Origin: a virus
DNA: 64,000 bases
Strand: one strand, 5' to 3'
Virus record (IMG/VR): IMGVR_UViG_3300034198_008895
Span: 99,395-163,394 of that record
Shown here in pieces: positions 1-64,000 of this stretch; positions within the stretch are counted from its first letter, which is position 1; each line of letters begins with the position of its first letter. A program made the position numbers and the translations under genes. A model generated the notes under the pieces. It made no database searches and was not told where the DNA came from. It saw nothing but the letters and a program-made list of their open reading frames with translations.

Positions 1-23
1 AGGGCAACCACATAATTAACCCC

Positions 24-43
24 CGGAGACCAGGAGGTCTCCG
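24..43 (-). terminator. weak stem-loop after the first gene
   Basis: An 8-bp perfect stem (CGGAGACC/GGTCTCCG) with a 4-nt loop lies just downstream of the minus-strand gene ending at 56. No clear U-tract follows, so termination is uncertain. Confidence 0.45.
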
Positions 44-55
44 AGAGTTGTCCTT

Positions 56-703
56 TTAACCAAGGGAAATATTCAAATCTTGCAAACGCTGAACCATTTG
101 ATCATAGCGTAAATTAGCTTCTTGCAACTGTGTTGATAATGTTTTATGAACTGTAACCATATTAGTTCTGACTGTTTCACGAACCACATGTTCATCTGGC
201 GATACAAATTCGACATCGCCTATATTGACTTCTTTAATAGCCGGAACAACACCAAGTCGACTTTCAATAAAGTCAGCAAGATCAGAAAAGAAAACTGTCG
301 TATCTAAATCAGAAGGCAGTCTATTCATATCAAGAACAATCATTTTATTGATGTATTCTTTATTTGAAATATCTGCAATTGACTGAATATAGTTAATAGG
401 ACAACGACAGAATTTTGTTATACCCTGAATATCAACAAAAGAAAAAGAGATAATTGCTATTTCATCTCTAAGGTCTTTTTTATATTCTAATTCTGATAAC
501 CCAGCAGGAACATAGATTTCAGAAAAAGGATCACGAAGATCATTACGTATCATATCTCGCATAGAGATAATACTAATAACCTTCAGCTTAATAGTTAATG
601 AGTCCAGATTAAACTTATTCTTAAAATAAGTATTAATAGGTTCTTTAAAAGTAAAATAAGACTGCAACCCAACACTGGGTGTGTTTATAGTTACATCAGG
701 CAT
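56..703 (-). CDS. unassigned phage protein, possible virion protein
   Basis: A 215-residue protein of unrecognised family. The start is an ATG preceded by GAGGAA at good spacing. The sequence is mixed alpha/beta, and the last 40 residues are heptad-like and polar, suggesting a short C-terminal coiled coil. It has no signal peptide or membrane segment. It lies downstream of another large unassigned gene on the same strand, with a stem-loop between them. A structural role is only a guess from this setting. Confidence 0.75.
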   Translation of the reverse strand: MPDVTINTPSVGLQSYFTFKEPINTYFKNKFNLDSLTIKLKVISIISMRDMIRNDLRDPFSEIYVPAGLSELEYKKDLRDEIAIISFSFVDIQGITKFCRCPINYIQSIADISNKEYINKMIVLDMNRLPSDLDTTVFFSDLADFIESRLGVVPAIKEVNIGDVEFVSPDEHVVRETVRTNMVTVHKTLSTQLQEANLRYDQMVQRLQDLNISLG

Positions 704-740
704 GTTTATTCCTCAGTAATCGGTTAATCAAAAAATCTAC

Positions 741-782
741 TTTAAAACAAAATAATACTCGGAGAGATAAATCTCTCCGAGT
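741..782 (-). terminator. intrinsic terminator
   Basis: An 11-bp stem (ACTCGGAGAGA and its complement) with a 4-nt loop is followed on the minus strand by a U-rich run. It ends the unit of the gene that stops at 788. Confidence 0.8.
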
Positions 783-787
783 TTCTA

Positions 788-2131
788 TTACAGAGGAGCA
801 ACAGGTGTAGTTACTGCTAAACGAATAAACTCGTATTTAGGCAGTACATAGATCTGATGTTTATCCAAGAAGTATGATAAATAATTAACACCGTCACGAT
901 TAATGATGGTGAAACGATAACTGGTATTACCGATAAGGTTATTAAACAATTCAGTAGAGTTAGCACAGTTACAAACAGAGAGCATGCTTTCTAGCAGACT
1001 AACTAGATGTTGACTTCTAACAGACATGCGAGCAAAATCTGGATGTGTTGAAGTTACAGTAATAAAGTCACTAAAATAAGACTTAAAGTCCTGTAGACTA
1101 TCTTCGGAGTAGTAACCATTTGTGATATGCAACATTATATTGTTGTAATCAAATGGAACTGCGTAAGTATTATTTCTTAAGAAAGTCGTATTGTTGTAGA
1201 CTTTCACAAACTTATCAGTGTCAAATGTTTCATTGAAAGCTGAAGCAATCTGGCTAGCAATACTTGACTGACCAACTTGAGATGGAATAGCAATCTTGTC
1301 CCAACGCGGTGTGATAAAGAATTCATTAATATTCAGAATAGATGGGAATAGTTCTTCAACTGTTGTCCCAGGCATTCCGAGAGTATTGGTCATATAGCTG
1401 TATAATTCCAGCTTCAGAATGTAATCATAGTTACCTTGCAGACCGTAAATATTAAAAGCAAAGTAACAATTACGATAAATGTTCGTATTGGGAACACGAT
1501 AAGGAATATTTAAAATCTTTGTATAAGTTGTTGGACTTAGTGCTTTATTTTCTTCGATTCGTTCATTCAGAGTGAGCAAATCAAAGCTGTCCAGAGCAGA
1601 AATAAAGTTGCTAGGGTTATTGACAATCGAAGCATAATTTTCAAATGGTAAGATGATACTAATATCGTATTCGGGATAGAACGTTCTGAAGATAGAATCA
1701 CTCAACCAAATTTCACAATTAATATCATTGATAATAAACGAAAGATAGTCAACAGAACGAATCAAATTAACATCGACTGTGTTATTATAAACAAGATTAC
1801 CGACAGGAGTAGTTGGGTTAGCTTGGTTAAATTCACTAGTGAAAGCAATAATAACTTGTTGCTTTGTTGTGATTTGAGTTGTTGACAAAAATGAAGATAA
1901 CGACGTAACGACATTAATAACATCATTAACTTCATTTTGGGATAATGATGTTAGATCTGTTGCACTAAATAAAAAAAGAGAGTATAATGGATTTGTTGTA
2001 GAGAAATACTGTTGTTTGTTTTTAGAATAAGTTAGGGCTATATCGGAAAGTTCATATAGTGGCGACACTACGCTGCTAGTATTATCGATAAAGTTATCAC
2101 TTGTGATAAACGCTTTTATTTCTTTAGACAT
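788..2131 (-). CDS. unassigned large phage protein
   Basis: A 447-residue protein of no recognised family. The start is the ATG at 2131, because AAGGAA sits 6 nt before it; a longer in-frame reading would begin inside that ribosome site. The protein is rich in Asn, Ser, Thr and aromatic residues, typical of secreted or virion beta-structure. No catalytic motif, signal peptide or transmembrane helix is evident. It is divergent from a small membrane-protein gene on the plus strand. Confidence 0.8.
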   Translation of the reverse strand: MSKEIKAFITSDNFIDNTSSVVSPLYELSDIALTYSKNKQQYFSTTNPLYSLFLFSATDLTSLSQNEVNDVINVVTSLSSFLSTTQITTKQQVIIAFTSEFNQANPTTPVGNLVYNNTVDVNLIRSVDYLSFIINDINCEIWLSDSIFRTFYPEYDISIILPFENYASIVNNPSNFISALDSFDLLTLNERIEENKALSPTTYTKILNIPYRVPNTNIYRNCYFAFNIYGLQGNYDYILKLELYSYMTNTLGMPGTTVEELFPSILNINEFFITPRWDKIAIPSQVGQSSIASQIASAFNETFDTDKFVKVYNNTTFLRNNTYAVPFDYNNIMLHITNGYYSEDSLQDFKSYFSDFITVTSTHPDFARMSVRSQHLVSLLESMLSVCNCANSTELFNNLIGNTSYRFTIINRDGVNYLSYFLDKHQIYVLPKYEFIRLAVTTPVAPL

Positions 2132-2186
2132 ATTAAATTCCTTCAAAAGTCAATTAGTCAAAAAATCTATTAAAAGGAGATAGCCC

Positions 2187-2444
2187 ATGTACTTCAAAAT
2201 TTTAGAAGCTTTCATCCTAAAGACCTTGTTCAATAAGGGTGAATATAACATTACCAGTAAAGAGTTTAACCCTATTAAGTTCTTTACTATTCTTCTCTTG
2301 GTTGTTAATGTTGTCTTTACTTTTTATTTGTTAACTCAAATGAGTAAAGTTCACGATGTTATTCAAGAGAAATGTCCGCAAATTTTCACAGAAAAAAAAG
2401 AACCTGTGAAAGATATAAAGAAAGTAACAGATAAGAAGACCTAG
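2187..2444 (+). CDS. small membrane protein
   Basis: An 85-residue protein preceded by AAAAGGAGA. One hydrophobic helix spans about residues 30-50 and is followed by a polar, Lys-rich C-terminus with many Glu and Lys residues. The topology looks like a single-pass inner-membrane protein with a cytoplasmic or periplasmic charged tail. The function is unknown. The stop codon is embedded in the stem of the terminator shared with the convergent gene. Confidence 0.7.
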   Translation: MYFKILEAFILKTLFNKGEYNITSKEFNPIKFFTILLLVVNVVFTFYLLTQMSKVHDVIQEKCPQIFTEKKEPVKDIKKVTDKKT

Positions 2445-2461
2445 GTTTTCCTAGGTCTTCT
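2434..2461. terminator. bidirectional intrinsic terminator
   Basis: A 12-bp stem with a TTTT loop separates the convergent genes ending at 2444 (plus) and 2471 (minus). Confidence 0.85.
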
Positions 2462-2470
2462 TTCTGCGTT

Positions 2471-2959
2471 TTATTGAAATACTGATAGTTGATATTTCGA
2501 TTCTTGGTTGGAATAACTTAGATTGAAATACATCATTTGTTTTTCCTCCGGAACCTCTGGAAGATCTTCTACCAGTTCTATACATCCTTCTACTCCGTGG
2601 ATGATAAGTTTTTTACCGTCCTTGGAAAAACACTTATTATTATACCCATTCACTAAGAAAGTGATATAATGGATACCAGTCAGTGTCTTCGCGGAGCGGA
2701 TATTTCTTTCAGTGAACTTCTTATACTGATAATACAATTCATTAAAGAGTGGGCTACCCATGAACTCTTTAATTGCTTTCTGTTCTATATACTCGTAGCA
2801 CTTGGCCTTTAAATCTTTAAACTTAATGTCAGGGTTCTTAATAAGAACATCTAGAGAGTAATTATAAATAACCAGATGGTTTAAAAAGCATTTACGCAGA
2901 TACTCATCAAGCTGATCCTGAACAATGACATCAGCCTGATATAGGTTTTGCCTTTTCAT
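2471..2959 (-). CDS. unassigned small protein, end of a packed operon
   Basis: A 162-residue, mostly helical protein with a beta-rich C-terminal third. No family is recognised. It is the last gene of a tightly packed minus-strand run (5260 down to 2471). Its start codon overlaps the stop of the preceding gene by 4 bp, which suggests translational coupling. An aromatic patch near residues 95-100 and paired Cys residues are visible, but no known motif. Confidence 0.7.
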   Translation of the reverse strand: MKRQNLYQADVIVQDQLDEYLRKCFLNHLVIYNYSLDVLIKNPDIKFKDLKAKCYEYIEQKAIKEFMGSPLFNELYYQYKKFTERNIRSAKTLTGIHYITFLVNGYNNKCFSKDGKKLIIHGVEGCIELVEDLPEVPEEKQMMYFNLSYSNQESKYQLSVFQ

Positions 2960-3315
2960 GCTTCCTCATTTTCAGCGTAGTCAGTCGTAAAAAGATTGAT
3001 TGTTTCATCGACTGTTACCTCGACATCACGGATAGTTGTAATCGTGACAGAGAACTTTACACGCTTAACGTTAAGTATTCTCAAGAACTTAAAGAATACC
3101 TTAATAGTCATGCGATTCTTGGTCAGTTCATTGTTAATGTTTACTTTAGCGAAGTTGGTTCTAGGACCTGGTGTATTCGCAAAGATATTATTAACAAACC
3201 TGTCAACATGTGTTCTTAAGGCACCTGGAGAGATACCTAATGATTCACATATACGAAGTTTCAAACGCATTAACACCCCTTCCGGGGTATCGGGAATATC
3301 TTTCAATCGCTGCAT
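2956..3315 (-). CDS. unassigned small protein
   Basis: A 119-residue protein whose start is set by AAGGAG 6 nt before the ATG at 3315. The N-terminal half is helical and basic. The C-terminal half alternates hydrophobic and charged residues as in an amphipathic beta-sheet, then ends in an acidic tail. It overlaps the downstream gene by 4 bp. The function is unknown. Confidence 0.7.
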   Translation of the reverse strand: MQRLKDIPDTPEGVLMRLKLRICESLGISPGALRTHVDRFVNNIFANTPGPRTNFAKVNINNELTKNRMTIKVFFKFLRILNVKRVKFSVTITTIRDVEVTVDETINLFTTDYAENEEA

Positions 3316-3339
3316 GCAGCGCTCCTTTTCTTTTCAGAA

Positions 3340-3888
3340 CTAGAAAACATATATCATTAAGCCATGAGGCGTAAGCTCCAAGTACATAATGACATTGCTA
3401 TTTGGGTCATCACGTTGAATGATGTTGAAGACTAGATTCTCTTCCACTGCACAGAAAATGGTTTCCATGGCGTCAAAGATCTCTTCCATGTGTTCATGTG
3501 CTTCAGGAACACCGATAAGATTAGCTAGCCGATTATACATATCCTCGTAGAAGTAACCTTTAAAACGAGATTTCTCGAATGAGGATTGACAGAATATAAT
3601 GTCATAAATATCAGCAACAAACACATTGCTTCTATCTATCTGTAATTTACTTCGAGAACTTAGATCTCGAAAGATATTTTCTGCTTCATAGTACGAGACA
3701 TGAGAGTTCTCGTCACGAAGGTTAGCATAGTAAGTTGTATAAACACTAAACATGCTATAAATAAAATTCGTTAGAGTATAATCATAACGATGAATGATAT
3801 TAAGTATAATGTCTCTTACCTTGTCTTCCAGAGTTAGTCTGTTAACTATTTCATGAACTACATGGTCATTGAGGATAAAAAGCCTCAT
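3340..3888 (-). CDS. unassigned helical protein
   Basis: A 182-residue, predominantly helical protein with a short hydrophobic beta-hairpin at its C-terminus. It overlaps the upstream gene (3866-4462) by 23 bp. Several neighbours in this run also have helical bodies and short beta-rich ends, so distant paralogy is possible but unproven by eye. The function is unknown. Confidence 0.7.
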   Translation of the reverse strand: MRLFILNDHVVHEIVNRLTLEDKVRDIILNIIHRYDYTLTNFIYSMFSVYTTYYANLRDENSHVSYYEAENIFRDLSSRSKLQIDRSNVFVADIYDIIFCQSSFEKSRFKGYFYEDMYNRLANLIGVPEAHEHMEEIFDAMETIFCAVEENLVFNIIQRDDPNSNVIMYLELTPHGLMIYVF

Positions 3889-4462
3889 TCATGTTCCTCT
3901 CAGAGTAAAAGAGCAAAGGCCTACAGTATTGGTCTAGCTCGAACTTGTAATACTTGAAACAGATATTCCGAACTAATTCATAGACAGCTTGGAACAACCT
4001 CATCAAGACTTGGTTATACTGCATCACGTTTCTGCAATACATATCAGTCATGATATGCTGAAGCCGTACAATAACTATATCTGTTACTGAATCTAGTTCC
4101 TCTGCATTGACATTAAAGTACTTACCAAGCACTTCAGAAATCTGACTAGCGTAGAAACAATTCACAAAGATATCTTGCCACAATTGATTATTTTGAACCA
4201 ATATAACAAAGTTATTAATGCTGGAACTCGTGATATACTTCATCACATTGTCTAACCATATTTTATTTATAATAGAAATTGTAACTTGACGTAGTTCTTT
4301 ATGAAAATCAGAATCATACATCGTACTTATATCTGTTTGAAGTTCTTGACAAATATCAAACATAATTAATTTAAGGTATTGTTCATACGTTTCCGAAATG
4401 AACTCTCTTCTTAACTCATGATACAGTTCTTTGTTTATATCACCCATCAACGCAAGTTTCAT
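3866..4462 (-). CDS. unassigned helical protein
   Basis: A 198-residue, almost entirely helical protein rich in aromatic residues, with no transmembrane segment. It overlaps its downstream neighbour by 23 bp and lies 8 bp from the upstream gene, consistent with a single transcript from the promoter near 5330. No family is recognised. Confidence 0.7.
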   Translation of the reverse strand: MKLALMGDINKELYHELRREFISETYEQYLKLIMFDICQELQTDISTMYDSDFHKELRQVTISIINKIWLDNVMKYITSSSINNFVILVQNNQLWQDIFVNCFYASQISEVLGKYFNVNAEELDSVTDIVIVRLQHIMTDMYCRNVMQYNQVLMRLFQAVYELVRNICFKYYKFELDQYCRPLLFYSERNMNEAFYPQ

Positions 4463-4470
4463 CTCTTCTC

Positions 4471-4860
4471 CTATTTCTGGAAAAATTCATATGTGATCAA
4501 AAGTGTATCGCAATTGACCAACATACTGTTTATGTTTAGAGACCCTACAGCAGCATAGTTACTCATATAGAATTCATGAATAACTTCTTCAATACTTCTG
4601 GTTAAGATATGATTCAAACCAAGAAGCGCTGTTCTTAAATGCGGAAGAACAGTCAGATGTTCAACAGTGTTAAATGCATGATCTATCTTTGCTGTTACAT
4701 AATCATACCGAACATCCATAGCTGGATAATGAGCGTCAGTCATGATTTTCTTAGCAATATAACAAATGAATGATTCGAGATACTCTCGCATTGCTATCCC
4801 GTCACTCATTGTGGTAATATTAAGTTTATCTAATTTCAGGAATATGCTACGGCTGTACAT
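4471..4860 (-). CDS. unassigned small helical protein
   Basis: A 129-residue helical protein, overlapping the upstream gene by 14 bp. Its C-terminus is a short hydrophobic strand pair, as in several neighbours. There is no catalytic or metal-binding motif. The function is unknown. Confidence 0.65.
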   Translation of the reverse strand: MYSRSIFLKLDKLNITTMSDGIAMREYLESFICYIAKKIMTDAHYPAMDVRYDYVTAKIDHAFNTVEHLTVLPHLRTALLGLNHILTRSIEEVIHEFYMSNYAAVGSLNINSMLVNCDTLLITYEFFQK

Positions 4861-5260
4861 TAGCGTTTATCCTGTCCAATCTCTTATTGTAGATTACCAG
4901 GTAACCTTCGTCAGAGATTGTTAGACTATAAACATTAATATGATTGTTCGAATGTTTTTGTTGAATAAACTCTTCTATATATAGACTCACGTCCATATAT
5001 AGAGGTAGTTCTTGAATGATATTAAGTTCGGTTAGGATCTCTTCTAAGCTAAGCCGCTTATTGGCGATATACAGGAAAAACTGATTGTAGCTGCTATCTT
5101 CAAAGATGGTGTTACGCAGCGCATCATAATTCATGTAGTTATAGATGCAGATGTTTGCAACAAGCATACGATAAAACATATCACGATACTTAAAATATTG
5201 ACTATTCATTTCTCGTTTTATATTATTAACGTTAACTTTTAATGAGTCGGTTCTCATCAA
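4847..5260 (-). CDS. unassigned small protein, first gene of the run
   Basis: A 137-residue protein and first gene of the minus-strand run ending at 2471. It is helical and Tyr/Asn-rich, then has a C-terminal beta-hairpin containing two Gly-flanked strands. The phage-type promoter at 5323-5350 lies about 60 bp upstream. The function is unknown. Confidence 0.7.
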   Translation of the reverse strand: MMRTDSLKVNVNNIKREMNSQYFKYRDMFYRMLVANICIYNYMNYDALRNTIFEDSSYNQFFLYIANKRLSLEEILTELNIIQELPLYMDVSLYIEEFIQQKHSNNHINVYSLTISDEGYLVIYNKRLDRINANVQP

Positions 5261-5322
5261 TTTCCCCTTAGTTATACAGACTATTTAGCGAAAATTAAGA
5301 TTTTAATAATGCTAGTACAGAT

Positions 5323-5350
5323 ACTATATATGTGTTTGAAATACATCCCA
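5323..5350 (-). promoter_or_regulatory. phage-type promoter (TATAGT subclass)
   Basis: On the minus strand a CACATATATAGT core carries -10 TATAGT, with a 16-bp spacer to a poor -35 (TGGGAT). It matches the family found upstream of eleven other minus-strand units and sits ahead of the 5260-2471 run. Confidence 0.65.
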
Positions 5351-5360
5351 AACAAAAAAA

Positions 5361-5385
5361 AAAACAACACTTGTGTATGTTGTTT
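5361..5385 (-). terminator. intrinsic terminator
   Basis: A short ACAACA/TGTTGT stem with inner pairing is followed on the minus strand by a run of more than ten T. It ends the unit of the genes at 5401-5891. Confidence 0.75.
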
Positions 5386-5400
5386 TTGATCGTATTTTTC

Positions 5401-5610
5401 TTAGCAACGATCATTGCTGTTATACGCAACATCTACGAGATCACCGTTACCGGCAATGGTGATACAAACATCACCTTCGTAGATATGCAGATATGAATCA
5501 TCGCCTGCCAACATTTCCGGAGGGTATTGTTTTAACAACAGTTCCATCCGTTGATCTGAAGACATGGCTTCGTACCGCGCCTTGGCAATGTCAAGTTGAT
5601 TGACGTACAT
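5401..5610 (-). CDS. unassigned small acidic protein
   Basis: A 69-residue acidic protein with an excellent AAGGAGG ribosome site before its ATG. The N-terminal half is helical; the C-terminal half looks like a small beta-sheet with a Gly-Asn-Gly turn. It lies 14 bp after the gene at 5625-5891 and shares its promoter. The function is unknown. Confidence 0.7.
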   Translation of the reverse strand: MYVNQLDIAKARYEAMSSDQRMELLLKQYPPEMLAGDDSYLHIYEGDVCITIAGNGDLVDVAYNSNDRC

Positions 5611-5624
5611 ATAACCTCCTTCTC

Positions 5625-5891
5625 TTAGTTCTGGTAACCCATCTTGCGAAAGACTGCGTTACGCATAGTGTTAATGACGGTTGCGTCACGGCACACTTTC
5701 CAGGCAGCATTAAAACTACCTTCAGTTGCAAACAATGCAGTAGCCAGGTTACGGTCATAACCAAGTTCAACTGCACATTCGATATTTTGCTCACAGGCTT
5801 TAGCAGCGTTAATACGAGATTGCTCAGCTTGTGCAAAAATTTGAGATGCCAGATTGTTTTGAATCTGGTTAGTCATCGTGATACCAAACAT
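5625..5891 (-). CDS. unassigned small helical protein
   Basis: An 88-residue, Ala/Gln-rich helical protein. The ATG at 5891 is preferred because GAGGAG lies 6 nt upstream; the longer reading would begin with GTG inside that region. Two Cys residues lie in the middle helix. The promoter at 5936-5963 is directly upstream. The function is unknown. Confidence 0.7.
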   Translation of the reverse strand: MFGITMTNQIQNNLASQIFAQAEQSRINAAKACEQNIECAVELGYDRNLATALFATEGSFNAAWKVCRDATVINTMRNAVFRKMGYQN

Positions 5892-5935
5892 GATTTTCTC
5901 CTCGCTCACTTAAGAGCATTAAATTAATGTCACCT

Positions 5936-5963
5936 ATTATATATGTAACTGAAGAAAATTCAA
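5936..5963 (-). promoter_or_regulatory. phage-type promoter
   Basis: On the minus strand, -35 TTGAAT, a 16-bp spacer ending TTACATA, and -10 TATAAT. It starts right after the terminator at 5973-6002 and drives the small genes at 5401-5891. Confidence 0.8.
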
Positions 5964-5972
5964 AGACAAAAA

Positions 5973-6002
5973 AAGAAGAAGGACCCGAAGGTCCTTCTTC
6001 TT
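5973..6002 (-). terminator. intrinsic terminator
   Basis: A 12-bp stem (AAGAAGAAGGAC and complement) followed by T-rich sequence on the minus strand. Its 5' arm contains the stop region of the TilS-like gene. Confidence 0.85.
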
Positions 6003-7008
6003 AAACTTTCACTGTGACAGGCTCAGGATTGAATACACGAATATACTCATCATCACGCAAGAGCATGAAACGAGAATCTCCGATCCTCACACTAAGACTT
6101 GTGATATCACCTTGTAAAGCCTGATTGAGATTTTGCAAAACATCACCGGTCAAATCGATATCATGAACTTTCTTAAAGTATTCACGAATGACAAACAATC
6201 GATTACCTGGAGAAAGATTGATAAAGTCATTCAGTTTCCATTCGCCTGACAGAATGTTAATAGACAGGTTAGGAGCTGAAGCTTCGTCGACCAACTTACG
6301 AACACCAGTAACACTTTCAATAAAACCACGCAGATTAAAGCGATGGTTGATCATTGGCATAATATTGTTACGGATATAAGTGAGATCGAGCGACTCCATG
6401 TTATGTAATTCTTCGCAGGTTAAAAACTCAACCGGGTTATACCGAGCATAGTCTAAAACCACAGAACGATCAATACCCAAGAAAGGACGACCAACATCAC
6501 GTTTAATTCCGTTGTTATCATACGTTGTTAAGAAAGTAGAACCACGAAGTCCGTTAGGATTGCTACCATTCAACAAACGAAGAAGAAAAGTTTCAACCAT
6601 CGTGTCTGTTGTATCAGGCAACAAAATAAGATCGATGTCTTCTGATTTGAAAATCAAGTCGGTATAAACTTCGTGAACATTGTCAGGAAACATGACAGAA
6701 TGAGCTTTGGTGTTACAGACCTGCATCGTGATCTTACAGCCGTATTCTTCTGCCTTTTTAAGCGCGATGTCATCGGCATCCTTGGCACGCGAAAAATCCG
6801 CATAACTCAAATACAGGATGTGAAGCTCATAATTCATCGTGTCCTTAAATTTGGACGCAATATCCAAAAGAACAGAGCTATCAGTGCCAGACGTATATAG
6901 AACACCGACCTTGATTCGTTTACCATTAAGATTCTTGTTATAGTTATAACCGGCAACGAAGTTCTTGAATTGTTCTTCAGCCAAATGCAAACCATTTTCA
7001 AACATCAT
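6001..7008 (-). CDS. tilS: TilS-like PP-loop ATPase (tRNA lysidine synthetase family)
   Basis: A 335-residue protein of the N-type ATP pyrophosphatase family. A PP-loop (TSGTDSS) lies at residues 39-45. The TilS-type segment around residues 130-220 is recognisable: an ETFLLRLLNG block, a GL(R)G turn, an RPFLGIDR block and a YIRNNIMP block. Family members adenylate C34 of tRNA-Ile(CAU) and replace it with lysine. The usual HHxDDQ-type metal motif is replaced here by PDTTDT, so specificity may differ. The C-terminal third is poorly conserved. It lies 15 bp from the wall hydrolase gene upstream. No tRNA-Ile is present in this window. Confidence 0.8.
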   Translation of the reverse strand: MMFENGLHLAEEQFKNFVAGYNYNKNLNGKRIKVGVLYTSGTDSSVLLDIASKFKDTMNYELHILYLSYADFSRAKDADDIALKKAEEYGCKITMQVCNTKAHSVMFPDNVHEVYTDLIFKSEDIDLILLPDTTDTMVETFLLRLLNGSNPNGLRGSTFLTTYDNNGIKRDVGRPFLGIDRSVVLDYARYNPVEFLTCEELHNMESLDLTYIRNNIMPMINHRFNLRGFIESVTGVRKLVDEASAPNLSINILSGEWKLNDFINLSPGNRLFVIREYFKKVHDIDLTGDVLQNLNQALQGDITSLSVRIGDSRFMLLRDDEYIRVFNPEPVTVKV

Positions 7009-7023
7009 TTTGATTCCCCTTGA

Positions 7024-7560
7024 TTAATAGAAGTGATGACCTTCGAATGCCAGAAGAAGTTTTTTATCTTTCAAGTATTCGGGTTGTGAAACTTTTTTCG
7101 GAGCATAGTAAAATTTGGCCGGAATAGATGGTTTAAAGTTACCCATCTGAAAACGCCACACAATCTGATGCGCCCAAGCTAACATTTCTTTATCACGCTG
7201 TCGGACAGTTTGACTAGACATGATTTCTTCTGTATTCAAGCAACTGAACTGTTTGTTCTTAGTTGCTGCTTGATACAAACCATCCAAAGTCTTTTCCTTG
7301 GCACGGTTATAAATAACTGACATGACAAGATCCATAGACTTACGAGAAGTACGATTTTCACACCAAATAGTCTCTGCTATTTTTCTGGCTTTCATTGCTG
7401 TATCGTCTTTTTGTCGAAGATTATTGTCTTGTTTTAGATTGAGCTGTTCTGATGATTGAGGGACATTGTTAAGATTCTCATAAGCAAACAAACCAAGCAG
7501 AAGCATGATAATAATAGCAACTGCGTTAATTACAGAGCGATATAGTTTCTTTGGTTCCAT
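7024..7560 (-). CDS. SleB/CwlJ-like cell wall hydrolase, membrane anchored
   Basis: A 178-residue protein with an N-terminal hydrophobic helix (about residues 10-27) lacking a clear cleavage site, so probably a signal anchor. The rest resembles the Hydrolase_2 (SleB) fold: an ETIWCEN segment carrying the candidate catalytic Glu, an MSVIYNRA block, an NKQFSC block and a terminal GHHFY. SleB-type enzymes are lytic transglycosylases of peptidoglycan. A second, shorter paralogue follows upstream at 7827-8276. The pair may include the endolysin, but it has not been shown which one lyses cells. Confidence 0.75.
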   Translation of the reverse strand: MEPKKLYRSVINAVAIIIMLLLGLFAYENLNNVPQSSEQLNLKQDNNLRQKDDTAMKARKIAETIWCENRTSRKSMDLVMSVIYNRAKEKTLDGLYQAATKNKQFSCLNTEEIMSSQTVRQRDKEMLAWAHQIVWRFQMGNFKPSIPAKFYYAPKKVSQPEYLKDKKLLLAFEGHHFY

Positions 7561-7591
7561 TTTTTTAAACTCCTAGTTAATAATGTCAAAT

Positions 7592-7619
7592 TTTATATAT
7601 GTAATCAAATAAAAATCAA
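7592..7619 (-). promoter_or_regulatory. phage-type promoter
   Basis: On the minus strand, -35 TTGATT, a 16-bp spacer ending TTACATA, and -10 TATAAA. It abuts the terminator at 7621-7647 and drives the genes at 7560 down to 6001. Confidence 0.8.
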
Positions 7620-7620
7620 A

Positions 7621-7647
7621 ACTAGGAAGGGAATAACCCTTCCTAGT
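7621..7647 (-). terminator. intrinsic terminator
   Basis: An 11-bp perfect stem (ACTAGGAAGGG and complement) followed on the minus strand by TTTTGATTTTT. The U-tract overlaps the -35 of the next promoter. Confidence 0.85.
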
Positions 7648-7653
7648 CTTTAA

Positions 7654-7821
7654 TTATTTTTTACGCTTAGAGTTTTTCTCTTTAGAAGACTCTTTGTATT
7701 TTATCTCTCCGGTGTAACTCTTACCATCAAGATAACAAATATGCATATATCGATCTTTATCAATTTTCTTAGTTACTACTTTGCCACCGTTCTTAACACA
7801 GTTAAGGAAGTCTTTAGGCAT
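7654..7821 (-). CDS. small basic protein (55 aa)
   Basis: A 55-residue reading frame starting MPKDFLNCVKNGG, with a short beta-type core containing two Cys residues (one in HICYL) and a Lys-rich C-terminal tail. The start lies 5 nt after the stop of the SleB-like gene, suggesting coupling, although no strong Shine-Dalgarno sequence is visible. The frame stops just before the terminator. From memory, similar Gly-Gly-Lys-Val/CY small proteins occur in several phages; their function is unknown. Confidence 0.7.
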   Translation of the reverse strand: MPKDFLNCVKNGGKVVTKKIDKDRYMHICYLDGKSYTGEIKYKESSKEKNSKRKK

Positions 7822-7826
7822 AATAG

Positions 7827-8276
7827 TTACATCAGATAAGTATGGCTACCATAAACCTGTACAACGGTCTTAGTTCGCGCAAATGTAGGTCGGACCAATT
7901 TATGATTGTAAAAGTATCGCGCTCGAGTTATAGGACTTTGTTCATTAGTGATAAAATCACAAACTAAGTCATAAGCCTCTGAGTACTTAACATTATCAAT
8001 CTTCTTAACACCAGTCTTCATATTGAAGCAGTAATATTGATTCTTCTTGGCTACTTCAGCGTGAAGTAACCCAACATTATGACTTTGTGCTCTATTGTAA
8101 ATTGTAGACATTACCAGCATCATTGCTGTCTCATCAGTTTTGTCTTCACAATAAACAACGAATGCTATGTCATTGAGTTTCTTTTCAAGTTTAGCGTCTG
8201 TGTAGCATTTAGCCTCAGCAAGACTAGGAATGATTGCCACAAGAATACTAAAAATTGCATAAATAATTTTGTTCAT
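7827..8276 (-). CDS. secreted SleB-like hydrolase paralogue
   Basis: A 149-residue protein with a typical cleavable signal peptide (hydrophobic core, then SLAEA before residue 23). The mature part repeats the pattern of its neighbour at 7024-7560: a VVYCEDKT segment, an MSTIYNRA block, a KNQYYC block and a terminal GSHTY. It therefore belongs to the SleB-like hydrolases and would act in the periplasm. AAGGAG precedes the ATG. Cys residues at matching sites in both copies may form a disulphide. Confidence 0.7.
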   Translation of the reverse strand: MNKIIYAIFSILVAIIPSLAEAKCYTDAKLEKKLNDIAFVVYCEDKTDETAMMLVMSTIYNRAQSHNVGLLHAEVAKKNQYYCFNMKTGVKKIDNVKYSEAYDLVCDFITNEQSPITRARYFYNHKLVRPTFARTKTVVQVYGSHTYLM

Positions 8277-8368
8277 TAAGGGCTCCTTTCTTTGGAAAAG
8301 TAGGTTAATTGAAAAAATATATATCCGGTTATCGTATGAAATCTATCAATCCAAAAAGGATATTAAAC

Positions 8369-8953
8369 ATGACTACCTCTAAAAAGCTGTATGAGCCTGG
8401 TGAAGAAATAGTGATTGATGTTAAACATAGTGAAGAGGTACCAGCCGAAGCTGTTCAAGAACAACAAACAGCACAACCTGTTTCACTAGGAAACGACCAG
8501 TTATTCGAAAACATTAAGGGTATCTTTGCCGAAGAAAAAATGATTGTTCGTAAAGATACTTATTTTACACCAGCTAAGGGTGTAATCGAATTAAATATTG
8601 ACGGCTCGATTTTCATGCCGAGCAGCACCATCCTTCTTCAACCTAGAAAGTTTGAAGAATTATATCTCAAAGAACTTGAGTCCATTATTTATAACTCTAA
8701 GGAGCAGCTTGATACTGACAAGCTTTTGCCACTGATCATTTTGTTCAGTCATATTAACAAAAAGAACTACCCTATTCGGATAGTTAGTGGCAATTATCGA
8801 AAACTGCTCTCTAAAGTATGTAGTGTTTTAAATAACTTTTTAAATAAAAATTATACGGTTATCCGTAGTATCTATGAGAGTTTCAATAGTATCAAAGATA
8901 CTGAAGAAGAACAAAATGATATTCGCAAGCAACACGAATCTCAGCTGAGGTAA
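8369..8953 (+). CDS. unassigned protein ahead of RNase H
   Basis: A 194-residue protein. The ATG at 8369 is chosen because AAGGA lies 8 nt upstream; earlier in-frame starts lack a ribosome site. The first 50 residues are acidic and Gln-rich, probably disordered. The remainder is mixed alpha/beta with a helical C-terminus. It ends 2 nt before the RNase H gene, so the two are probably co-translated. The function is unknown. Confidence 0.7.
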   Translation: MTTSKKLYEPGEEIVIDVKHSEEVPAEAVQEQQTAQPVSLGNDQLFENIKGIFAEEKMIVRKDTYFTPAKGVIELNIDGSIFMPSSTILLQPRKFEELYLKELESIIYNSKEQLDTDKLLPLIILFSHINKKNYPIRIVSGNYRKLLSKVCSVLNNFLNKNYTVIRSIYESFNSIKDTEEEQNDIRKQHESQLR

Positions 8954-8955
8954 TT

Positions 8956-10398
8956 ATGTCTAACAAGCTTGTCTTGTTTTGTGACGGTGCTTGTCGTCCT
9001 AATCCTGGGTTTGCTGGCTTTGGTATCTTTGGTTTTATTTATACTGATGCTGATAAACCCAAGAATCACAAACACCCACATCACGGAACTCTTTATTTTA
9101 CTCCTACTGGTATTCAGCGTGATAAGAGTGAAACACCAATTGCAGTAAGTCATATTCTTGAAATGATTTATGCTGTTGGTAATCCTCAAAGCACAAATAA
9201 CGAAGCAGAACTTAAAGCAATTGTTGCTAGCTTAAAGAAAGCTTCTACACTTGAAAACTTAACTGACATTGCTATTTGGACTGATAGTAATTATATTGTC
9301 AGCGCCTTCAATGAAAATCTAGATAACTGGATTAGAAATAGCTGGAGACGCATTGATGGTAAGATTATAACTCATATCGCTGAATGGGAAAAAATCGTTC
9401 AGTATCGTGAGTTGTTTAAAGAAAAAGGTTGTAACTTATCTATCAGCTGGATTAAGGGACATACTGAATCTAAAGATGATAACTATAGTCATTGTAATAA
9501 TATAGCTGATATCTACTCAGTTATTGGTTCCAATTATGCTAGGATTAATAATCCTTCTCAAGATACAGTCATCATGGATAACATGCTGACATACGCAGAA
9601 TATAAGAAGTCTTATGCTGATAAAGACTTTGTTTTCTATTTCCGTGACATGTATTTTAGTTCGGATAAAGAAATTGATGACAGGAATTACTGTTTCATTA
9701 GTACTTCTGATGACCCAGGGCTGCTTGGTAAGCGAAACAATTCTTCAATCTTCGCCACCAACATAGGCTATATTCCTCCTATCATCAACCAGATCAAAGC
9801 TTTTTATCGTGAGATAAATCGTAACTATATAACGACATGTTGTCTTAAGATTAATAAACTTGAGAATAAAGATATCTATCGTCTGTCTGAATATATAGAT
9901 GCTCGGTTAATGTTGTTACCAATGCCTTCTCAACCGAGAACTTATTTGCTGGTTGGAGATAAGACTCCATTCCTATACGAGAATGCAGTGAGCTTCCCGT
10001 TCATTGTGAATGCTGCTGAGATGTTCTCAAAGATGTCTGATATTGATTCTGTCATTGATGAAGAAAATCCAAATATCTATAAGTTCGATGTAACCGATAC
10101 ATTTATTGACTTGCAAGAACATAAACTTAAAATAACTAATAAGGACAAAGATATCGATTTTTCTGACCTTGTTAAAGATCATATACAATTCAAACAGAAA
10201 CTTATCATCAAAATCAGTTACGATGTTCCAAGTTTCTTAGCACTGAAAAATATTGAAAGTGAAATCGAAAAGGTTCAGTTAATCATCGAGACTAATCCCG
10301 ATAATAACTTCTGTACGGTTTACATCAATATAGCCACAAATTCAAGGAGTATTTATTCCGTAAATATTGGGAGTAAGTATCTCCGAAAAACTAAATGA
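8956..10398 (+). CDS. rnhA: RNase HI with a long C-terminal extension
   Basis: A 480-residue protein. Residues 1-190 are an RNase HI domain: DGACRPNPG with Asp10, NNEAEL with Glu83, IWTDSN with Asp110, GHT with His169 and NNIAD with Asp185 supply the full D-E-D-D set plus the assisting His. It would remove RNA from RNA-DNA hybrids during phage replication. Bacterial RNase HI is about 155 residues, so about 290 extra residues follow, with no recognised domain. An insertion of roughly 25 residues (35-65) also lies between the first strand pair. GAGG precedes the ATG. Confidence 0.88.
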   Translation: MSNKLVLFCDGACRPNPGFAGFGIFGFIYTDADKPKNHKHPHHGTLYFTPTGIQRDKSETPIAVSHILEMIYAVGNPQSTNNEAELKAIVASLKKASTLENLTDIAIWTDSNYIVSAFNENLDNWIRNSWRRIDGKIITHIAEWEKIVQYRELFKEKGCNLSISWIKGHTESKDDNYSHCNNIADIYSVIGSNYARINNPSQDTVIMDNMLTYAEYKKSYADKDFVFYFRDMYFSSDKEIDDRNYCFISTSDDPGLLGKRNNSSIFATNIGYIPPIINQIKAFYREINRNYITTCCLKINKLENKDIYRLSEYIDARLMLLPMPSQPRTYLLVGDKTPFLYENAVSFPFIVNAAEMFSKMSDIDSVIDEENPNIYKFDVTDTFIDLQEHKLKITNKDKDIDFSDLVKDHIQFKQKLIIKISYDVPSFLALKNIESEIEKVQLIIETNPDNNFCTVYINIATNSRSIYSVNIGSKYLRKTK

Positions 10399-10454
10399 AG
10401 TGATAGTACTTACTTTCGTTTGTCCGAGTCTTTTTCTAGTTTAAGGAGAAAATA

Positions 10455-11129
10455 ATGGGAATTCTTAATCCTGTCGTTTCCAAGTTTACACTTGTTCAAG
10501 GTGTTCCACAGGAAATTTACGTATGTCCTGGTTCAAAGACACACGCTGTTGTTGATCTGAGCTTCTTCAAAGATGATCTGAACGGTGACGCTCTGATCGC
10601 TGTTGCTCTGGCTTCTGAAAGCAATCCAAATAACCTGACAACTGTTGATTACTTCATTGATGACATTCAGCTCGTCGGCGCTGTTAACTCTGCTGAACTA
10701 AACAAGGTTATCGTAGGTCAAGGTGAGCGTCTGTTCATCAAGGTTATATCAGGTGTTGACATTGTTTGTCGTCTTTCTGGTGTTGAAGAAAACAACCCGA
10801 AGGTTCTGAAGGCTGGTCGTCTGGCTGCTTCCTCGATCTCTGGCACGGCTCAGACCCAGATCTATGCTAACGCTCTTCCGAACGTTGCTTATATCTCTGC
10901 CTCAGCCACCATCTTCAATACCTCTGCAACTGAAAATGCTCAGGTCGAAGCTTGGATCAGTACTTCCGGTGTTCCGGCAGCTTCTGACAAGGTTCTGAAG
11001 CTGGAAGTTCCTTTCAGCGATACGACTATTCTGGAAAACATTCTGCTGGCTCCGAACGAAAAGATTTTCGTTAAGTCCAGTGTTGCCGATACCGAATACT
11101 TCGTTAACGGTACAGTTGTTGCTCAGTAA
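10455..11129 (+). CDS. duplicated beta-domain protein, probably abundant virion protein
   Basis: A 224-residue protein built of two related halves. Residues 1-108 and 130-222 each run from a QIY/EIYV strand through an Ala-rich middle to an ERLFIK/EKIFVK strand and a final Val-rich strand. AAGGAG precedes the ATG. The codons are noticeably richer in C and G than those of neighbours (CTG, GGT and GTT are favoured), as in highly expressed genes. A strong terminator follows at once. A capsid-decoration or similar abundant structural role is plausible but inferred. Confidence 0.75.
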   Translation: MGILNPVVSKFTLVQGVPQEIYVCPGSKTHAVVDLSFFKDDLNGDALIAVALASESNPNNLTTVDYFIDDIQLVGAVNSAELNKVIVGQGERLFIKVISGVDIVCRLSGVEENNPKVLKAGRLAASSISGTAQTQIYANALPNVAYISASATIFNTSATENAQVEAWISTSGVPAASDKVLKLEVPFSDTTILENILLAPNEKIFVKSSVADTEYFVNGTVVAQ

Positions 11130-11147
11130 TAAAATATCAAACAAAAG

Positions 11148-11185
11148 CTTAGTCTCGGGTAAAACCGAGACTAAGTCTTTTTTTA
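11148..11185 (+). terminator. strong intrinsic terminator
   Basis: An 11-bp stem (CTTAGTCTCGG and complement), 6-nt loop and a TCTTTTTTTT tract follow the duplicated beta-domain gene. Confidence 0.9.
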
Positions 11186-11229
11186 ATAACAACAAAATAC
11201 TTTAGTAGACCTATTAATTATGGTGAAAA

Positions 11230-11592
11230 ATGAGTGCGATGCTTACGCCTAAATGGAAACAGATTGGTAGCAACAGGATCGGATTCTATTGTCCAGGGTG
11301 TGACGATATACATATGATCGATACTGATCGCTGGACATTCACATTTAAAAATGACAAAGGAACTATTAGTCCTAGTGTCTTAGTTAAGTCTGGTCATTTT
11401 GCAGATCATTATAAAGCAGAAGATAATTGCTGGTGTAAATATTACGCCGAACATCCTAAGGAGGAACCTGTTTACAAATGCGGTGTTTGTCACCTATTCT
11501 TGGTAGATGATGTTATTTCCTACCTAACTGACTGTACTCATGCGTATGCTGGTAAGGTCATTCCTCTTCCTGATTTTCCGATTAGAAATTAA
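11230..11592 (+). CDS. DUF6527-like zinc-binding protein
   Basis: A 120-residue protein with CPGCDDIH near residue 21, a W.F.F segment, the block TISPSVLV, a second CGVCHLF cluster and the ending DCTHAYAGK...LP. This order matches the small phage family DUF6527 as I recall it. The paired CxxC clusters suggest one structural zinc. The gene sits at the head of a plus-strand run with a SLOG-like gene 14 bp downstream. The biochemical role is unknown. Confidence 0.7.
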   Translation: MSAMLTPKWKQIGSNRIGFYCPGCDDIHMIDTDRWTFTFKNDKGTISPSVLVKSGHFADHYKAEDNCWCKYYAEHPKEEPVYKCGVCHLFLVDDVISYLTDCTHAYAGKVIPLPDFPIRN

Positions 11593-11606
11593 CTTGGAGC
11601 AAAAAC

Positions 11607-12299
11607 ATGTTTGACGAACTTGGTGATATTAGTTCTGTTGATGTTAGTGAGTTACAAGACACTGGCATGCAAAAGAAAAGCAACTACGGTGGTAATGGCA
11701 ACGGTGGGTGGCAAAAAAACAATGGTGGTCAAGGCGGCGGCAATAAGTGGCCTAAGAAAGAAGATAAGGTCGAACCTCCTTATGTTCCTGTCACTGTTTG
11801 GGTTGATCGTGAGTTCCCGCCTGAAGTTAAGAATGCTATTTACAATATCAGTAGCAAGCTGATTGCAAAGGGCATTACAATTCGCGTGAACGGTGATGAT
11901 AAAGATTTCTTGGCTAAACTCCAAGCTTTGTCTGATGTTCATGTGGAAGTTTATATTCCTTGGAGAAACTTTAACGAGATTGATTCCAAGCATTATTTCA
12001 ATACACTTACATCCAAAGATATCGCTATCAAGCATTTCCCGCCTTATGACCGCGTTCCTGATGCAGTTAAGGCTATGCTTGCTCGTAATGTCCGTATGAT
12101 CTTCGGTGATAAAAATAACAGCATTACGCTGTGTTTAATTACGTGGAGTAAGGACGGTGCATCTCGTGTTAGCGAAGTAACTAAAGATACCGGTAAGTCG
12201 TCTTTTGTTATTAAGGTTGCAAGTTCTTATGGTTTCCCTGTTGTCAATATTGCTAAACAGACAGCAGAAAATATTTTGGAAAAAACCTTTGGATTGTAA
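11607..12299 (+). CDS. divergent SLOG/DprA-like protein with Gly/Asn-rich linker
   Basis: A 230-residue protein with a low-complexity Gly/Asn/Lys linker at about residues 22-52, followed by a Rossmann-like domain (55-230). The C-terminal part, with WSKDGASR, a T.DTGKSS block and ASSYGFPVVNI, aligns with the typical SLOG protein at 13793-14338 (WTPDGATSR, KTGGTATAI, DLGIPVINM). The N-terminal GAGS-type turn is degenerate. SLOG domains bind nucleotides or nucleotide-derived ligands. A GGAG site precedes the ATG. The protein may be a non-enzymatic relative; I infer common ancestry. Confidence 0.65.
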   Translation: MFDELGDISSVDVSELQDTGMQKKSNYGGNGNGGWQKNNGGQGGGNKWPKKEDKVEPPYVPVTVWVDREFPPEVKNAIYNISSKLIAKGITIRVNGDDKDFLAKLQALSDVHVEVYIPWRNFNEIDSKHYFNTLTSKDIAIKHFPPYDRVPDAVKAMLARNVRMIFGDKNNSITLCLITWSKDGASRVSEVTKDTGKSSFVIKVASSYGFPVVNIAKQTAENILEKTFGL

Positions 12300-12309
12300 G
12301 GAGTTTTAA

Positions 12310-13008
12310 ATGAGCAACAAGAATCGTAATCAGCAACAAAGACCAAACACTGGTACTGCTAAGCCTCCGGTTGAACAAACTGAAGTTCAGCAAGATCAGA
12401 CCAATCTGAATGCCGAGCAAGATCAAACCAATGCAGCTGCTGAACAAGCTTCTGAAACTGGTGTTGGTCAAGCTCAAGAAACAACTGCACCGGAAACGGC
12501 TGCTCCTGTTGTTCAAGATACCAAACCGGCAGAAGCTGAAGCCGCCAAAGCTCAGCCTAAGTCATCCCATTCACAACCTCAAAAAGGATTTAAGCCTGTG
12601 TATAAAGTTGAACTCGAACTGACCGGCTATGCCGAAGCTATGGACAAAGCAAAGCCCATGGTTCCTGCCGATGGCGGTAAGTGGCAATATTCCCTGTTCA
12701 AGGCGATCAAGTCGATCTTCCTTGCTAAGTCTCAAGAAGACTTTAACAATGAATTCAACACTGTTCTGTCGTTCTTCAACAAGAACAAAGACGGTATCTT
12801 CAACGAAAAGTTTATCTTCCGTTTCCCGGAAAACTGGCCTGGTAGCCAAGCAGAATATACCCAGAATCGTCGTCTGGTGTATCTGATCATCCAGACCGCT
12901 GATCCTAAGGGTCGTAAGAAGGCTCTTGACCAGATCAATATGGAAATGGTTGCTGAAGGTATGTCCGAAGCTCAGAAGCAAATGCTTTTCAACTTCTACC
13001 AGATGTAA
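12310..13008 (+). CDS. protein with disordered Gln/Ala/Pro-rich N-terminus
   Basis: A 232-residue protein. Residues 1-95 are a low-complexity Gln, Glu, Ala, Thr and Pro segment, almost certainly disordered. Residues 100-232 form a compact helical domain with aromatic core residues and no recognised motif. AAGGAG precedes the ATG, and the gene is 10 bp after the SLOG-like gene, so the two are probably co-expressed. The function is unknown; such tails occur in virion and nucleic-acid-associated phage proteins. Confidence 0.75.
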   Translation: MSNKNRNQQQRPNTGTAKPPVEQTEVQQDQTNLNAEQDQTNAAAEQASETGVGQAQETTAPETAAPVVQDTKPAEAEAAKAQPKSSHSQPQKGFKPVYKVELELTGYAEAMDKAKPMVPADGGKWQYSLFKAIKSIFLAKSQEDFNNEFNTVLSFFNKNKDGIFNEKFIFRFPENWPGSQAEYTQNRRLVYLIIQTADPKGRKKALDQINMEMVAEGMSEAQKQMLFNFYQM

Positions 13009-13019
13009 CAAAAAAAAAA

Positions 13020-13052
13020 ATATCCCACGGCACAAAGCTGTGGGATATTTTT
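13020..13052. terminator. bidirectional intrinsic terminator
   Basis: A 9-bp stem (ATATCCCAC/GTGGGATAT) flanked by an A-run on the left and T-run on the right separates convergent genes ending at 13008 and 13055. Confidence 0.85.
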
Positions 13053-13054
13053 CA

Positions 13055-13480
13055 TCATTCGCAGTCACCTATAGGTTTATTCATTTCACGAATAATTTCA
13101 TCGATCTCGTCTTGCGTGAGATCTTTGATCTTCATGACTTTACCTTCCTTAAGTCTTTGATAATATGTGTGAAACTTCTTAACAGCTTTACCAAAGCTTA
13201 AAGGTGACAAGAGTTTGTCAGTTACGGTCTTGAATCTTTCATCATCCGGATCATCTGTATAATGTCGAGGAAGACGTTCAACATGCAGAAGATTGATCAT
13301 CTCGGTATATTTAATACCGTGTTTATGTCCTTCCACATATGTTAAGTCGATACGATTCTTATGTCCGACATTAACCGTTATCTTTTTATGTTTCTCAAAC
13401 AGAGAAACAAGTTGACGGTGTGATATATTCGCAAAGTCAACTTCTTCTAACTGCAGCTCATTAACTTCAACTCTGGACAT
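13055..13480 (-). CDS. unassigned small protein
   Basis: A 141-residue charged protein, mixed alpha/beta then helical, with AAGGAG before the ATG. A His/Lys-rich middle is visible, but no known motif. The promoter at 13512-13539 lies directly upstream and the unit is monocistronic. The function is unknown. Confidence 0.7.
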   Translation of the reverse strand: MSRVEVNELQLEEVDFANISHRQLVSLFEKHKKITVNVGHKNRIDLTYVEGHKHGIKYTEMINLLHVERLPRHYTDDPDDERFKTVTDKLLSPLSFGKAVKKFHTYYQRLKEGKVMKIKDLTQDEIDEIIREMNKPIGDCE

Positions 13481-13511
13481 TGTTAGCTCCTTTTAAAGAT
13501 GGTTGTCAGTT

Positions 13512-13539
13512 TCTATATATGTAATTAAAAAATATTCAA
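13512..13539 (-). promoter_or_regulatory. phage-type promoter
   Basis: On the minus strand, -35 TTGAAT, a 16-bp spacer ending TTACATA, and -10 TATAGA. It drives the gene at 13055-13480. Confidence 0.75.
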
Positions 13540-13574
13540 AAAGATAATGTGATAAATAAACGCGGAACATACAA

Positions 13575-13790
13575 ATGGGTGAAACTGTCGATAACAATAG
13601 TAACAAGCTTAGATTAAAAGAAGTAAAGATCATTGAGTATATTTGTGATAAGTGTCATGCAGGTAAAATGAAACCAACAAATATCATGCTTACATCAATG
13701 CCACCTAAATACGAACACGTCTGTCCTTATTGTAATAGTAAGGCTAATCTTGACCATACTTATCCTAGAACAGTTATTGTTGTGGAGTAA
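13575..13790 (+). CDS. small zinc-ribbon protein
   Basis: A 71-residue protein with CDKC near residue 23 and CPYC near residue 54, the usual spacing of a single zinc ribbon. It ends 2 nt before the SLOG gene, so the two are probably co-translated. Candidate roles are nucleic-acid or protein binding; the sequence does not decide. Confidence 0.7.
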   Translation: MGETVDNNSNKLRLKEVKIIEYICDKCHAGKMKPTNIMLTSMPPKYEHVCPYCNSKANLDHTYPRTVIVVE

Positions 13791-13792
13791 TT

Positions 13793-14338
13793 ATGAAGAA
13801 TAAAATATATGCTGGAGTAGGTTCTAGAGAAACTCCTGAGGCTATTCAAAAACTGATGTTTAAAATAGCCGCTATCCTTGCTAGAAAGGGCTACAAGCTG
13901 CGATCAGGTGCTGCCGAAGGTGCTGATACCGCTTTTGAACTTGGATGCGTCTCAGCAGGCGGAGATAAAGAAATTTGGTTACCGTGGAAAGGATTCAATA
14001 ACCATGAGGACACTAAACTTTATCCTAACCCAGGACATTTTGCAAAAGCTGAAGCTTCTTTAGATCATTGGTCAAAACTTACACAAGGCATGAAAAGACT
14101 TCATGCTCGTAATGTAGGTCAAGTTCTTGGTATGCATTTAGAAGTGCCTGTTGACTTTGTTCTTTGCTGGACTCCTGATGGAGCTACTTCTAGACAAGAA
14201 TGTACGTCTAAAACAGGTGGAACAGCCACTGCTATTAAACTGGCAAGCGATCTAGGAATACCTGTGATCAATATGCAAAAATATTCAAGTACAGAAGATC
14301 TTGAGAAAGATTTAAAGAAGTTACTTAAAGCCAAATAA
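13793..14338 (+). CDS. SLOG-domain (DprA/Smf-like) protein
   Basis: A 181-residue single-domain Rossmann-type protein. It begins with the YAGVGSRETP strand-loop, then LRSGAAEGAD, a WLPWKGF block, HARNVGQVLG, LCWTPDGATSR and a C-terminal GIPVINM strand. These are hallmarks of the phage SLOG/DprA-like group, where the Gly-rich turns and the GGT(A)TAI block bind a nucleotide or nucleotide-derived ligand. It lacks the DprA C-terminal winged helix, so a role in natural transformation is unlikely. A diverged copy lies 1.5 kb upstream. Confidence 0.82.
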   Translation: MKNKIYAGVGSRETPEAIQKLMFKIAAILARKGYKLRSGAAEGADTAFELGCVSAGGDKEIWLPWKGFNNHEDTKLYPNPGHFAKAEASLDHWSKLTQGMKRLHARNVGQVLGMHLEVPVDFVLCWTPDGATSRQECTSKTGGTATAIKLASDLGIPVINMQKYSSTEDLEKDLKKLLKAK

Positions 14339-14341
14339 AAG

Positions 14342-14375
14342 ATCCTGACAGAGTATCTCTGTCAGGATTCTTCTT
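14342..14375. terminator. bidirectional intrinsic terminator
   Basis: A 12-bp stem (ATCCTGACAGAG and complement) followed by a T-rich tract separates the SLOG gene from the convergent RNA polymerase fragment. Confidence 0.85.
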
Positions 14376-15701
14376 TTACGTTACAAGATCTTTCATTTGA
14401 ATCGTTGTAGATTCATTTGTCTTACCATGAGTTAACTGCATAAACAAAGACAAAAGAACACCAGACAGCTCAGATGCAATGTTTGTCACACCTGAAGGAA
14501 TATCTTTATAGACTTCATTCATGCACTTATAACAAATTGTATTCTTAGGAGAAGTACAATACATGCTACTTCTAATAACAATCTCTTTTCCAATAAGCGC
14601 TTTAGCTTTATCAATGGAATCAATCAAAGTCCATTTACCATTCAATGCAACATATCGGTTAAGAAGCTTAGGTGCATTATAGTCATTAATAACACGCTTT
14701 AAACCACGTTTCGTATTACATTCGATAGGTGATATAGATAAGCTAGAAAGAGAGCGTTGTAGGATCTTGTAGGTATATCCACCAAGCTGTGTGGAAGAAC
14801 CACGAGCAAAAGAACCAATACGCAAATCATTCATATACTTAGGAAAGTCTTCTTCGTCTGTACTAACACCTTCTAGCAGAGAATTCTGAACAGTCTTTGC
14901 GTAAGTAACCTTCTCAAAGTCCATTGTGTCACCGAAGACCATATACATCTTTCTGCGAGCATTCTTAGACTTCTTATTAAAGATATTCTTAGCAGCAGGA
15001 TCATCTGCCAGATAATCATTGTCAATCTTAATCAATGCTTGTTCAAACTCAACAAGCTTAACTGGATCACTAAGTTGACCTTCATATTGTTTCAACAGCT
15101 CTTGTTTTTTCTTAGCCAAATCAGGTGCTGGTGTAATAGCTTTCTTGGTAGAAGCAATATTAATAATGTTAGCTAGGTTGGTTAAGAATCCTAAACGATC
15201 AAAACAATCAATCATTTCAGAAACACTGATGTCAGTTTCCTTAGCATCCTTGTCACTAACAACCTTTTCAGCAATCATCTTCTCGATTGTACTTACCTTG
15301 ATCTGTCCTTCAACATAACCAAGTTTATTTTTAAAAGCAGGATAAAGACAAAGTGCATTAATAATCAGATTACCAAGCTTTGTTTCAAACTTGGAAGTAA
15401 TGAAAGGACCCCAAGAAGGATCAACCTGAACGATATCTTGGAATTTGAATAACGGTTCATCTTTAACATAATCAGAAATCTTAGTCAACTGTTTATTGTC
15501 AACCCAAGTTTTAATTGTGTTATCTTTAATATCTACAAAGTAAAGACCATCTGGTTTTGTAACAATATCAAGCCAGTTTTTCTTTTCCCAGTCCGTATCA
15601 TCTCTTAACAAAGGGATAGCAAAACAAGAGAAGTACCATGACTTGTTTTCTATTTTATTTGCAGCAAATGCTTTCTTCAGATATTCAAGTTTAGTTAGCA
15701 T
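14376..15701 (-). CDS. RNA polymerase beta' fragment (bridge-helix to trigger-helix part)
   Basis: A 441-residue protein. Residues 298-322 (ARGSSTQLGGY and following) align with the beta' bridge helix. Residues 374-393 hold an IVIRSSMYC...C..C block like the VRS-LTC-GVCxxC region. Residues 408-428 (SELSG...MQLTHGKT) match the GEPGTQLTMRTFH trigger-loop helix. The reading frame stops right after this helix. The catalytic NADFDGD part is absent and must be encoded elsewhere. PhiKZ-type phages encode two split polymerases, virion and non-virion; which one this belongs to is not decidable here. It overlaps the upstream gene by 11 bp. Confidence 0.78.
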   Translation of the reverse strand: MLTKLEYLKKAFAANKIENKSWYFSCFAIPLLRDDTDWEKKNWLDIVTKPDGLYFVDIKDNTIKTWVDNKQLTKISDYVKDEPLFKFQDIVQVDPSWGPFITSKFETKLGNLIINALCLYPAFKNKLGYVEGQIKVSTIEKMIAEKVVSDKDAKETDISVSEMIDCFDRLGFLTNLANIINIASTKKAITPAPDLAKKKQELLKQYEGQLSDPVKLVEFEQALIKIDNDYLADDPAAKNIFNKKSKNARRKMYMVFGDTMDFEKVTYAKTVQNSLLEGVSTDEEDFPKYMNDLRIGSFARGSSTQLGGYTYKILQRSLSSLSISPIECNTKRGLKRVINDYNAPKLLNRYVALNGKWTLIDSIDKAKALIGKEIVIRSSMYCTSPKNTICYKCMNEVYKDIPSGVTNIASELSGVLLSLFMQLTHGKTNESTTIQMKDLVT

Positions 15702-16584
15702 TTACAGCCTCCCTTTGTTTCTGAACTTCAAGGAACATATTGAAGTCATTCAACATGCTAAGCATCGAAGCTTCTAACTTGGTAACATTTTCTAAGTTCT
15801 GTGTGAACATAGCAGTATTTTGTTTAAACTTCAGAATAGGAAGTTCGTAAGAATCATTACAGATCATTAGTACACTTAGGCAATCCAAAGCTGCTTGACC
15901 ACGATTAGTCATGATGGTCTTATCAATATACGACGCAATGTTTGCAGAAATCAGATCGTTAAACTGCTGTAATGTAATAGACGTAAAGCCGTTATTGAAA
16001 TAGGTCAAACCAATACAGTCAGACTTATCAATAAAATTAAAGAAGTACCTTACATGCTTAAGATGTTTGATATCCACCTTTTCATCGTCAGTTTCTTCTT
16101 TGTCTTTGATATACTCTTTCAGAGAATCAACAAAGTGATCTTCAACGTGAGCAATCATTTCCATTAGACGTGGTTTATCTAACAGGCTAAGATGATCAAT
16201 CAGATCAACAATAATGTTACGTGGTGTATCTTCTGCGTGAAGACGATATGAGATTTGGCTATAATCTTCAAGACTCTGTACGATATAAAGGAAGTTAGCA
16301 ACTTCTGTCATTTCGTGCAAGGTGATAGGAATATCTTTGTTAAGAAATATAAAGTGTTCCTTAATAATCTTTTCAACTTCTTTTTCTAAAGTGTGAACAA
16401 ACATATCACGCTTGCTATCTGAGGTGATATCACTATCACGCTGAATTAAATCGATAAGCTGATCTTCATAAAACTTTCTACCGAAAGCTTCAAGCAATGC
16501 AAAGGCAGCATAAATATTTTTTTGTTGTTCAGGAGTAAAGGTGTTACCAACGTAATAAATGGTTATTTCAGCTAAGTTGATCAT
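15691..16584 (-). CDS. unassigned protein coupled to the beta' fragment
   Basis: A 297-residue, mainly helical protein with many Leu/Ile heptads, preceded by GAGGG. Its end overlaps the start of the RNA polymerase beta' fragment by 11 bp, so translation is likely coupled. That makes a further polymerase piece or an assembly partner plausible, but no polymerase motif is visible. Confidence 0.7.
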   Translation of the reverse strand: MINLAEITIYYVGNTFTPEQQKNIYAAFALLEAFGRKFYEDQLIDLIQRDSDITSDSKRDMFVHTLEKEVEKIIKEHFIFLNKDIPITLHEMTEVANFLYIVQSLEDYSQISYRLHAEDTPRNIIVDLIDHLSLLDKPRLMEMIAHVEDHFVDSLKEYIKDKEETDDEKVDIKHLKHVRYFFNFIDKSDCIGLTYFNNGFTSITLQQFNDLISANIASYIDKTIMTNRGQAALDCLSVLMICNDSYELPILKFKQNTAMFTQNLENVTKLEASMLSMLNDFNMFLEVQKQREAVNAN

Positions 16585-16639
16585 ACAACCCTCTGTAAAA
16601 AAGTGAATTAATCTTTGATCAAAACATCTAGAAGACAGT

Positions 16640-16670
16640 AAAAATACACCACGAGGATAACCCCGTGGTG
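16640..16670 (-). terminator. intrinsic terminator
   Basis: A stem CACCACG...CGTGGTG with 3 more inner pairs, then TATTTTT on the minus strand, closes the unit of the gene at 16680-18134. Confidence 0.75.
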
Positions 16671-16679
16671 CACTTTGAT

Positions 16680-18134
16680 TTATACCTTAACAACTTCAAC
16701 TTGTTGCATCAGGAAGTCAGTGACATACTTAACTGAGGCATAAAGTGCTGCTTCCATCGGATCGATATTTTCCGACATCTTCATGATCTCAGTCATTTCG
16801 TTCAGAATAAAGAAAGCATTACTGAAACGGAAACGAACATTTGCAACCAATTGCAGACAAATACGATCAAGGTCATCGATATCTGACAGTTGCAAACTAT
16901 CAATATACTTATAAGCCAGATCACGGGTTTCTTGGATGAAATGAGAAGAGTTATTAGAAACTTCTCTTTCTTCCTCTGACAACTCCATAATAGACTCGTC
17001 AAACTTAGCAATCAGAATTTGTCTGAAAATGTCAAGCTTGTTATTATTCATAGAAATAAGGTACAAACTACGAACCGTATTCCACTTGTTGATAAAGTTT
17101 TCTTTATTAGCAATCAGTTCAGAAACAGTAACGCTGTTTTTGTTCTCGCTGGAAATAAAACCAAACAGAACTTCAACAGAGCAACCAGCTTCAGCCAACT
17201 TAGCAAAGCTTTCTTCGTAAACAGTGATAGCCAAAGGCTTGTCATTAAAATAAGAGAATGCTGTTTCTGAATCGGTGGTCAGAAGACGACCGTTCATGAT
17301 ATCACGACGATATGTTTCCAGAGCGATATTCAGCTTATTACCGTAGTAGTCACGATTAGCAACACACTTGCTCTTTAACTGAACACTTGAGTAACCAAGT
17401 TCCAAATCGGCCTTATTGAGAAGGTTACGATAGAACAGATAGTTAATCAGAGAATAGTCCATCAGGTTATGGACTGAAAGCGTATATTCAGGAACATTTT
17501 CTGTTAGATAACCCATCATGCGATCCTTACCTTCGGCTGTGAACCAGGTAGAGATGTAGTTATCTTGATCAGCGTCACCTGTCAGGATATAGGAACCCAG
17601 ATCAAATTCTTCCTTAACCAGTTTGGAAAGATCAACCGGATCAAAGAAAAACTTATTGGTAGAACCCTTGTAAGAATTGATTTCGTTTTCAATCAGATAT
17701 GAAGAAAACACATCAGCAGGCTTGAAGTAGCTGATGCTAAAGAAATCTTCAGCTTCCTTAAACTTATAGTCCGACAGACCTTGCTGAACCTTTTCTTTCA
17801 ACAAGTTAATTTGCTTGTTAACAACACCACGAGCAAACGCAATGTGGTTAGCAATAATGTTAGACAGATCAACTTGGTAGTTGTCCATCAGCAGGTCGTG
17901 ACTAGATTGCGTGTAGGTCTTCATCTTGTTGACCATGGTATCTGTACCAGAAGCTGCGTGCAGCAGACTCGGTTCGATATATTCACGCTTTTCAATCTTA
18001 CTGAACATGTTATTGCCGATAGCAGCAACCAGTTCCTGAATCAGGGTAGACTGCTTAGGAACCAACTTAATACCGTTGGTAGCAGCAATCTCTGCCAGAT
18101 TAGTACCAATCGCAACAGATGATTGTGATAACAT
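16680..18134 (-). CDS. unassigned large protein, possibly virion
   Basis: A 484-residue, mostly helical protein with GGAG before its ATG. There is no signal peptide, transmembrane helix or known motif. The codons are richer in C-ending triplets than in accessory genes, consistent with high expression. It lies 10 bp downstream of a small Ala/Val-rich helical protein. A structural or injected virion role is a guess. Confidence 0.75.
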   Translation of the reverse strand: MLSQSSVAIGTNLAEIAATNGIKLVPKQSTLIQELVAAIGNNMFSKIEKREYIEPSLLHAASGTDTMVNKMKTYTQSSHDLLMDNYQVDLSNIIANHIAFARGVVNKQINLLKEKVQQGLSDYKFKEAEDFFSISYFKPADVFSSYLIENEINSYKGSTNKFFFDPVDLSKLVKEEFDLGSYILTGDADQDNYISTWFTAEGKDRMMGYLTENVPEYTLSVHNLMDYSLINYLFYRNLLNKADLELGYSSVQLKSKCVANRDYYGNKLNIALETYRRDIMNGRLLTTDSETAFSYFNDKPLAITVYEESFAKLAEAGCSVEVLFGFISSENKNSVTVSELIANKENFINKWNTVRSLYLISMNNNKLDIFRQILIAKFDESIMELSEEEREVSNNSSHFIQETRDLAYKYIDSLQLSDIDDLDRICLQLVANVRFRFSNAFFILNEMTEIMKMSENIDPMEAALYASVKYVTDFLMQQVEVVKV

Positions 18135-18144
18135 CGTTAGCTCC

Positions 18145-18363
18145 TTACTTAGAAATATTTTCTTTGACGCGGTTAGCGACCAGATTCGACAACATGTTAC
18201 GGTTCAGAGACTGCTGACCCAGGCTGTCAGCGATATCCTTACCAGCGATCTTGATAATGACGCTCGTAGCGAGGTCAACGACATTTGAAAGAACAACAGC
18301 GTTATCAGCGATCTTTTGTGTCTTGATAGCGTCTTCTTGTTCTTGGACAGTTAAATCTGACAT
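18145..18363 (-). CDS. small helical protein
   Basis: A 72-residue protein. The ATG at 18363 is supported by CGGAGC 8 nt upstream; the longer frame begins with weak context. The sequence is a run of amphipathic helices with a basic C-terminus. It directly precedes the 484-residue gene and probably shares its transcript. The function is unknown. Confidence 0.65.
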   Translation of the reverse strand: MSDLTVQEQEDAIKTQKIADNAVVLSNVVDLATSVIIKIAGKDIADSLGQQSLNRNMLSNLVANRVKENISK

Positions 18364-18469
18364 GGTTATTAGCTCCGTAGATAGCAATTCATAACATTTC
18401 TCAAAGGAATAGCGATTACTTTATTTTTTATTTTTACAGAAATGAGATGATAATTTTAAGGATACGAAA

Positions 18470-20599
18470 ATGCTAGATATCTTCTATCGAGATAAATCTC
18501 AGTATCATAACCAGCTAAATCCAGTTCGAGGATATCTCGAACAACTGTCTAGTTATATTCAGATTAGTCGTAATGTTTCTAAAGAAGAAGCTGATATTAA
18601 AGCTCGTGAAGTTCTTAAGAAACATTTTAAAGATAAGAACGTTCGTTATTTTGAACGCCAAGAGAACGGTGATCGTGAAGTTAAAGACACTACGCTCTTA
18701 CAATATATCAATAATAATATCAAAGAAAAGAATGTGCTTGTACCAACATTTACAAGTTACATGAATGCTAATAAGAAAAAGAGTATGTTGTCTGAGTTTA
18801 TTTTCGTCAACGTTCGTCGTCGTAGTGTGGCTAAGAAAGCTGGTCAAAAGGCCAAGGCTGAAGGTAACTTAGAACTTGCTGATGCCAAGAATAACGAACA
18901 GAATATGATGAAGATTTATAATAACTCTTTATCAGGTGCTTTTGCGCAAGCTGCTTGTATTCTTCATAATCCAACAGCTCATTCGACGTTAACAAGCATC
19001 ACCCGAACAATCACAAGTCTGAGTAATGCGAGTAATGAAAAACTTATTGCTGGTAATCGATTCTATCCTCGTGGTACTGATGTTATTAATAATGTCATCT
19101 ATATTTCTACTTATGCTGACATTGAAGGCATTCGAAATGTTATTGAGACTTTTGGCTTACACATTCCAACAGTTGAAGAAACGGTTAGCGTCTTAAAATA
19201 TAGTTCTGATCTTTATTTTAGAGATGAAAAGTTTTATCAAACTAAGATAATACCTTATCTACAAAAATTATCTTGTTATCATTTAGCTGCTATTTGCTAT
19301 ATCGGTGATCTATATCATATCCGTAAGTTTAACGATGGATTTATGCGTACAGTTATCAATGAAATGATTCAACCTGTTACTGCTGAAGATACCGATGCAA
19401 GTGTTTGTAAAAATATTCACTCTATCAATGAAAACATTCTAAACTTTGTGCATCATATTTTCTATAGTCAAGCCAAAGGTCAAGGCAAAGACTATGATAA
19501 AATGTTTGCAAGTAAATCTGGTTTAGCTAGCAGTATTTATACAACATCTAAACATGTCGAAGATATTCTTATCAAGTATAAGAGTTTCTTTAACTGTTTC
19601 TTTATGACTGATATTCTTCCGGGTAATTCTTTCCGTTTGAAGAATATGCGTCGTCGTACAGTTGTTTTGAGTGATACCGACTCTACCTGCTTTACCTTGG
19701 ATGAATGGGTGAAGTGGTTGTATAATGGTGAATTTCGTATTGACGATAAGTCTATTGCTACGACAGGTGCAGTCGCATTTATGGCTGCGCAAGCTATTAT
19801 TAATCAGTTAGCTATTCTATCTAAGGGTATGAATATCTCTGATGATCATCTTAACACTTTAGCAATGAAGAATGAGTTCTTGTGGCTTGTTCATGTTCCT
19901 GCAGAAGTTAGTAAACATTATTTTGCTTATACTGTTATTCAGGAAGGTAACGTCTTTAAGGAACCTGATATTGAAGTTAAGGGTGTTCATTTAAAGAATA
20001 GTGCTGTTCCTAAGTTCGTTATTAGTGACGCTAAAGATATCATGAAATACATGTTATCTACGGTGGCTGGTAATGAAAAGATTAAATTTAACTATATCCT
20101 TGAACGCATTATTAATCTGGAAAATAATATTCGGGATAGTGTGTATAAAGGTGAACCTGTTTATCTTAAAAAGTCAAAGATCAAAAATCCAGAAGCTTAT
20201 GCATTGGAAGGAATCAAATCTCCCTATGCTCGACATTTGCTATGGAAACAAGTCTTTGCTCCTAAGTACGGTGATATCCAAGATCCGCCGTATGACGTTA
20301 TTAAGATTCCTACAACGATTACATCTAAACCAGCATTGAATGCTTGGATAGAGTCTATTGAAGATAAAGACTTAGCTGCACGTTTAGTTAAGTGGTTAGA
20401 AGAGAATTGTAAAAAAGATCTTCCAACAATTTATCTTAATAATACATACGTTATGGGTAGTGGTATTCCTGACGAAATTATGCGTATCATTGATATTAAA
20501 CGAATTATTCTAGATGTGACTATTCAACATAGAGTTATTCTTGAAACGTTGGGTGTTATGCTATATAGCGATAAGCTTGTTTCTGAACAATTTAACTAA
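18470..20599 (+). CDS. family B DNA polymerase, polymerase part (split)
   Basis: A 709-residue protein. Residues 148-156 (KIYNNSLSG) fit family B motif B (Kx3NSxYG, with Ser for Tyr), and residues near 401-404 (LSDTDST) fit motif C, which holds the catalytic Asp pair. Only about 145 residues precede motif B, so neither the 3'-5' exonuclease nor motif A (DxxSLYPS) fits in this protein. These parts are expected in another gene, as in other split jumbo-phage polymerases. The motif B to C distance is unusually long. AAGGA precedes the ATG. Confidence 0.78.
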   Translation: MLDIFYRDKSQYHNQLNPVRGYLEQLSSYIQISRNVSKEEADIKAREVLKKHFKDKNVRYFERQENGDREVKDTTLLQYINNNIKEKNVLVPTFTSYMNANKKKSMLSEFIFVNVRRRSVAKKAGQKAKAEGNLELADAKNNEQNMMKIYNNSLSGAFAQAACILHNPTAHSTLTSITRTITSLSNASNEKLIAGNRFYPRGTDVINNVIYISTYADIEGIRNVIETFGLHIPTVEETVSVLKYSSDLYFRDEKFYQTKIIPYLQKLSCYHLAAICYIGDLYHIRKFNDGFMRTVINEMIQPVTAEDTDASVCKNIHSINENILNFVHHIFYSQAKGQGKDYDKMFASKSGLASSIYTTSKHVEDILIKYKSFFNCFFMTDILPGNSFRLKNMRRRTVVLSDTDSTCFTLDEWVKWLYNGEFRIDDKSIATTGAVAFMAAQAIINQLAILSKGMNISDDHLNTLAMKNEFLWLVHVPAEVSKHYFAYTVIQEGNVFKEPDIEVKGVHLKNSAVPKFVISDAKDIMKYMLSTVAGNEKIKFNYILERIINLENNIRDSVYKGEPVYLKKSKIKNPEAYALEGIKSPYARHLLWKQVFAPKYGDIQDPPYDVIKIPTTITSKPALNAWIESIEDKDLAARLVKWLEENCKKDLPTIYLNNTYVMGSGIPDEIMRIIDIKRIILDVTIQHRVILETLGVMLYSDKLVSEQFN

Positions 20600-20606
20600 A
20601 AAAAAA

Positions 20607-20634
20607 GACACTACCGCGAGGTGGTGTCTTTTTT
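20607..20634. terminator. bidirectional intrinsic terminator
   Basis: A 9-bp stem (GACACTACC and complement) with a GCGA loop, flanked by A and T runs, separates DNA polymerase from the convergent membrane-protein gene. Confidence 0.88.
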
Positions 20635-20641
20635 ATATTCC

Positions 20642-20965
20642 TTAATCATCAAGGAACTTGGTGTGTTCGTTGACAGCCTTTGCTATGGCTCTGTTTGTCT
20701 TACGCTTGTTAGCGAATGTCTTTACCATAACAAGCGTGTTGATAACAGGAAGCAGAAATACAACAATTGAACAAATCTCAATCGCTGCTTTCATCACAGA
20801 GACTTCGAAACGAAGTCCAGACTGTTGTTCAACTTTCTCAACCGCGTGTTCGGCAGCCGCCACCATTTTGTTATCCCATCGTCCGCGTATCACACTGGCG
20901 GTAAAACCGATGAAGAAGAACAGAACAGTAACACCATATACAACAAGAAAGATATCTTCAAACAT
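20642..20965 (-). CDS. two-pass membrane protein
   Basis: A 107-residue protein with hydrophobic helices at about residues 5-25 and 62-85, linked by a charged amphipathic helix and followed by a basic tail. AAGGAG precedes the ATG. It has its own promoter (20994-21021). The topology is compatible with an inner-membrane effector; a holin-type role cannot be claimed from sequence. Confidence 0.7.
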   Translation of the reverse strand: MFEDIFLVVYGVTVLFFFIGFTASVIRGRWDNKMVAAAEHAVEKVEQQSGLRFEVSVMKAAIEICSIVVFLLPVINTLVMVKTFANKRKTNRAIAKAVNEHTKFLDD

Positions 20966-20993
20966 GTTTGACTCCTTATCGTTAAGATCTTTT

Positions 20994-21021
20994 ATTATAT
21001 ATGTAATTAACTTCTGTTCAA
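20994..21021 (-). promoter_or_regulatory. phage-type promoter
   Basis: On the minus strand, -35 TTGAAC, a 16-bp spacer ending TTACATA, and -10 TATAAT. It drives the membrane-protein gene at 20642-20965. Confidence 0.8.
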
Positions 21022-21061
21022 ATTTACTATTAAAAAATTAATATAGTTAATATAATTATAT

Positions 21062-21302
21062 GGACAGAAATGTCGGTGTCTCTCTCTAGGTGCGGAAAAA
21101 CCGTTCTGGTAGATTTCGGAAGTTAGGCTGCGCGAAATGCCATATGCCAACACTCTGGGTGCATCCCAATAAAATCTACTATTTGCTTGCTTGTTTCGTC
21201 ATGGGAACTTGTGAGTTGTTGATCTCTAACCATCAGGTATGAGTGAAGCTATGAATCCCCAGGTGACTCACAAGGTCACCTGGGGAATTTATATTTTATT
21301 TT
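21062..21302 (+). ncRNA. candidate structured phage RNA
   Basis: About 240 bp with no open frame, preceded by TATAAT at 21051-21056 and closed by a strong plus-strand terminator. It is less AT-rich than the intergenic spacers. Visible pairing includes an 8-bp long-range helix (GTAGATTT near 21109 with AAATCTAC near 21172) enclosing a GTT.GGC/GCC.AAC stem, and an earlier CGG-AAAAA-CCG hairpin. I found no tmRNA, RNase P, 6S or tRNA signature. It could be a free RNA or a leader attenuating the SbcC-like gene 36 bp downstream. Confidence 0.55.
21257..21302 (+). terminator. intrinsic terminator of the candidate RNA
   Basis: An 11-bp perfect stem (CCCCAGGTGAC and complement) with a 7-nt loop, then an AT-rich tail with T runs, lies just before the SbcC-like gene. 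Confidence 0.85.
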
Positions 21303-21338
21303 CCTTAAAATTCTGTAGTTAATAAAAAGGAATAAGAA

Positions 21339-23744
21339 ATGAAGATCCTGTATCTCATTTTGAAGAACTTCAAACGCATGCCTCTAAGAGACATTGAAGT
21401 TTTTGAGCATCACTTTACTTCTAAGTTGTTAATGGTAACAGGTCCAAATGGTTGTGGTAAGTCATCTTTGTTTAATGAGCTTACACCATTGCCTTCTGAT
21501 AAGAATAATTTCAATAAGAATGGATACAAAGAAATTCATATTGAAAAAGACAGACAGCTGTATAAACTTATTTCTGACTTTACAGATGGAACTAAGTTTT
21601 ATTTTTATGTTGATGATGAGAACTTGAATGCTTCTCATAATGTCACAACACAACGAGAACTTGTCTTTAAGCATTTCGGAATAACACAGACTATCCATGA
21701 CATCCTAATCGGTGTCGAGAACTTTACGGAAATGTCTTTGCTTAACCGTAAGAAACTATTTAATTCAATTACGCATTTGAATATTGATGCGATTGTTGAT
21801 AACTATAACAAGTTGAAAGAAGAACACAAAAACAATGAGTTCCTTCTTAAGACTCAAGTATCTTTGTCTCAAGCTGAAGAACAGAAACTTATTAACAAAG
21901 ATCACCTGGATAATCTATTAGCTTCACAAAAACAGATTAAAGAGTATATCGATATTCTGCTGGAAATTCGTACAAACATTTATCGTTACAGAAGTGACGT
22001 AAGTGTTAATGAAGCAGCACAGAACTATCTAGATATCATTGAGAAGATTCAGGAAGTAACTCGGACGTATTACACTTATCTGACTTCGTATCCTGAAGAC
22101 GAACGTGCACAATTTAAAACTAAGTCGGAACTGGTTAACTATAAGCTCAATGAGTTTTATACGTTGCTAGAATCCAAACAAAAGGAAATTAACATTCTTA
22201 ATCTAAATAAACAGCATGACTTGCAAGCTGTTAAGATTGAGCTTGATGAACTTAAATATAATCGTGTTAAGTTATTGAACAGTTTATTTATGTTCAAGGT
22301 TTTGGATAGACCTATCGAGTACTTCCGTAATGATATCTTGAAACTCGAGGTATCTTTATTTGAAGTGATTAGAACGATTCCTTTAAATGAGAATAAGAAA
22401 TTCTCTAAAGAACGCTATGAAAATATATTAAATCGTAAACAAGAATGTTTGACTGAACTGAATAAAGCTATCACGAGAGAAGCAGAGGTTAATCGTGATA
22501 TTCAACATCTTGTTACTCATAAAGAAAATGTGATCTGTCCTAATTGTTCTCATGTATGGTCTCCGTTAGATACGGATGTCAATATGAAACAACTTAAGAT
22601 TGAACATAAACATCTTGTTGAAACTATTGCTAAGCTTCAAGCAGAACTTGTACAACTGGATAAAGAGTTGACAGAACTTCTTGAATACTTCGCACTGTAT
22701 AAACAATACTCCATTCTGCGTAATGCGACATATGACAATCTTAGACCTATGTGGAATTTGATTGATCAACGTGAATATATCTTTAAAGAACCGAATGCTA
22801 TCGGTGTTATGTTTAGAAATGCAACTATTGAAATTGAACAGTTAGCAACTGCTGAAGAAATGCGCAAACGTATCGAAGAGTTAACTAAGAATGTTGAAGT
22901 TCTTAGAGCAATGAAAGATACTAATGTTGAACATATTGAAAGTGTTATTGAAGAAATCAATGATGAGATCACTGGTCTTTTAGCTGAGAAGGATGAGTTA
23001 ACAGATCACATTCGTAACAACGAGATCTCTGTATCTGCTAGTAAGCTTTTAACTACTGCTAGAAGCATGCTAGAAAGCGCTACAAGCAGTTTACAAGATG
23101 CAAACATGTCGTTCACTACCGAAGAGGTTTTAAACGTCATAGAGAGCGAACTTAGCAAATATAAGGTTATTCTCATTGAAACTGAGCGTGAGATTAACAA
23201 CTATAATAATATCAAATATACAATTGAAAAGTATAAGAAAACGATTGATGACATTCAGTCGAATATTAAAGTTCTGGATATTATTCTAGACGAGCTTTCT
23301 CCGAAGAACGGTTTGATTGCAAAGTCTGTGAGTAGTTTCTTGAATATTATCATTGAGAATATCAATACGATCATTAATACTGTTTGGGATTACAAGATGA
23401 TCCTGAAAGCTATTAATGTGGAAAGTGAAGTATTAAATTATAAGTTTAAAGTTGAAGTTGAAGATAAAATCACGATTGAAGATATCGCCAAGGTATCGTC
23501 AGGAATGAAGGAAATCATCAATCTTAGCTTTAAGACTTTATTGTATAAACTATTGAAACTTGAACACTATCCTGTGTTCCTTGATGAGTTTGGAGTTAAA
23601 CTTGACAAGGTTCATAGAAGCAAGATTAGTGAACTAGTATTTAAAATGATGAATAGTAATTATTACAGCCAGATCTTTTTGATTACTCATATTGAAACAT
23701 CGTATGCGATCTTTAAAGATGTAGAAGTTCTTGAATTAGGATAA
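21339..23744 (+). CDS. sbcC: SbcC/Rad50-like ATPase (T4 gp46 type)
   Basis: An 801-residue protein of the Rad50 family. Walker A (GPNGCGKSS) is at residues 35-43, a zinc-hook CPNC near residue 400 lies between two long coiled coils, an ABC signature-like SSGMKE is near 721, and Walker B (VFLDEFG) is near 744. With an SbcD/Mre11 nuclease it forms an ATP-dependent complex that resects DNA ends for recombination-dependent replication. The partner gene is about 38 kb away on the opposite strand (62108-63235). AAGGAA precedes the ATG. Confidence 0.9.
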   Translation: MKILYLILKNFKRMPLRDIEVFEHHFTSKLLMVTGPNGCGKSSLFNELTPLPSDKNNFNKNGYKEIHIEKDRQLYKLISDFTDGTKFYFYVDDENLNASHNVTTQRELVFKHFGITQTIHDILIGVENFTEMSLLNRKKLFNSITHLNIDAIVDNYNKLKEEHKNNEFLLKTQVSLSQAEEQKLINKDHLDNLLASQKQIKEYIDILLEIRTNIYRYRSDVSVNEAAQNYLDIIEKIQEVTRTYYTYLTSYPEDERAQFKTKSELVNYKLNEFYTLLESKQKEINILNLNKQHDLQAVKIELDELKYNRVKLLNSLFMFKVLDRPIEYFRNDILKLEVSLFEVIRTIPLNENKKFSKERYENILNRKQECLTELNKAITREAEVNRDIQHLVTHKENVICPNCSHVWSPLDTDVNMKQLKIEHKHLVETIAKLQAELVQLDKELTELLEYFALYKQYSILRNATYDNLRPMWNLIDQREYIFKEPNAIGVMFRNATIEIEQLATAEEMRKRIEELTKNVEVLRAMKDTNVEHIESVIEEINDEITGLLAEKDELTDHIRNNEISVSASKLLTTARSMLESATSSLQDANMSFTTEEVLNVIESELSKYKVILIETEREINNYNNIKYTIEKYKKTIDDIQSNIKVLDIILDELSPKNGLIAKSVSSFLNIIIENINTIINTVWDYKMILKAINVESEVLNYKFKVEVEDKITIEDIAKVSSGMKEIINLSFKTLLYKLLKLEHYPVFLDEFGVKLDKVHRSKISELVFKMMNSNYYSQIFLITHIETSYAIFKDVEVLELG

Positions 23745-23746
23745 CA

Positions 23747-23778
23747 AGATAAGACGAGGATTGCTCCTCGTCTTATCT
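23747..23778. terminator. bidirectional intrinsic terminator
   Basis: A 14-bp perfect stem (AGATAAGACGAGGA and complement) lies between the SbcC-like gene and the convergent tail-fibre gene. Confidence 0.88.
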
Positions 23779-23785
23779 TTATTAG

Positions 23786-26602
23786 TTAATACTTGATGTA
23801 ATGATAAATTCCATTAATGTCTGTAGATGACATATCTGGAAGTTTAAAGGTTGTCGTAGGATCGACAGCTTCTAATGGAAGAACAGTGCCATCATAATAC
23901 TGGCTGTAATCATTAGAACCTTCAGAAATAACAGCTGTAAACACAGTGGAGGTATGAGAACCAGAATTTACACCACCAAGCATATAAATACGATTATTTG
24001 TCGCAATTAAGGATGTTCCATAAAGATTAAATGGCAATGATGTTCCAGTTACCCAGCTACCTAAAGTGCCGTCTGGTAAAATAGGAGCATGATAGACATT
24101 GGCAAAACCTGAAGAACCATTATGGCCACCGATCATATAGACACGATTTTTACTAACAAAACCGCATGACCAATGGCTACCAGTTGGTAATGTTCCTGCT
24201 GATGACCAAACACCTAAAGAACCGTCAATATTTATTACAGCTGTATAAATAGTAGAGATAATTCCACCATTCCAGCCACCTAAGAGATAGACACGATTTT
24301 TAGTAACAACAGATATAGAATATCCGATTGTAACTGGTAAAGAATCACCAGTATTCCAAGAACCTAAAGTGCCGTCATTACCAATAGTTGTCCAATACAC
24401 TGTTGAAAGAGCACTAGTACCATTATTAGACCCACCTAAAACATATAAACGATTTCTAGTTACTATGATTTGTGAAACACAATTTGCGCCTGGCAATGAT
24501 GTTCCAGATGTCCAACTACCTAAAGTTCCATCGGCATTGATAGGTGCTGTATAGACATTAGCCGTATAGGCTGAACCATTATAACTACCAATTAAATAAA
24601 CACGGTTCTTGGTAACAACTGCCTGTGATCTAGATACAGGTGCCGGTAAGCTATTTGTTGTAACCCATGTACCCAAAGTACCGTCAGTATTGATAGGCGC
24701 TGTATAAACTGTAGAAATAACATTATTACCAATATCTCCACCTAAGAGATATACGCGGTTCTTGGTAACAACTGCTTGTGAAACACCAACAGAAGCTGGA
24801 AGAGCTGTTCCAGAAGCCCAGCCAGTAATATCAGTGGACTGTGAATTATTTATTTGATACTGTTGACGCCACGGTTGTCCAGAACCTGGCATTAAATAGT
24901 TATTTGTTGTGTCTTCGTAATAAACAGAATAATCATTCTTTCCGCCATTTACACTGACATAATAAACAGATTGTAAATAAACAACACCATTAGCGCCACC
25001 AATTAAATATACTTTGCTTTTAGTGGCAAAAATTTGTGACACATTAATTGTTGTTGGCAGAGCGCTAACTGTAGTCCATGTTCCAAGTGTTCCGTCTGGA
25101 TTTATGACACAAGCATAGACAGTTGATATGACTGTAGATCCGGAAGAATTACCACCAATCATATATAATGTATTTTTTGTAACAAATATTTGTTGATATT
25201 TTACAGGACCAGGCATAGAAATACTATAAGTACTCCATGTTCCAAGTGTTCCATCTGGATTAATAGGCGCTGTATAGATAGTGGACAACACTGTTCCGCC
25301 TGTTGTTTCACCACCAAATATATAAACTCTATTTTTAATAATAGCATGTTTAAAATAACAAACTTGAACTGGTAATGATGTGCCAGTTGACCATGCACCG
25401 ATAGTTCCATCTGCATTTAAAGTTGCTGTGTAAACTGAATTAAGATAACCAGTGTTATTATAGCCACCAAGAATATAAACACGATTCTTGGTAACAAAAA
25501 TTTGGTGTCCACTAATATTAACAGGTAATGTACCGTTATTTTCCCAAGTGCCAATGGTGCCGTCACTATTAATTACTGCAGAATAAATTGTATTTAAATG
25601 GCCGCTTAAACCATAACCACCAAGTAAATATACACGATTTTTGGTAATAATAGCTTGTGACACACCAATTGCTAAAGGAAAAGCTGTACCAGTAGACCAA
25701 GCACCTAAAGTACCATCAGAGTTAATCGGAGCAGTATAAACTGTAGAAGTGTAAGCTGAACCATTATAACCGCCTATTAAATATACGCGATTTTTAGTAA
25801 CTATTAAATTACTCCAGCCTGCATTGGAAGGCAAATTAGTTCCAGCTGTCCAAGAACCAAGATCACCTGTAGGAATGTTATTAAATTCATACTGTTGTTT
25901 CCAAGGTTCACCTGATCCAACTATATTGTAATTAGTGTTAGAATCACCGAGAATAGCATAAAGATCGGAATAAGTTGTTTTACTAACTTCAGCACCGTTA
26001 CACTTCAAGAAACCAGTAGGTGTAGTGGAATAAGCTTTGCGAACAATATCCCCTGTCTTAGCAGCGGACAAAGAGTTAGTCATTCCGTCAACATACTGTT
26101 TCGGAACCATATGTTCGCCAGATCCAGGATTACTGGAAAGAATAAGTTCTCCGGTCAACAAACCACCAGAAACACTGATAGCATCTGTTATTCCGTAACC
26201 AGCTAATGTCGTAGGTTTACCAGTTGTAATCTTATCAAAACTAATATTAGGAATGTCAGTATTACCAACACCAGTACCGTTGGTTACGCGACCTTTGGCA
26301 TCGACAACAACTTTACCATATTCACCAGCTGTAACACCGGTATTAGATAAGTTCATTGTGTTTTGACCAGCTTCACTAGTAACATCACCAGAGAAAGCTG
26401 GAAGTCGTGTAATAGGTAAAGTGCCGGCAACAATGTTACTAGCATTTAAAGCCTGAACACCGTTATCAATATAACGTTTTGTTGCAGCTTCTAACGGGAC
26501 CTGTGGGTCTCTTGATAACATCAAAGGACCTGATAGTGTGCCGCCACTAGCATCTAATCCGCCTTGTGACTGACCACCACTTCTAAGTGTATCAATTTTC
26601 AT
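23786..26602 (-). CDS. tail fibre with twelve Kelch-like repeats inserted in a collar domain
   Basis: A 938-residue tail fibre. Residues 1-180 carry fibre-shaft segments (two KRYIDN/KQYVDG blocks, VDAKGRVT, LAGYGITDA). Residues 184-220 are the first half of a phage tail-collar domain (PTGFLKCNGAEV...YAILGD); the second half (FKLPDM...) is the last 25 residues. Between them lie twelve repeats of about 50 residues, each with a TKNRVYLIGG strand and a PI.DGTLG..W turn. They form two blocks of six, each introduced by GSG.PW.QQY and closed by NDYS.YY, suggesting two six-bladed beta-propellers for receptor binding. A paralogue starts at 63351. Confidence 0.88.
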   Translation of the reverse strand: MKIDTLRSGGQSQGGLDASGGTLSGPLMLSRDPQVPLEAATKRYIDNGVQALNASNIVAGTLPITRLPAFSGDVTSEAGQNTMNLSNTGVTAGEYGKVVVDAKGRVTNGTGVGNTDIPNISFDKITTGKPTTLAGYGITDAISVSGGLLTGELILSSNPGSGEHMVPKQYVDGMTNSLSAAKTGDIVRKAYSTTPTGFLKCNGAEVSKTTYSDLYAILGDSNTNYNIVGSGEPWKQQYEFNNIPTGDLGSWTAGTNLPSNAGWSNLIVTKNRVYLIGGYNGSAYTSTVYTAPINSDGTLGAWSTGTAFPLAIGVSQAIITKNRVYLLGGYGLSGHLNTIYSAVINSDGTIGTWENNGTLPVNISGHQIFVTKNRVYILGGYNNTGYLNSVYTATLNADGTIGAWSTGTSLPVQVCYFKHAIIKNRVYIFGGETTGGTVLSTIYTAPINPDGTLGTWSTYSISMPGPVKYQQIFVTKNTLYMIGGNSSGSTVISTVYACVINPDGTLGTWTTVSALPTTINVSQIFATKSKVYLIGGANGVVYLQSVYYVSVNGGKNDYSVYYEDTTNNYLMPGSGQPWRQQYQINNSQSTDITGWASGTALPASVGVSQAVVTKNRVYLLGGDIGNNVISTVYTAPINTDGTLGTWVTTNSLPAPVSRSQAVVTKNRVYLIGSYNGSAYTANVYTAPINADGTLGSWTSGTSLPGANCVSQIIVTRNRLYVLGGSNNGTSALSTVYWTTIGNDGTLGSWNTGDSLPVTIGYSISVVTKNRVYLLGGWNGGIISTIYTAVINIDGSLGVWSSAGTLPTGSHWSCGFVSKNRVYMIGGHNGSSGFANVYHAPILPDGTLGSWVTGTSLPFNLYGTSLIATNNRIYMLGGVNSGSHTSTVFTAVISEGSNDYSQYYDGTVLPLEAVDPTTTFKLPDMSSTDINGIYHYIKY

Positions 26603-26633
26603 TTAAAGACTCCTTACTGAAGATGTTGTGTTA

Positions 26634-27419
26634 TTACCAAGAAGCTAATTTATTAGCTTTAGCCTTATACTCAAGACCTTTGAGAATATCGGCGTACAGT
26701 GTTCTGCTATCTTCAGTAGCGAAGTTAGTTGACATATTATTTTGCAGAACTTTCTTGAGGATTGTACGATCCACGACTGAATCTGTCAATTCGGTAATAA
26801 TCATACTTTCTGTTGCGAGCTTTTCCAAACCAGGAGTATGAGCTTTACAAGCAACATTAATACCAGGTTCAATCACATGGTCCCATGTAATGATATTGGT
26901 CAGAATACGTTCAACACGACCATTTCTATGTTTGTTTTCTGTCAAACCACGAATAGAGAATGCAGCATTCTGTTTCGGATTTTCCAGAGCAATCTGAAGG
27001 GCATTAGCCTTAGAACCGGCAGGTTTAACCTTGCCGATAATAGCAATCATTTCTGGGTTGTTAAACTGAGGATTATTCTTACCATAGTTAAAGTCAAGAC
27101 TCAACTCAGCAATATGACCACAAACATTGCCTTCATCAATCGTAATGATACGTTGATAAAACTGTTCCATCGTCATCGCCGGTTGTTTCTTCGGATGACC
27201 AAGCTCAGCATACAACGAACCATTCTTAATACGACGCATTAAGTGTGATGAATTTTCGAACAACTGAAGAGCACCTTCAGCGGTATAGAACTCACCAGCA
27301 CTGTTATATGTGTTCAGAGCACCGAGCACCATGGTGTAATAACCATCAGCATCAGGCTTCAGGATACCGCTCTTATCGTTACTAGAAAAGATGGTTTCCG
27401 TAAATTTTACGACATCCAT
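26634..27419 (-). CDS. prohead (head maturation) protease, T4 gp21-like
   Basis: A 261-residue protein with the order typical of phage prohead proteases: a LYAELGHP block with candidate catalytic His75, a central beta-rich part, and AAFSIRGL with candidate nucleophile Ser155. The fold resembles herpesvirus assemblin and T4 gp21. It would cleave scaffold and inner-head proteins during capsid maturation. AAGGTG precedes the ATG. It is the last gene before the fibre gene on the same strand. Confidence 0.82.
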   Translation of the reverse strand: MDVVKFTETIFSSNDKSGILKPDADGYYTMVLGALNTYNSAGEFYTAEGALQLFENSSHLMRRIKNGSLYAELGHPKKQPAMTMEQFYQRIITIDEGNVCGHIAELSLDFNYGKNNPQFNNPEMIAIIGKVKPAGSKANALQIALENPKQNAAFSIRGLTENKHRNGRVERILTNIITWDHVIEPGINVACKAHTPGLEKLATESMIITELTDSVVDRTILKKVLQNNMSTNFATEDSRTLYADILKGLEYKAKANKLASW

Positions 27420-27459
27420 TTTATCACCTTATACTTAAAAAAGTCTGAGAATTAAGATC

Positions 27460-27500
27460 AAAAGATAAAGAATCACCAGAGGGAGCTACCCTCTGGTGAT
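27460..27500 (-). terminator. intrinsic terminator
   Basis: A 12-bp stem (ATCACCAGAGGG and complement) followed by TCTTTATCTTTT on the minus strand, downstream of the 55-residue gene. Confidence 0.85.
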
Positions 27501-27506
27501 ATCTTA

Positions 27507-27674
27507 TTAACCTTGATTTAACTCAAACATAACAGAATCAATTCCGTATGTTGTAGCCTCCATGATAGAGGTAATAATTTCTCTTGGTGTCTTACCTTTT
27601 TCAAGTTCGGACTTTGCTAAAGCCTTGATAGCTTCAACAACTTCATCTTTTTCAAAATTACCAAAGGCTGACAT
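27507..27674 (-). CDS. small acidic helical protein (55 aa)
   Basis: A 55-residue reading frame starting MSAFGNFEKDEVV, with AGGAGA 6 nt before the ATG at 27674. It is two amphipathic helices separated by a KGKTP turn. It lies directly downstream of the 84-residue gene and just before a terminator, as expected for the last gene of an operon. The function is unknown. Confidence 0.72.
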   Translation of the reverse strand: MSAFGNFEKDEVVEAIKALAKSELEKGKTPREIITSIMEATTYGIDSVMFELNQG

Positions 27675-27683
27675 TTATATCTC

Positions 27684-27938
27684 CTAATTCATGGCTTGAG
27701 AGATGTAGACCATCGATAAACAATTCTTGACCAATTGTAGCAAATCCTTACCACAATTATCGAACTTATATTCTCTTGTTTTTACCCTAGGAATATATTC
27801 ACAGTTCCATACCCCACCACTACAATGCAGAGTAATTTCACCATACATCTTTAATTCTTCTAGAATATCTTCAAGAGTTCTATTCTCGACGTGTTCTTTT
27901 ATCAGATTGCCTGCATCATAATGAGACAGTCTTCCCAT
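27684..27938 (-). CDS. small protein, paralogue of 28241-28576
   Basis: An 84-residue protein sharing with the gene at 28241-28576 the pattern LEDILEEL..YG, a short strand, GGVWNCE, a variable strand and a C-terminal helix. This suggests a duplicated small alpha/beta fold. The function is unknown. A ribosome site is not obvious, so coupling with the upstream gene is likely. Confidence 0.68.
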   Translation of the reverse strand: MGRLSHYDAGNLIKEHVENRTLEDILEELKMYGEITLHCSGGVWNCEYIPRVKTREYKFDNCGKDLLQLVKNCLSMVYISQAMN

Positions 27939-27941
27939 TGT

Positions 27942-28244
27942 TTATTTTCTATTTTTCTTTTTGGACTTTTCAGCGATCTTTTTACGCTTCTTGTCTTTAG
28001 CTTTTTGTTCAGCTGATTTTGTATACTCTTTCTTATTACGAATAGACTCTTCTAAACGAGCAAGTTGTTCTTTACGTTTCTGATTTTCTTCAGGAGACAG
28101 ATTAGGATCATCCTTATAATTGTTCATTGACTGCATATGACGAACATCACGCATGTTGCGCGGAAGATGATCAGGAAGAGGCTCTTCACCAAAGTGAATA
28201 AACTTCTTCAGATCGCAATCAGGATTAGGAGGTTGAATGTTCAT
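27942..28244 (-). CDS. small Lys-rich protein
   Basis: A 100-residue protein with a Pro-rich N-terminus and a highly basic helical C-terminal half with alternating Lys, Arg and Glu. It overlaps the upstream gene by 4 bp. The basic tail could bind nucleic acid, but no motif supports a function. Confidence 0.68.
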   Translation of the reverse strand: MNIQPPNPDCDLKKFIHFGEEPLPDHLPRNMRDVRHMQSMNNYKDDPNLSPEENQKRKEQLARLEESIRNKKEYTKSAEQKAKDKKRKKIAEKSKKKNRK

Positions 28245-28576
28245 TTTGCATTCCTTGTTTGGTTAATTTGTTCAATAGTGTCATGAAGTCTAATCATACA
28301 CTCAATAACAGCTTTCTTATGTGTTTGGTTTTTGAATTCAGAAGCAACTTCCAATTTAGCACCAATCACATTAACATAGAAATCTAAACTACAGTACCAG
28401 CCATTACCCATCCAGCTAAGCCTGTGTTGACCATACTTAACAAGTTCTTCCAATAGATCTTCCAGACTACGATATTCATAATCTCTATATCTAGGATCAT
28501 CCTCTACATCATTTTTAAGTTTAGGTACTTTGATCTTATCCTTACCTGAAAATAATGCTGTTACCGATGAAACCAT
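28241..28576 (-). CDS. small protein, paralogue of 27684-27938
   Basis: A 111-residue protein; the ATG at 28576 follows GAGGAA at proper spacing, so the longer frame is rejected. It shares LEDLLEEL..YG, a GNGWYC strand and a final helix with the 84-residue gene two positions downstream. An N-terminal extension of about 40 residues is specific to this copy. The function is unknown. Confidence 0.7.
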   Translation of the reverse strand: MVSSVTALFSGKDKIKVPKLKNDVEDDPRYRDYEYRSLEDLLEELVKYGQHRLSWMGNGWYCSLDFYVNVIGAKLEVASEFKNQTHKKAVIECMIRLHDTIEQINQTRNAK

Positions 28577-28622
28577 AACTATTCCTCGATAAATATTCAC
28601 TCAATATCAAAAAAAGTAAAAA

Positions 28623-28652
28623 ACTACTAGAGGGATTTCTCCCTCTAGTAGT
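28623..28652 (-). terminator. intrinsic terminator
   Basis: A 13-bp stem (ACTACTAGAGGGA and complement) followed by a T-rich tract on the minus strand, after the tail-tube gene. Confidence 0.85.
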
Positions 28653-28662
28653 CTTATATGGA

Positions 28663-29535
28663 TTACTTCGACATGTTGGTAACAGCAGTACGACCAACAG
28701 CTTCAGTCCAGGACTTATAACCATTAGTGTTAGCTGCAGCAACGTCAGGAGAAATCTTATTAACGAAAGCCGGACGCATAAACGGATCAGCATTCGTTGT
28801 ATTGATGCTATCAAGAATGGTCTGTGCAAACTGGTTCACACCAAGACCGTACTGAGAGATACCAGAGAACTCGATATCCAGCGTCAGCATTTCTTGCGAG
28901 GCAGTCAGATCACGCTTACCAGTAATGTCACCGTTTGCAAGCGGGAACATATTGGTGGTGATCCAAGCCTTATCGATCTTCTTATGCATCGGGTCCGGCT
29001 GCATGAACAAGCATGTAGCAGAATACCAGTCAGCAAGAAGGTCCTTGACTTCGGCCTTACCCATTGTTCCAAGCAGAGCATACTTGGTTTCAGGGTCCAT
29101 CAAGCCATAACGAATCCAGTACTCGAGAAGAGTCTGAATCGGGCGACCGTACTTTTCAATGAAGGTGAACTTCGGCTGCGAACGTTCACGAGTAACGTTA
29201 ACAACTTCTTGTTGCTGTTCACCAGCACCGCCAACGGGATGCTCTTCAACATCAACCTTCAGACCAGCATTCATGCCGTCAATGGAACGAGCATGCAGCT
29301 CAAACAGAGCTTTCAGACTCGAAATCCACTTCTGGCTATCCGGCATGACGGTAAACATTCTCGGAGCTTCTAGAAGGATACAAATCAGAGGACGAGAGAT
29401 ATAAGCCTGATTACTGGTGTATTCAGACAGGTTGGGTGCCCAACCATGCATACCACCATTCTTCAGGTCAAGAATAGGACGATCAATGTCTCTGGTGTAA
29501 GCACCAGTAATAAGGGCGTCAGTTAAACGTGCCAT
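28663..29535 (-). CDS. tail tube protein
   Basis: A 290-residue protein directly after the sheath gene, the conserved sheath-tube order of contractile tails. The size is close to the phiKZ tube protein (about 287 residues, from memory). It is beta-rich with a Glu/Gln/Gly-rich loop near residues 95-110, and codon use favours C-ending codons as in abundant virion proteins. Hexameric rings of this protein would form the inner tail channel. The assignment rests mainly on position and size. Confidence 0.75.
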   Translation of the reverse strand: MARLTDALITGAYTRDIDRPILDLKNGGMHGWAPNLSEYTSNQAYISRPLICILLEAPRMFTVMPDSQKWISSLKALFELHARSIDGMNAGLKVDVEEHPVGGAGEQQQEVVNVTRERSQPKFTFIEKYGRPIQTLLEYWIRYGLMDPETKYALLGTMGKAEVKDLLADWYSATCLFMQPDPMHKKIDKAWITTNMFPLANGDITGKRDLTASQEMLTLDIEFSGISQYGLGVNQFAQTILDSINTTNADPFMRPAFVNKISPDVAAANTNGYKSWTEAVGRTAVTNMSK

Positions 29536-29550
29536 GTTCGTATTCTCCTA

Positions 29551-31644
29551 TTAAGCAGCCAAATCAGTCATACGATAAGCTTCAACGTATGTCGTCATCA
29601 CGGTCTTCATGTTGTTGGCATAGATCTTGATAGGCAACGTCCAGCTATAGCCACGGAGATTATCCAGCTCAGTAACAGTAGCATTCGGTTGAATAACAAA
29701 CTTGCCATCGAACTTGTCCTTGACCAAATTGGCAACGAACAGGTTGACTTGCTCTTCCAGCTGAGCATTCGTCAGGCTGATTGAACCTGAGAATTCACGC
29801 CAAGCAGCATGCGCAACCTTATTCAGGTATGCAATAGCCACAGCCGTGAAGAAGCTGTTAAGAACAGAAGTATCGTTTTCGTATACGGTTTGCAGAGCCG
29901 GGAAGAATTGCGTACCAACCTTGTAGTTAAGCACGAAGTTCAGACCGGTACTCCAGAGAATATTACGGGTTGAAGCAGGAACCCAAGTAACATCGATATT
30001 CTTCAGCTGAGTAACGATGCTGAGCGGAGCACGGTCGAAGGCAAAGCCGTTCTTCCAAGCACCATTCTTAGCACCCATGTAACGAGCAGCCTTATGAGCG
30101 ACTTCGTATGTCAGCGGAACACGCTCAATGTAGAGCGAGTTGATCAATTCACCAGAACCACCGCAGATGATACCACGCATAACCGGGGTACCGAAAGTAG
30201 CAGATTCAGGATACAGTTCGATCATGGTCTTCAGAGCAACACCGACTGAGTATTGGTCAGCCAGAGTGATAGAAGGAGCGTCATGAGCATATGTCGACCA
30301 GCACACAAACGTGTCTTTACGACGAGCGATAAACTTAGCCAGAGTCTTCTTCGTAGCCAGTGTGAAACCGGAGTCATAAATCATCGACTCAGGATGCATG
30401 ACCAGATCGTTATACTCGTGCAAGCTATTGTTATAGTTGTCCAAATCAGCAGCAACCAATGAATCGAGCAGATCTGCATCGATAGTACCATCAGTAGAAC
30501 CAGACAGGAACAGATTTGTATTCTTCGTCAAACGAATAGAACCAACCAAATCAACCAGCTTAGCTGTTTGATAAGGAGAACCATTGGAACTTGTGAATGA
30601 CAAGAAGTTCAGAGCGTAGATATTCTGTTCAGAGTTATTGATAACATCATCACGATGTGAGTCAGAAATAACCTTTTCAGCGTTATAAAGAGCTGTCAGA
30701 ACAGTAGTCAGATTAGCATTGTAAACGTAGGCTGTACCCAGATCGGTCGATTGTGCAACCGGCAGATCGATGTATTGATCTTTGACGACCTTTTCCATGT
30801 CGATAACAGCGCCACTGGCAGGATCAGTGCCCTTAGACTTAGCAACAAACTTGGCAGTAGATGCACCGAAGCTGTTCAGAACAGGGTTGGTCTTACCAGT
30901 CAGACTGTCAACCAACTTGACCATCTGGAAGTAGAACGGATACATGTTACCGTCATTCAGGATGTTTGACGGGAACGGAGCAATATCAGATTCAAGAGCA
31001 GCGAACAGACGAACAGCCAGTTTATTACCAGCTTCACCAGCATCGGCAGCAGCGAATTCGAAAATAGGATATTGAGTTGACTGAGTCGTGCCGTCAACTT
31101 GCAGACCATTGCGCTGAGTCAGAAGACCACGCTGGTATTGACCAACGTTAGCGACAGTCTTATCGATAACCCAAGCAACCTTGTGACCAGCAACCAGAAC
31201 AGGATTATTACTCGAGTCTAATTGAGGAACAGGTTGACCATTGGTGTCCAGATCAAGAGAGCCATCTGCATTCTTTACATACAGAGGAACTTGAGTCGGA
31301 AGAACGTCAAGGTACAGGGCCAGATTAGCCGTGTCCTTAGCATCCGGAGCAACCAGACGGTGCACAACACAGTTGTTACCAGCAGATGCAATTGTCTGCA
31401 AGAACGGAGTCTGGTGTGTGTAGTACTTCTTGTTAACGTCGAAGGTATCGTCGCCGTACAACTGGGTTAAAGAAACCGAATCGAAGTCAACATACTGCGG
31501 ACCTACTTGACCCTTTTCAGCGAAGATAAAAATCTTCGGAAGATGCTGAGGGATCTCAAGCGGAGCCTGCGGTACAACTCTGGTGGAAAGATCACGAGTA
31601 CCTTGATCAATCACCATCGGTGCTGCATTTAAAATATCTGTCAT
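29551..31644 (-). CDS. tail sheath protein
   Basis: A 697-residue protein; ATG at 31644 follows AGGAG with correct spacing. The length is close to the phiKZ sheath (about 695 residues, from memory). The C-terminal 200 residues show the family pattern: a WVPASTRNILWSTG block, a helical segment, a GKFVIQPNATVTE strand and a final PIKIYANNMKTV strand that wraps neighbouring subunits. Contraction of the sheath drives DNA delivery. The tube gene follows 16 bp downstream. Codon use is optimised as in other abundant virion genes here. Confidence 0.85.
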   Translation of the reverse strand: MTDILNAAPMVIDQGTRDLSTRVVPQAPLEIPQHLPKIFIFAEKGQVGPQYVDFDSVSLTQLYGDDTFDVNKKYYTHQTPFLQTIASAGNNCVVHRLVAPDAKDTANLALYLDVLPTQVPLYVKNADGSLDLDTNGQPVPQLDSSNNPVLVAGHKVAWVIDKTVANVGQYQRGLLTQRNGLQVDGTTQSTQYPIFEFAAADAGEAGNKLAVRLFAALESDIAPFPSNILNDGNMYPFYFQMVKLVDSLTGKTNPVLNSFGASTAKFVAKSKGTDPASGAVIDMEKVVKDQYIDLPVAQSTDLGTAYVYNANLTTVLTALYNAEKVISDSHRDDVINNSEQNIYALNFLSFTSSNGSPYQTAKLVDLVGSIRLTKNTNLFLSGSTDGTIDADLLDSLVAADLDNYNNSLHEYNDLVMHPESMIYDSGFTLATKKTLAKFIARRKDTFVCWSTYAHDAPSITLADQYSVGVALKTMIELYPESATFGTPVMRGIICGGSGELINSLYIERVPLTYEVAHKAARYMGAKNGAWKNGFAFDRAPLSIVTQLKNIDVTWVPASTRNILWSTGLNFVLNYKVGTQFFPALQTVYENDTSVLNSFFTAVAIAYLNKVAHAAWREFSGSISLTNAQLEEQVNLFVANLVKDKFDGKFVIQPNATVTELDNLRGYSWTLPIKIYANNMKTVMTTYVEAYRMTDLAA

Positions 31645-31727
31645 GTTCAACTCCTAGACAAAAAAGGGAAACTCTTTAAGCATGTTTTGATGATATAAAA
31701 TCACACTATTTTCAAAAGGAAAACATC

Positions 31728-32663
31728 ATGATTCTTATCGAACCATATGACTTCAAAACTCTTAAACTCCTAAACAACTCTCAAACTGTTTTTAACATTA
31801 ATAAATATATTTCAATTGACTACGCCTTTATCCGTGAAAAGGAGAAGGTGCAGATTAAACCTTTCGAAGATGAATATGTTAAGCTGACTCCTGTCATGCT
31901 TTATGGGTTGAGTGATGTTGAGAAGGATATTACGCCATTTAATCACCCAATTATTAACAAAGATGCGAAGTGGATCGCTCTTGATTTAAGAAACGTCGTT
32001 AAACTTAGCTCTGACAAAGAAAGCTTTGAAGTCAGAAATGATAGTGAGTACAATCTTTCATTGCAGAGATTTATTCTTACTGGTATGTGGGCTGTCGGAA
32101 AACAGACTTCTCTGTATGGTCTTAAGTTCCCACATTTTTGCTTTGCCAGTTGGTTATCAGAAAATTTAACTAAAAAGTTTGGTCTAGATCTTAACAATCA
32201 ACTTCAGCTCCGAGTTCTGGGGCTTATTTATTACTCTAAGTTGTTTACAAACAACTATGATCAAGATGATTTCGGTAAACTCATTGTTCGTCTTAAAGAA
32301 GACATCATGGTTCCAAAGCTCATTGAAGAAGTTTATGAGAAGATTGGTGAACTGGAAAACATCGATGATTTCTGTAAAGCTTGTTATGACGTGACAGGTA
32401 ATATTCGTCTGAAGAATCTGGATGCCAATGTCTTAATCAACACTCTGGCTAATAACTGGATTGGTTTGAATGGCAAGGAACTTGTTCTTCTGTCGTTGGA
32501 ACATCCGCCTACATGGATCTCTTTAGTCTATGCTGCTCTTACTCAGAGGTCTTTCAGCAAGAATGTCATTGGTACTATTGTTGAGAAACTCAATAAGAAG
32601 GGTGCAGGTGATGAGTTCTTGAAGGCTCTTGTCTATTTGACAAGAGAATACAAAGAGGATTGA
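31728..32663 (+). CDS. unassigned protein, probably virion or tail assembly
   Basis: A 311-residue protein with AAAAGGA before its ATG. The N-terminal 110 residues look beta-rich; the remainder is helical. It is divergent from the sheath gene and its stop codon is 1 nt before the start of the 862-residue gene. This link with a large beta-rich protein suggests a tail or neck role, by inference. Confidence 0.7.
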   Translation: MILIEPYDFKTLKLLNNSQTVFNINKYISIDYAFIREKEKVQIKPFEDEYVKLTPVMLYGLSDVEKDITPFNHPIINKDAKWIALDLRNVVKLSSDKESFEVRNDSEYNLSLQRFILTGMWAVGKQTSLYGLKFPHFCFASWLSENLTKKFGLDLNNQLQLRVLGLIYYSKLFTNNYDQDDFGKLIVRLKEDIMVPKLIEEVYEKIGELENIDDFCKACYDVTGNIRLKNLDANVLINTLANNWIGLNGKELVLLSLEHPPTWISLVYAALTQRSFSKNVIGTIVEKLNKKGAGDEFLKALVYLTREYKED

Positions 32664-32664
32664 T

Positions 32665-35253
32665 ATGAACAAACTCCAGAGGTTTGCACTCGAGAATATC
32701 TACTGTGCTCCTGGACAAGATCAACAGTTTAGCTTTTCTCTTGTTCGAGTTAATAAAGTTTATCAACCTGTAACTTCTGTTGTTAATGTCTATAACGTAA
32801 CGAAAAGATTGCCAAACACACAGTATAGATATCATGTATTTGTAATTGGCAATCTTCATCCTCAGCTGCTGAATTTACTTCGCCAAGGCAAAGATTGGTT
32901 CAGAGATGTATGGGTAAAGGTTAGCGACGATATGGTTCTTCGTAATTACATTATGAAGATCTATAATGACAAGGGTGTGGTTTATCCAAGACAACATGTC
33001 TATTATTCGTTCATTGATGAAAACAGTATTGTTATTGCACTTGAATTTGAATACACATTGAAGCAAGCTTTTGATGTTGACTCATTTAAGTATATGCATG
33101 TTTATAGCAATAGTTGGTTTGCTAGTTCTGAGTTCATGACAACTGAAGTTCAGAATGGTATTAAACATGGCTTTGGTTTTGTATTTAACAATGCAGACAA
33201 ACTAGCTTTGCAAAATGAAATTAATAACTACGAACAATTCGGCGGTAAAGCAATTGTTTATGTAAATGGTTATTACACTGATAACCTTAATTTAAATATT
33301 CCTAACAGTAGTTATATTGAATATGTTTATGATCAGTCGATCATCTCAAAAGAGAAATTCACGATTGGTGATTTGAGAACATTTGACTCTGAAAAAGATA
33401 ACAAACTAAAATATCTATTGTTCCGTAATAACATTATTGACACTATTCAGTTTAAAGATGATACAGAAGTTTATGTCAGTAATGACAATGAACTTGTGAC
33501 AAAAGGTTTATTCTTTTATCAACATAAAGATTATGCTGTTCGGAATGTCACAGATAAAGATTTCTCTTTGTATGTTTCATTCGTCAATAACACAGCGCAA
33601 GAAATTACCAATCTAACTACTGGAGCAATTCAGGATAAGGTTGTTGTCTTATACACACGCAAAGCAGGTGTGACAAAGAATCTAGTTTATAGTGCTCCAA
33701 AAATGCATGAACTTTATAAACTTCCTCAGAATGTAGAGTTGGATGTTCTATTGAGTAGCGGTAGTAGTATTATTGACTTTAGAGCTGAAACACTTGAAAA
33801 TAGTGATTACTTTAAAGTCTCTAATCTTTCTGCTATTAAGAATCTCACAGTTGATATGGCTATTGGTGCTATGGGTTATGGTGGTATTTCATATTACTTT
33901 GCTCAAACACCTATTCTTCCAGACGGTGAAAATACTTATGTAGATGTTCCTGTGCTTTATCAGGAAAATTCATTAGCATTTGAATATAACAATGTCGGTG
34001 AGTTTACTGGTTGGTTTACTACATCTGGTTCTATTTATCCTTTTAATAGTGATTCAACAACGCAAGTTGAGTTTTTATATGGCAGAATGCCAGATGACTT
34101 TGGTCGTCTTTTAGGTAACACTGAAACAGTTACACTTTTACATGATGAATATCGTATTCTGTCCGCTTATTTTAACGGAGTTTCACGAATCACGAACTGG
34201 GAAGATATTACATCTGACACTAATCGCTGTAATATCAGTAATGGTCAACTCACGATAACAGAGTCAGAAGGTTATAAGGTAAAGATCGTTTATCTTAATC
34301 AACCTAATGTTTATGACTTAAATCTTTCATTGGTGGATGGTGTTTTACATTTCCCGTTATCTATTACAGAAGATCGTGGAACAGGGTTACAAACATTCCC
34401 TATGGATGTTCCTCCGTCACATCTTGAAATCTACTTAAATAAACGTAAACTAGTTCACGGATTAGATTACTTTATTGATTTCCCTTATATCTCTATTTGT
34501 AATAAAGAGTATGTTGATCCATATGTCGAAGGGCAGGATATTCATATTCGTGCTTATGGTATTACTTTAGATAAAACACAAATTAATGCTCATGAGAAAA
34601 CTGGTTTTGTTAACCATGGTGTTCTTTTAAGAAATAATTATTTCGATATCAGAGATGATCGTGTTATCTCTATTTATGTTAAAGGTCTTTTGCAGAAACG
34701 TGACACTGTTACTTTCGCTGAAGAAGATAACACAGTTCGTATGAATAACCCGATCAACGGTTATCCTTATACAATTAAAGAACCATTTATTCCTTTAAAG
34801 TCTATTAGTGGTAAAGACACAATTCCTTTATTTGAACAGGATATTGCTAAAAATAAACGCATCTCTGATTTGTTTACTTTAGTATTTCCTGAACCTCCTA
34901 TCAATCAGACTAATGTGATTGCTGATCATTATTATGTCTTCTCTCCATTGGTTAGTAAGATAATTGCAGATATGCTGGATGAAAATATTTCTCCAAGTCT
35001 GTACATGACACCTTATAACGATGGAACTATTGTTACATTGTTAGATCAACAACCTTACAAGCAATTGTTAGCACTTGATCCGATTAAGCACAATATGCCA
35101 GATAACCTTGTTGAGATTCATCCTCATTATGGTGCTGCGTCTATTAATTTGAATCTGTTCCAATATAGATTCATCAGCAATATTATTCGTTTGATTACTA
35201 ATAATAATCCTAACCGTATTAATATAAGCGGTTACTTAACTGTATCAGCATAA
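32665..35253 (+). CDS. large beta-rich protein, probably tail or baseplate
   Basis: An 862-residue protein with a GAGGA site overlapping the upstream stop. It is almost entirely beta-type, with many Tyr, Asn, Val and Thr residues. Repeated LEIYLNKRKLVHG and IYVKGLLQ-type strand pairs near residues 590 and 670 suggest several similar beta domains. No enzymatic motif is visible. The position beside sheath and tube genes supports a structural tail, neck or baseplate role. Confidence 0.75.
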   Translation: MNKLQRFALENIYCAPGQDQQFSFSLVRVNKVYQPVTSVVNVYNVTKRLPNTQYRYHVFVIGNLHPQLLNLLRQGKDWFRDVWVKVSDDMVLRNYIMKIYNDKGVVYPRQHVYYSFIDENSIVIALEFEYTLKQAFDVDSFKYMHVYSNSWFASSEFMTTEVQNGIKHGFGFVFNNADKLALQNEINNYEQFGGKAIVYVNGYYTDNLNLNIPNSSYIEYVYDQSIISKEKFTIGDLRTFDSEKDNKLKYLLFRNNIIDTIQFKDDTEVYVSNDNELVTKGLFFYQHKDYAVRNVTDKDFSLYVSFVNNTAQEITNLTTGAIQDKVVVLYTRKAGVTKNLVYSAPKMHELYKLPQNVELDVLLSSGSSIIDFRAETLENSDYFKVSNLSAIKNLTVDMAIGAMGYGGISYYFAQTPILPDGENTYVDVPVLYQENSLAFEYNNVGEFTGWFTTSGSIYPFNSDSTTQVEFLYGRMPDDFGRLLGNTETVTLLHDEYRILSAYFNGVSRITNWEDITSDTNRCNISNGQLTITESEGYKVKIVYLNQPNVYDLNLSLVDGVLHFPLSITEDRGTGLQTFPMDVPPSHLEIYLNKRKLVHGLDYFIDFPYISICNKEYVDPYVEGQDIHIRAYGITLDKTQINAHEKTGFVNHGVLLRNNYFDIRDDRVISIYVKGLLQKRDTVTFAEEDNTVRMNNPINGYPYTIKEPFIPLKSISGKDTIPLFEQDIAKNKRISDLFTLVFPEPPINQTNVIADHYYVFSPLVSKIIADMLDENISPSLYMTPYNDGTIVTLLDQQPYKQLLALDPIKHNMPDNLVEIHPHYGAASINLNLFQYRFISNIIRLITNNNPNRINISGYLTVSA

Positions 35254-35257
35254 AATA

Positions 35258-35287
35258 GTTACCAGAGGGATTATTCCCTCTGGTAAC
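35258..35287 (+). terminator. intrinsic terminator
   Basis: A 13-bp stem (GTTACCAGAGGGA and complement) right after the 862-residue gene; only a short T run follows. Confidence 0.7.
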
Positions 35288-35307
35288 TTTACGCAAAAAA
35301 AAAAAGA

Positions 35308-35337
35308 ATAACAGCCTGGTGTTACCCAGGCTGTTAT
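35308..35337 (-). terminator. intrinsic terminator
   Basis: A 12-bp stem (ATAACAGCCTGG and complement) followed on the minus strand by a long T run, after the nucleotidyltransferase-like gene. Confidence 0.88.
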
Positions 35338-35339
35338 GA

Positions 35340-35813
35340 TTACTTGCTGGCTTGCGTCAGCTTGTAAACCATGCTCCAGAGACGTGACCGCTGGTATTTG
35401 TCACCAGGCAGACAATGTCCACTAAAGCTTTCCTTCAGGAAGTTCCGAACCCTGATCTTGGTTCCGTAATCATGACACAACTGGATGTCGATCTTCTGAC
35501 AATCTTCGTGGTGTTCAAAATGACGTTGACCGTAATCTCGAGCTTGTTCCTCACAATAACAAAAGTGCTTACTTAACACTTTCGTCGTCATGGGGTCGAG
35601 GTAATCCTGAACTGCCTCGTTGAGCTTGTAACCAATTTCAGACAAGAAGTCTTCGATTTCCTGCGAGTAGCAAGTAATGAAGTCCCAGTCTGATTCTTGG
35701 GTAGCTCCACCAAAGAACCGACTACCGGTCAAGTTGAACTCAAACTTCGAATTCTCCAAGTCCAGAAGAGCCTGTTGCAAAGGCGAGAGGAAGGTGTTGG
35801 TGTCGTGCAGCAT
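35340..35813 (-). CDS. minimal nucleotidyltransferase-fold protein
   Basis: A 157-residue protein; the ATG at 35813 follows AAGGAG. It has the nucleotidyltransferase signature GSRFFGG...SDWDF at about residues 30-45 (Gly-Ser, then paired acidic residues) and a later KIDIQL strand that could provide the third carboxylate. Such folds transfer nucleotides to small molecules, RNA or proteins; the substrate is not evident. The base composition is more GC-rich than in surrounding genes. It has its own promoter and terminator. Confidence 0.7.
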   Translation of the reverse strand: MLHDTNTFLSPLQQALLDLENSKFEFNLTGSRFFGGATQESDWDFITCYSQEIEDFLSEIGYKLNEAVQDYLDPMTTKVLSKHFCYCEEQARDYGQRHFEHHEDCQKIDIQLCHDYGTKIRVRNFLKESFSGHCLPGDKYQRSRLWSMVYKLTQASK

Positions 35814-35936
35814 GGTGTTTCTCCTTGTCAAGTACCCTGACCACGGGTCGTGGTGAAGCTTATATAAATATTAATTAACGATTAATGTTAACTAACTTGA
35901 CTTGAAGGACAACAAACAACACAACTTACATCACTT

Positions 35937-35964
35937 AATATATATGTAACCAAATAAAATTCAG
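35937..35964 (-). promoter_or_regulatory. phage-type promoter
   Basis: On the minus strand, -35 CTGAAT, a 16-bp spacer ending TTACATA, and -10 TATATT. It lies 124 bp ahead of the nucleotidyltransferase-like gene. Confidence 0.7.
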
Positions 35965-35971
35965 TTACTAT

Positions 35972-36646
35972 TTATCTTACCAATTTAGGTAGAATAAACA
36001 TATCCACATTTTTCTTAAGATCATCAATCGTACCATCATTAAATAAAGTATGATTGAACTTATAACCAATCCAATCGCGTTCAGAAAGATGCACATCCTG
36101 ATTAACGAAGTTAGGTGATTTAGAGTGTTTTAAATAAAACTTATATAAAGCTTTTTCCCAATTAGTGCTAAGCTTATTATGGTTAAGAGCAGACTGATAC
36201 CAAGCAGGTAGTGGTCCTCTTGTTACCTGTAAAGTTAATGCATTTAGTTCTTCAAGCATATATAACTCAGGCATGAATCTTGTATCCGAAATTACAATGT
36301 TATCAGAATCTGATAATTTCATAAGGGCTTTTTGAACATTATAAACCCAGATGTTATCATTAAACTTATGACGGAGTACTTCTGTTCCTACACGAGTGAG
36401 AGCATATCTCGGTGTGAAATTAGGGATACCTAGTTTTTCACTCCACCATTCGTCAACAACATCACGTTGTTTTCTTGCTTCTGGAGTTTTGCCTTCAAGC
36501 ATCTCTCTATCCCATTGGAACATAGCAGCCATGGTATCTTTAAGAGCAAACCCAAATGAGATTTGCTTAAACCCAAGACTAGAGATTAGGTAGTCTGCAA
36601 TGGTATCCTTACCCGATCCAATTAATCCAGTAATTGAAACTATCAT
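35972..36646 (-). CDS. deoxynucleoside monophosphate kinase
   Basis: A 224-residue P-loop kinase. The ATG at 36646 follows AAAGG and begins directly at the first strand; GLIGSGKDT (about residues 7-15) is the Walker A loop. Later blocks (a TPRYALTRVGTEVLR helix, a VISDTRF strand with an acidic residue, and a C-terminal HxSE segment) match the T4 gp1-type dNMP kinase family. It would phosphorylate dNMPs, possibly modified ones, to supply phage DNA synthesis. It lies 1 nt after an 88-residue gene. Confidence 0.82.
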   Translation of the reverse strand: MIVSITGLIGSGKDTIADYLISSLGFKQISFGFALKDTMAAMFQWDREMLEGKTPEARKQRDVVDEWWSEKLGIPNFTPRYALTRVGTEVLRHKFNDNIWVYNVQKALMKLSDSDNIVISDTRFMPELYMLEELNALTLQVTRGPLPAWYQSALNHNKLSTNWEKALYKFYLKHSKSPNFVNQDVHLSERDWIGYKFNHTLFNDGTIDDLKKNVDMFILPKLVR

Positions 36647-36647
36647 T

Positions 36648-36914
36648 TTATACCTTTCTGTTACAATGCGGGTCAAGACCGATACGTATTCTGAAATCAC
36701 GTATATCTTCTCGTGGCTGAGATTCCCATTTGTCATCTAACATTTTTAGATAACGTTCTGTTAATTCTCTAGCAGTATTATCATGAGCTAACCATCTAGC
36801 GTCAGACATTACTTCTATACGTAAATAGTGAAGTTGTAATTCCGCATTCCACTTACGTTTGCGTTGCCATTCTTTAAATGCGGCCTTTGCTAACTGAAAC
36901 CAAGAGACTTTCAT
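36648..36914 (-). CDS. small helical protein
   Basis: An 88-residue, highly charged helical protein with several Trp residues. It overlaps the upstream gene by 4 bp and abuts the dNMP kinase, implying a co-translated set. No family is recognised. Confidence 0.65.
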   Translation of the reverse strand: MKVSWFQLAKAAFKEWQRKRKWNAELQLHYLRIEVMSDARWLAHDNTARELTERYLKMLDDKWESQPREDIRDFRIRIGLDPHCNRKV

Positions 36915-37846
36915 ACCGGAACCTCTCTTGAAACAAATTGCATTCGGTAAGAACCATTCTTAGATCGATGATCTCTTTCACAGAACTCTTTAATCGCCTG
37001 ATAATGTGTTTTACCATCACTGGCATCTGTAGAAAGGCCAATGGTTCCACCTTTCCAGCTACCTTTTTCTGTACCCGTCTCTTGATCAAATTCAATATCT
37101 AGACGACGATAAATACGATTTGGCGTGAACCAGGATAACCACTTAAACCATCCTTCACCACGTTTATAAATAGATTCTTCGATAACAGTCTTTGCTTTAA
37201 CTTCTGTACCATCATAATCTCTTAAAACAAAAACAACAGCGGGACATACTTCTTTAGCTTTTCTTAGCGTATCGAAGTAATCCATACCCTTGAGACCTTT
37301 TTCATTTTTGATTTCATAGTGTAATTCATTCTTATCGTCATACAAACGAAATGCTGTTGTACGAAATTGAGTCCATGGAAGATGTCTTGACCACGTTTTA
37401 TCGACAAGAGGAACAAACCCTCTTTCAGGGTCATTAATTTCACCACGTTTATAAGTTAAGAAACCATCCTTATCAACATGGGTATGATGATTATGTTCAT
37501 TCTGAAAACCATAGAAGATTTGTAAAAAACCTTCATGAAGAGAAAATCCATAATCCTTAGAAAAAGAATAGTCGTACCAATCACGACCCATTCTAGCAAT
37601 TGTGTTAGGGTCCCATGCGGCTTTGACACGATATGTCACACGCTTAACAATCTGTCCAAGATAAACACGAAACACCCAACCAAATATCCAAACAGTTAAA
37701 GATGCTTTTACACGACTTTCATGATCGTCGTGATCATCATCGCCTTCACCACCGTTACTACTTAGAACAACACGGAATGCATTCCAGCTAGACTTACCAT
37801 ATGTGATAGGTCCAAACTGTTTGTCATTATCTGTCAAACGTCCCAT
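36911..37846 (-). CDS. conserved phage protein of unknown function
   Basis: A 311-residue protein; the ATG at 37846 follows AAGGAG. The N-terminus (MGRLTDNDKQFGPITYG) and the following Trp/Arg block with an acidic His/Asp-rich loop near residues 30-45 resemble a family I recall from several large phages. It contains a conserved FGW-RV segment and a C-terminal beta-rich part with a RDYDGTEVKAKTV-type strand. There is no catalytic assignment. Confidence 0.72.
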   Translation of the reverse strand: MGRLTDNDKQFGPITYGKSSWNAFRVVLSSNGGEGDDDHDDHESRVKASLTVWIFGWVFRVYLGQIVKRVTYRVKAAWDPNTIARMGRDWYDYSFSKDYGFSLHEGFLQIFYGFQNEHNHHTHVDKDGFLTYKRGEINDPERGFVPLVDKTWSRHLPWTQFRTTAFRLYDDKNELHYEIKNEKGLKGMDYFDTLRKAKEVCPAVVFVLRDYDGTEVKAKTVIEESIYKRGEGWFKWLSWFTPNRIYRRLDIEFDQETGTEKGSWKGGTIGLSTDASDGKTHYQAIKEFCERDHRSKNGSYRMQFVSREVPV

Positions 37847-37892
37847 TGACATCTCCTTAGTAAAATTCACTTAATGAAAAAATAAATAAAAA

Positions 37893-37918
37893 AACAAGAG
37901 AGCATATGCTCTCTTGTT
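37893..37918 (-). terminator. intrinsic terminator
   Basis: A stem AACAAGAGAGCA...TGCTCTCTTGTT is followed on the minus strand by a T-rich run, after the 117-residue gene. Confidence 0.82.
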
Positions 37919-37919
37919 C

Positions 37920-38273
37920 TTAATGGAAATTTAAATTAGGTTTAATGAAATTAAAGATCTTTTCAATAATTTCACAAGACGCTAAATGAGAACTCATATC
38001 TCTATTAATAGGAACGATAATTGTATTTTCGCAAAATATACCATGAAAAATTTTATCGCTAAATGGTTCATTGCGTTCAGTTGTAATTTTTTTATAATTT
38101 ACAGACGACTGTCTAAAATAAATTCTTGTTGCTATATGACTTAATGTAGGTGTTTTTTCAATAAGTTCTTTTATTGTGTCATAATGTTCTTGTGTGAATA
38201 ACGGATTATCACCCATGACCATTTCTTGACATGAATCACCTTGTTTAAGATTGTCAATAATAAACTGGTTCAT
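37920..38273 (-). CDS. unassigned small protein
   Basis: A 117-residue protein with AAGGAG 10 nt before the ATG, located inside the end of the upstream small membrane-protein gene. It is mixed alpha/beta with no recognised motif and ends directly at the terminator. Confidence 0.68.
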   Translation of the reverse strand: MNQFIIDNLKQGDSCQEMVMGDNPLFTQEHYDTIKELIEKTPTLSHIATRIYFRQSSVNYKKITTERNEPFSDKIFHGIFCENTIIVPINRDMSSHLASCEIIEKIFNFIKPNLNFH

Positions 38274-38274
38274 G

Positions 38275-38439
38275 TCACCCAGACTCCTTCTTAAATATTC
38301 TTGACAAAAATTTTATTCTGTTTATCTTAGGTTTTAAATAACTAAGATCTGCTTTTCTAATATGCTCAAAAGCAGCTACTATGAACATAACGAACACAAT
38401 AGCTGCAATTAATAAAAGAAAAGCCAGAAAGAATTTCAT
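38275..38439 (-). CDS. small single-pass membrane protein (54 aa)
   Basis: A 54-residue reading frame starting MKFFLAFLLLIAA, with one strongly hydrophobic helix at residues 2-24 and a basic C-terminus. Its ATG immediately follows the stop codon of the upstream membrane-protein gene (TAAATG), and it ends 1 nt before the next gene, so all three are probably co-translated. The function is unknown. Confidence 0.72.
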   Translation of the reverse strand: MKFFLAFLLLIAAIVFVMFIVAAFEHIRKADLSYLKPKINRIKFLSRIFKKESG

Positions 38440-38760
38440 TTAAATCTTGGTAGCTGCCAAAATAACAACAGCAATAGCCAGAGAGAAAATAGAAACAGCA
38501 ATCAATGCATAACCCGAACCTTCGGGAGTCATCTTTGCTTTACGGAAATATTCTTCAAGATCGATATAATCCACCAGAGCTTTACGACCTAAGTGAAGAA
38601 CACCAATATAAAGAATACTTGTAACAAGAATGATTAAAGTGCTAAGAACACCAGCACCAAAAGGAAGATTACGGATTAAGCCGGAATCAGGATCAGATAA
38701 CAGAAGAACTGCCACAACAAGAATAGAACCAATACCAAGGAATACATTACGAAAGCGCAT
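38440..38760 (-). CDS. three-helix membrane protein
   Basis: A 106-residue protein; the ATG at 38760 follows GGAGA. Hydrophobic helices lie at about residues 6-23, 33-55 and 82-104, with a charged helix between the second and third. It belongs to a run of three small membrane-protein genes (38275-39305). The function is unknown. Confidence 0.68.
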   Translation of the reverse strand: MRFRNVFLGIGSILVVAVLLLSDPDSGLIRNLPFGAGVLSTLIILVTSILYIGVLHLGRKALVDYIDLEEYFRKAKMTPEGSGYALIAVSIFSLAIAVVILAATKI

Positions 38761-38810
38761 TTTTAATCTCCAGAACAAAAAAGAAAAAGGGTATCTCACT
38801 TAATTGTGAG

Positions 38811-39305
38811 TTAGTTTAATTTAAAGTGATCAGGTACTTTTAGATAACCAGGTAATTCAATACTTCCTTGAAGATCAGTTAGACCACAACCACCTTGTAA
38901 ATAAATCCTACCATAAACTAGACCTGGTTGTGGAACAATAATTGTTCTGGTAGAATATACTTGTTTATAATCTAAAACTTTACTGTAAGATTCTTTAAGA
39001 GCATTCCAGAATACAATAGGAATAACTTTAAATTTAGATTCATAAAGAAGACCTGGTTCAAATGCAATCTTAACTATTACTGCACAAAACGATTCAAACA
39101 AAACAACAGCAAACAAAACTGTAAAAGGTCCAGTTAGAAGACGAGCAATTAATTCAATACCAGAAGCTTCAAAGTTATGCTGAGCAAGTCGAATAAAAGA
39201 ATATAACATTCCCAAAGCAATCAAGAAGAAAGCTTTGTCAACATTGTATTGCCAATTTTCATTGTTGAATACAGAGTACTCAAACTTAATTTCTTCATTA
39301 CTCAT
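38811..39305 (-). CDS. membrane protein
   Basis: A 164-residue protein; the ATG at 39305 follows AAAGGA, so the longer frame is rejected. Hydrophobic helices lie near residues 20-37 and 50-75. The last 60 residues are beta-rich and probably soluble. It lies just downstream of the DNA ligase gene on the same transcript. No family is recognised. Confidence 0.68.
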   Translation of the reverse strand: MSNEEIKFEYSVFNNENWQYNVDKAFFLIALGMLYSFIRLAQHNFEASGIELIARLLTGPFTVLFAVVLFESFCAVIVKIAFEPGLLYESKFKVIPIVFWNALKESYSKVLDYKQVYSTRTIIVPQPGLVYGRIYLQGGCGLTDLQGSIELPGYLKVPDHFKLN

Positions 39306-39315
39306 TTTCTTTCCT

Positions 39316-40269
39316 TTAAATAGGAGAATCAGCTTTAGCGACAAAGCTTTCAAAAGTCGGAAACCGTGGTTTATCTTTACTTCCCTTAGGAAATAACTTA
39401 AATTTAATCATCATTCCAGGAAGCTTGTCTCTTTCCTGATAAAGTCTGATTTTCTCAGCTCTAGGCAAATTACCAGCAGCGACAACACACTGACTGTTTT
39501 TCTTAGCAATCAGTCTTTTGGACCAAGGATCATAAATATTCTTCACAAGTTTACAGAAGAACTTACCGATCTCAGCCGAAGCTACTTTGCGCTCGTAGTG
39601 AATTTCATCACCATCGGCATCATACAACTCTGTCGGCTCAGGTAAAGGATTAGTCTTATATGCCGGAGCAACACTGAGTATGATAGCTTCTTCAGAAATG
39701 AAACGCTTTATTCTTAAGAACTCACCTTCTTCGGAAGACACACCTTCCTTATAAGTAAGTCTAGGATTACGAATTACAATACCTTCTTGATTATTCTTTA
39801 GCAGATGTTCCTCATAATGAAGAATTTCTTCTATAGTAGTCACTCGAATATATTCCGGCATGATAAACTGAGGATTGTTTTGAGAAAACAGTTCCAGGTT
39901 AGCAAGCCGATCTTCAAAAGGAAACTCTGCTAGTGCAAAGTTGTCAATAAGGACACATCTGTGATGTTCCTTTTTATTATACATGTTAATGAATGCTGTC
40001 GTCTTTCTGCAGCAGTCAATAGGATCGTAGTTACCATTTTCATCGGTAACAATTAATTCAAACTCTTTACCTTCGTATTCTTCTTTTCCGTAAAGTGTTT
40101 GTAGGTTCTTATTAGTAATAGGAATCTTAGACTTTCCTAACAGTTTACCATTTTCCACATAACAACGAACACCGTCATATTTGATCATGACAATTAGTTC
40201 GTGATATTTATTAAGTAACTGGATAAGTTCTTGTTCGGTCGTGTCTACTGCTCTTTGCGGTTTGTTCAT
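39316..40269 (-). CDS. ATP-dependent DNA ligase
   Basis: A 317-residue ligase. Motif I KYDGVR places the adenylated Lys at residue 30. Further motifs are FELIV (III), EGIVIRN (IV) and LRIKRF (V), followed by an OB-fold end with GMMIKFKLF and a PRFPTF segment typical of DNA ligases. It would seal nicks in phage DNA using ATP. The length is close to the T7-type small ligases. GAGGG precedes the ATG. Confidence 0.88.
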   Translation of the reverse strand: MNKPQRAVDTTEQELIQLLNKYHELIVMIKYDGVRCYVENGKLLGKSKIPITNKNLQTLYGKEEYEGKEFELIVTDENGNYDPIDCCRKTTAFINMYNKKEHHRCVLIDNFALAEFPFEDRLANLELFSQNNPQFIMPEYIRVTTIEEILHYEEHLLKNNQEGIVIRNPRLTYKEGVSSEEGEFLRIKRFISEEAIILSVAPAYKTNPLPEPTELYDADGDEIHYERKVASAEIGKFFCKLVKNIYDPWSKRLIAKKNSQCVVAAGNLPRAEKIRLYQERDKLPGMMIKFKLFPKGSKDKPRFPTFESFVAKADSPI

Positions 40270-40357
40270 GATGTACCCTCTCTTTAGGTTATCATTCGAT
40301 TATAAATGAAATAAAAAATAAAAATTTTTTGATTATTTAACCTTTAAGGGGAAACCT

Positions 40358-40570
40358 ATGACTTTAACAGAATGCATGAATCATGATAAGTATTGTATCG
40401 GAAGAACAGATATGAAGATCTGTGGTATGTGTAAAAGTAAAGCCGTTAATGATCATATTGACTCTTTACCTATAGATCAACAAGTTGAATTAAAACAACT
40501 TCTTCCTATGGTTAGTAATTTAACATGTAAAGCAACTAATGGTAGCTACTATACTTCTAAAGCAAAATAA
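40358..40570 (+). CDS. small Cys-rich protein
   Basis: A 70-residue protein with AAGGGG before the ATG. Cys residues at about 6, 13, 22 and 25, including a CGMC pair, suggest a metal site. It is divergent from the ligase gene and followed by its own terminator. The function is unknown. Confidence 0.65.
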   Translation: MTLTECMNHDKYCIGRTDMKICGMCKSKAVNDHIDSLPIDQQVELKQLLPMVSNLTCKATNGSYYTSKAK

Positions 40571-40572
40571 AA

Positions 40573-40600
40573 TATACACCACCATTACTGGTGGTGTATA
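40573..40600 (+). terminator. intrinsic terminator
   Basis: A stem of about 11 bp (TATACACCACC and complement), followed by TCTCTTTGTTTG, after the small Cys-rich gene. Confidence 0.78.
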
Positions 40601-40614
40601 TCTCTTTGTTTGTT

Positions 40615-40688
40615 TGGTGCCCCGAGTCGGAATCGAACCAACGCCTGAGGATTACAAATCCACTGCACGACCTTCATGCTACCGGGGC
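40615..40688 (-). tRNA. tRNA-Thr (UGU)
   Basis: A 74-nt cloverleaf on the minus strand: acceptor GCCCCGG/TCGGGGC, a 4-bp D stem, an anticodon loop TTTGTAA with anticodon TGT, T arm GTTGG-TTCGATT-CCGAC, and discriminator A with encoded CCA. One T-T mismatch is in the anticodon stem. It would read ACA and related Thr codons, which are common in this AT-rich genome. Confidence 0.92.
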
Positions 40689-40694
40689 ACGCAA

Positions 40695-41039
40695 TTACTT
40701 ACTCAGATTGTCTGTGATAGCAGAGGTTTGAGAAGCTTGCGCCTTCAGTGTTTTACTGAAGTTATTTAAAGCTGAGAGAGCATCATGCCAAACACTTGAT
40801 CCGCCTGACACAGCAAGACCAACAAGAATTGACACAACAATAGGATCAAAGTTAAACAGCTTGAACTCAGGTGGTTGAACCACCGAAAGAACAATACCGC
40901 AAGCAAACGTGATCAATTGATACACACTGCTATTAACATTCTTCTTTTCAAGATAAGCACGTTTAAGAATGTCTGTAACGCGTTCAGCGCCGACAGCAAT
41001 CAAAGCAACGTACTGAATAAAGTCAACGATTTGATCCAT
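40695..41039 (-). CDS. small membrane protein, possibly holin-like
   Basis: A 114-residue protein; the ATG at 41039 follows TTGGAG. Hydrophobic helices lie near residues 5-20, 42-58 and 68-85, and the third is Gly/Ser-rich and followed by a WHDAL segment. The C-terminus is polar and helical. It lies between two tRNA genes. The size and topology would suit a holin-type protein, but no family motif proves it. Confidence 0.62.
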   Translation of the reverse strand: MDQIVDFIQYVALIAVGAERVTDILKRAYLEKKNVNSSVYQLITFACGIVLSVVQPPEFKLFNFDPIVVSILVGLAVSGGSSVWHDALSALNNFSKTLKAQASQTSAITDNLSK

Positions 41040-41086
41040 AGTAATCTCCAAGTTATGTACCGAAATATTTATTTTTTAATAGAATG

Positions 41087-41176
41087 TGGCGGAGGCTGTG
41101 GGATTCGAACCCACGAGAGTCTTTCGACTCTGACGGTTTAGTAGACCGTTGATTTCAACCACTCATCCAAACCTCC
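41087..41176 (-). tRNA. tRNA-Ser with anticodon ACU
   Basis: A 90-nt class II tRNA on the minus strand: acceptor GGAGGTT/AGCCTCC, discriminator G with encoded CCA, a long variable arm (GAGTC-GAAA-GACTC), T arm GTGGG-TTCGAAT-CCCAC, and anticodon stem ACGGT/ACCGT around loop CTACTAA. The anticodon is therefore ACT, reading AGU/AGC Ser codons. An unmodified or inosine A34 is very unusual for this box, where GCT is normal. Confidence 0.88.
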
Positions 41177-41190
41177 GCAAAACTTACAAA

Positions 41191-41271
41191 CTATTTAGTA
41201 GGTTGTTGGTTTTGTTTTTGTTCCTCGTCAGGTTTTTTAGGAACGTAACCACGATGATCATGCCAAGACAT
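41191..41271 (-). CDS. very small polar protein (26 aa)
   Basis: A 26-residue frame (starts MSWHDHRGYVPKK, then Glu/Gln/Lys-rich) with an excellent AAGGAG site 7 nt before the ATG. It lies 10 nt downstream of the helicase gene. The strong ribosome site is the main support. The function is unknown. Confidence 0.6.
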   Translation of the reverse strand: MSWHDHRGYVPKKPDEEQKQNQQPTK

Positions 41272-41281
41272 AAAAGTCTCC

Positions 41282-42823
41282 TTAAGCAAGAACTTCTTCA
41301 AGAATGTTATCACCTGAATCTTCGAAATCTTTAGGTAGTTTCTTCATACCACTATTTTCGGTATGTAAGTCACCTAGGACAGGAATATTCAGACCAGGGA
41401 AACGATAAAGAACATATTTATCTTCATCAGAAATTACAGTTGAAAGTCGATGTTTTCCTCGACGGATTGAAATGTATTTACGTCGTTTATGTGTGAAGAG
41501 ATGCAAGTAGAGTTCAAGATCTAGTTCTTGATCGATAGTCTTACAACCATCGGTGTAACCCTTCTCTGCAATCTCATTAACGAATTGATGTTCAGGAACA
41601 CCATTACGAATAAGTTGTTTAGCTTCTGTGGAAAGCTGATAAGGAGAAATGAAAGCGATATTACGTGCTGAACAGAAGTTACGAACACGACGAACGAGAT
41701 CACGTTTATCTTGTCCAGCAGCACCTTGCAAACAACCTGTAGTAGGCATCTTCAAAAGGTAATCACACATCAGAACGTGAACAGCGTAACCTTGTGCTTC
41801 AAGTTCAATGATGTAATTAAGAAGTGACGAGAGAGTCCATTGCGATGGATCAACTCGCCGCATCTTGATATGGAATCCAGTAGCTGTAAGTTTGGCGTGA
41901 ATGTATGCAGACATCTCAGCAGCAGATAGTTCACCAAAGTCACGAGCATTGACCGGTGTGCCTTCCATTGCTTTAAGATACTGATACATGAACTGAAGAT
42001 TATTGGTTAGATTATCTTCAAATGAGATACGAACAAGCAGAGGTTTCTTACCAGCTTCTTGTTCTTCTTTTGTAGGAATAGGCGCATTCTCTGTCGCAAG
42101 TTGTATAAATGCAGACAAAGAGAAACCTGTTTTGTATTTATGTTGAAGTGCTTCAATACCAATACTCTCACCACGACGAATGCCGCCTTGGGTCATCGTA
42201 TTGACGTCTTGCCATCCAAGTTTATAAACACCAGAGTTATCATTAAGACTTTTAACTTCTTCACAGACTGAAGTAATGGACTCGAGATTCTCAAAGTCAA
42301 TTTCATTCACAACAGCCGGATCTTTCAATGTTGAGATTACACTAGTAAGTGGTTCAAGATCTGAAAGAGTTGTCTTAAGATAATCACTAAAGTTTGTGAT
42401 CTTACCACGATTAAACTTTAGATCATAAGTTGCTTTGTTTAGAATTTCTATTGCAAGATGTTCTTTATAATAGTTATTCAGAAGTTTGATAAGAGATGTG
42501 ATAATTCGTTTGTTAGAAGCATCATCATGGTCAGGCTCGATAGAGTCTTTAATAATACCTAAAAGCTTAGAATCATTTTCTAGAATAAGTGCAAGACTTT
42601 GATGGATTACTTCTTTCGCAATCTCATCTTTTTCTTCCAATAATTCAATAGCAAATTCTTTTAAACGCTTGATCGCGTTATGACCATTAAAATTGAATTC
42701 AGGTGCATCAGTCTTAATGGTGTTTAGGATCGTACGTGCGAGATCGTCATTGTCAGTATTTTTAACGAGACGAGAGCGGTAGATCAGCGTGACTATCTTT
42801 GAAAGAATAACTCGGCTATCCAT
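41282..42823 (-). CDS. DnaB-like replicative helicase with degenerate Walker A
   Basis: A 513-residue protein. The C-terminal half fits the RecA-like domain of DnaB/T4 gp41 helicases: a GGIRRGESIGI strand, the P-loop position at residues 224-233 reading EALQHKYKTG instead of GxxxxGKT/S, a VRISFED block, Walker B-like VLMCDYL with Asp354, and a late RRGKHR arginine-rich loop. The N-terminal half is helical. It would unwind the phage fork. The altered P-loop keeps Lys-Thr but loses the glycines, so ATP binding may be atypical. Confidence 0.72.
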   Translation of the reverse strand: MDSRVILSKIVTLIYRSRLVKNTDNDDLARTILNTIKTDAPEFNFNGHNAIKRLKEFAIELLEEKDEIAKEVIHQSLALILENDSKLLGIIKDSIEPDHDDASNKRIITSLIKLLNNYYKEHLAIEILNKATYDLKFNRGKITNFSDYLKTTLSDLEPLTSVISTLKDPAVVNEIDFENLESITSVCEEVKSLNDNSGVYKLGWQDVNTMTQGGIRRGESIGIEALQHKYKTGFSLSAFIQLATENAPIPTKEEQEAGKKPLLVRISFEDNLTNNLQFMYQYLKAMEGTPVNARDFGELSAAEMSAYIHAKLTATGFHIKMRRVDPSQWTLSSLLNYIIELEAQGYAVHVLMCDYLLKMPTTGCLQGAAGQDKRDLVRRVRNFCSARNIAFISPYQLSTEAKQLIRNGVPEHQFVNEIAEKGYTDGCKTIDQELDLELYLHLFTHKRRKYISIRRGKHRLSTVISDEDKYVLYRFPGLNIPVLGDLHTENSGMKKLPKDFEDSGDNILEEVLA

Positions 42824-42873
42824 GTTCTTCTCTTTATGGTAAATTTCATAGTATGCGACGACTATTAAAAAAA

Positions 42874-42906
42874 GAAAAAAAAAACACCAGGAGTTAACCT
42901 GGTGTT
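42874..42906 (-). terminator. intrinsic terminator closing the tas-TIGR unit
   Basis: A 9-bp stem (AACACCAGG/CCTGGTGTT) with loop AGTTAA, followed on the minus strand by about nine T. It lies 25 bp beyond the last array motif, so a minus-strand transcript through the array would stop here. Confidence 0.88.
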
Positions 42907-42930
42907 CTTCTTTATAACACTTTATTTTTT

Positions 42931-43643
42931 AATACTATCTCGCGGACTGGTTCACTTACTTGTCCTGTTACTATCCTGTATATTGGTTCATTGATGTGGT
43001 ATGCTACTATCGGGCAACTTGATTCCAATCGATGTTTATGATACTAACACTTAAATGTTTCACTGCCTTCTTTTGTTACAATCGTTCGCGATGGTTCACT
43101 CTCCTAAATGTTACTTTCATTGGATGTGGTTCGCATTCATTTCTTGCTACTGGTCCATCAAGTGGCTCATTCGTATAACTCTGTTACAGTCATGACTTAT
43201 GATTCACTTTCCTGTTTATGATACTTTCTACACTTATGGTTCGTTCTGTGAAGATGGTACGCTCTCCATAAATGACTCACACAACTTCATTGAAACTGAT
43301 TGACGTGCAGGTTCACTTCCGCTTAATGTTACTTTCAGTAATGCTGGTTCATTCGAGTATGCTGATACTAACGCTGGAATTGATTCACTTACCTCCTAAG
43401 ATACTATCTTTATAATGAGGTTCACTCGCCGAAAAATGTTACTGACAACATGTAGGGTTCAAACGAAAAATATGGTACTCATTCTTAACATGTTTCATTT
43501 TATTTCATTGATACAATCTCACGAATTGATTCACTCAAGCTTGCTGTTACCGATTCGAGCTTAGGTTCACTTTTGTATTCTGTTACTGTCGGTAAATATG
43601 GTTCATTCGTTTCCAGTGGTACTATCTCGAATATTGATTAAGC
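42931..43643 (-). repeat. TIGR array (tandem interspaced guide RNA array), about 20 units
   Basis: A non-coding array of two alternating short motifs. Plus-strand motif X (consensus GGTTCACT, minus AGTGAACC) starts at 42949, 42985, 43021, 43057, 43093, 43128, 43164, 43201, 43238, 43274, 43310, 43346, 43382, 43419, 43456, 43492, 43528, 43564, 43600 and, degenerate, 43636. Intervals are 36 (14 times), 37 (4) or 35 (1). Motif Y (consensus GNTACT, minus AGTANC) lies 17-19 nt after each X, from 42967 to 43618, plus one at 42931. The 10-12 nt stretches between motifs are all different, as expected for two spacers per unit. The period equals the 36-nt tigRNA length reported for TIGR-Tas systems. The array lies 32 bp after a Nop/IS110-type gene and is probably transcribed with it on the minus strand. 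Confidence 0.92.
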
Positions 43644-43666
43644 TACCACCCAAAAGGGTGGTAGCT
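43641..43666 (-). other. hairpin between tas and the array
   Basis: An 11-bp perfect stem (AGCTACCACCC and complement) with a 4-nt loop separates the tas stop codon from the first array motif. No U-run follows on the minus strand (TAATCAATATT), so read-through into the array is likely. It may mark the array leader or be a processing or weak attenuation signal. Confidence 0.75.
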
Positions 43667-43674
43667 GTTTACTG

Positions 43675-44553
43675 CTAGTTACGTGCTTCGATCATATGCG
43701 CATGCCCGAGGATTGCCAGTGCAAAAGGCTTCGGTGGTTCAGTGTTAAAGAGCCGGCGATACCATTCAGCGTGGAGATGTGATAAGAAGATCTTAACAGC
43801 CCAACGCCTGGCACGAGCATCAATCTGACCAGGAGGAAGTTTCCCTTGAGAAAGATGCTTATAAGCTTCAGTGGACTTGTTAACCTTCTGAGACAGCTCC
43901 TTAGCAAGATGAGTATTTTCACCACGCTCATTACGAGCAATTTCATATTGCTTTCGCTCGAGATAAAGCTTGCCATAGAAACAGTTTTCATTGCTTGACA
44001 TTTTCATAAAGCTTTGGCCGATCTTCCAGCACAAAGTCTTCAGAGAAGCATTCCACGGACGCTTCTGACCCTTCTCCCACTTCTGAGTAGGATCAAGACC
44101 AGCATAACGCCAGATGTGTCCGGCAGTTTCAACAGTGATAACACCGCAACCAGCAGTGCAAGGCTCACCTTGCTTGCAGCTATGTTTGCCGCCGCCGACA
44201 CACTTCCAGTGTTGCATGGAAATGTTTGCCAGAATACCAGCAGAAAGAATGGGACCGATGCCATAGATTTCACGCATCCAGCTACCCATCATGTGTGCTT
44301 CGGTGTACTTATCCAAAGCACGGACAATTTGTTTTTCTAGAACACTGGACTGAGTGGTTAACCAGTCAAACAGCTCATTCGGTTCGCCTGTCTTGGCGAG
44401 TGCACGCATTTGTGCTGCCGAACGAATGCGGTCGTCTTGAACAGTGTAATAACTGTCCACCAAGAAACGTGCTTCTGTGTCAGACAAGGTTGCACCTGCC
44501 TTTGCAAGATCACGAGAAAGACGTTGAACGGAAGTATTGAGTTCTTCTGACAT
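43675..44553 (-). CDS. tas: Tas-type protein: Nop/IS110-related RNA-guided protein without nuclease
   Basis: A 292-residue protein; the ATG at 44553 follows AGGAGA, so a longer frame starting inside that site is rejected. Residues 1-88 are helical. IYGIGPILSAGILANI (96-111) is a helix-hairpin-helix-like block, and GHIWRYAGLDP with KRPWNASLKTLCWKIG (145-180) matches the C-terminal IS110/IS116/IS902 transposase domain, which is structurally related to the Nop domain of box C/D RNPs. Cys118, 126, 132 and 136 could bind zinc. The IS110 N-terminal DEDD RuvC domain and HNH motifs are absent. With the adjacent 36-nt array it fits a nuclease-less TIGR-associated (Tas) protein that would use tigRNAs to bind DNA. 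It has its own promoter at 44618-44645. Confidence 0.85.
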   Translation of the reverse strand: MSEELNTSVQRLSRDLAKAGATLSDTEARFLVDSYYTVQDDRIRSAAQMRALAKTGEPNELFDWLTTQSSVLEKQIVRALDKYTEAHMMGSWMREIYGIGPILSAGILANISMQHWKCVGGGKHSCKQGEPCTAGCGVITVETAGHIWRYAGLDPTQKWEKGQKRPWNASLKTLCWKIGQSFMKMSSNENCFYGKLYLERKQYEIARNERGENTHLAKELSQKVNKSTEAYKHLSQGKLPPGQIDARARRWAVKIFLSHLHAEWYRRLFNTEPPKPFALAILGHAHMIEARN

Positions 44554-44617
44554 GATACTTTTTCTCCTATGACCCAAGCTGTTGTAACTATTTTGTTCAA
44601 ACCAACTTGGTACAATT

Positions 44618-44645
44618 ATTATATATGCAATTAACCTATAATCAA
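44618..44645 (-). promoter_or_regulatory. phage-type promoter of tas
   Basis: On the minus strand, -35 TTGATT, a 16-bp spacer ending TTGCATA, and -10 TATAAT, 65 bp upstream of the tas start and directly after the terminator at 44657-44680. Confidence 0.8.
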
Positions 44646-44656
44646 AAACAAAAAAA

Positions 44657-44680
44657 AAACCGCCCTATTACAGGCGGTTT
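44657..44680 (-). terminator. intrinsic terminator
   Basis: An 8-bp stem (AAACCGCC and complement) followed on the minus strand by about ten T. The loop holds the stop codon of the 50-residue frame. Confidence 0.85.
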
Positions 44681-44820
44681 AAATTCCATACATCGATTTT
44701 GTGGTCATTAAGCATACCATACTTTTCATAATGCAAGTTTGATAACTTTAACAGATGACCTAAAATTGATTTTGCAAAACCTTGTCTACCTTCTCGCTGG
44801 TTAACAATAAGTCTTTGCAT
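44668..44820 (-). CDS. small protein (50 aa), overlapping frame
   Basis: A 50-residue frame starting MQRLIVNQREGRQGF, overlapping the end of the gene at 44760-44966 by 61 bp in another frame and ending inside the terminator loop. The composition looks protein-like (helical, Leu-rich, Trp near the end). No strong ribosome site is seen, so this remains a candidate. Confidence 0.42.
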   Translation of the reverse strand: MQRLIVNQREGRQGFAKSILGHLLKLSNLHYEKYGMLNDHKIDVWNLNRL

Positions 44821-44966
44821 TCAAGTTCGATTTCGAATAATAACTGTTCAATAGAACTTTCATCGAGTTTTAGATGAATGTGTTCAATATGTTTATCTTC
44901 GTCAACTTCTAAGTTCAAAGTCGGCCAGACTAACGGTTTCTTTTCTTTACCTAAATCATCTTCCAT
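44760..44966 (-). CDS. small acidic helical protein
   Basis: A 68-residue acidic protein, helical in its second half. The ribosome site is weak. It lies downstream of a 130-residue gene with a 42-bp gap. The function is unknown. Confidence 0.55.
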   Translation of the reverse strand: MEDDLGKEKKPLVWPTLNLEVDEDKHIEHIHLKLDESSIEQLLFEIELECKDLLLTSEKVDKVLQNQF

Positions 44967-45008
44967 AAAAATGTGTTGTAACTAGAAAGTTAATTCAACT
45001 TATTTTGT

Positions 45009-45401
45009 CTAACCAGGTTTCAACTCCAACTTACCCTTAGCAACACGGAATGCAATACCGTTAGCCTTATGTGTCAAAGCAGTTTCCAAAGATGCATCCA
45101 GAATACGCTGCCAATTATTGTCGATATAACGTTCAGCGTAAGCTTGAAACTCATCGCTCAACAAACGCTTATCGATAAGATCTTTGAGGAAAGTGTAACC
45201 AGCACAAAGATCAGGATTGTTGTTGGTATTCTTTTTCATGTACTCATGTCGGATTTGATCCGTGACAGGATTCAAAAACAACAAACTGAGACGTTCATTG
45301 ATAGCTTGACGAGCTTGTTTATCAAGTTCCTTATCGGCCATTTCTTGATACTTTTTGGTATCGATAGAAAGAGTGATAGCCGGAAGTTGCTTGTCTTTCA
45401 T
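45009..45401 (-). CDS. unassigned small helical protein
   Basis: A 130-residue charged helical protein, AAAGGA before its ATG, ending in a short basic strand. It belongs to the minus-strand run 46681-44668. No motif is recognised. Confidence 0.68.
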   Translation of the reverse strand: MKDKQLPAITLSIDTKKYQEMADKELDKQARQAINERLSLLFLNPVTDQIRHEYMKKNTNNNPDLCAGYTFLKDLIDKRLLSDEFQAYAERYIDNNWQRILDASLETALTHKANGIAFRVAKGKLELKPG

Positions 45402-45426
45402 ATTTGTTCCTTTCTCTTAAAGAGAC

Positions 45427-45705
45427 TTAGTTAAACACTGAATATGGGTTTGCTTTAACTGTGTAACCGTCACGAAGAATAATTTTAGTCTTTTCTAAGA
45501 AGACCATGATCTTACCAAAATCTTCTTCAGACCTCCAGTCAATACCAAGAAGCTTAAACTTGAACCCAAGTTGCAAACCGTTTAAGTTATGCATATGGGT
45601 CCAGGTTTGTGGGAAAATATCTTTAATAGCTTGTTCATTTTTCTTTAACCACTCTGTATTACCTAGAGTAGATTGAAGAGGAATATAACCAGTTTGATTT
45701 GTCAT
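45427..45705 (-). CDS. unassigned small protein
   Basis: A 92-residue mixed alpha/beta protein with several Trp residues and a 4-bp overlap with the upstream gene. TTGGAAAG precedes its ATG. The function is unknown. Confidence 0.66.
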   Translation of the reverse strand: MTNQTGYIPLQSTLGNTEWLKKNEQAIKDIFPQTWTHMHNLNGLQLGFKFKLLGIDWRSEEDFGKIMVFLEKTKIILRDGYTVKANPYSVFN

Positions 45706-46214
45706 TTCTTTCCAACCTTAAATTGTCTTTCGTTTAAGTTATCATATAACCAATCGTCTAATTCAAACCGACGTTTAGTCCAGAAATTGTTTTGTATCTT
45801 TTCACCGAGATAATAATTACGATAAGACTGAATAGCGTCAAGAACTTTATACTTTTCAGGCATCGCTTTTACAAATGGTGTTAAACCAATATTTGGTAAG
45901 TCGTCAGGTGGAAATTTTAATAAGTCAAAAAGACCAGATGACTTATGAATCTTTCCATAACGATATGTGAATTCTTTAAATAATGCTTCGAAATGTTGAA
46001 CTAACCAGTAGTAGTTTTCTTTACTAGTGTTTACCCATAGTGTACATGGATGTTTAACATGTGTCTTATGATAGATTCTAGAGTCTTCATTGCCGTGTAA
46101 CCGATGAACAGTTGACAAAAGCTGAGCACTCTCTAAAACCATTTTGACTATATGTCTGTTATGTAGATGAAGAGCCGCTATTCGCGGATCAGCATCAACA
46201 ATAAAGATATTCAT
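45702..46214 (-). CDS. pyrimidine-dimer-glycosylase-family phage protein
   Basis: A 170-residue protein with a segment order I recall from a widespread phage family often labelled pyrimidine dimer DNA glycosylase: DADPRIAALHLHNRH, KMVLESAQLLST, THVKHPCTLWV, NYYWLVQH, TYRYGKIHKS and GLTPF.KAMP. If catalytic, it would excise damaged pyrimidines, but the activity of this subgroup is unverified. It overlaps the cysteine-protease-like gene by 4 bp. Confidence 0.7.
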   Translation of the reverse strand: MNIFIVDADPRIAALHLHNRHIVKMVLESAQLLSTVHRLHGNEDSRIYHKTHVKHPCTLWVNTSKENYYWLVQHFEALFKEFTYRYGKIHKSSGLFDLLKFPPDDLPNIGLTPFVKAMPEKYKVLDAIQSYRNYYLGEKIQNNFWTKRRFELDDWLYDNLNERQFKVGKK

Positions 46215-46681
46215 ATTAATAATTCTTTAACATTGCAATCATTAAAGAACTTAAGGAGACTATGATTTCCTCCAAGCTCTTTAACTTTATCATAAGTTTG
46301 TTTTGGCTTAAGTCTAAGACCAATATAGTTTATCTTATCCAAAGGTTTATTATCGTTATAATTTTCTAATAACCAAGGATATGTTGGATCAAGAATCCAA
46401 TATTGATTCTTTTCACCGTGAAGTTCTTTAGGGAATAACCAAGCATGCGGATAGTAATGTCCATCTATAATTGCGAAGCCTTCGCAATAATCAAGATACT
46501 CGACGCAAGCAACAGCTAACAGCAAGCAATTACGAAAGCAGTTATTTTCAAGTTTACCCATTGCTTCCGATATTTTACTGATGGTGGGGTGAGGTAATTT
46601 ATACCTTGCAAAGCTATCACCATGTTGATTTATGAAATCAAGTATTCTTTGTTTTTGAGTCCAGACAACTTCGGTAACCAT
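46211..46681 (-). CDS. papain/transglutaminase-like fold protein
   Basis: A 156-residue protein with NCFRNCLLLA near residues 47-56 (candidate nucleophile Cys), a YCEGFAI strand, YPHAWLF (candidate His) and WILDPTYPW (candidate Asp). This C-H-D order is typical of small transglutaminase or papain-like folds found in phages. The reaction is unknown (protease, amidase or transglutaminase). The promoter at 46706-46733 lies just upstream. Confidence 0.62.
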   Translation of the reverse strand: MVTEVVWTQKQRILDFINQHGDSFARYKLPHPTISKISEAMGKLENNCFRNCLLLAVACVEYLDYCEGFAIIDGHYYPHAWLFPKELHGEKNQYWILDPTYPWLLENYNDNKPLDKINYIGLRLKPKQTYDKVKELGGNHSLLKFFNDCNVKELLI

Positions 46682-46705
46682 GATAACTCCTAGAGATTGT
46701 CTATT

Positions 46706-46733
46706 GTTATATATGCTATTAAATAAAGTTCAA
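46706..46733 (-). promoter_or_regulatory. phage-type promoter
   Basis: On the minus strand, -35 TTGAAC, a 16-bp spacer ending TAGCATA, and -10 TATAAC. It drives the run from 46681 to 44668. Confidence 0.8.
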
Positions 46734-46750
46734 AATAAGAAAAAAAAGAA

Positions 46751-46775
46751 ACCACCTAGATGATTAGTCTAGGTG
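46751..46775 (-). terminator. intrinsic terminator
   Basis: A 9-bp stem (CCACCTAGA and complement) followed by TTTCTTTTTT on the minus strand, just upstream of the next promoter. Confidence 0.85.
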
Positions 46776-46782
46776 GGTCTTA

Positions 46783-47685
46783 TTACTTATTAACTACATA
46801 AGTTTTCAATATCTTACCTTCAACTCCGGCATTAATGATCATGCTATTGATCCAGATTTTTAAACCAGAACTATATTTTCTAACGTGACCACGACGTAAA
46901 TGTTCTCTTGGTGCAGATCTATCAGACCCAAGTGTGGTTACGTTAGAACTATCACTGTTTGGTTTTCCACCAACTAAGACAGTTAAGAACCTATAACTAT
47001 CAAAAGGTAAATTACCCTTTTTTGTCTTAGCCTTAGGTTTCTTCAAAGAAGACACCCTCTCAGAGAAACCGACATTACTACAGGATAATGCTTCTAAAAA
47101 TTCAAGAAGAGCCCTAACTTCATCATTGAGATCTAGTTGTGCTAATTTTTCCCACTCACCCGGACCAAGAGTTCTAAGAGCAACACCAGCCCCAATAGCT
47201 ACACAATCTGCCTTGATTCCTTTAGTGATATCTTCCTTAATAGTTATGTTTCGTTCAGAATTAATAGAAGCATAGTAAGGCATAAAAAACCATTTGTTTC
47301 CAGTCTCTGGTCGTTTATACTCAACTATGGAATACAAATTAATTACACCTTCGCGCTCTTCTGCGTAAATGATTCTTTTAGGTGCTGATTCTGATTCTTC
47401 CTTGGATAAGTATTGTTCAACAACACCGATATTATTCGATATCGATGTATATTCGATAACAATTTTTTCAAAAGGTAGTTTGAGTACATCCGGAATCGCT
47501 TCGAGTTTATCATCCAATATTCTGCCTGTATTAGGAATAATAAACTTTTGTGTATCTATGTCGATACATTCATCCATAACTCTTTGAAATTCCATCGACG
47601 CACGTGGGTCTTGATATCTCCACAGTTTGATTTGTGATTCGATATCTTTATAGGCCTGTCGTACAAAATTTAGTGGTTCTTGCAT
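46783..47685 (-). CDS. unassigned protein
   Basis: A 300-residue protein; tandem ATGs at 47688 and 47685 follow AAGGAG, and spacing favours the second. The N-terminal two thirds are alpha/beta; a Lys-rich basic linker near residues 215-225 precedes a C-terminal beta region with basic residues. The function is unknown. It has its own promoter and terminator. Confidence 0.7.
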   Translation of the reverse strand: MQEPLNFVRQAYKDIESQIKLWRYQDPRASMEFQRVMDECIDIDTQKFIIPNTGRILDDKLEAIPDVLKLPFEKIVIEYTSISNNIGVVEQYLSKEESESAPKRIIYAEEREGVINLYSIVEYKRPETGNKWFFMPYYASINSERNITIKEDITKGIKADCVAIGAGVALRTLGPGEWEKLAQLDLNDEVRALLEFLEALSCSNVGFSERVSSLKKPKAKTKKGNLPFDSYRFLTVLVGGKPNSDSSNVTTLGSDRSAPREHLRRGHVRKYSSGLKIWINSMIINAGVEGKILKTYVVNK

Positions 47686-47724
47686 CATATACTCCTTTAT
47701 CATTGAAGATAGTTATGTTCAATT

Positions 47725-47752
47725 ATTATATATGTAGTTAAATAAATTTCAA
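47725..47752 (-). promoter_or_regulatory. phage-type promoter
   Basis: On the minus strand, -35 TTGAAA, a 16-bp spacer ending CTACATA, and -10 TATAAT. It drives the 300-residue gene and directly follows the hairpin at 47757-47784. Confidence 0.8.
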
Positions 47753-47756
47753 ATCA

Positions 47757-47784
47757 GGATACTACGGCAAAACCGTAGTATCCT
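47757..47784 (-). terminator. terminator-like hairpin after the CheW-like gene
   Basis: A 12-bp stem (AGGATACTACGG and complement) with a 4-5 nt loop. The following minus-strand sequence is T/A-rich (GATTTGAAATTTATTT) and merges into the next promoter. Confidence 0.7.
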
Positions 47785-48145
47785 AGAAAAGTTCTGTTTC
47801 GCCTGCTCTATCATCACGACCATTTCTAACAAGTATTTCAAAATCTTCTTTAGACATAAGTTCATATCCTAAAGGAAGAGTTTGTCTAAAGATATCATCT
47901 ATTTTATCCACAAATAAACCAAATATTTCTTTAGCATCAATTAACACAATACTCTTTTTATTAACATCAAAATCATTGTTAACTTCAAAGACTGGTATTA
48001 ATAAGTCTTGATATCTAATAAGATAAACTGATTTACCTTCCTGATTAGGAAAGTGGGTTATCTCTGTATTATCTATGAGATGATAAACATCTGTTATTTT
48101 AATTGCTATTTTATTTTCTCTTATAGTAAAACATAAAAAATCCAT
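47783..48145 (-). CDS. CheW-like protein
   Basis: A 120-residue protein whose order of strands matches CheW: an LCFTIRENKIAIKI strand pair, V-x-LI helix, a T.FPNQEG turn, SVYLIRYQDLLIPVFEV (the conserved R-G-x-x-I-P-V-x-D-L position) and SIVLID...GLFVDKIDDI (the VDxVxxV segment). CheW couples chemoreceptors to the CheA kinase, so this protein could modulate host chemotaxis. It lacks the last CheW strands, being about 120 instead of 160 residues, and ends in an acidic GETELF tail. The assignment is by pattern only. Confidence 0.6.
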   Translation of the reverse strand: MDFLCFTIRENKIAIKITDVYHLIDNTEITHFPNQEGKSVYLIRYQDLLIPVFEVNNDFDVNKKSIVLIDAKEIFGLFVDKIDDIFRQTLPLGYELMSKEDFEILVRNGRDDRAGETELF

Positions 48146-48189
48146 ACATTCTCCCTAATTATAGCCAGTTTATTTAAAAATAGAACATA

Positions 48190-48219
48190 CATCTGAGAGA
48201 CGATTAAGTCTCTCAGATG
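48190..48219 (-). terminator. terminator-like hairpin
   Basis: An 11-bp stem (CATCTGAGAGA and complement) overlapping the stop region of the 185-residue gene. The tract after it is AT-rich without a pure T-run. Confidence 0.65.
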
Positions 48220-48770
48220 AAGTCAGCTATAGTCTTTTCTCGTATATCTAATCTATTAAAGTTTGGAACAGTCTTAGCACTCTCAAGAGTAGCTCTGAAA
48301 CCGCTGTAATCGCTCTTATAATAGAGAATGTTAGGCGACGTAGGTCTACCTACCACCGCGTAATATATCTCTTTAGTTTCCATTTTAACGACAAAGTAAA
48401 CTTCATCTGTTAATAATAAACCAGGATCTATATCATCTAATTCAATATAAGTAAAGACATTACCATACTGATATACAAAATCAATTTGTAAGTCTTTCTT
48501 AATCTTTCCAAGTTCCATAAGTTCATGGAGTCTAGCCGGTGATAAATAAGAACTATAACCATAACCTAAGTCATTTGTTCTGATAAGGTATAAATTACTC
48601 TTAGGAAGAAATTTAACAACTTCAAAATTAGCTTTACTTATTTTATCTATAAGACTAGGAATTGTAAATGTGTCTACAAGTCTTCCTACTTTGTAATGAT
48701 TGTGTGTTAGCATTCGAGAAAAGACATTCGCAATATGCTTATCTTTATCTAAATCTTCTTTTGTAAACAT
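48213..48770 (-). CDS. unassigned protein
   Basis: A 185-residue alpha/beta protein. The ribosome site is weak (AGGAA at long spacing). It lies 67 bp upstream of the CheW-like gene, with a stem-loop between. It contains a Tyr/Gly-rich DLGYGYSSYL turn and a beta-rich middle. The function is unknown. Confidence 0.65.
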   Translation of the reverse strand: MFTKEDLDKDKHIANVFSRMLTHNHYKVGRLVDTFTIPSLIDKISKANFEVVKFLPKSNLYLIRTNDLGYGYSSYLSPARLHELMELGKIKKDLQIDFVYQYGNVFTYIELDDIDPGLLLTDEVYFVVKMETKEIYYAVVGRPTSPNILYYKSDYSGFRATLESAKTVPNFNRLDIREKTIADFI

Positions 48771-48828
48771 AGGAAGTCATGTTCCTTATGATAGTTCATA
48801 CAATAAGACTTATAGTAGAAAAAAAAAA

Positions 48829-48852
48829 AGAACCTGGAGTTAACCAGGTTCT
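48829..48852 (-). terminator. intrinsic terminator
   Basis: A 9-bp stem (AGAACCTGG and complement) with loop AGTTAA, followed by a long T-run on the minus strand, after the 97-residue gene. Confidence 0.88.
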
Positions 48853-48858
48853 TCTTAC

Positions 48859-49152
48859 TTAACATGTTCCAGCGACAGTTTCAAACTGTTTGTTCTGGCT
48901 ATTCCAAACATTATTGGGAGCACCAAAATCCGGAATAGGAAAGACTAGAGTTTTATCTATCACTTGGAAAACAATACAGTCGTCTTTATCGACAACCCTA
49001 ATTTCATAAACTTTTTCGATGTTACCATAAACAACCTCTTCAAACTTTGCGGTTGAATTAACCACAATAGGATTGTCATAAGTACCATCTTTATTCATTA
49101 AATAGGCATACACTTCACCTATTTCTATCTCAGGATGTTGGTTAGTTTCCAA
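48859..49152 (-). CDS. unassigned small beta-rich protein, TTG start
   Basis: A 97-residue acidic, beta-rich protein. The start is a TTG at 49152 because AGGAG lies 6-7 nt upstream and no ATG fits. It follows the UvsW-like helicase gene by 12 bp. The function is unknown. Confidence 0.65.
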   Translation of the reverse strand: METNQHPEIEIGEVYAYLMNKDGTYDNPIVVNSTAKFEEVVYGNIEKVYEIRVVDKDDCIVFQVIDKTLVFPIPDFGAPNNVWNSQNKQFETVAGTC

Positions 49153-49164
49153 AACTTTCTCCTA

Positions 49165-50682
49165 TTACAATCCAGCGGATGTTTGTCTTAAAGCGATATT
49201 AGCTACTCGTGGTTTGAATAGTTCCATACGCTTAAAATGATATTCTCTTTGCTTATTTATATTCTGTGCATAAATATACACATACTTAACATCTCTATCA
49301 GCAAGCTTTCTTAAACGACCAAGAATTTGGATGTTTGTAGGAGCTGAAGATATAGAAACCGTGTTAATAGCTACTCGAAGTCGAGGAATATCCAAAGCTG
49401 TACCAGCGGAGATAGGTGTAGAAACAATGATGTCACCACCTAACATATCCTCATAAGAATCTTCTTCACAGTAACGTCTTATCTTAAACTCAGGATAGAA
49501 ACTACGGAATGCATCTGCCAATCGAGTAGCCAAAGCAACTGTTGAAACAAACACAATAATTTTATCTCTATCTTGATAATCGTCAATATAATAATCATCC
49601 ACATTAGCTTTGATCATTCGAATATAACGTTTAAGCAAGTCATTGTTTCGTATGATACTTTGTTCAAAGGCTGTGTGAGAGTAATTATTAGATCCATAGT
49701 TCTTTGTTTTAATGTGTCTTATATATGTCTCTGGAATAGTGTAAGATACCGCATACACGTCGGTATATCGATCAAGCTCACCACCAGAATAAACACACTT
49801 ATTCGGATAAACAACCTTATGCATGCGAGCTACTAGGTTGTCATCAGACATTAATGTTGCAGACAAACCAATCTGGAACTTAACGTTGGTATAAATAAGG
49901 ATCTTAAAGATAGCGTGATAATGCTGATGAGTTTCATCAACCAACATTACACCAATACCTAATAGAGGGAACAGTTCTATTGGAGCGCAACCATACATAT
50001 CAATACAAAGCTGAGGATCTTCCTCGTACTGATTAATATACTCCTGCATGGTTCTACTTGAGAATATATAGTAGTTATTTTCAAGAGAGTCTGTTTTTGC
50101 CATTTCAATGACAGCAGCTAACGCTTTAGACCCTTGAACAACCATTACGTCAGTCGTAGCGGCATCGTGAATAGTTGCTATATCGGATACCCACTTTTCA
50201 ATATAGGTCGGAAGAATAACAATACCAAGACGTTGATTAATCTGACCAATAGTGTAAAGAGCTGTGAAAGTTTTACCTTTACCTGTTTGAATAGGAACAA
50301 GCTTACTCTTTATTGGATTATCAAGTAGAAACTCTACTACAGGAATTTGATAATCTCTTAGCTCCCATTGACTTCGAACAGTGAAATCACCAGGAATAAT
50401 TTTATATTCTCTATTATCAATTTTCTCGGTAGGAATAAGTTTATAATGTAAATCTTCTAAATAGTGAAAGAGATGTATAAACTGATTAGCGTGAAACATA
50501 AAGACTGGTTTGTCTTTTATAATTCCACCGAATATTTTATCATCACCAGCAGAATTTTGACTAAAACCTTTTTGCTGTCTTTGTGTATAGTGTTTTAATA
50601 AAAAGCTTTTAATATGGGCAATAAGCACATAATCATCTGTCTGGAGTTCAACAGACAGATTATAAAAGGTTAGCTTGAGCAT
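49165..50682 (-). CDS. superfamily 2 helicase, UvsW-like
   Basis: A 505-residue helicase. Residues 132-138 (QTGKGKT) are motif I, 249-252 (DETH) motif II, 274-276 (SAT) motif III, and the late block VSTPISAGTALD...QILGRLRKL gives motifs V and VI. T4 UvsW-type enzymes remodel forks and R-loops and help switch from origin to recombination-dependent replication. The N-terminal 100 residues are a family-specific extension. The promoter at 50765-50792 lies upstream. Confidence 0.85.
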   Translation of the reverse strand: MLKLTFYNLSVELQTDDYVLIAHIKSFLLKHYTQRQQKGFSQNSAGDDKIFGGIIKDKPVFMFHANQFIHLFHYLEDLHYKLIPTEKIDNREYKIIPGDFTVRSQWELRDYQIPVVEFLLDNPIKSKLVPIQTGKGKTFTALYTIGQINQRLGIVILPTYIEKWVSDIATIHDAATTDVMVVQGSKALAAVIEMAKTDSLENNYYIFSSRTMQEYINQYEEDPQLCIDMYGCAPIELFPLLGIGVMLVDETHQHYHAIFKILIYTNVKFQIGLSATLMSDDNLVARMHKVVYPNKCVYSGGELDRYTDVYAVSYTIPETYIRHIKTKNYGSNNYSHTAFEQSIIRNNDLLKRYIRMIKANVDDYYIDDYQDRDKIIVFVSTVALATRLADAFRSFYPEFKIRRYCEEDSYEDMLGGDIIVSTPISAGTALDIPRLRVAINTVSISSAPTNIQILGRLRKLADRDVKYVYIYAQNINKQREYHFKRMELFKPRVANIALRQTSAGL

Positions 50683-50764
50683 ACGCCAAATCCAAATATA
50701 AAATCAGCTTATTTAAATACCAGTAATAAATCACTTCGGACCTCATTGGACGATATGGTTACTT

Positions 50765-50792
50765 ACTATATATGCTATTCAAATATCTTTCG
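50765..50792 (-). promoter_or_regulatory. phage-type promoter (TATAGT subclass)
   Basis: On the minus strand a TAGCATATATAGT core with a poor -35 (CGAAAG) at 16-bp spacing. It drives the helicase gene and lies right after the terminator at 50813-50836. Confidence 0.68.
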
Positions 50793-50812
50793 ATGAAAAG
50801 AAAAAAAGAAAG

Positions 50813-50836
50813 CCAGGGGAGATTACTCTCCCCTGG
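50813..50836 (-). terminator. intrinsic terminator
   Basis: A 10-bp stem (CCAGGGGAGA and complement) followed by TTTCTTTTTTTC on the minus strand, after the RNA polymerase beta' gene. Confidence 0.88.
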
Positions 50837-50840
50837 TCTT

Positions 50841-52769
50841 CTACTTCACAATTGCTTGTGGTGTAAACAACACATCCATAGGGTGTCCCATACGGTTGAC
50901 GTTGCTAAACATAACTGATGCATTAGACATCAGTTCTTTAGACTGCTCTTCAAAGATCAACAACTGAGAAAGACTGCGATGCCTAAACAGCACAGACTTT
51001 TGTTCACAGTGCGGGTGCACTGAGTTACGACCCAGTCGATAGTTCTTGTTATAAGCATTATAAGTTGTCGTTGCATAGATCATGACCTGGAGAATCGAGA
51101 AGTTACACTTGAACTGATCGATGATATGCATAAACAAATTGTTAAGCTTTTCATAAGGGTCATCAACTTTATCTTTATTTGTTTCGATAATGCTGGTGAT
51201 CTTATTTACAAAGGAGATGATATTACCTTCCTTAAGCGGGTTATTAAATACGGCTAACTCTTTATTGAAAGCATCTAATGGAATAACAAAGTTACCACGG
51301 GCATCAGATTCTAACTTAGAGTTTTTGATATGTTCGAGCAAAGCTTTAGTAATGATCGAAGTACGATCACGATAAGAGATATCAATCGTTTCGACGATAG
51401 GAGTCTTATGCTTGGTATCCTTGATGATAATTTCTTCCAACTCACCAATCTTATTCAGTGCGATATTAGTGTGCTGGATATTCAATACGTCAATCAGTTT
51501 ACTCAAACGAGAGTTAGGCAATACCATCACCATACCTGTCAAATCAAGTTCTTTATTGAAGTAGATATTGTTTTCATCGTCAGTATAGAAATACTTGTTA
51601 GCATTGCCTTCAAGTTTAATTGCTGACTTCTTAACACTGTGCGTTAAGTGTTTAGTTGATAGAATAGTCTGTGTTGACTTCTCCATCAGGTATGACGTCA
51701 TGATATAGCCAAGGTTACTGTTCTCTTTGAAGTTCTCAGAGATCTTACCCAGACAAGTTGTACAGATTTCATGCGCAACTGTGTGACGACAACCTAATGC
51801 AGTTCTAAGCTTAATAACCGAACCAAGAAGATGTGACTCATTACCACGAAGCCAATCAACAGATCCATCTTCTTTAAGATAGTAAATACCCTTGAGATTA
51901 TCAAGGACTGATTGTGTAATAAACATATCCATGAATTCTGTACTACCGCAGTCACCATTGACAACATTGCGGACAGACATGGTTAACAACTGAATACGAC
52001 GCGATGCATACTCAGATGTCTTAATATGTGTATCATTAGCATTAAGAGACTTAGCAGCTGTACGAGACTCTGCCATAATCTCAAACAAGTTCCCCATACC
52101 ACGAATGAAACCATTAGTAATGGGTTGCTTGAACACTGTACGATCCAGATCAGTTACGAAACCACGAGGACCGATACATTGGTTAGCTTGGTTTTCATTA
52201 ATAGACTTGGAACGATAAGCTTTAACAAAACGATTGTCAGGATTCATCGTCTGCATTGCTTGCTTTGTCATTTTATAAGCACGATCAATGTGCTCTGGTG
52301 TAGGTTTCAGATTACTCTGAATATCATTGATTGTAGGATGTTTAATAACCTCAACAAAGTCAGTGGCGTCGATACCAGATACATACGGAGACACCATTGT
52401 TACAACTTCATTACGAATAAGGTTAACAATCTTCATCACCATACGCAACAAGTTTTCTTTGCTGGAATAAGAGTGTAAGTTGTTATACTCACAAATGTGT
52501 TTGAAGATAGTTTCTAATAAACGAATATGAGTATCAGCATTGTAATACTCATTGTTCATAATGTACTTGCAGTCACAAGTGCTAATGATCGGTGTGTTTG
52601 GAAATAGATGGAAAAGTTCCCAAGCATAACGATTAAACACTAACTGCTTTTTTGTTTGCTCAACTTCGACACCATCTTCATACACAACAAGAAATGGAAC
52701 TTCCGGAAGATTCCAGATGTCCATCCTTGGAATGCTGAATAGGTTTCTGACTAACGTTTTTTCTGTCAT
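50841..52769 (-). CDS. RNA polymerase beta' C-terminal part
   Basis: A 642-residue protein. Residues 199-230 (IGPRGFVTDLDRTV...ITNGF) and 232-265 (SRTAAKSLNANDTHIKTSEY) align with the beta' region before and through the bridge helix, followed by DCGST. Cys327, 336 and 339 occupy the zinc-like GVCxxC region, and 366-378 (TQTILSTKHLTHS) match the TQLTMRTFH trigger helix. About 260 more residues continue the C-terminal domain. The catalytic NADFDGD segment is absent and must lie in another gene. It lies 2 bp after the beta gene, whose end contains its ribosome site. Confidence 0.87.
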   Translation of the reverse strand: MTEKTLVRNLFSIPRMDIWNLPEVPFLVVYEDGVEVEQTKKQLVFNRYAWELFHLFPNTPIISTCDCKYIMNNEYYNADTHIRLLETIFKHICEYNNLHSYSSKENLLRMVMKIVNLIRNEVVTMVSPYVSGIDATDFVEVIKHPTINDIQSNLKPTPEHIDRAYKMTKQAMQTMNPDNRFVKAYRSKSINENQANQCIGPRGFVTDLDRTVFKQPITNGFIRGMGNLFEIMAESRTAAKSLNANDTHIKTSEYASRRIQLLTMSVRNVVNGDCGSTEFMDMFITQSVLDNLKGIYYLKEDGSVDWLRGNESHLLGSVIKLRTALGCRHTVAHEICTTCLGKISENFKENSNLGYIMTSYLMEKSTQTILSTKHLTHSVKKSAIKLEGNANKYFYTDDENNIYFNKELDLTGMVMVLPNSRLSKLIDVLNIQHTNIALNKIGELEEIIIKDTKHKTPIVETIDISYRDRTSIITKALLEHIKNSKLESDARGNFVIPLDAFNKELAVFNNPLKEGNIISFVNKITSIIETNKDKVDDPYEKLNNLFMHIIDQFKCNFSILQVMIYATTTYNAYNKNYRLGRNSVHPHCEQKSVLFRHRSLSQLLIFEEQSKELMSNASVMFSNVNRMGHPMDVLFTPQAIVK

Positions 52770-52771
52770 TC

Positions 52772-54838
52772 TTATTCCTCGAAGCCTAACTCAATACCAT
52801 TGGCATTAAAGATATGTTGCAAGATTGCCAATGATTTTGTGTTACCGTATTCAACAATGGAGCGATCGATGTTAAAGCTTGGATCAAACGCTTGAGGACT
52901 TTCAAGAATGTGCTTGATCAAGAACTTATGAGATAGTGGATTCAAATTGATATCGAACATATCTGCAACCATCTCTGGGTTAGCCAGAGCTGCTTCGATT
53001 CGAACCTCGGTTTCACCCATGGTCTTAGTCGGAGTCAGAGAGTGCGGATACTTGAACTTATCGTAGTTGGTTCCTTTGATCGGGAAACCAAAATTGTTCA
53101 CCTTACTGGAGCTAACGGCAGAATACGAATTACCGATCTTTTCCAGCAACATGAAATATAGCTGACCAACACGAATGTTTTCAACAGTTTCAACTGTTCT
53201 TCCGAGTTCATCAACATAAGTAACTTTGTCATTCAGAGGTTTATACTCTGTCTGCTCAATATTATCAATCACATCTGTGATGTTGTATTCGTTGTCAGTT
53301 GGATAAAAGATCTGAAGATGTTTAGTTGCAACTTCAACCAAGAGGTTATGAAGAGACTCTTGATCAAGGCTATCAATAAACTCAACCATGTCAGGATTGA
53401 TTAGCGCATACAAACCACGCATATAGGTATAGAAGTATTGCAGATCTTCTTTAGTAACTTTATGCAAGAAGTCTTTACCATGTTTGCATGTAAAGAACGA
53501 AATCAACCGTTGACGATTGTCTCGACTAAGTGCACCAAGATAAGCTTCATAAGCACGACCCAAGTTCATACGAGAAATGGTTGCCGCGCTATCTGTAATG
53601 ATTTCAACGCGATTACCATTCTTATCGATAGGCATCATTTCGTCAGGAAGGATCTTACAGATAACACCCTTAGCAGCATGGATGTCAGTCAGCTTGAAAC
53701 CTTCTTTAGGTTCAATCGTAGAGATCGTTGTAATCTCGATACGATATTGATCAATAGGAAGCTTGCGATAGCAAAGCTTATTCTTATTGGAAGTGACTGA
53801 GTTGATTTTGATCTCACAGTCAGAAATGAAACGATGGAGACGTGGAGTAATACGAACTGCGTCAGTCGTACCATACATCGTCTTCTTTTCATTGAGAAGC
53901 TGATAGAACTTATTAACCACATTGGTGTAATAGTTGATAAGCATTGCTGCGTATTCATCAAGCTGTTGAGTCATCTTACTACTAAACTCTTGCTTGTTAT
54001 AGTTACCACGAATAATCTTGATGTCGAGAACCTTAGAGTTCGGATTGACATAGATGAGGTTATCGAACGTGATATCAACTTCAGAGATGTTGGTGTCATT
54101 CAAATCAGATACGCTGAACCAGTCATTGCGATCACGAAGGGCACACAACAGACCATCTTCACGAACACGTTCACCGATGTTAGGTAAGAACTTGAATATT
54201 TCTTTATTACCATAGAGGTTAACTGGTAACGTATCTTTGGTAATATTGATAACGCGCTTAACGATCGAATTAAACTTAGCGCGTTTAACAAAGCTTTCAG
54301 AAACCACAAAGCCGTCTTCAGATACAGATGGATGTGACATGAACGCCATGTTAACATTAAGACCATAATTGTAAGCACCTTCCTCACCATAACTATCAGT
54401 CTTGGCAAGAATAGTACCTTTAGGAATAACGGAGTTAAAGGAGAGACCCGTCATTGCCTCTGTCGGTTTCAAACGGTAACCGAAGAAAGTGTGCGATGTC
54501 TTAAATGTGTCGACATCGATGAAGTCAATAAAGATCTGACCATTCTCTTCATACTCAGCCAAGATAGTGTATGTAGGAACATCACCACCAGCGGCTTCAC
54601 GATAACGAGGAACGATAGCTTTGATAACATAATCGTGATCAGCTCGTACATCATTGATGTACTTACCGAGTTCATATTCAATACCAGACTTAACAACCTT
54701 TTCATCGGGAGTCAAGAGCGGCAGGTGTGCAGAAAAGTGACTGAAGTCCATAACTGCACGTGGACTGGATGTATTAGCAATAAATGAATTAATAGCCGCA
54801 GTTCCTACGAACTCTGGCTTGATCTCGGTTTTTCCCAT
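52772..54838 (-). CDS. RNA polymerase beta C-terminal part
   Basis: A 688-residue protein. Near residues 158-185 NYGLNVNMAFMSH..VSEDGFVVSES matches the LGxNVxVAFMxWxGYNxEDA block. Near 376-420 a DIHAAKGVICKILPDEMMP block and SRMNLGRAYE match the KGxxSxIxPxEDMP and PSRMNxGQxxE blocks. VGQLYFMLLEKI and TMGETEVRIEAAL near the end match VGxxYxxKLxH and GGQRxGEMEVWA. It is therefore the catalytic C-terminal half of beta; the N-terminal half is not recognisable in this window. AAGGAG precedes the ATG. Confidence 0.88.
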   Translation of the reverse strand: MGKTEIKPEFVGTAAINSFIANTSSPRAVMDFSHFSAHLPLLTPDEKVVKSGIEYELGKYINDVRADHDYVIKAIVPRYREAAGGDVPTYTILAEYEENGQIFIDFIDVDTFKTSHTFFGYRLKPTEAMTGLSFNSVIPKGTILAKTDSYGEEGAYNYGLNVNMAFMSHPSVSEDGFVVSESFVKRAKFNSIVKRVINITKDTLPVNLYGNKEIFKFLPNIGERVREDGLLCALRDRNDWFSVSDLNDTNISEVDITFDNLIYVNPNSKVLDIKIIRGNYNKQEFSSKMTQQLDEYAAMLINYYTNVVNKFYQLLNEKKTMYGTTDAVRITPRLHRFISDCEIKINSVTSNKNKLCYRKLPIDQYRIEITTISTIEPKEGFKLTDIHAAKGVICKILPDEMMPIDKNGNRVEIITDSAATISRMNLGRAYEAYLGALSRDNRQRLISFFTCKHGKDFLHKVTKEDLQYFYTYMRGLYALINPDMVEFIDSLDQESLHNLLVEVATKHLQIFYPTDNEYNITDVIDNIEQTEYKPLNDKVTYVDELGRTVETVENIRVGQLYFMLLEKIGNSYSAVSSSKVNNFGFPIKGTNYDKFKYPHSLTPTKTMGETEVRIEAALANPEMVADMFDINLNPLSHKFLIKHILESPQAFDPSFNIDRSIVEYGNTKSLAILQHIFNANGIELGFEE

Positions 54839-54903
54839 CCATATCTCCTTTTTGAATCAGCCGATTGATTACAAAATTAAAAAACTAATCTCTATACACA
54901 CAT

Positions 54904-54931
54904 ACTATATATGATATTAATATTTCTTCCG
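54904..54931 (-). promoter_or_regulatory. phage-type promoter (TATAGT subclass)
   Basis: On the minus strand an ATCATATATAGT core with a poor -35 (CGGAAG) at 16-bp spacing, 66 bp ahead of the RNA polymerase beta gene. Confidence 0.68.
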
Positions 54932-54969
54932 AAGTAGTTATGATTTGACTAACGATGAGGAACACTCAC

Positions 54970-55266
54970 ATGCTAGAAACATTACAAGTAAATGATTACA
55001 AATTTCCCAATTTTGTTAATCTAAACGACAATCTACTATATTTGGATTTTATTGATTTATCGTATAATTTTAATGAAGTTTCGGTTCTTCCTGATGTTGC
55101 TTTAAGATATAAAGGAAACCTGTTTGGTCTATTTAACGAGATGGGTGTTTCTACTAATCTTTATGTTTTTATGATGTACATCAATGGTTATGTATCTCCT
55201 ACAGACTTTGATGGTAAAAGATACGTATTTAAACAAGCTATTAAACCACAAGTACCTATTAGTTAA
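54970..55266 (+). CDS. unassigned small protein
   Basis: A 98-residue protein; the ATG at 54970 follows GAGGAA, so the frame beginning inside that site is rejected. It is beta-rich in the first half with many Leu, Asp and Asn. It is divergent from the RNA polymerase genes. The function is unknown. Confidence 0.66.
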   Translation: MLETLQVNDYKFPNFVNLNDNLLYLDFIDLSYNFNEVSVLPDVALRYKGNLFGLFNEMGVSTNLYVFMMYINGYVSPTDFDGKRYVFKQAIKPQVPIS

Positions 55267-55278
55267 CAAAAAAAGAAT

Positions 55279-55304
55279 ACACCAGAGGGAGAACCCTCTG
55301 GTGT
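55279..55304. terminator. bidirectional intrinsic terminator
   Basis: An 11-bp stem (ACACCAGAGGG and complement) with flanking A and T runs between convergent genes ending at 55266 and 55315. Confidence 0.88.
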
Positions 55305-55314
55305 TTCTTATTAC

Positions 55315-56850
55315 TTACCGTCCACTGAACATTGGATTAGGTGTAATACCACCACCACCCATTTGCATTCCCATTCCAGTGTCCATCGTCATACCACCAT
55401 GCATAGGCATCATAGTAGTCATGGGCATCATAGTAGCCATTTGCATAGGCATCATACCACCATGCATCGGCATTTGATTAGCCATGGGGATCATGTTACC
55501 CTGCATAGGTACCTGATAAGGAACCCAACCGGTAGGTGTTTGCATCATAGGTCCTTGTGGCGTCATAACAACACCAGGAGGCAATTGCGTGCCCTGAGGC
55601 ATATTAGCACGCATAGTTTCTTGAACAGCCCAAGATGGTAACTGGAACTGTTGCTGTTGTGGCATATTCATTCCAGGAATCATACCAGGTATCATGGCTG
55701 GAGCCATACCAGGCATCATACTTACAGGAGAATTCGGCATCGTCAAGTTACCCTTGATAATGTCTTCAGCAGACAAGGCTTGGGGTTGTTGAGGTTGCTG
55801 AACTTGCATCTGAGTCTGAACAGGTGGCTGAAACTGTTGTTGCTGAACCTGTGGAACAAACTCAGTCCTGGAAGGAACGGATTGTGATGCTTCTGCAATT
55901 GCTGCGCGACTTTCATCAATATGCAGTTTATGATTTTGAGATTCAATAGCGATATCCAGTTGATTGGGAATCAACCGAATCTCAGTTGCCATACCATACA
56001 GATCTTCCAGAGTTTTAACCCATTCAAGATCAGAATAGCAGTCCACCAGTTTCAGTGTAGGCTCTTTGAGTTCTTCCAGCAGATCACACAGTTCATTCAG
56101 TCGATCAGAAATCATGAAGCTGGTTTTAAGCAGGATATTCATATAACGGAATACCTTATTATCGGTACCTTCCGTGTATTTTACCTTGTCTGTAAAGTCA
56201 GGGAACAAGATGTTAAAGATGTTCGACAAAGCCAACAGATCTTTCTTCCGAAGCTTATAGCCAAACACCTTATATTCACGATCCTTTTCTTCCAGAGACT
56301 TAGCAATTTCATTAGCCGCGATGAAGTTGATTTTACCAATAGCACCGTACGGCGTGTCATTGATTTCACCATTCTTCTTGAGAAAGATATCGAACAAGAA
56401 AGCTTCAGAATTAATCTTCTTGCTCGCCCGCATTGTATGTGCAAAGTTCTCGATGAGAACCATGTCTGTCTCACCGATATTGCTGATAATATTGATCAGC
56501 TTGCTTGACTTGATCTTCTGCTGCATTTGGACATCAGAAGCAATCGTCATCAAGTTGATGATCATATAGCTAAGCTTGAGATTGAGTTCAAGTACAAGCC
56601 GTTTCTTATAGAAGTTAAAGACCGTATTTTCCGGACTTGTATAGTTCTCATTGAGCGGGTGGAAGACCAAACGCCCTTCAGGATTCTTCAGATTGTCGAA
56701 ATAGGGAAGCGTAAGACTCTTCCCGTCAATCGTAATAGGACCCAGGTCATGATTGATATTTTTGATAATTGCTTCGTCATAGGTCAATCCTGCGTATGTC
56801 AACATAGACAGGTAGAATTTTTCCATGACAGGGTGAAGTTGATGATTCAT
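55315..56850 (-). CDS. large protein with Met/Pro/Gln/Gly-rich C-terminal tail
   Basis: A 511-residue protein. Residues 1-330 are a helical domain of unknown family. From about 335 the sequence turns low complexity: Gln/Pro-rich stretches, then a Met-rich tail with repeated MPM, MIPGM and MHGGM units to the end. GAGGGG precedes the ATG. It lies in a run with two more large genes (to 59830). It could be a virion or polymerase-associated protein; neither is shown. Confidence 0.75.
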   Translation of the reverse strand: MNHQLHPVMEKFYLSMLTYAGLTYDEAIIKNINHDLGPITIDGKSLTLPYFDNLKNPEGRLVFHPLNENYTSPENTVFNFYKKRLVLELNLKLSYMIINLMTIASDVQMQQKIKSSKLINIISNIGETDMVLIENFAHTMRASKKINSEAFLFDIFLKKNGEINDTPYGAIGKINFIAANEIAKSLEEKDREYKVFGYKLRKKDLLALSNIFNILFPDFTDKVKYTEGTDNKVFRYMNILLKTSFMISDRLNELCDLLEELKEPTLKLVDCYSDLEWVKTLEDLYGMATEIRLIPNQLDIAIESQNHKLHIDESRAAIAEASQSVPSRTEFVPQVQQQQFQPPVQTQMQVQQPQQPQALSAEDIIKGNLTMPNSPVSMMPGMAPAMIPGMIPGMNMPQQQQFQLPSWAVQETMRANMPQGTQLPPGVVMTPQGPMMQTPTGWVPYQVPMQGNMIPMANQMPMHGGMMPMQMATMMPMTTMMPMHGGMTMDTGMGMQMGGGGITPNPMFSGR

Positions 56851-56859
56851 GATCCCCTC

Positions 56860-58311
56860 TTAGTAGTAAGATTGTGGTGCATTGTGTTTGGAGGTCAGAC
56901 TATCGATAACAGTGCCGAGCTGGAAACTCATATAGTCTACGGCTTGTTTGTCGATAGAGATAACCGGAGAGAAGAGGCTGTTAGCAAACGTCGGGATCGT
57001 GTACCAGTTAGCAGGCATACCTGCAAAGCTGAGATGGATCTTACTCGTACCTAACAAATCAATATAACCTTCAACGTGCATCGGGAGAATGCCGCCATTG
57101 GTTTCATTCAGGAAGATTTCCGTAATGAATTTTTCTTTAAAGATCTCCAGCAAGAAGCTGAATTCTTGTTCTTCCAGATTGATAAAGCTATTGAAGTTCG
57201 TTACAAACACTTCAGCAAGACCAGTCGGATTCGTCATATTTGACGCAGTAAAGAAGATCTTGTTGAAACCATACTTGGTTGCCAAGGACACAGAGTTCTC
57301 AATCAGGCTGTATGCCTTCAGGGTCACAGGGTCTTGACCATGCCAATAGTCGCCGACTTCTGGAGTCTGAGACATAGATGGATCAACATAATCCTTCGTG
57401 ATATTGTAAACTTTGAAACGATTATAGATCGTGGGATCAACGTTCATCAGTGTCTGGAAGTTGAAGAATTCACGAACAACCTTGAAACCAGCCATGCGAC
57501 TGATATACTTCAAGAAACGATTGTCGTTAATGCTCGGTTCCGGAAGACGTGCTTCGGGAGCCATACCGTTACTGATCTCGTAAGAATTGATAAAGATATC
57601 TTTGTTCTTGGCATCATGCATGCCATGAGTCAGAATCTTTGACAGATATTCAGTCGTGATATTGTTATCAACGCTAGAAGACAGAGCCTTTGTATCAACA
57701 GAGTTCATGTAGCTACCCATGTATTGCGAGACCATGGATTGATCATTGATAAACTGTTGCATGTTGAGCAGATTAATGTTTTCCAAGACATCGCTCGGAC
57801 GCTGAGTAAACAGCTCATTAAATCCGCCATTGAAGAATACGTTATAGATGCGATAGAGCTTTTCCTTACGGATAACACCCATCGGAGTCTGCAACGTCAT
57901 CGTAGTTGTTTCGATAACGTTGTTGATATAATGAATCAGATTAGGATCGATGTGACCAGTATTAGTGATACCGTCATGTTCAGTATAACCCTGAATATAG
58001 CTATTGATTTCACCACCGACTGGATCGATAGTACGGATTTTCAACATGAAGATAAACTTCCGTGTAGAAACCCAATCATTATTACACATCGACATATAAC
58101 CAGCCGCATTCGGCTGAATAATTTCACCAGCAAGACCATTCACAATGTTGGGAGTGATCTTACCAGCTTTAGTGTCATACAGCCGTTCAGAGATCTGATC
58201 GATCGCTGCGGCGGAAGGATTCACCATGTACGGATGATTGTACATGGGCATATAGTTTCCAGTTGGAATATATACCAACTCTTCAATCGAGAAATTCTCG
58301 CCGAAATTCAT
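56860..58311 (-). CDS. unassigned large protein
   Basis: A 483-residue mixed alpha/beta protein with AAAGG before the ATG. It lies 10 bp upstream of the 511-residue gene and 20 bp downstream of a 499-residue gene, and codon use in all three is similar and C-ending rich. No motif is recognised. Co-expression with adjacent RNA polymerase genes is possible but not shown, because a plus-strand gene intervenes. Confidence 0.73.
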   Translation of the reverse strand: MNFGENFSIEELVYIPTGNYMPMYNHPYMVNPSAAAIDQISERLYDTKAGKITPNIVNGLAGEIIQPNAAGYMSMCNNDWVSTRKFIFMLKIRTIDPVGGEINSYIQGYTEHDGITNTGHIDPNLIHYINNVIETTTMTLQTPMGVIRKEKLYRIYNVFFNGGFNELFTQRPSDVLENINLLNMQQFINDQSMVSQYMGSYMNSVDTKALSSSVDNNITTEYLSKILTHGMHDAKNKDIFINSYEISNGMAPEARLPEPSINDNRFLKYISRMAGFKVVREFFNFQTLMNVDPTIYNRFKVYNITKDYVDPSMSQTPEVGDYWHGQDPVTLKAYSLIENSVSLATKYGFNKIFFTASNMTNPTGLAEVFVTNFNSFINLEEQEFSFLLEIFKEKFITEIFLNETNGGILPMHVEGYIDLLGTSKIHLSFAGMPANWYTIPTFANSLFSPVISIDKQAVDYMSFQLGTVIDSLTSKHNAPQSYY

Positions 58312-58330
58312 TTGTCATTACCTTTCAAGG

Positions 58331-59830
58331 TCAGGAATTGATGAAATCAATGTAGGAACAAACCACATCGTTGATGTTATTTGGAATAATTAGATAACCA
58401 TCCTTGTTGGTAAACTTGCTAAGCTGTTCAGGATCACCCACAGGAATCCAAAGACAGTTTGCAATCTCTTTACTTATCTCAGAGACTGTCTTTTCAATAA
58501 CAGACTGTTTGTCATCTTCGATAGAGAAACTGTAATAATCGGTAAGACGTTTAACAAGTGTCTTATTAACACCGTTACGAATAAGTACGTTAACATAAGA
58601 AGCTTCTTGTGAACGATACGAACTCAACAGCATACCGATGAACTCTTGACCATTCGACATCAGAACAACCTTAGCGAACAACATCAGTTCGACAAGACGT
58701 TTGTATTCGATATAGTACAAAGCACGAGGATTGATAATCTTGCTAATGAACCAACCCAGGAGATAGGTTTGGGTCTTATCCAACTTGCTTTCCACAAGCG
58801 CAGGAACGTATTGCAATTCACGTTCATACATGGCATAGTCGAAATTGGAATGACCAAGTGCATTAACCAAGAACTCGATATTGCTAAGAGAGTGTTGAAT
58901 CTCAACAACAGTACCGATAGGGATACTTGAGGTCTTCCGGTAGTCCTCGAAGTAACTCATGTCTTCCTTATTGCTATCACCGCCTGCGACTGTTGTCTTA
59001 GAACGGATCACAACACTATCAGAGGTAATAAAGCTACCCTTGTACTTGATAGTCTGGAAGATAAACGAAATAATATTGCATTTCTTACTGAAGAAGTCAA
59101 TCGTCAGCAGTTTGTTAAAGATAATTTCACTGACCAAGCTATCCAGAATGTCGTCGTCACTGAGACCAGCATTAATGATCAAGTGTTCATTCTTGGTATT
59201 ACCGATCAGAGTAATCTGATTGGCTTCAATATAACGCTTCAGCTTATCAATCTCCGGACACGAATAGACATCCGAACGGATAAACAGCATGAAGATCTTG
59301 TAGTAATAATGACTTGTCAGTTGCTTGATATAGACATAGAAGTCCAGATACAGCGGAGACAGTGCACGAATAAAGATGATCAAGGAGATGAGATCACGAT
59401 ACTCATGTTTGATATAAGTCTTCTCTTCAGTGGTATTCATATCAGGATCATAGATATAATCACTACGGATATTCTCCGGGATGATCATCTGACTTTCCTT
59501 ATACGCCATCCACATCTTGAAGTTGTTATAGTTGAGAAGTTCAGATACCTTAGCAATCTTATTCTCAAGCTTAATGATATAATTCACATCACCATAATTC
59601 TGACGATAGTCTTGTGAGTAGACCTTATAGAACACATCATAAATTTCTTTTTGGATATACTCGGGGAGAGTAGCTATATATTCATTAATCTGATTATACA
59701 GGTTGAACATATCGGACTGATCTTTATAGAAATCAGCCAGATCAAGTTCAATTACTTCGCAGTCATCGTAACTAATACGAAGAACATTTAACCGATATTC
59801 ACTGACCGCGACCTCATAACGTAAACCCAT
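58331..59830 (-). CDS. unassigned large helical protein
   Basis: A 499-residue, mostly helical and Tyr-rich protein; AAGGAG precedes the ATG region at 59830. No known domain is visible. The promoter at 59861-59888 lies directly upstream, making this the first gene of the run 59830-55315. An RNA polymerase beta N-terminal identity was considered but is not supported by motifs. Confidence 0.73.
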   Translation of the reverse strand: MGLRYEVAVSEYRLNVLRISYDDCEVIELDLADFYKDQSDMFNLYNQINEYIATLPEYIQKEIYDVFYKVYSQDYRQNYGDVNYIIKLENKIAKVSELLNYNNFKMWMAYKESQMIIPENIRSDYIYDPDMNTTEEKTYIKHEYRDLISLIIFIRALSPLYLDFYVYIKQLTSHYYYKIFMLFIRSDVYSCPEIDKLKRYIEANQITLIGNTKNEHLIINAGLSDDDILDSLVSEIIFNKLLTIDFFSKKCNIISFIFQTIKYKGSFITSDSVVIRSKTTVAGGDSNKEDMSYFEDYRKTSSIPIGTVVEIQHSLSNIEFLVNALGHSNFDYAMYERELQYVPALVESKLDKTQTYLLGWFISKIINPRALYYIEYKRLVELMLFAKVVLMSNGQEFIGMLLSSYRSQEASYVNVLIRNGVNKTLVKRLTDYYSFSIEDDKQSVIEKTVSEISKEIANCLWIPVGDPEQLSKFTNKDGYLIIPNNINDVVCSYIDFINS

Positions 59831-59860
59831 TTCTCATTTCTCCTTGTGTTAGTTACAGGT

Positions 59861-59888
59861 ACTATATATGTGCTTGAAATTACTTCAA
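59861..59888 (-). promoter_or_regulatory. phage-type promoter (TATAGT subclass)
   Basis: On the minus strand, -35 TTGAAG, a 16-bp spacer ending GCACATA, and -10 TATAGT. It drives the three-gene run ending at 55315 and follows the terminator at 59901-59929. Confidence 0.75.
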
Positions 59889-59900
59889 TAACCAAGATAA

Positions 59901-59929
59901 AATCTCCCTCTCTGTTTGAGAGGGAGATC
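59901..59929 (-). terminator. intrinsic terminator
   Basis: A 12-bp stem of GATCTCCCTCTC type with a 5-nt loop and a short T-rich tail, after the 217-residue gene. Confidence 0.82.
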
Positions 59930-59936
59930 ATTTATA

Positions 59937-60590
59937 TTAGAGACCTAGATCGTCAAGATCGCCGGCAATGTCGACGGTTTTGGCACTACCAGCAGCTGTA
60001 TTAGGACCAGCTTTGATAGGTGCAGGCTTGCGAACGGTTGTGTATTCTTCGGCAGTATAAGCTTGAAGAATTCCACCAATAGTATCGATGACCAGATCAG
60101 CAATGCCATTGGCAAGCTTAGCCGACATAACACTATCAGGGATAGGATTCTTATCACCATCACGGAAAATGTGGAACGGAGAAGGTTTGATACTGAATAC
60201 CAGCTTAGGCTTAGACTCAGCCATAACACTGATATAGATAATACCATCTTTGGATTTACCAAAATAAAGCGTACCGACGACACGTTTGTCTTTAGTAGGC
60301 TTATTGTTTTCATAAACAGTGCCGAGAGACTCAACTGCAAACTTGGTACCAGGAGCACCAGCAATGACATCTTTCAGCATGTGCATGCAAGCAATCATTG
60401 TGGGATAATCACTCGGGAAAGTGATGATACCGTTTTGACCAGTTACACCAGTGTAAACGGTAATTCGCGGGTTACCGTCACGGAAGCCAAACACAAGGCG
60501 GGAACGTTTCTGTTGATCGCCCTCAGGAGCTTCATCGCCCCAAATCACAAGCTTACCAATGTCGTAGTACGTCTTGACAAGATTAGACAT
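59937..60590 (-). CDS. abundant-type protein with SSB-like acidic tip (candidate ssDNA-binding protein)
   Basis: A 217-residue protein with AAAAGGA before its ATG and C-ending-rich codons. The first 175 residues are beta-rich with basic and aromatic residues. A flexible Ala/Gly/Pro linker then leads to a terminal DIAGDLDDLGL. A disordered linker ending in an acidic tip with final hydrophobic residue is the design of many ssDNA-binding proteins. The core shows no recognisable OB-fold signature by eye, so this remains a hypothesis. Confidence 0.55.
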   Translation of the reverse strand: MSNLVKTYYDIGKLVIWGDEAPEGDQQKRSRLVFGFRDGNPRITVYTGVTGQNGIITFPSDYPTMIACMHMLKDVIAGAPGTKFAVESLGTVYENNKPTKDKRVVGTLYFGKSKDGIIYISVMAESKPKLVFSIKPSPFHIFRDGDKNPIPDSVMSAKLANGIADLVIDTIGGILQAYTAEEYTTVRKPAPIKAGPNTAAGSAKTVDIAGDLDDLGL

Positions 60591-60718
60591 GATTCATCCT
60601 TTTTTCAGGTGGAAATTATTTGGTTATTGAATATATCACACGATCAGTGATGGTATAAAAAAATAATAGAGTGACTAGACTAGTTAGTTAATTTCTTTCT
60701 TTCCTCGAGGAGTTAAAT

Positions 60719-61267
60719 ATGAAAGCTTTTAGAAATGTCGCTGGCACAGTTGTCGAGATCGATGTTGACGTTGACCTGCAAGGTCAGCCGATTCTTCCTC
60801 CTGACACCACTGTCGACGAGAAGCCTGCCGCACAGCCTGGCCACTACGTTACTGTCGTGGGCAATGTTTGGGTTCAGATCCCGCAACCTCAAGAAGTTAT
60901 TGCTTTTGAATATCAGAAGCAACAAGCTCTGGAAAAGCTTGGTAAATACAAAGCTTACTATTTCGAACAGCCGACCGAAATCAACGGTGTTCTGTTTGAT
61001 GCCGATGAGCAAGCTCGTAACCGTCTGACACAGAACCTGGTTGTTAACACAGCCTCTGGTTATCTGCCGCCGGCCTGGATTGCCGCTGATAATACTCCTT
61101 ACCCGATCACCACTTTGGCTGATCTGATGGATATTGTTAATGGTGTTCAGCAAGCCTTCTCTACCCGTTTCTTCGAAATGGATAGTCTGCGTCAGCAAAT
61201 TCTTGCTGCTGGTGACGAAGCCGCTCTGGCTGCTGTTGTTATCCCGGTTATTCCTAACCAGATCTAA
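60719..61267 (+). CDS. DUF4376-like tail-fibre-associated protein
   Basis: A 182-residue protein with GAGGAG before the ATG. The N-terminal 60 residues are beta-rich with Pro-rich loops. The C-terminal 100 residues (YKAYYFEQPTEINGVLFDAD, an AR.RL.QN helix, W.A.DNT, a LADLMDIVNGV block and a final helix) fit the DUF4376 pattern common near phage tail fibres. Codons are C/G-ending as in abundant virion genes. It may be a fibre component or assembly factor. Confidence 0.65.
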   Translation: MKAFRNVAGTVVEIDVDVDLQGQPILPPDTTVDEKPAAQPGHYVTVVGNVWVQIPQPQEVIAFEYQKQQALEKLGKYKAYYFEQPTEINGVLFDADEQARNRLTQNLVVNTASGYLPPAWIAADNTPYPITTLADLMDIVNGVQQAFSTRFFEMDSLRQQILAAGDEAALAAVVIPVIPNQI

Positions 61268-61272
61268 TAGAT

Positions 61273-61308
61273 TAGACTACCAGAGGGCTGAAACCCTCTG
61301 GTAGTCTA
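61273..61308. terminator. bidirectional intrinsic terminator
   Basis: A 15-bp perfect stem (TAGACTACCAGAGGG and complement) between convergent genes ending at 61267 and 61309. Confidence 0.88.
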
Positions 61309-62115
61309 TTATTTATTTCCACCAAACATAAAACTCATAGACAATTCTGACGTCAATGGGTTCACATTCTTTTTCTTCATCGCAGACCAAAGTTCGACAC
61401 GCTCTTTCATTGGAGCTGGTTTAAACATAACATGATCTCCAAAAGTTGTTAACAACTTCTCCATGAAAGGAAGGAAACTCATGTCGTGATCAGGGATAGC
61501 ATGATACTTAGTATTCCAGAGTTTTCTGGATTTAATAACACCTGTATGTGATTCAAGTAAGTCAAGCTTAACAAATTTGCCATAACTTAATAGATCCCAT
61601 GGAACATGTGTAAAGATAAGCGCTTGGTCTTCTCGATTATAGTGAATAGAATTACTGAACTGCATAACTTCATCTTGTTTAGAGATGTGGTCAAGACAGT
61701 ATTTGATAATATTATCCATCGCAAGTTGTTTGTCAGTTGTTGCTTTACGAAGGATTCCTTCCTTATCGTAAGTTGACTTAACAAAAGCATAGTTGTTTGT
61801 GTAGAAGTTAATCGTTAGACCTTCTGCGTGGAAGAACTCTGTTAACCAAGCAATCTCATCTAACAATGTATCAAGAATATCTTTCTTCGGAATCATAAGA
61901 ATATCACCACTTGGAATAGAACTAGTGATATTTCTTAACAATGTAGAAACGTTAAATATATAGTTATTATAAGTATTCAGATCAATTCTATCTGGAACAA
62001 TTCGTGTATCATCATAAACAGACTGAACTGGATCAAAGATGGTTTCCAGAGCCATACCTGTACCAATTGACACAGGAAAACCTGACATAGATCTTGCTTG
62101 AAGTTTTTCATTCAT
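61309..62115 (-). CDS. conserved phage protein of unknown function
   Basis: A 268-residue alpha/beta protein that begins with a short helix and SIGTGMALETIF, a segment I recall from uncharacterised proteins of several large phages. The stop is followed by a terminator, and the start overlaps the end of the SbcD-like gene by 8 bp, implying coupling. No catalytic motif is seen. The link to SbcD may point to DNA metabolism. Confidence 0.7.
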   Translation of the reverse strand: MNEKLQARSMSGFPVSIGTGMALETIFDPVQSVYDDTRIVPDRIDLNTYNNYIFNVSTLLRNITSSIPSGDILMIPKKDILDTLLDEIAWLTEFFHAEGLTINFYTNNYAFVKSTYDKEGILRKATTDKQLAMDNIIKYCLDHISKQDEVMQFSNSIHYNREDQALIFTHVPWDLLSYGKFVKLDLLESHTGVIKSRKLWNTKYHAIPDHDMSFLPFMEKLLTTFGDHVMFKPAPMKERVELWSAMKKKNVNPLTSELSMSFMFGGNK

Positions 62116-63235
62116 GGGCAGTATCCTCTACATGTTTAAAAATCTCAACATAACCTAACATCTTTGCAGTTTCTAGATCTGTTAGTTCATGTTTAGCTTT
62201 GATATTGTTTATCAATGTTTGGTGAATATTTGAGTCCAGAATAAAACTATCTGAAACTTGTAATTCATCACCTTCATCTAATATATATGTTACTGAGTTT
62301 TTATCCGATATATTCTCTTTAATGATCTTTTTCATATTGTAATCAAGATAACGTAACTTGATTTCATTAAAGTTAATATTGAATTCGTGATCTTTACTGA
62401 GAAGGAGACGAATATAACTATTGACTGGATACTTAGAAATATGTTTATCTAAGCGATCAAGTGTAGTAGCGTTAGTGATATTAAGTGTCACATACGTATA
62501 TGAATTCTTATTCTCTATAAATGTATAGTTATCATCTTCGACAATAACATAACCTTTAGGTGCTTCTTCACCATGAGCTAAACGTTCTAAGCTTCCGTTG
62601 GCGAGAATACGATCAAACTTAGAGAACATATGATAATGTCCGATATGGATATAACCACTAACAAGGTTAAGAAAGTATTCTTCCTTGAAATGGAAACCAT
62701 GATACGGTTTACCAGCAAACTGATATTTAAATTGACCATGTAAAATTGCAATATCAACTTTTGTAATAGAGTACTGGTTAAGTTTTTCCTGAATTTGAAG
62801 TTCAAGCTCATCGTGAGAGTTTGTCCATTCATCAGGAATATAAAGAACATATTTACCAATTCGTTCTATGTACTCAATATCTAAAAACTTGTGGTACTTA
62901 AGATCACATTTATGAGTACGTATCTCGTTAAGTTTTACAAGAGTAGACGATTGTTGCCAATCATGACTTGGTGTTCCTTCTAACACTCGTAATAGAATAT
63001 TATTAGCGTAACAATAAGTTAAAAGATAATTAAAGAACTCAATAATTAACTGTACTTCTTTCGAATTTAAATCGAGAAGTCTATCGAATAAATCTCCGGC
63101 AATAAATAAGACATCCAGATTTTTATTTTCTTCAGTTAGTATAGAAGTCTTGAATGATTGTATGATATGTAGTGTTGGTGTTTTGAGATGTCCGAGGTGA
63201 ACATCTGAGGTATTTGCATATTTCATTAGCTTCAT
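62108..63235 (-). CDS. sbcD: SbcD/Mre11-like nuclease (T4 gp47 type)
   Basis: A 375-residue calcineurin-like phosphoesterase. Metal-binding motifs in order are DVHLG (residues 10-14), GDLFDR (near 47), the GNHD position as GTPSHD (near 87), HGQF (near 155) and GHYHM (near 187). It pairs with the Rad50-like protein at 21339-23744 to process DNA ends. The C-terminal third is a variable capping domain. The ribosome site is weak. It overlaps the downstream gene by 8 bp. Confidence 0.88.
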   Translation of the reverse strand: MKLMKYANTSDVHLGHLKTPTLHIIQSFKTSILTEENKNLDVLFIAGDLFDRLLDLNSKEVQLIIEFFNYLLTYCYANNILLRVLEGTPSHDWQQSSTLVKLNEIRTHKCDLKYHKFLDIEYIERIGKYVLYIPDEWTNSHDELELQIQEKLNQYSITKVDIAILHGQFKYQFAGKPYHGFHFKEEYFLNLVSGYIHIGHYHMFSKFDRILANGSLERLAHGEEAPKGYVIVEDDNYTFIENKNSYTYVTLNITNATTLDRLDKHISKYPVNSYIRLLLSKDHEFNINFNEIKLRYLDYNMKKIIKENISDKNSVTYILDEGDELQVSDSFILDSNIHQTLINNIKAKHELTDLETAKMLGYVEIFKHVEDTAHE

Positions 63236-63350
63236 TCTAGATGAAAATCATACAATTCCCAGTATAGTATTTTTTCTTTTTTGACCTCAAACGTAGTGCT
63301 GTTTCCGCAATTCTGTGAACCATATTTACGGGCTTACTTAAGGAGTTAAC

Positions 63351-64000
63351 ATGAGAATTAATGTTTTCAAATCTGGCGGCAATTCTGCTCAGGGCGGGTT
63401 TGTTAGCAATGGTCTTACCTTGCAAGGGCCTCTGATTCTGTCAGGTCCTCACACCGAACCTCTGCACGCTGTTCCTAAACAGTATGTTGATAATGCTGCT
63501 TACAATCTTGATGCTAATAATATTACAAGCGGTACTCTTGCGGCTGCAAGATTGCCAGCTTTTACTGGAGACGGTACAACCATTCTTGGTTCTAGTAATA
63601 TTATTTTAGCTGCTACAGGGGTCACACCTGGTTCTATTATTAAGCCGACTGTTGACGCTAAGGGTCGCGTTACGTCTAGTGGTTCTATTATTGAATCTGA
63701 TATTTCTGGAATTGGGTTTAATAAATTTACAGTTGGTCGTCCTGATACACTTGACGGTTATGGTATAACTGACGCCGTTCATATGACAGGCAATGTTACA
63801 ATGACTGGTCAACTGGTACAGTCTAGCGGTCCTGTTAATAACGACCATGCTGCAACTAAACAATATGTAGATTCTGCAGCTGGTCTCGCTGGCGGCATCG
63901 CTGTCGGTGATATTATTCGTAAACCTTATTCGACCACACCTAGCGGTTTCTTGAAGTGTAACGGCGCTGAAGTTGATAAGACGACTTACGCTAATCTTTA
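63351..64000 (+). CDS. second tail fibre, N-terminal part (runs off the window)
   Basis: At least 216 residues from an ATG with AAGGAG, open to the end of the window. It follows the fibre at 23786-26602 segment by segment: MRINVFKSGG, PKQYVDN, NITSGTL, RLPAFTGD, VDAKGRVTS, LDGYGITDAV, KQYVDSA and the collar start GDIIRKPYSTTPSGFLKCNGAEV. It is therefore a paralogous fibre on the opposite strand. Whether it also carries Kelch-like repeats lies outside the window. Confidence 0.88.
   Translation, partial: MRINVFKSGGNSAQGGFVSNGLTLQGPLILSGPHTEPLHAVPKQYVDNAAYNLDANNITSGTLAAARLPAFTGDGTTILGSSNIILAATGVTPGSIIKPTVDAKGRVTSSGSIIESDISGIGFNKFTVGRPDTLDGYGITDAVHMTGNVTMTGQLVQSSGPVNNDHAATKQYVDSAAGLAGGIAVGDIIRKPYSTTPSGFLKCNGAEVDKTTYANL

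What the first reader, a model, noticed from the sequence alone, without database searches (positions are those of the whole stretch)
42931..44553. TIGR-Tas locus: 36-nt-period dual-motif array beside a Nop/IS110-type protein
Seen: motif X (GGTTCACT-like) occurs 20 times at intervals of 36 nt (14), 37 (4) or 35 (1), and motif Y (GNTACT-like) lies 17-19 nt after each. The intervening 10-12 nt are all different, and the array sits 32 bp after a 292-residue protein with an IS110/Nop-type domain and no RuvC or HNH. Known: TIGR-Tas systems (phage and parasitic bacteria) consist of a Tas protein with a Nop domain and an array processed into 36-nt RNAs with two spacers; they are related to IS110 and box C/D RNPs. 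Inference: this is a nuclease-less TIGR-Tas system encoded by a phiKZ-like phage, perhaps regulating or blocking DNA of a competitor, plasmid or host.
Basis: partly seen in the sequence, partly recalled or inferred. Interest (0 to 1): 0.97.

Follow-up and report, generated by a model that had tools for sequence, protein, structure and literature searches.

The report
RNA-guided TIGR-TasA locus in jumbo phage
A giant phage carries a nuclease-less RNA-guided DNA-binding system (TIGR-TasA) whose guides do not match its own genome, and guide arrays of related systems in other phages match the early replication region of an unrelated phage family, which would be the first natural targets named for this kind of system.

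Summary
A 0.7-kb minus-strand array (42930-43644) has two alternating 10-nt repeats, 8-nt spacers and a 36-nt unit. It lies just downstream of a 292-residue protein gene, and terminators bound the Tas-array unit on both sides. The protein is a nuclease-less Tas (TasA): the only significant fold matches in the PDB are TasH and TasR, and about 80 relatives have the same kind of array. Filing it as TIGR-Tas is supported: a new member, in a phiKZ-like jumbo phage, with a four-cysteine insert.

I looked for targets. This array does not match its own genome, and no target of it was found; three of about 19 guide pairs were searched for in IMG/VR. Relatives gave more. Spacers are inherited as A-B pairs bounded by one repeat, which marks it as the edge repeat. 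Units with A and B swapped occur. Guide pairs of one phage group match an unrelated phage family only in the dual-strand geometry (A, then reverse complement of B, no gap), clustered within 1 kb beside its replication genes (A-B shuffling, P about 0.001). The likely role is nuclease-free, RNA-guided blocking of competing phages; for the window's array this is inference.

The parts
44657..44680 (-). intrinsic terminator-like hairpin upstream of the Tas unit
   Evidence: 9-bp stem followed by a T tract
44618..44645 (-). promoter-like site TTGATT-16-TATAAT, probable promoter of Tas and array
   Evidence: 10 of 12 matches; consensus match only, number found in the region no higher than in shuffles
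43675..44553 (-). tasA-type gene, 292 aa, solo Nop/IS110-C-like protein, no RuvC or HNH
44128..44211 (-). insert of about 27 residues with four cysteines (C118, C126, C132, C136) in the Nop domain, possible zinc knuckle
   Evidence: present in P0001 and L002, a similar Cys-rich insert in L083, absent from the other 36 aligned homologs
43641..43666 (-). 11-bp perfect hairpin between gene and array, overlapping the truncated first edge repeat
   Evidence: I10
42930..43644 (-). TIGR dual-repeat array: edge repeat X ([G/A]A[G/A]TGAANCA, 19 complete plus one truncated at the 5' end), loop repeat Y (GA[T/C]AGTANCA, 20), 8-nt spacers, about 19-20 units
   Evidence: edge/loop assignment
42876..42913 (-). 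rho-independent terminator at the 3' end of the array
   Evidence: 16-bp stem, T-rich tail
41282..42823 (-). context: phiKZ-type divergent DnaB helicase; the order Tas-array-helicase also occurs in L002

Best explanation
This is a TIGR-TasA system. The array is transcribed from the minus strand, probably together with the Tas gene, and is cut in the X (edge) repeats into about 19 tigRNAs of some 36 nt. Each tigRNA holds two 8-nt spacers around a Y (loop) repeat. A TasA dimer binds each one. The RNP recognises 16 bp of contiguous DNA, spacer A pairing with one strand and spacer B with the other. Having no nuclease, it works by unwinding, bending and occupying the site. The most likely role is to block expression or replication of a competing phage or other mobile element in the same cell. 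Shown here: the anatomy, the Tas family and predicted fold, absence of self-targets, and for related arrays pair-wise unit inheritance and an enriched match to one unrelated phage family. Inferred: transcription, processing, binding, the block, and the targets of this particular array.
For: Array anatomy and chance test. Profile hits to TasR 9mty (E 8e-25) and TasH (2e-14) rather than IS621 (5e-6). AlphaFold model pLDDT 83.6, pTM 0.80; the nine Foldseek hits with E < 1e-3 are all TasH or TasR, probability 1.00. Dual-repeat arrays beside nearly all of about 85 related Tas genes. Edge and loop: 99 of 101 even-sized replacements start after an X repeat; the spacer after X keeps its right neighbour in 97% of shared cases against 58% for the spacer after Y. 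Units with A and B swapped aimed at one site. One group's arrays match a phage family as A.rcB: 4 units and 25 exact hits against 0.25 units and 0.3 hits after shuffling partners; without seed-site units 3 units and 20 hits, P = 0.001 for units and 0 of 2000 for hits. The main sites lie within about 1 kb. No homology detected between carriers and target phages. No self-targets in the 163-kb own contig.
Against: No RNA or binding data. The targets of the window's own array were not found: three units searched for in IMG/VR gave hits at chance level with no second unit on the same contig. The target result rests on one group of arrays about 60% identical in Tas to the window. Arrays outside that group show no enrichment in that phage family. 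The TIGR-Tas paper saw no phage protection for TasR in E. coli (PMC12045711).
Confidence: 0.62

Rival explanations
1. A TIGR-TasA system that regulates the phage's own or its host's genes or replication (its place beside the DnaB helicase hints at this), not a weapon against other elements.
For: TasA lacks a nuclease, so self-binding would not be suicidal; the locus sits next to the replicative helicase in two phiKZ-like phages.
Against: No guide pair matches the 163-kb own contig better than chance in any orientation. Spacers differ completely between the window and L002 although Tas is 75% identical and synteny is kept, and related arrays turn over quickly, which does not suit conserved self-regulation. 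Related arrays match another phage. The host is unknown and was not searched.
Confidence: 0.2
2. An RNA-guided aid to DNA transactions (segregation, packaging or recombination), because TasR bends DNA about 180 degrees and some TIGR loci lie near ParB-like genes.
For: A ParB-like gene lies near the array in L142 (phrog_4715); the TIGR paper reports parB association and suggests a role for the bend (PMC12045711).
Against: No ParB gene was recognised in the proteins tested beside the window's array; no self-sites; guides too variable for a fixed structural role.
Confidence: 0.08
3. A remnant: a once-active locus decaying by drift, or a non-functional satellite.
For: Some repeats are degenerate (Y10 AGTTTCA, Y20 AGTATTA).
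Against: The key repeat positions are kept (G and T in all 20 Y repeats; G, A and C in all 19 X repeats) while spacers vary freely; intact ORF; conserved synteny with L002; terminators at both ends.
Confidence: 0.05
4. An IS110-family transposon with bridge-RNA-like repeats.
For: phrog_4285 is labelled transposase; Pfam Transposase_20 hits 33 of 39 homologs.
Against: No N-terminal DEDD/RuvC domain in the model; profile and fold match Tas better than IS621; about 19 guide units instead of one bridge RNA; one copy in the contig.
Confidence: 0.02

Closest known systems
TIGR-TasA, dual-repeat type (Faure et al. 2025, PMC12045711; e.g. Flavonifractor plautii FpTIGR)
   Same: solo Nop protein, two alternating short repeats, 36-nt unit, array downstream of the gene, truncated repeats at the ends, terminator
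   Different: 16-nt total guide (8+8) instead of 18 for FpTIGR; four-cysteine insert in Nop; carried by a phiKZ-like jumbo phage beside divergent DnaB
TasH of Salicola phage CGphi29 (SpTIGR) and solved TasH structures (PDB 9w04, 21kl)
   Same: Nop fold (best Foldseek hits are TasH), 16-nt total guide in SpTIGR, phage-borne
   Different: TasH has an HNH nuclease; this protein has none
TasR (PDB 9mty)
   Same: Nop and coiled-coil fold, closest PDB sequence; its dual-strand target geometry is the rule used here
   Different: no RuvC here; different repeat consensus
IS110 / IS621 transposases
   Same: distant homology of the C-terminal domain
   Different: no DEDD domain; guide array instead of a bridge RNA
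CRISPR arrays, type IV and V-M (no-cleavage interference)
   Same: array of guides; non-cleaving interference as a concept
   Different: dual short repeats and split guides, no Cas genes seen; turnover of related arrays occurs along the whole array, not at a leader end

Membership tests
TIGR-Tas (dual-repeat, TasA) | two distinct alternating 8-12-nt repeats with 8-12-nt spacers | tested here: met
   10-nt repeats, 8-nt spacers
TIGR-Tas (dual-repeat, TasA) | 36-nt repeat unit | tested here: met
   in the window; 2873 repeat-to-repeat distances of 36 nt among relatives
TIGR-Tas (dual-repeat, TasA) | box C shared by edge and loop repeats and changing together across loci | tested here: met
   consensus end CA/CA in 74 loci and CG/CG in 4, one CA/AA
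TIGR-Tas (dual-repeat, TasA) | array starts and ends with a truncated edge repeat, then a terminator | tested here: met
   AGCTTAATCA at the 5' end, AAGTG remnant after Y20 (weak), terminator 42913-42876
TIGR-Tas (dual-repeat, TasA) | associated Nop-domain Tas protein | tested here: met
TIGR-Tas (dual-repeat, TasA) | TasA: no RuvC or HNH | tested here: met
   no nuclease family; model almost wholly helical with no extra N-terminal domain
TIGR-Tas (dual-repeat, TasA) | processing to 36-nt tigRNAs bound by Tas | not testable with these tools
   needs small-RNA sequencing
TIGR-Tas (dual-repeat, TasA) | tandem targeting: A on one strand, B on the other, contiguous | tested here: inconclusive
   supported for relatives; no target found for this array
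IS110 family | N-terminal DEDD (RuvC-like) domain | tested here: not met
   292 aa, N-terminus is helix and coiled coil
CRISPR-Cas | single 25-36-nt repeat, Cas proteins | tested here: not met
box C/D snoRNP | Nop5 with fibrillarin and L7Ae partners | not tested
   no such gene was recognised among the neighbouring proteins scanned; partners were not searched for specifically

The most novel reading that the evidence does not exclude
Phage TIGR-TasA arrays are programmable, nuclease-free weapons against rival phages, aimed at their early replication genes. Both spacers of a unit are selected as one pair against a single double-stranded site, and arrays change by swapping whole tigRNA units at edge repeats along the array. 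The window would be the jumbo-phage version, aimed at an unidentified rival.
Probability: 0.5. Interest if true: 0.92.

Novelty: new member of a known kind. Interest (0 to 1): 0.72.

Why it matters
The paper that described TIGR-Tas states that natural targets, spacer origin and the role of nuclease-less TasA are unknown. The locus itself adds a phiKZ-like phage to its range; a search of 50,697 public phage records found only one remote relative of this protein. Following it out gave a testable answer in relatives: guide pairs of a TasA phage group match a specific, unrelated phage family in the dual-strand geometry, clustered upstream of its replication genes, with spacer pairs inherited as units. 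If right, phages fight each other with RNA-guided repressors, and real target and guide pairs are at hand for experiments.

Tried and rejected
Self-targeting: all window pairs against the 163-kb own contig in four geometries with gaps 0-2; matches equal those of shuffled pairs. Targets in the genomes of other TasA phages: 7 exact A.rcB hits against 4-9 in control orientations, so relatives are not each other's targets in this sample. Shifted-register re-targeting across all units: no clear excess over controls. Window units ATTCCAGC/GCATACTC, AGTTGCCC/TACCACAT and GCACGTCA/ATGAAGTT scanned in IMG/VR: 19, 6 and 8 exact places, no convincing second unit on any contig, so treated as chance. Satellite DNA, IS110 and CRISPR rejected (see rivals and membership). 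Nuclear shell protein (PhiPA3 gp53) not found in the contig, without a positive control and with an incomplete contig, so nothing concluded. Loci L031 and L087, missed by the motif scan, show 36-37-nt periodicity beside Tas, so they are probably not array-less.

Full report
Observation. On the minus strand, from 43644 to 42930, two short motifs alternate. X is [G/A]A[G/A]TGAANCA and Y is GA[T/C]AGTANCA; G, A and C of X, and G and T of Y, do not vary at all. The chain of correctly spaced motifs reaches 34, against at most 3 in 2000 Markov shuffles; no other place in the window exceeds 2. No ORF of 60 aa or more crosses the array.

Surroundings. On the minus strand the order is: terminator-like hairpin (44680-44657), promoter-like site (44645-44618), the 292-aa gene (44553-43675), a perfect 11-bp hairpin (43666-43641) that overlaps a truncated X repeat, the array, a strong intrinsic terminator (42913-42876), and a divergent DnaB helicase. 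The promoter-like site is a consensus match only. The phage is phiKZ-like: RNA polymerase beta-type proteins, DNA polymerase, tail sheath and DnaB match phage families by profile, and the two proteins compared with named phages (DnaB, RNA polymerase beta) find Burkholderia jumbo phage FLC9, PhiPA3, SL2 and Phabio at about 30-38% identity. The window is the last 64 kb of a 163-kb contig.

The protein. No Pfam family alone, but phrog_4285 at 1e-46. A profile of 39 homologs finds TasR (9mty, 8e-25) and TasH (2e-14) ahead of IS621 (5e-6) in the PDB. The AlphaFold model (pLDDT 83.6, pTM 0.80) matches only TasH and TasR with E below 1e-3 (nine chains, probability 1.00). There is no RuvC or HNH. A roughly 27-residue insert with four cysteines (118, 126, 132, 136) is shared with the nearest relative L002, and a similar insert is in L083; the other 36 aligned homologs lack it. 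It could bind zinc; this is inference.

Relatives. The nearest relative, L002 (75% identity), has the same order Tas-array-helicase, but shares no spacer with the window. Of some 85 further loci from viral contigs and bacterial genomes, nearly all have a dual-repeat array beside Tas on the same strand. In 74 loci both repeat consensus sequences end in CA and in 4 both end in CG, the joint change of box C that the TIGR paper describes (PMC12045711). Salicola phage records, the source of the paper's TasH system, appear among the database hits.

Edge and loop. Comparing related arrays, 99 of 101 even-sized interior replacements begin after an X-type repeat, spread evenly along the array. The spacer after X keeps its right neighbour in 97% of shared cases, the spacer after Y in 58%; between array groups the figures are 86% against 2% (pairs of arrays are not fully independent). 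So X-A-Y-B is the inherited unit, X is the edge repeat, and A and B travel as a pair. Units with A and B swapped occur, for example AGAAGCCC/TATCACGA and TATCACGA/GGAAGCCC. Under the TIGR rule these address the same DNA site; swapped spacers are functional in TasR.

Targets. The TasR rule gives a target of A followed directly by the reverse complement of B (derived from the 8-nt 3' overhang). The window's pairs do not match its own 163-kb contig beyond chance. For the swapped unit above, a scan of IMG/VR gave 32 exact hits, 11 of them in one family of related contigs; the control geometry gave 20 hits and no family larger than three contigs. I then collected 80 contigs of that family by its helicase, independently of the guides. 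Exact A.rcB matches: 4 units and 25 hits, against 0.25 units and 0.3 hits for shuffled A-B partners, and 1, 0 and 0 units in three other orientations. Without the seed-site units, without gaps: 3 units and 20 hits; 2000 shuffles gave a mean of 0.11 units, P(3 or more units) = 0.001, and never 20 hits. Arrays outside that group show nothing there. The main sites, from arrays of several lineages, fall within 5531-6519 of the 15-kb locus L210: in two small genes and the stretch before them, between a sigma-factor-like gene and a Sak4-like gene followed by helicase and primase genes. One site is matched on opposite strands by swapped units. Carriers and target phages share no detectable homology. 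Four metagenome data sets hold both; this co-occurrence has no control. I found no report of natural TIGR targets in the papers searched; most subscription journals and bioRxiv preprints are not held.

Limits. The target result concerns a group of smaller phage contigs whose Tas is about 60% identical to the window's. Three of the window's pairs were scanned in IMG/VR without a convincing target. Hosts were not searched. The seed site was chosen after seeing swapped units, which is why it was excluded in the final test. Units of related arrays are not independent, so the P values are guides.

Verdict. The locus is a TIGR-TasA system, a new member of a known kind in a phiKZ-like phage. The most likely mechanism is RNA-guided, nuclease-free occupation of 16-bp sites in the DNA of competing elements. 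Membership is close to certain (about 0.95). The function is supported for relatives and inferred for this array.

Noticed in passing
L210:5531-6519 and homologous contigs L158-L188, L211-L287: Candidate natural target region of TIGR-TasA arrays (L009-L053 group): main sites within 1 kb upstream of a Sak4-like gene, matched by different units from several array lineages, one site by A/B-swapped units on opposite strands.
   Followed up: yes
L009-L070 arrays: TIGR arrays of close relatives exchange whole X-A-Y-B units along the array, including same-place swaps, without a leader-end bias; the mechanism is unknown.
   Followed up: partly
window 44128-44211: Four-cysteine insert in the Nop domain, shared with L002 and in another form with L083.
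   Followed up: partly
L040-L046, L065, L082: Other Tas homologs carry different inserts (about 50-80 residues) near the KWEKG motif of the Nop domain; function unknown.
   Followed up: no
L142:5254-6072 (-): ParB-like protein gene near the TasA array, recalling the parB association in the TIGR paper.
   Followed up: no
L031, L087: Tas relatives whose flanks have 36-37-nt periodicity but repeats outside the consensus used here.
   Followed up: partly
window 40615-41176 (-): tRNA-Thr (TGT) and tRNA-Ser (ACT) genes just beyond the helicase.
   Followed up: no
window 45702-46214 (-): Pyrimidine dimer DNA glycosylase homolog near the TIGR locus.
   Followed up: no
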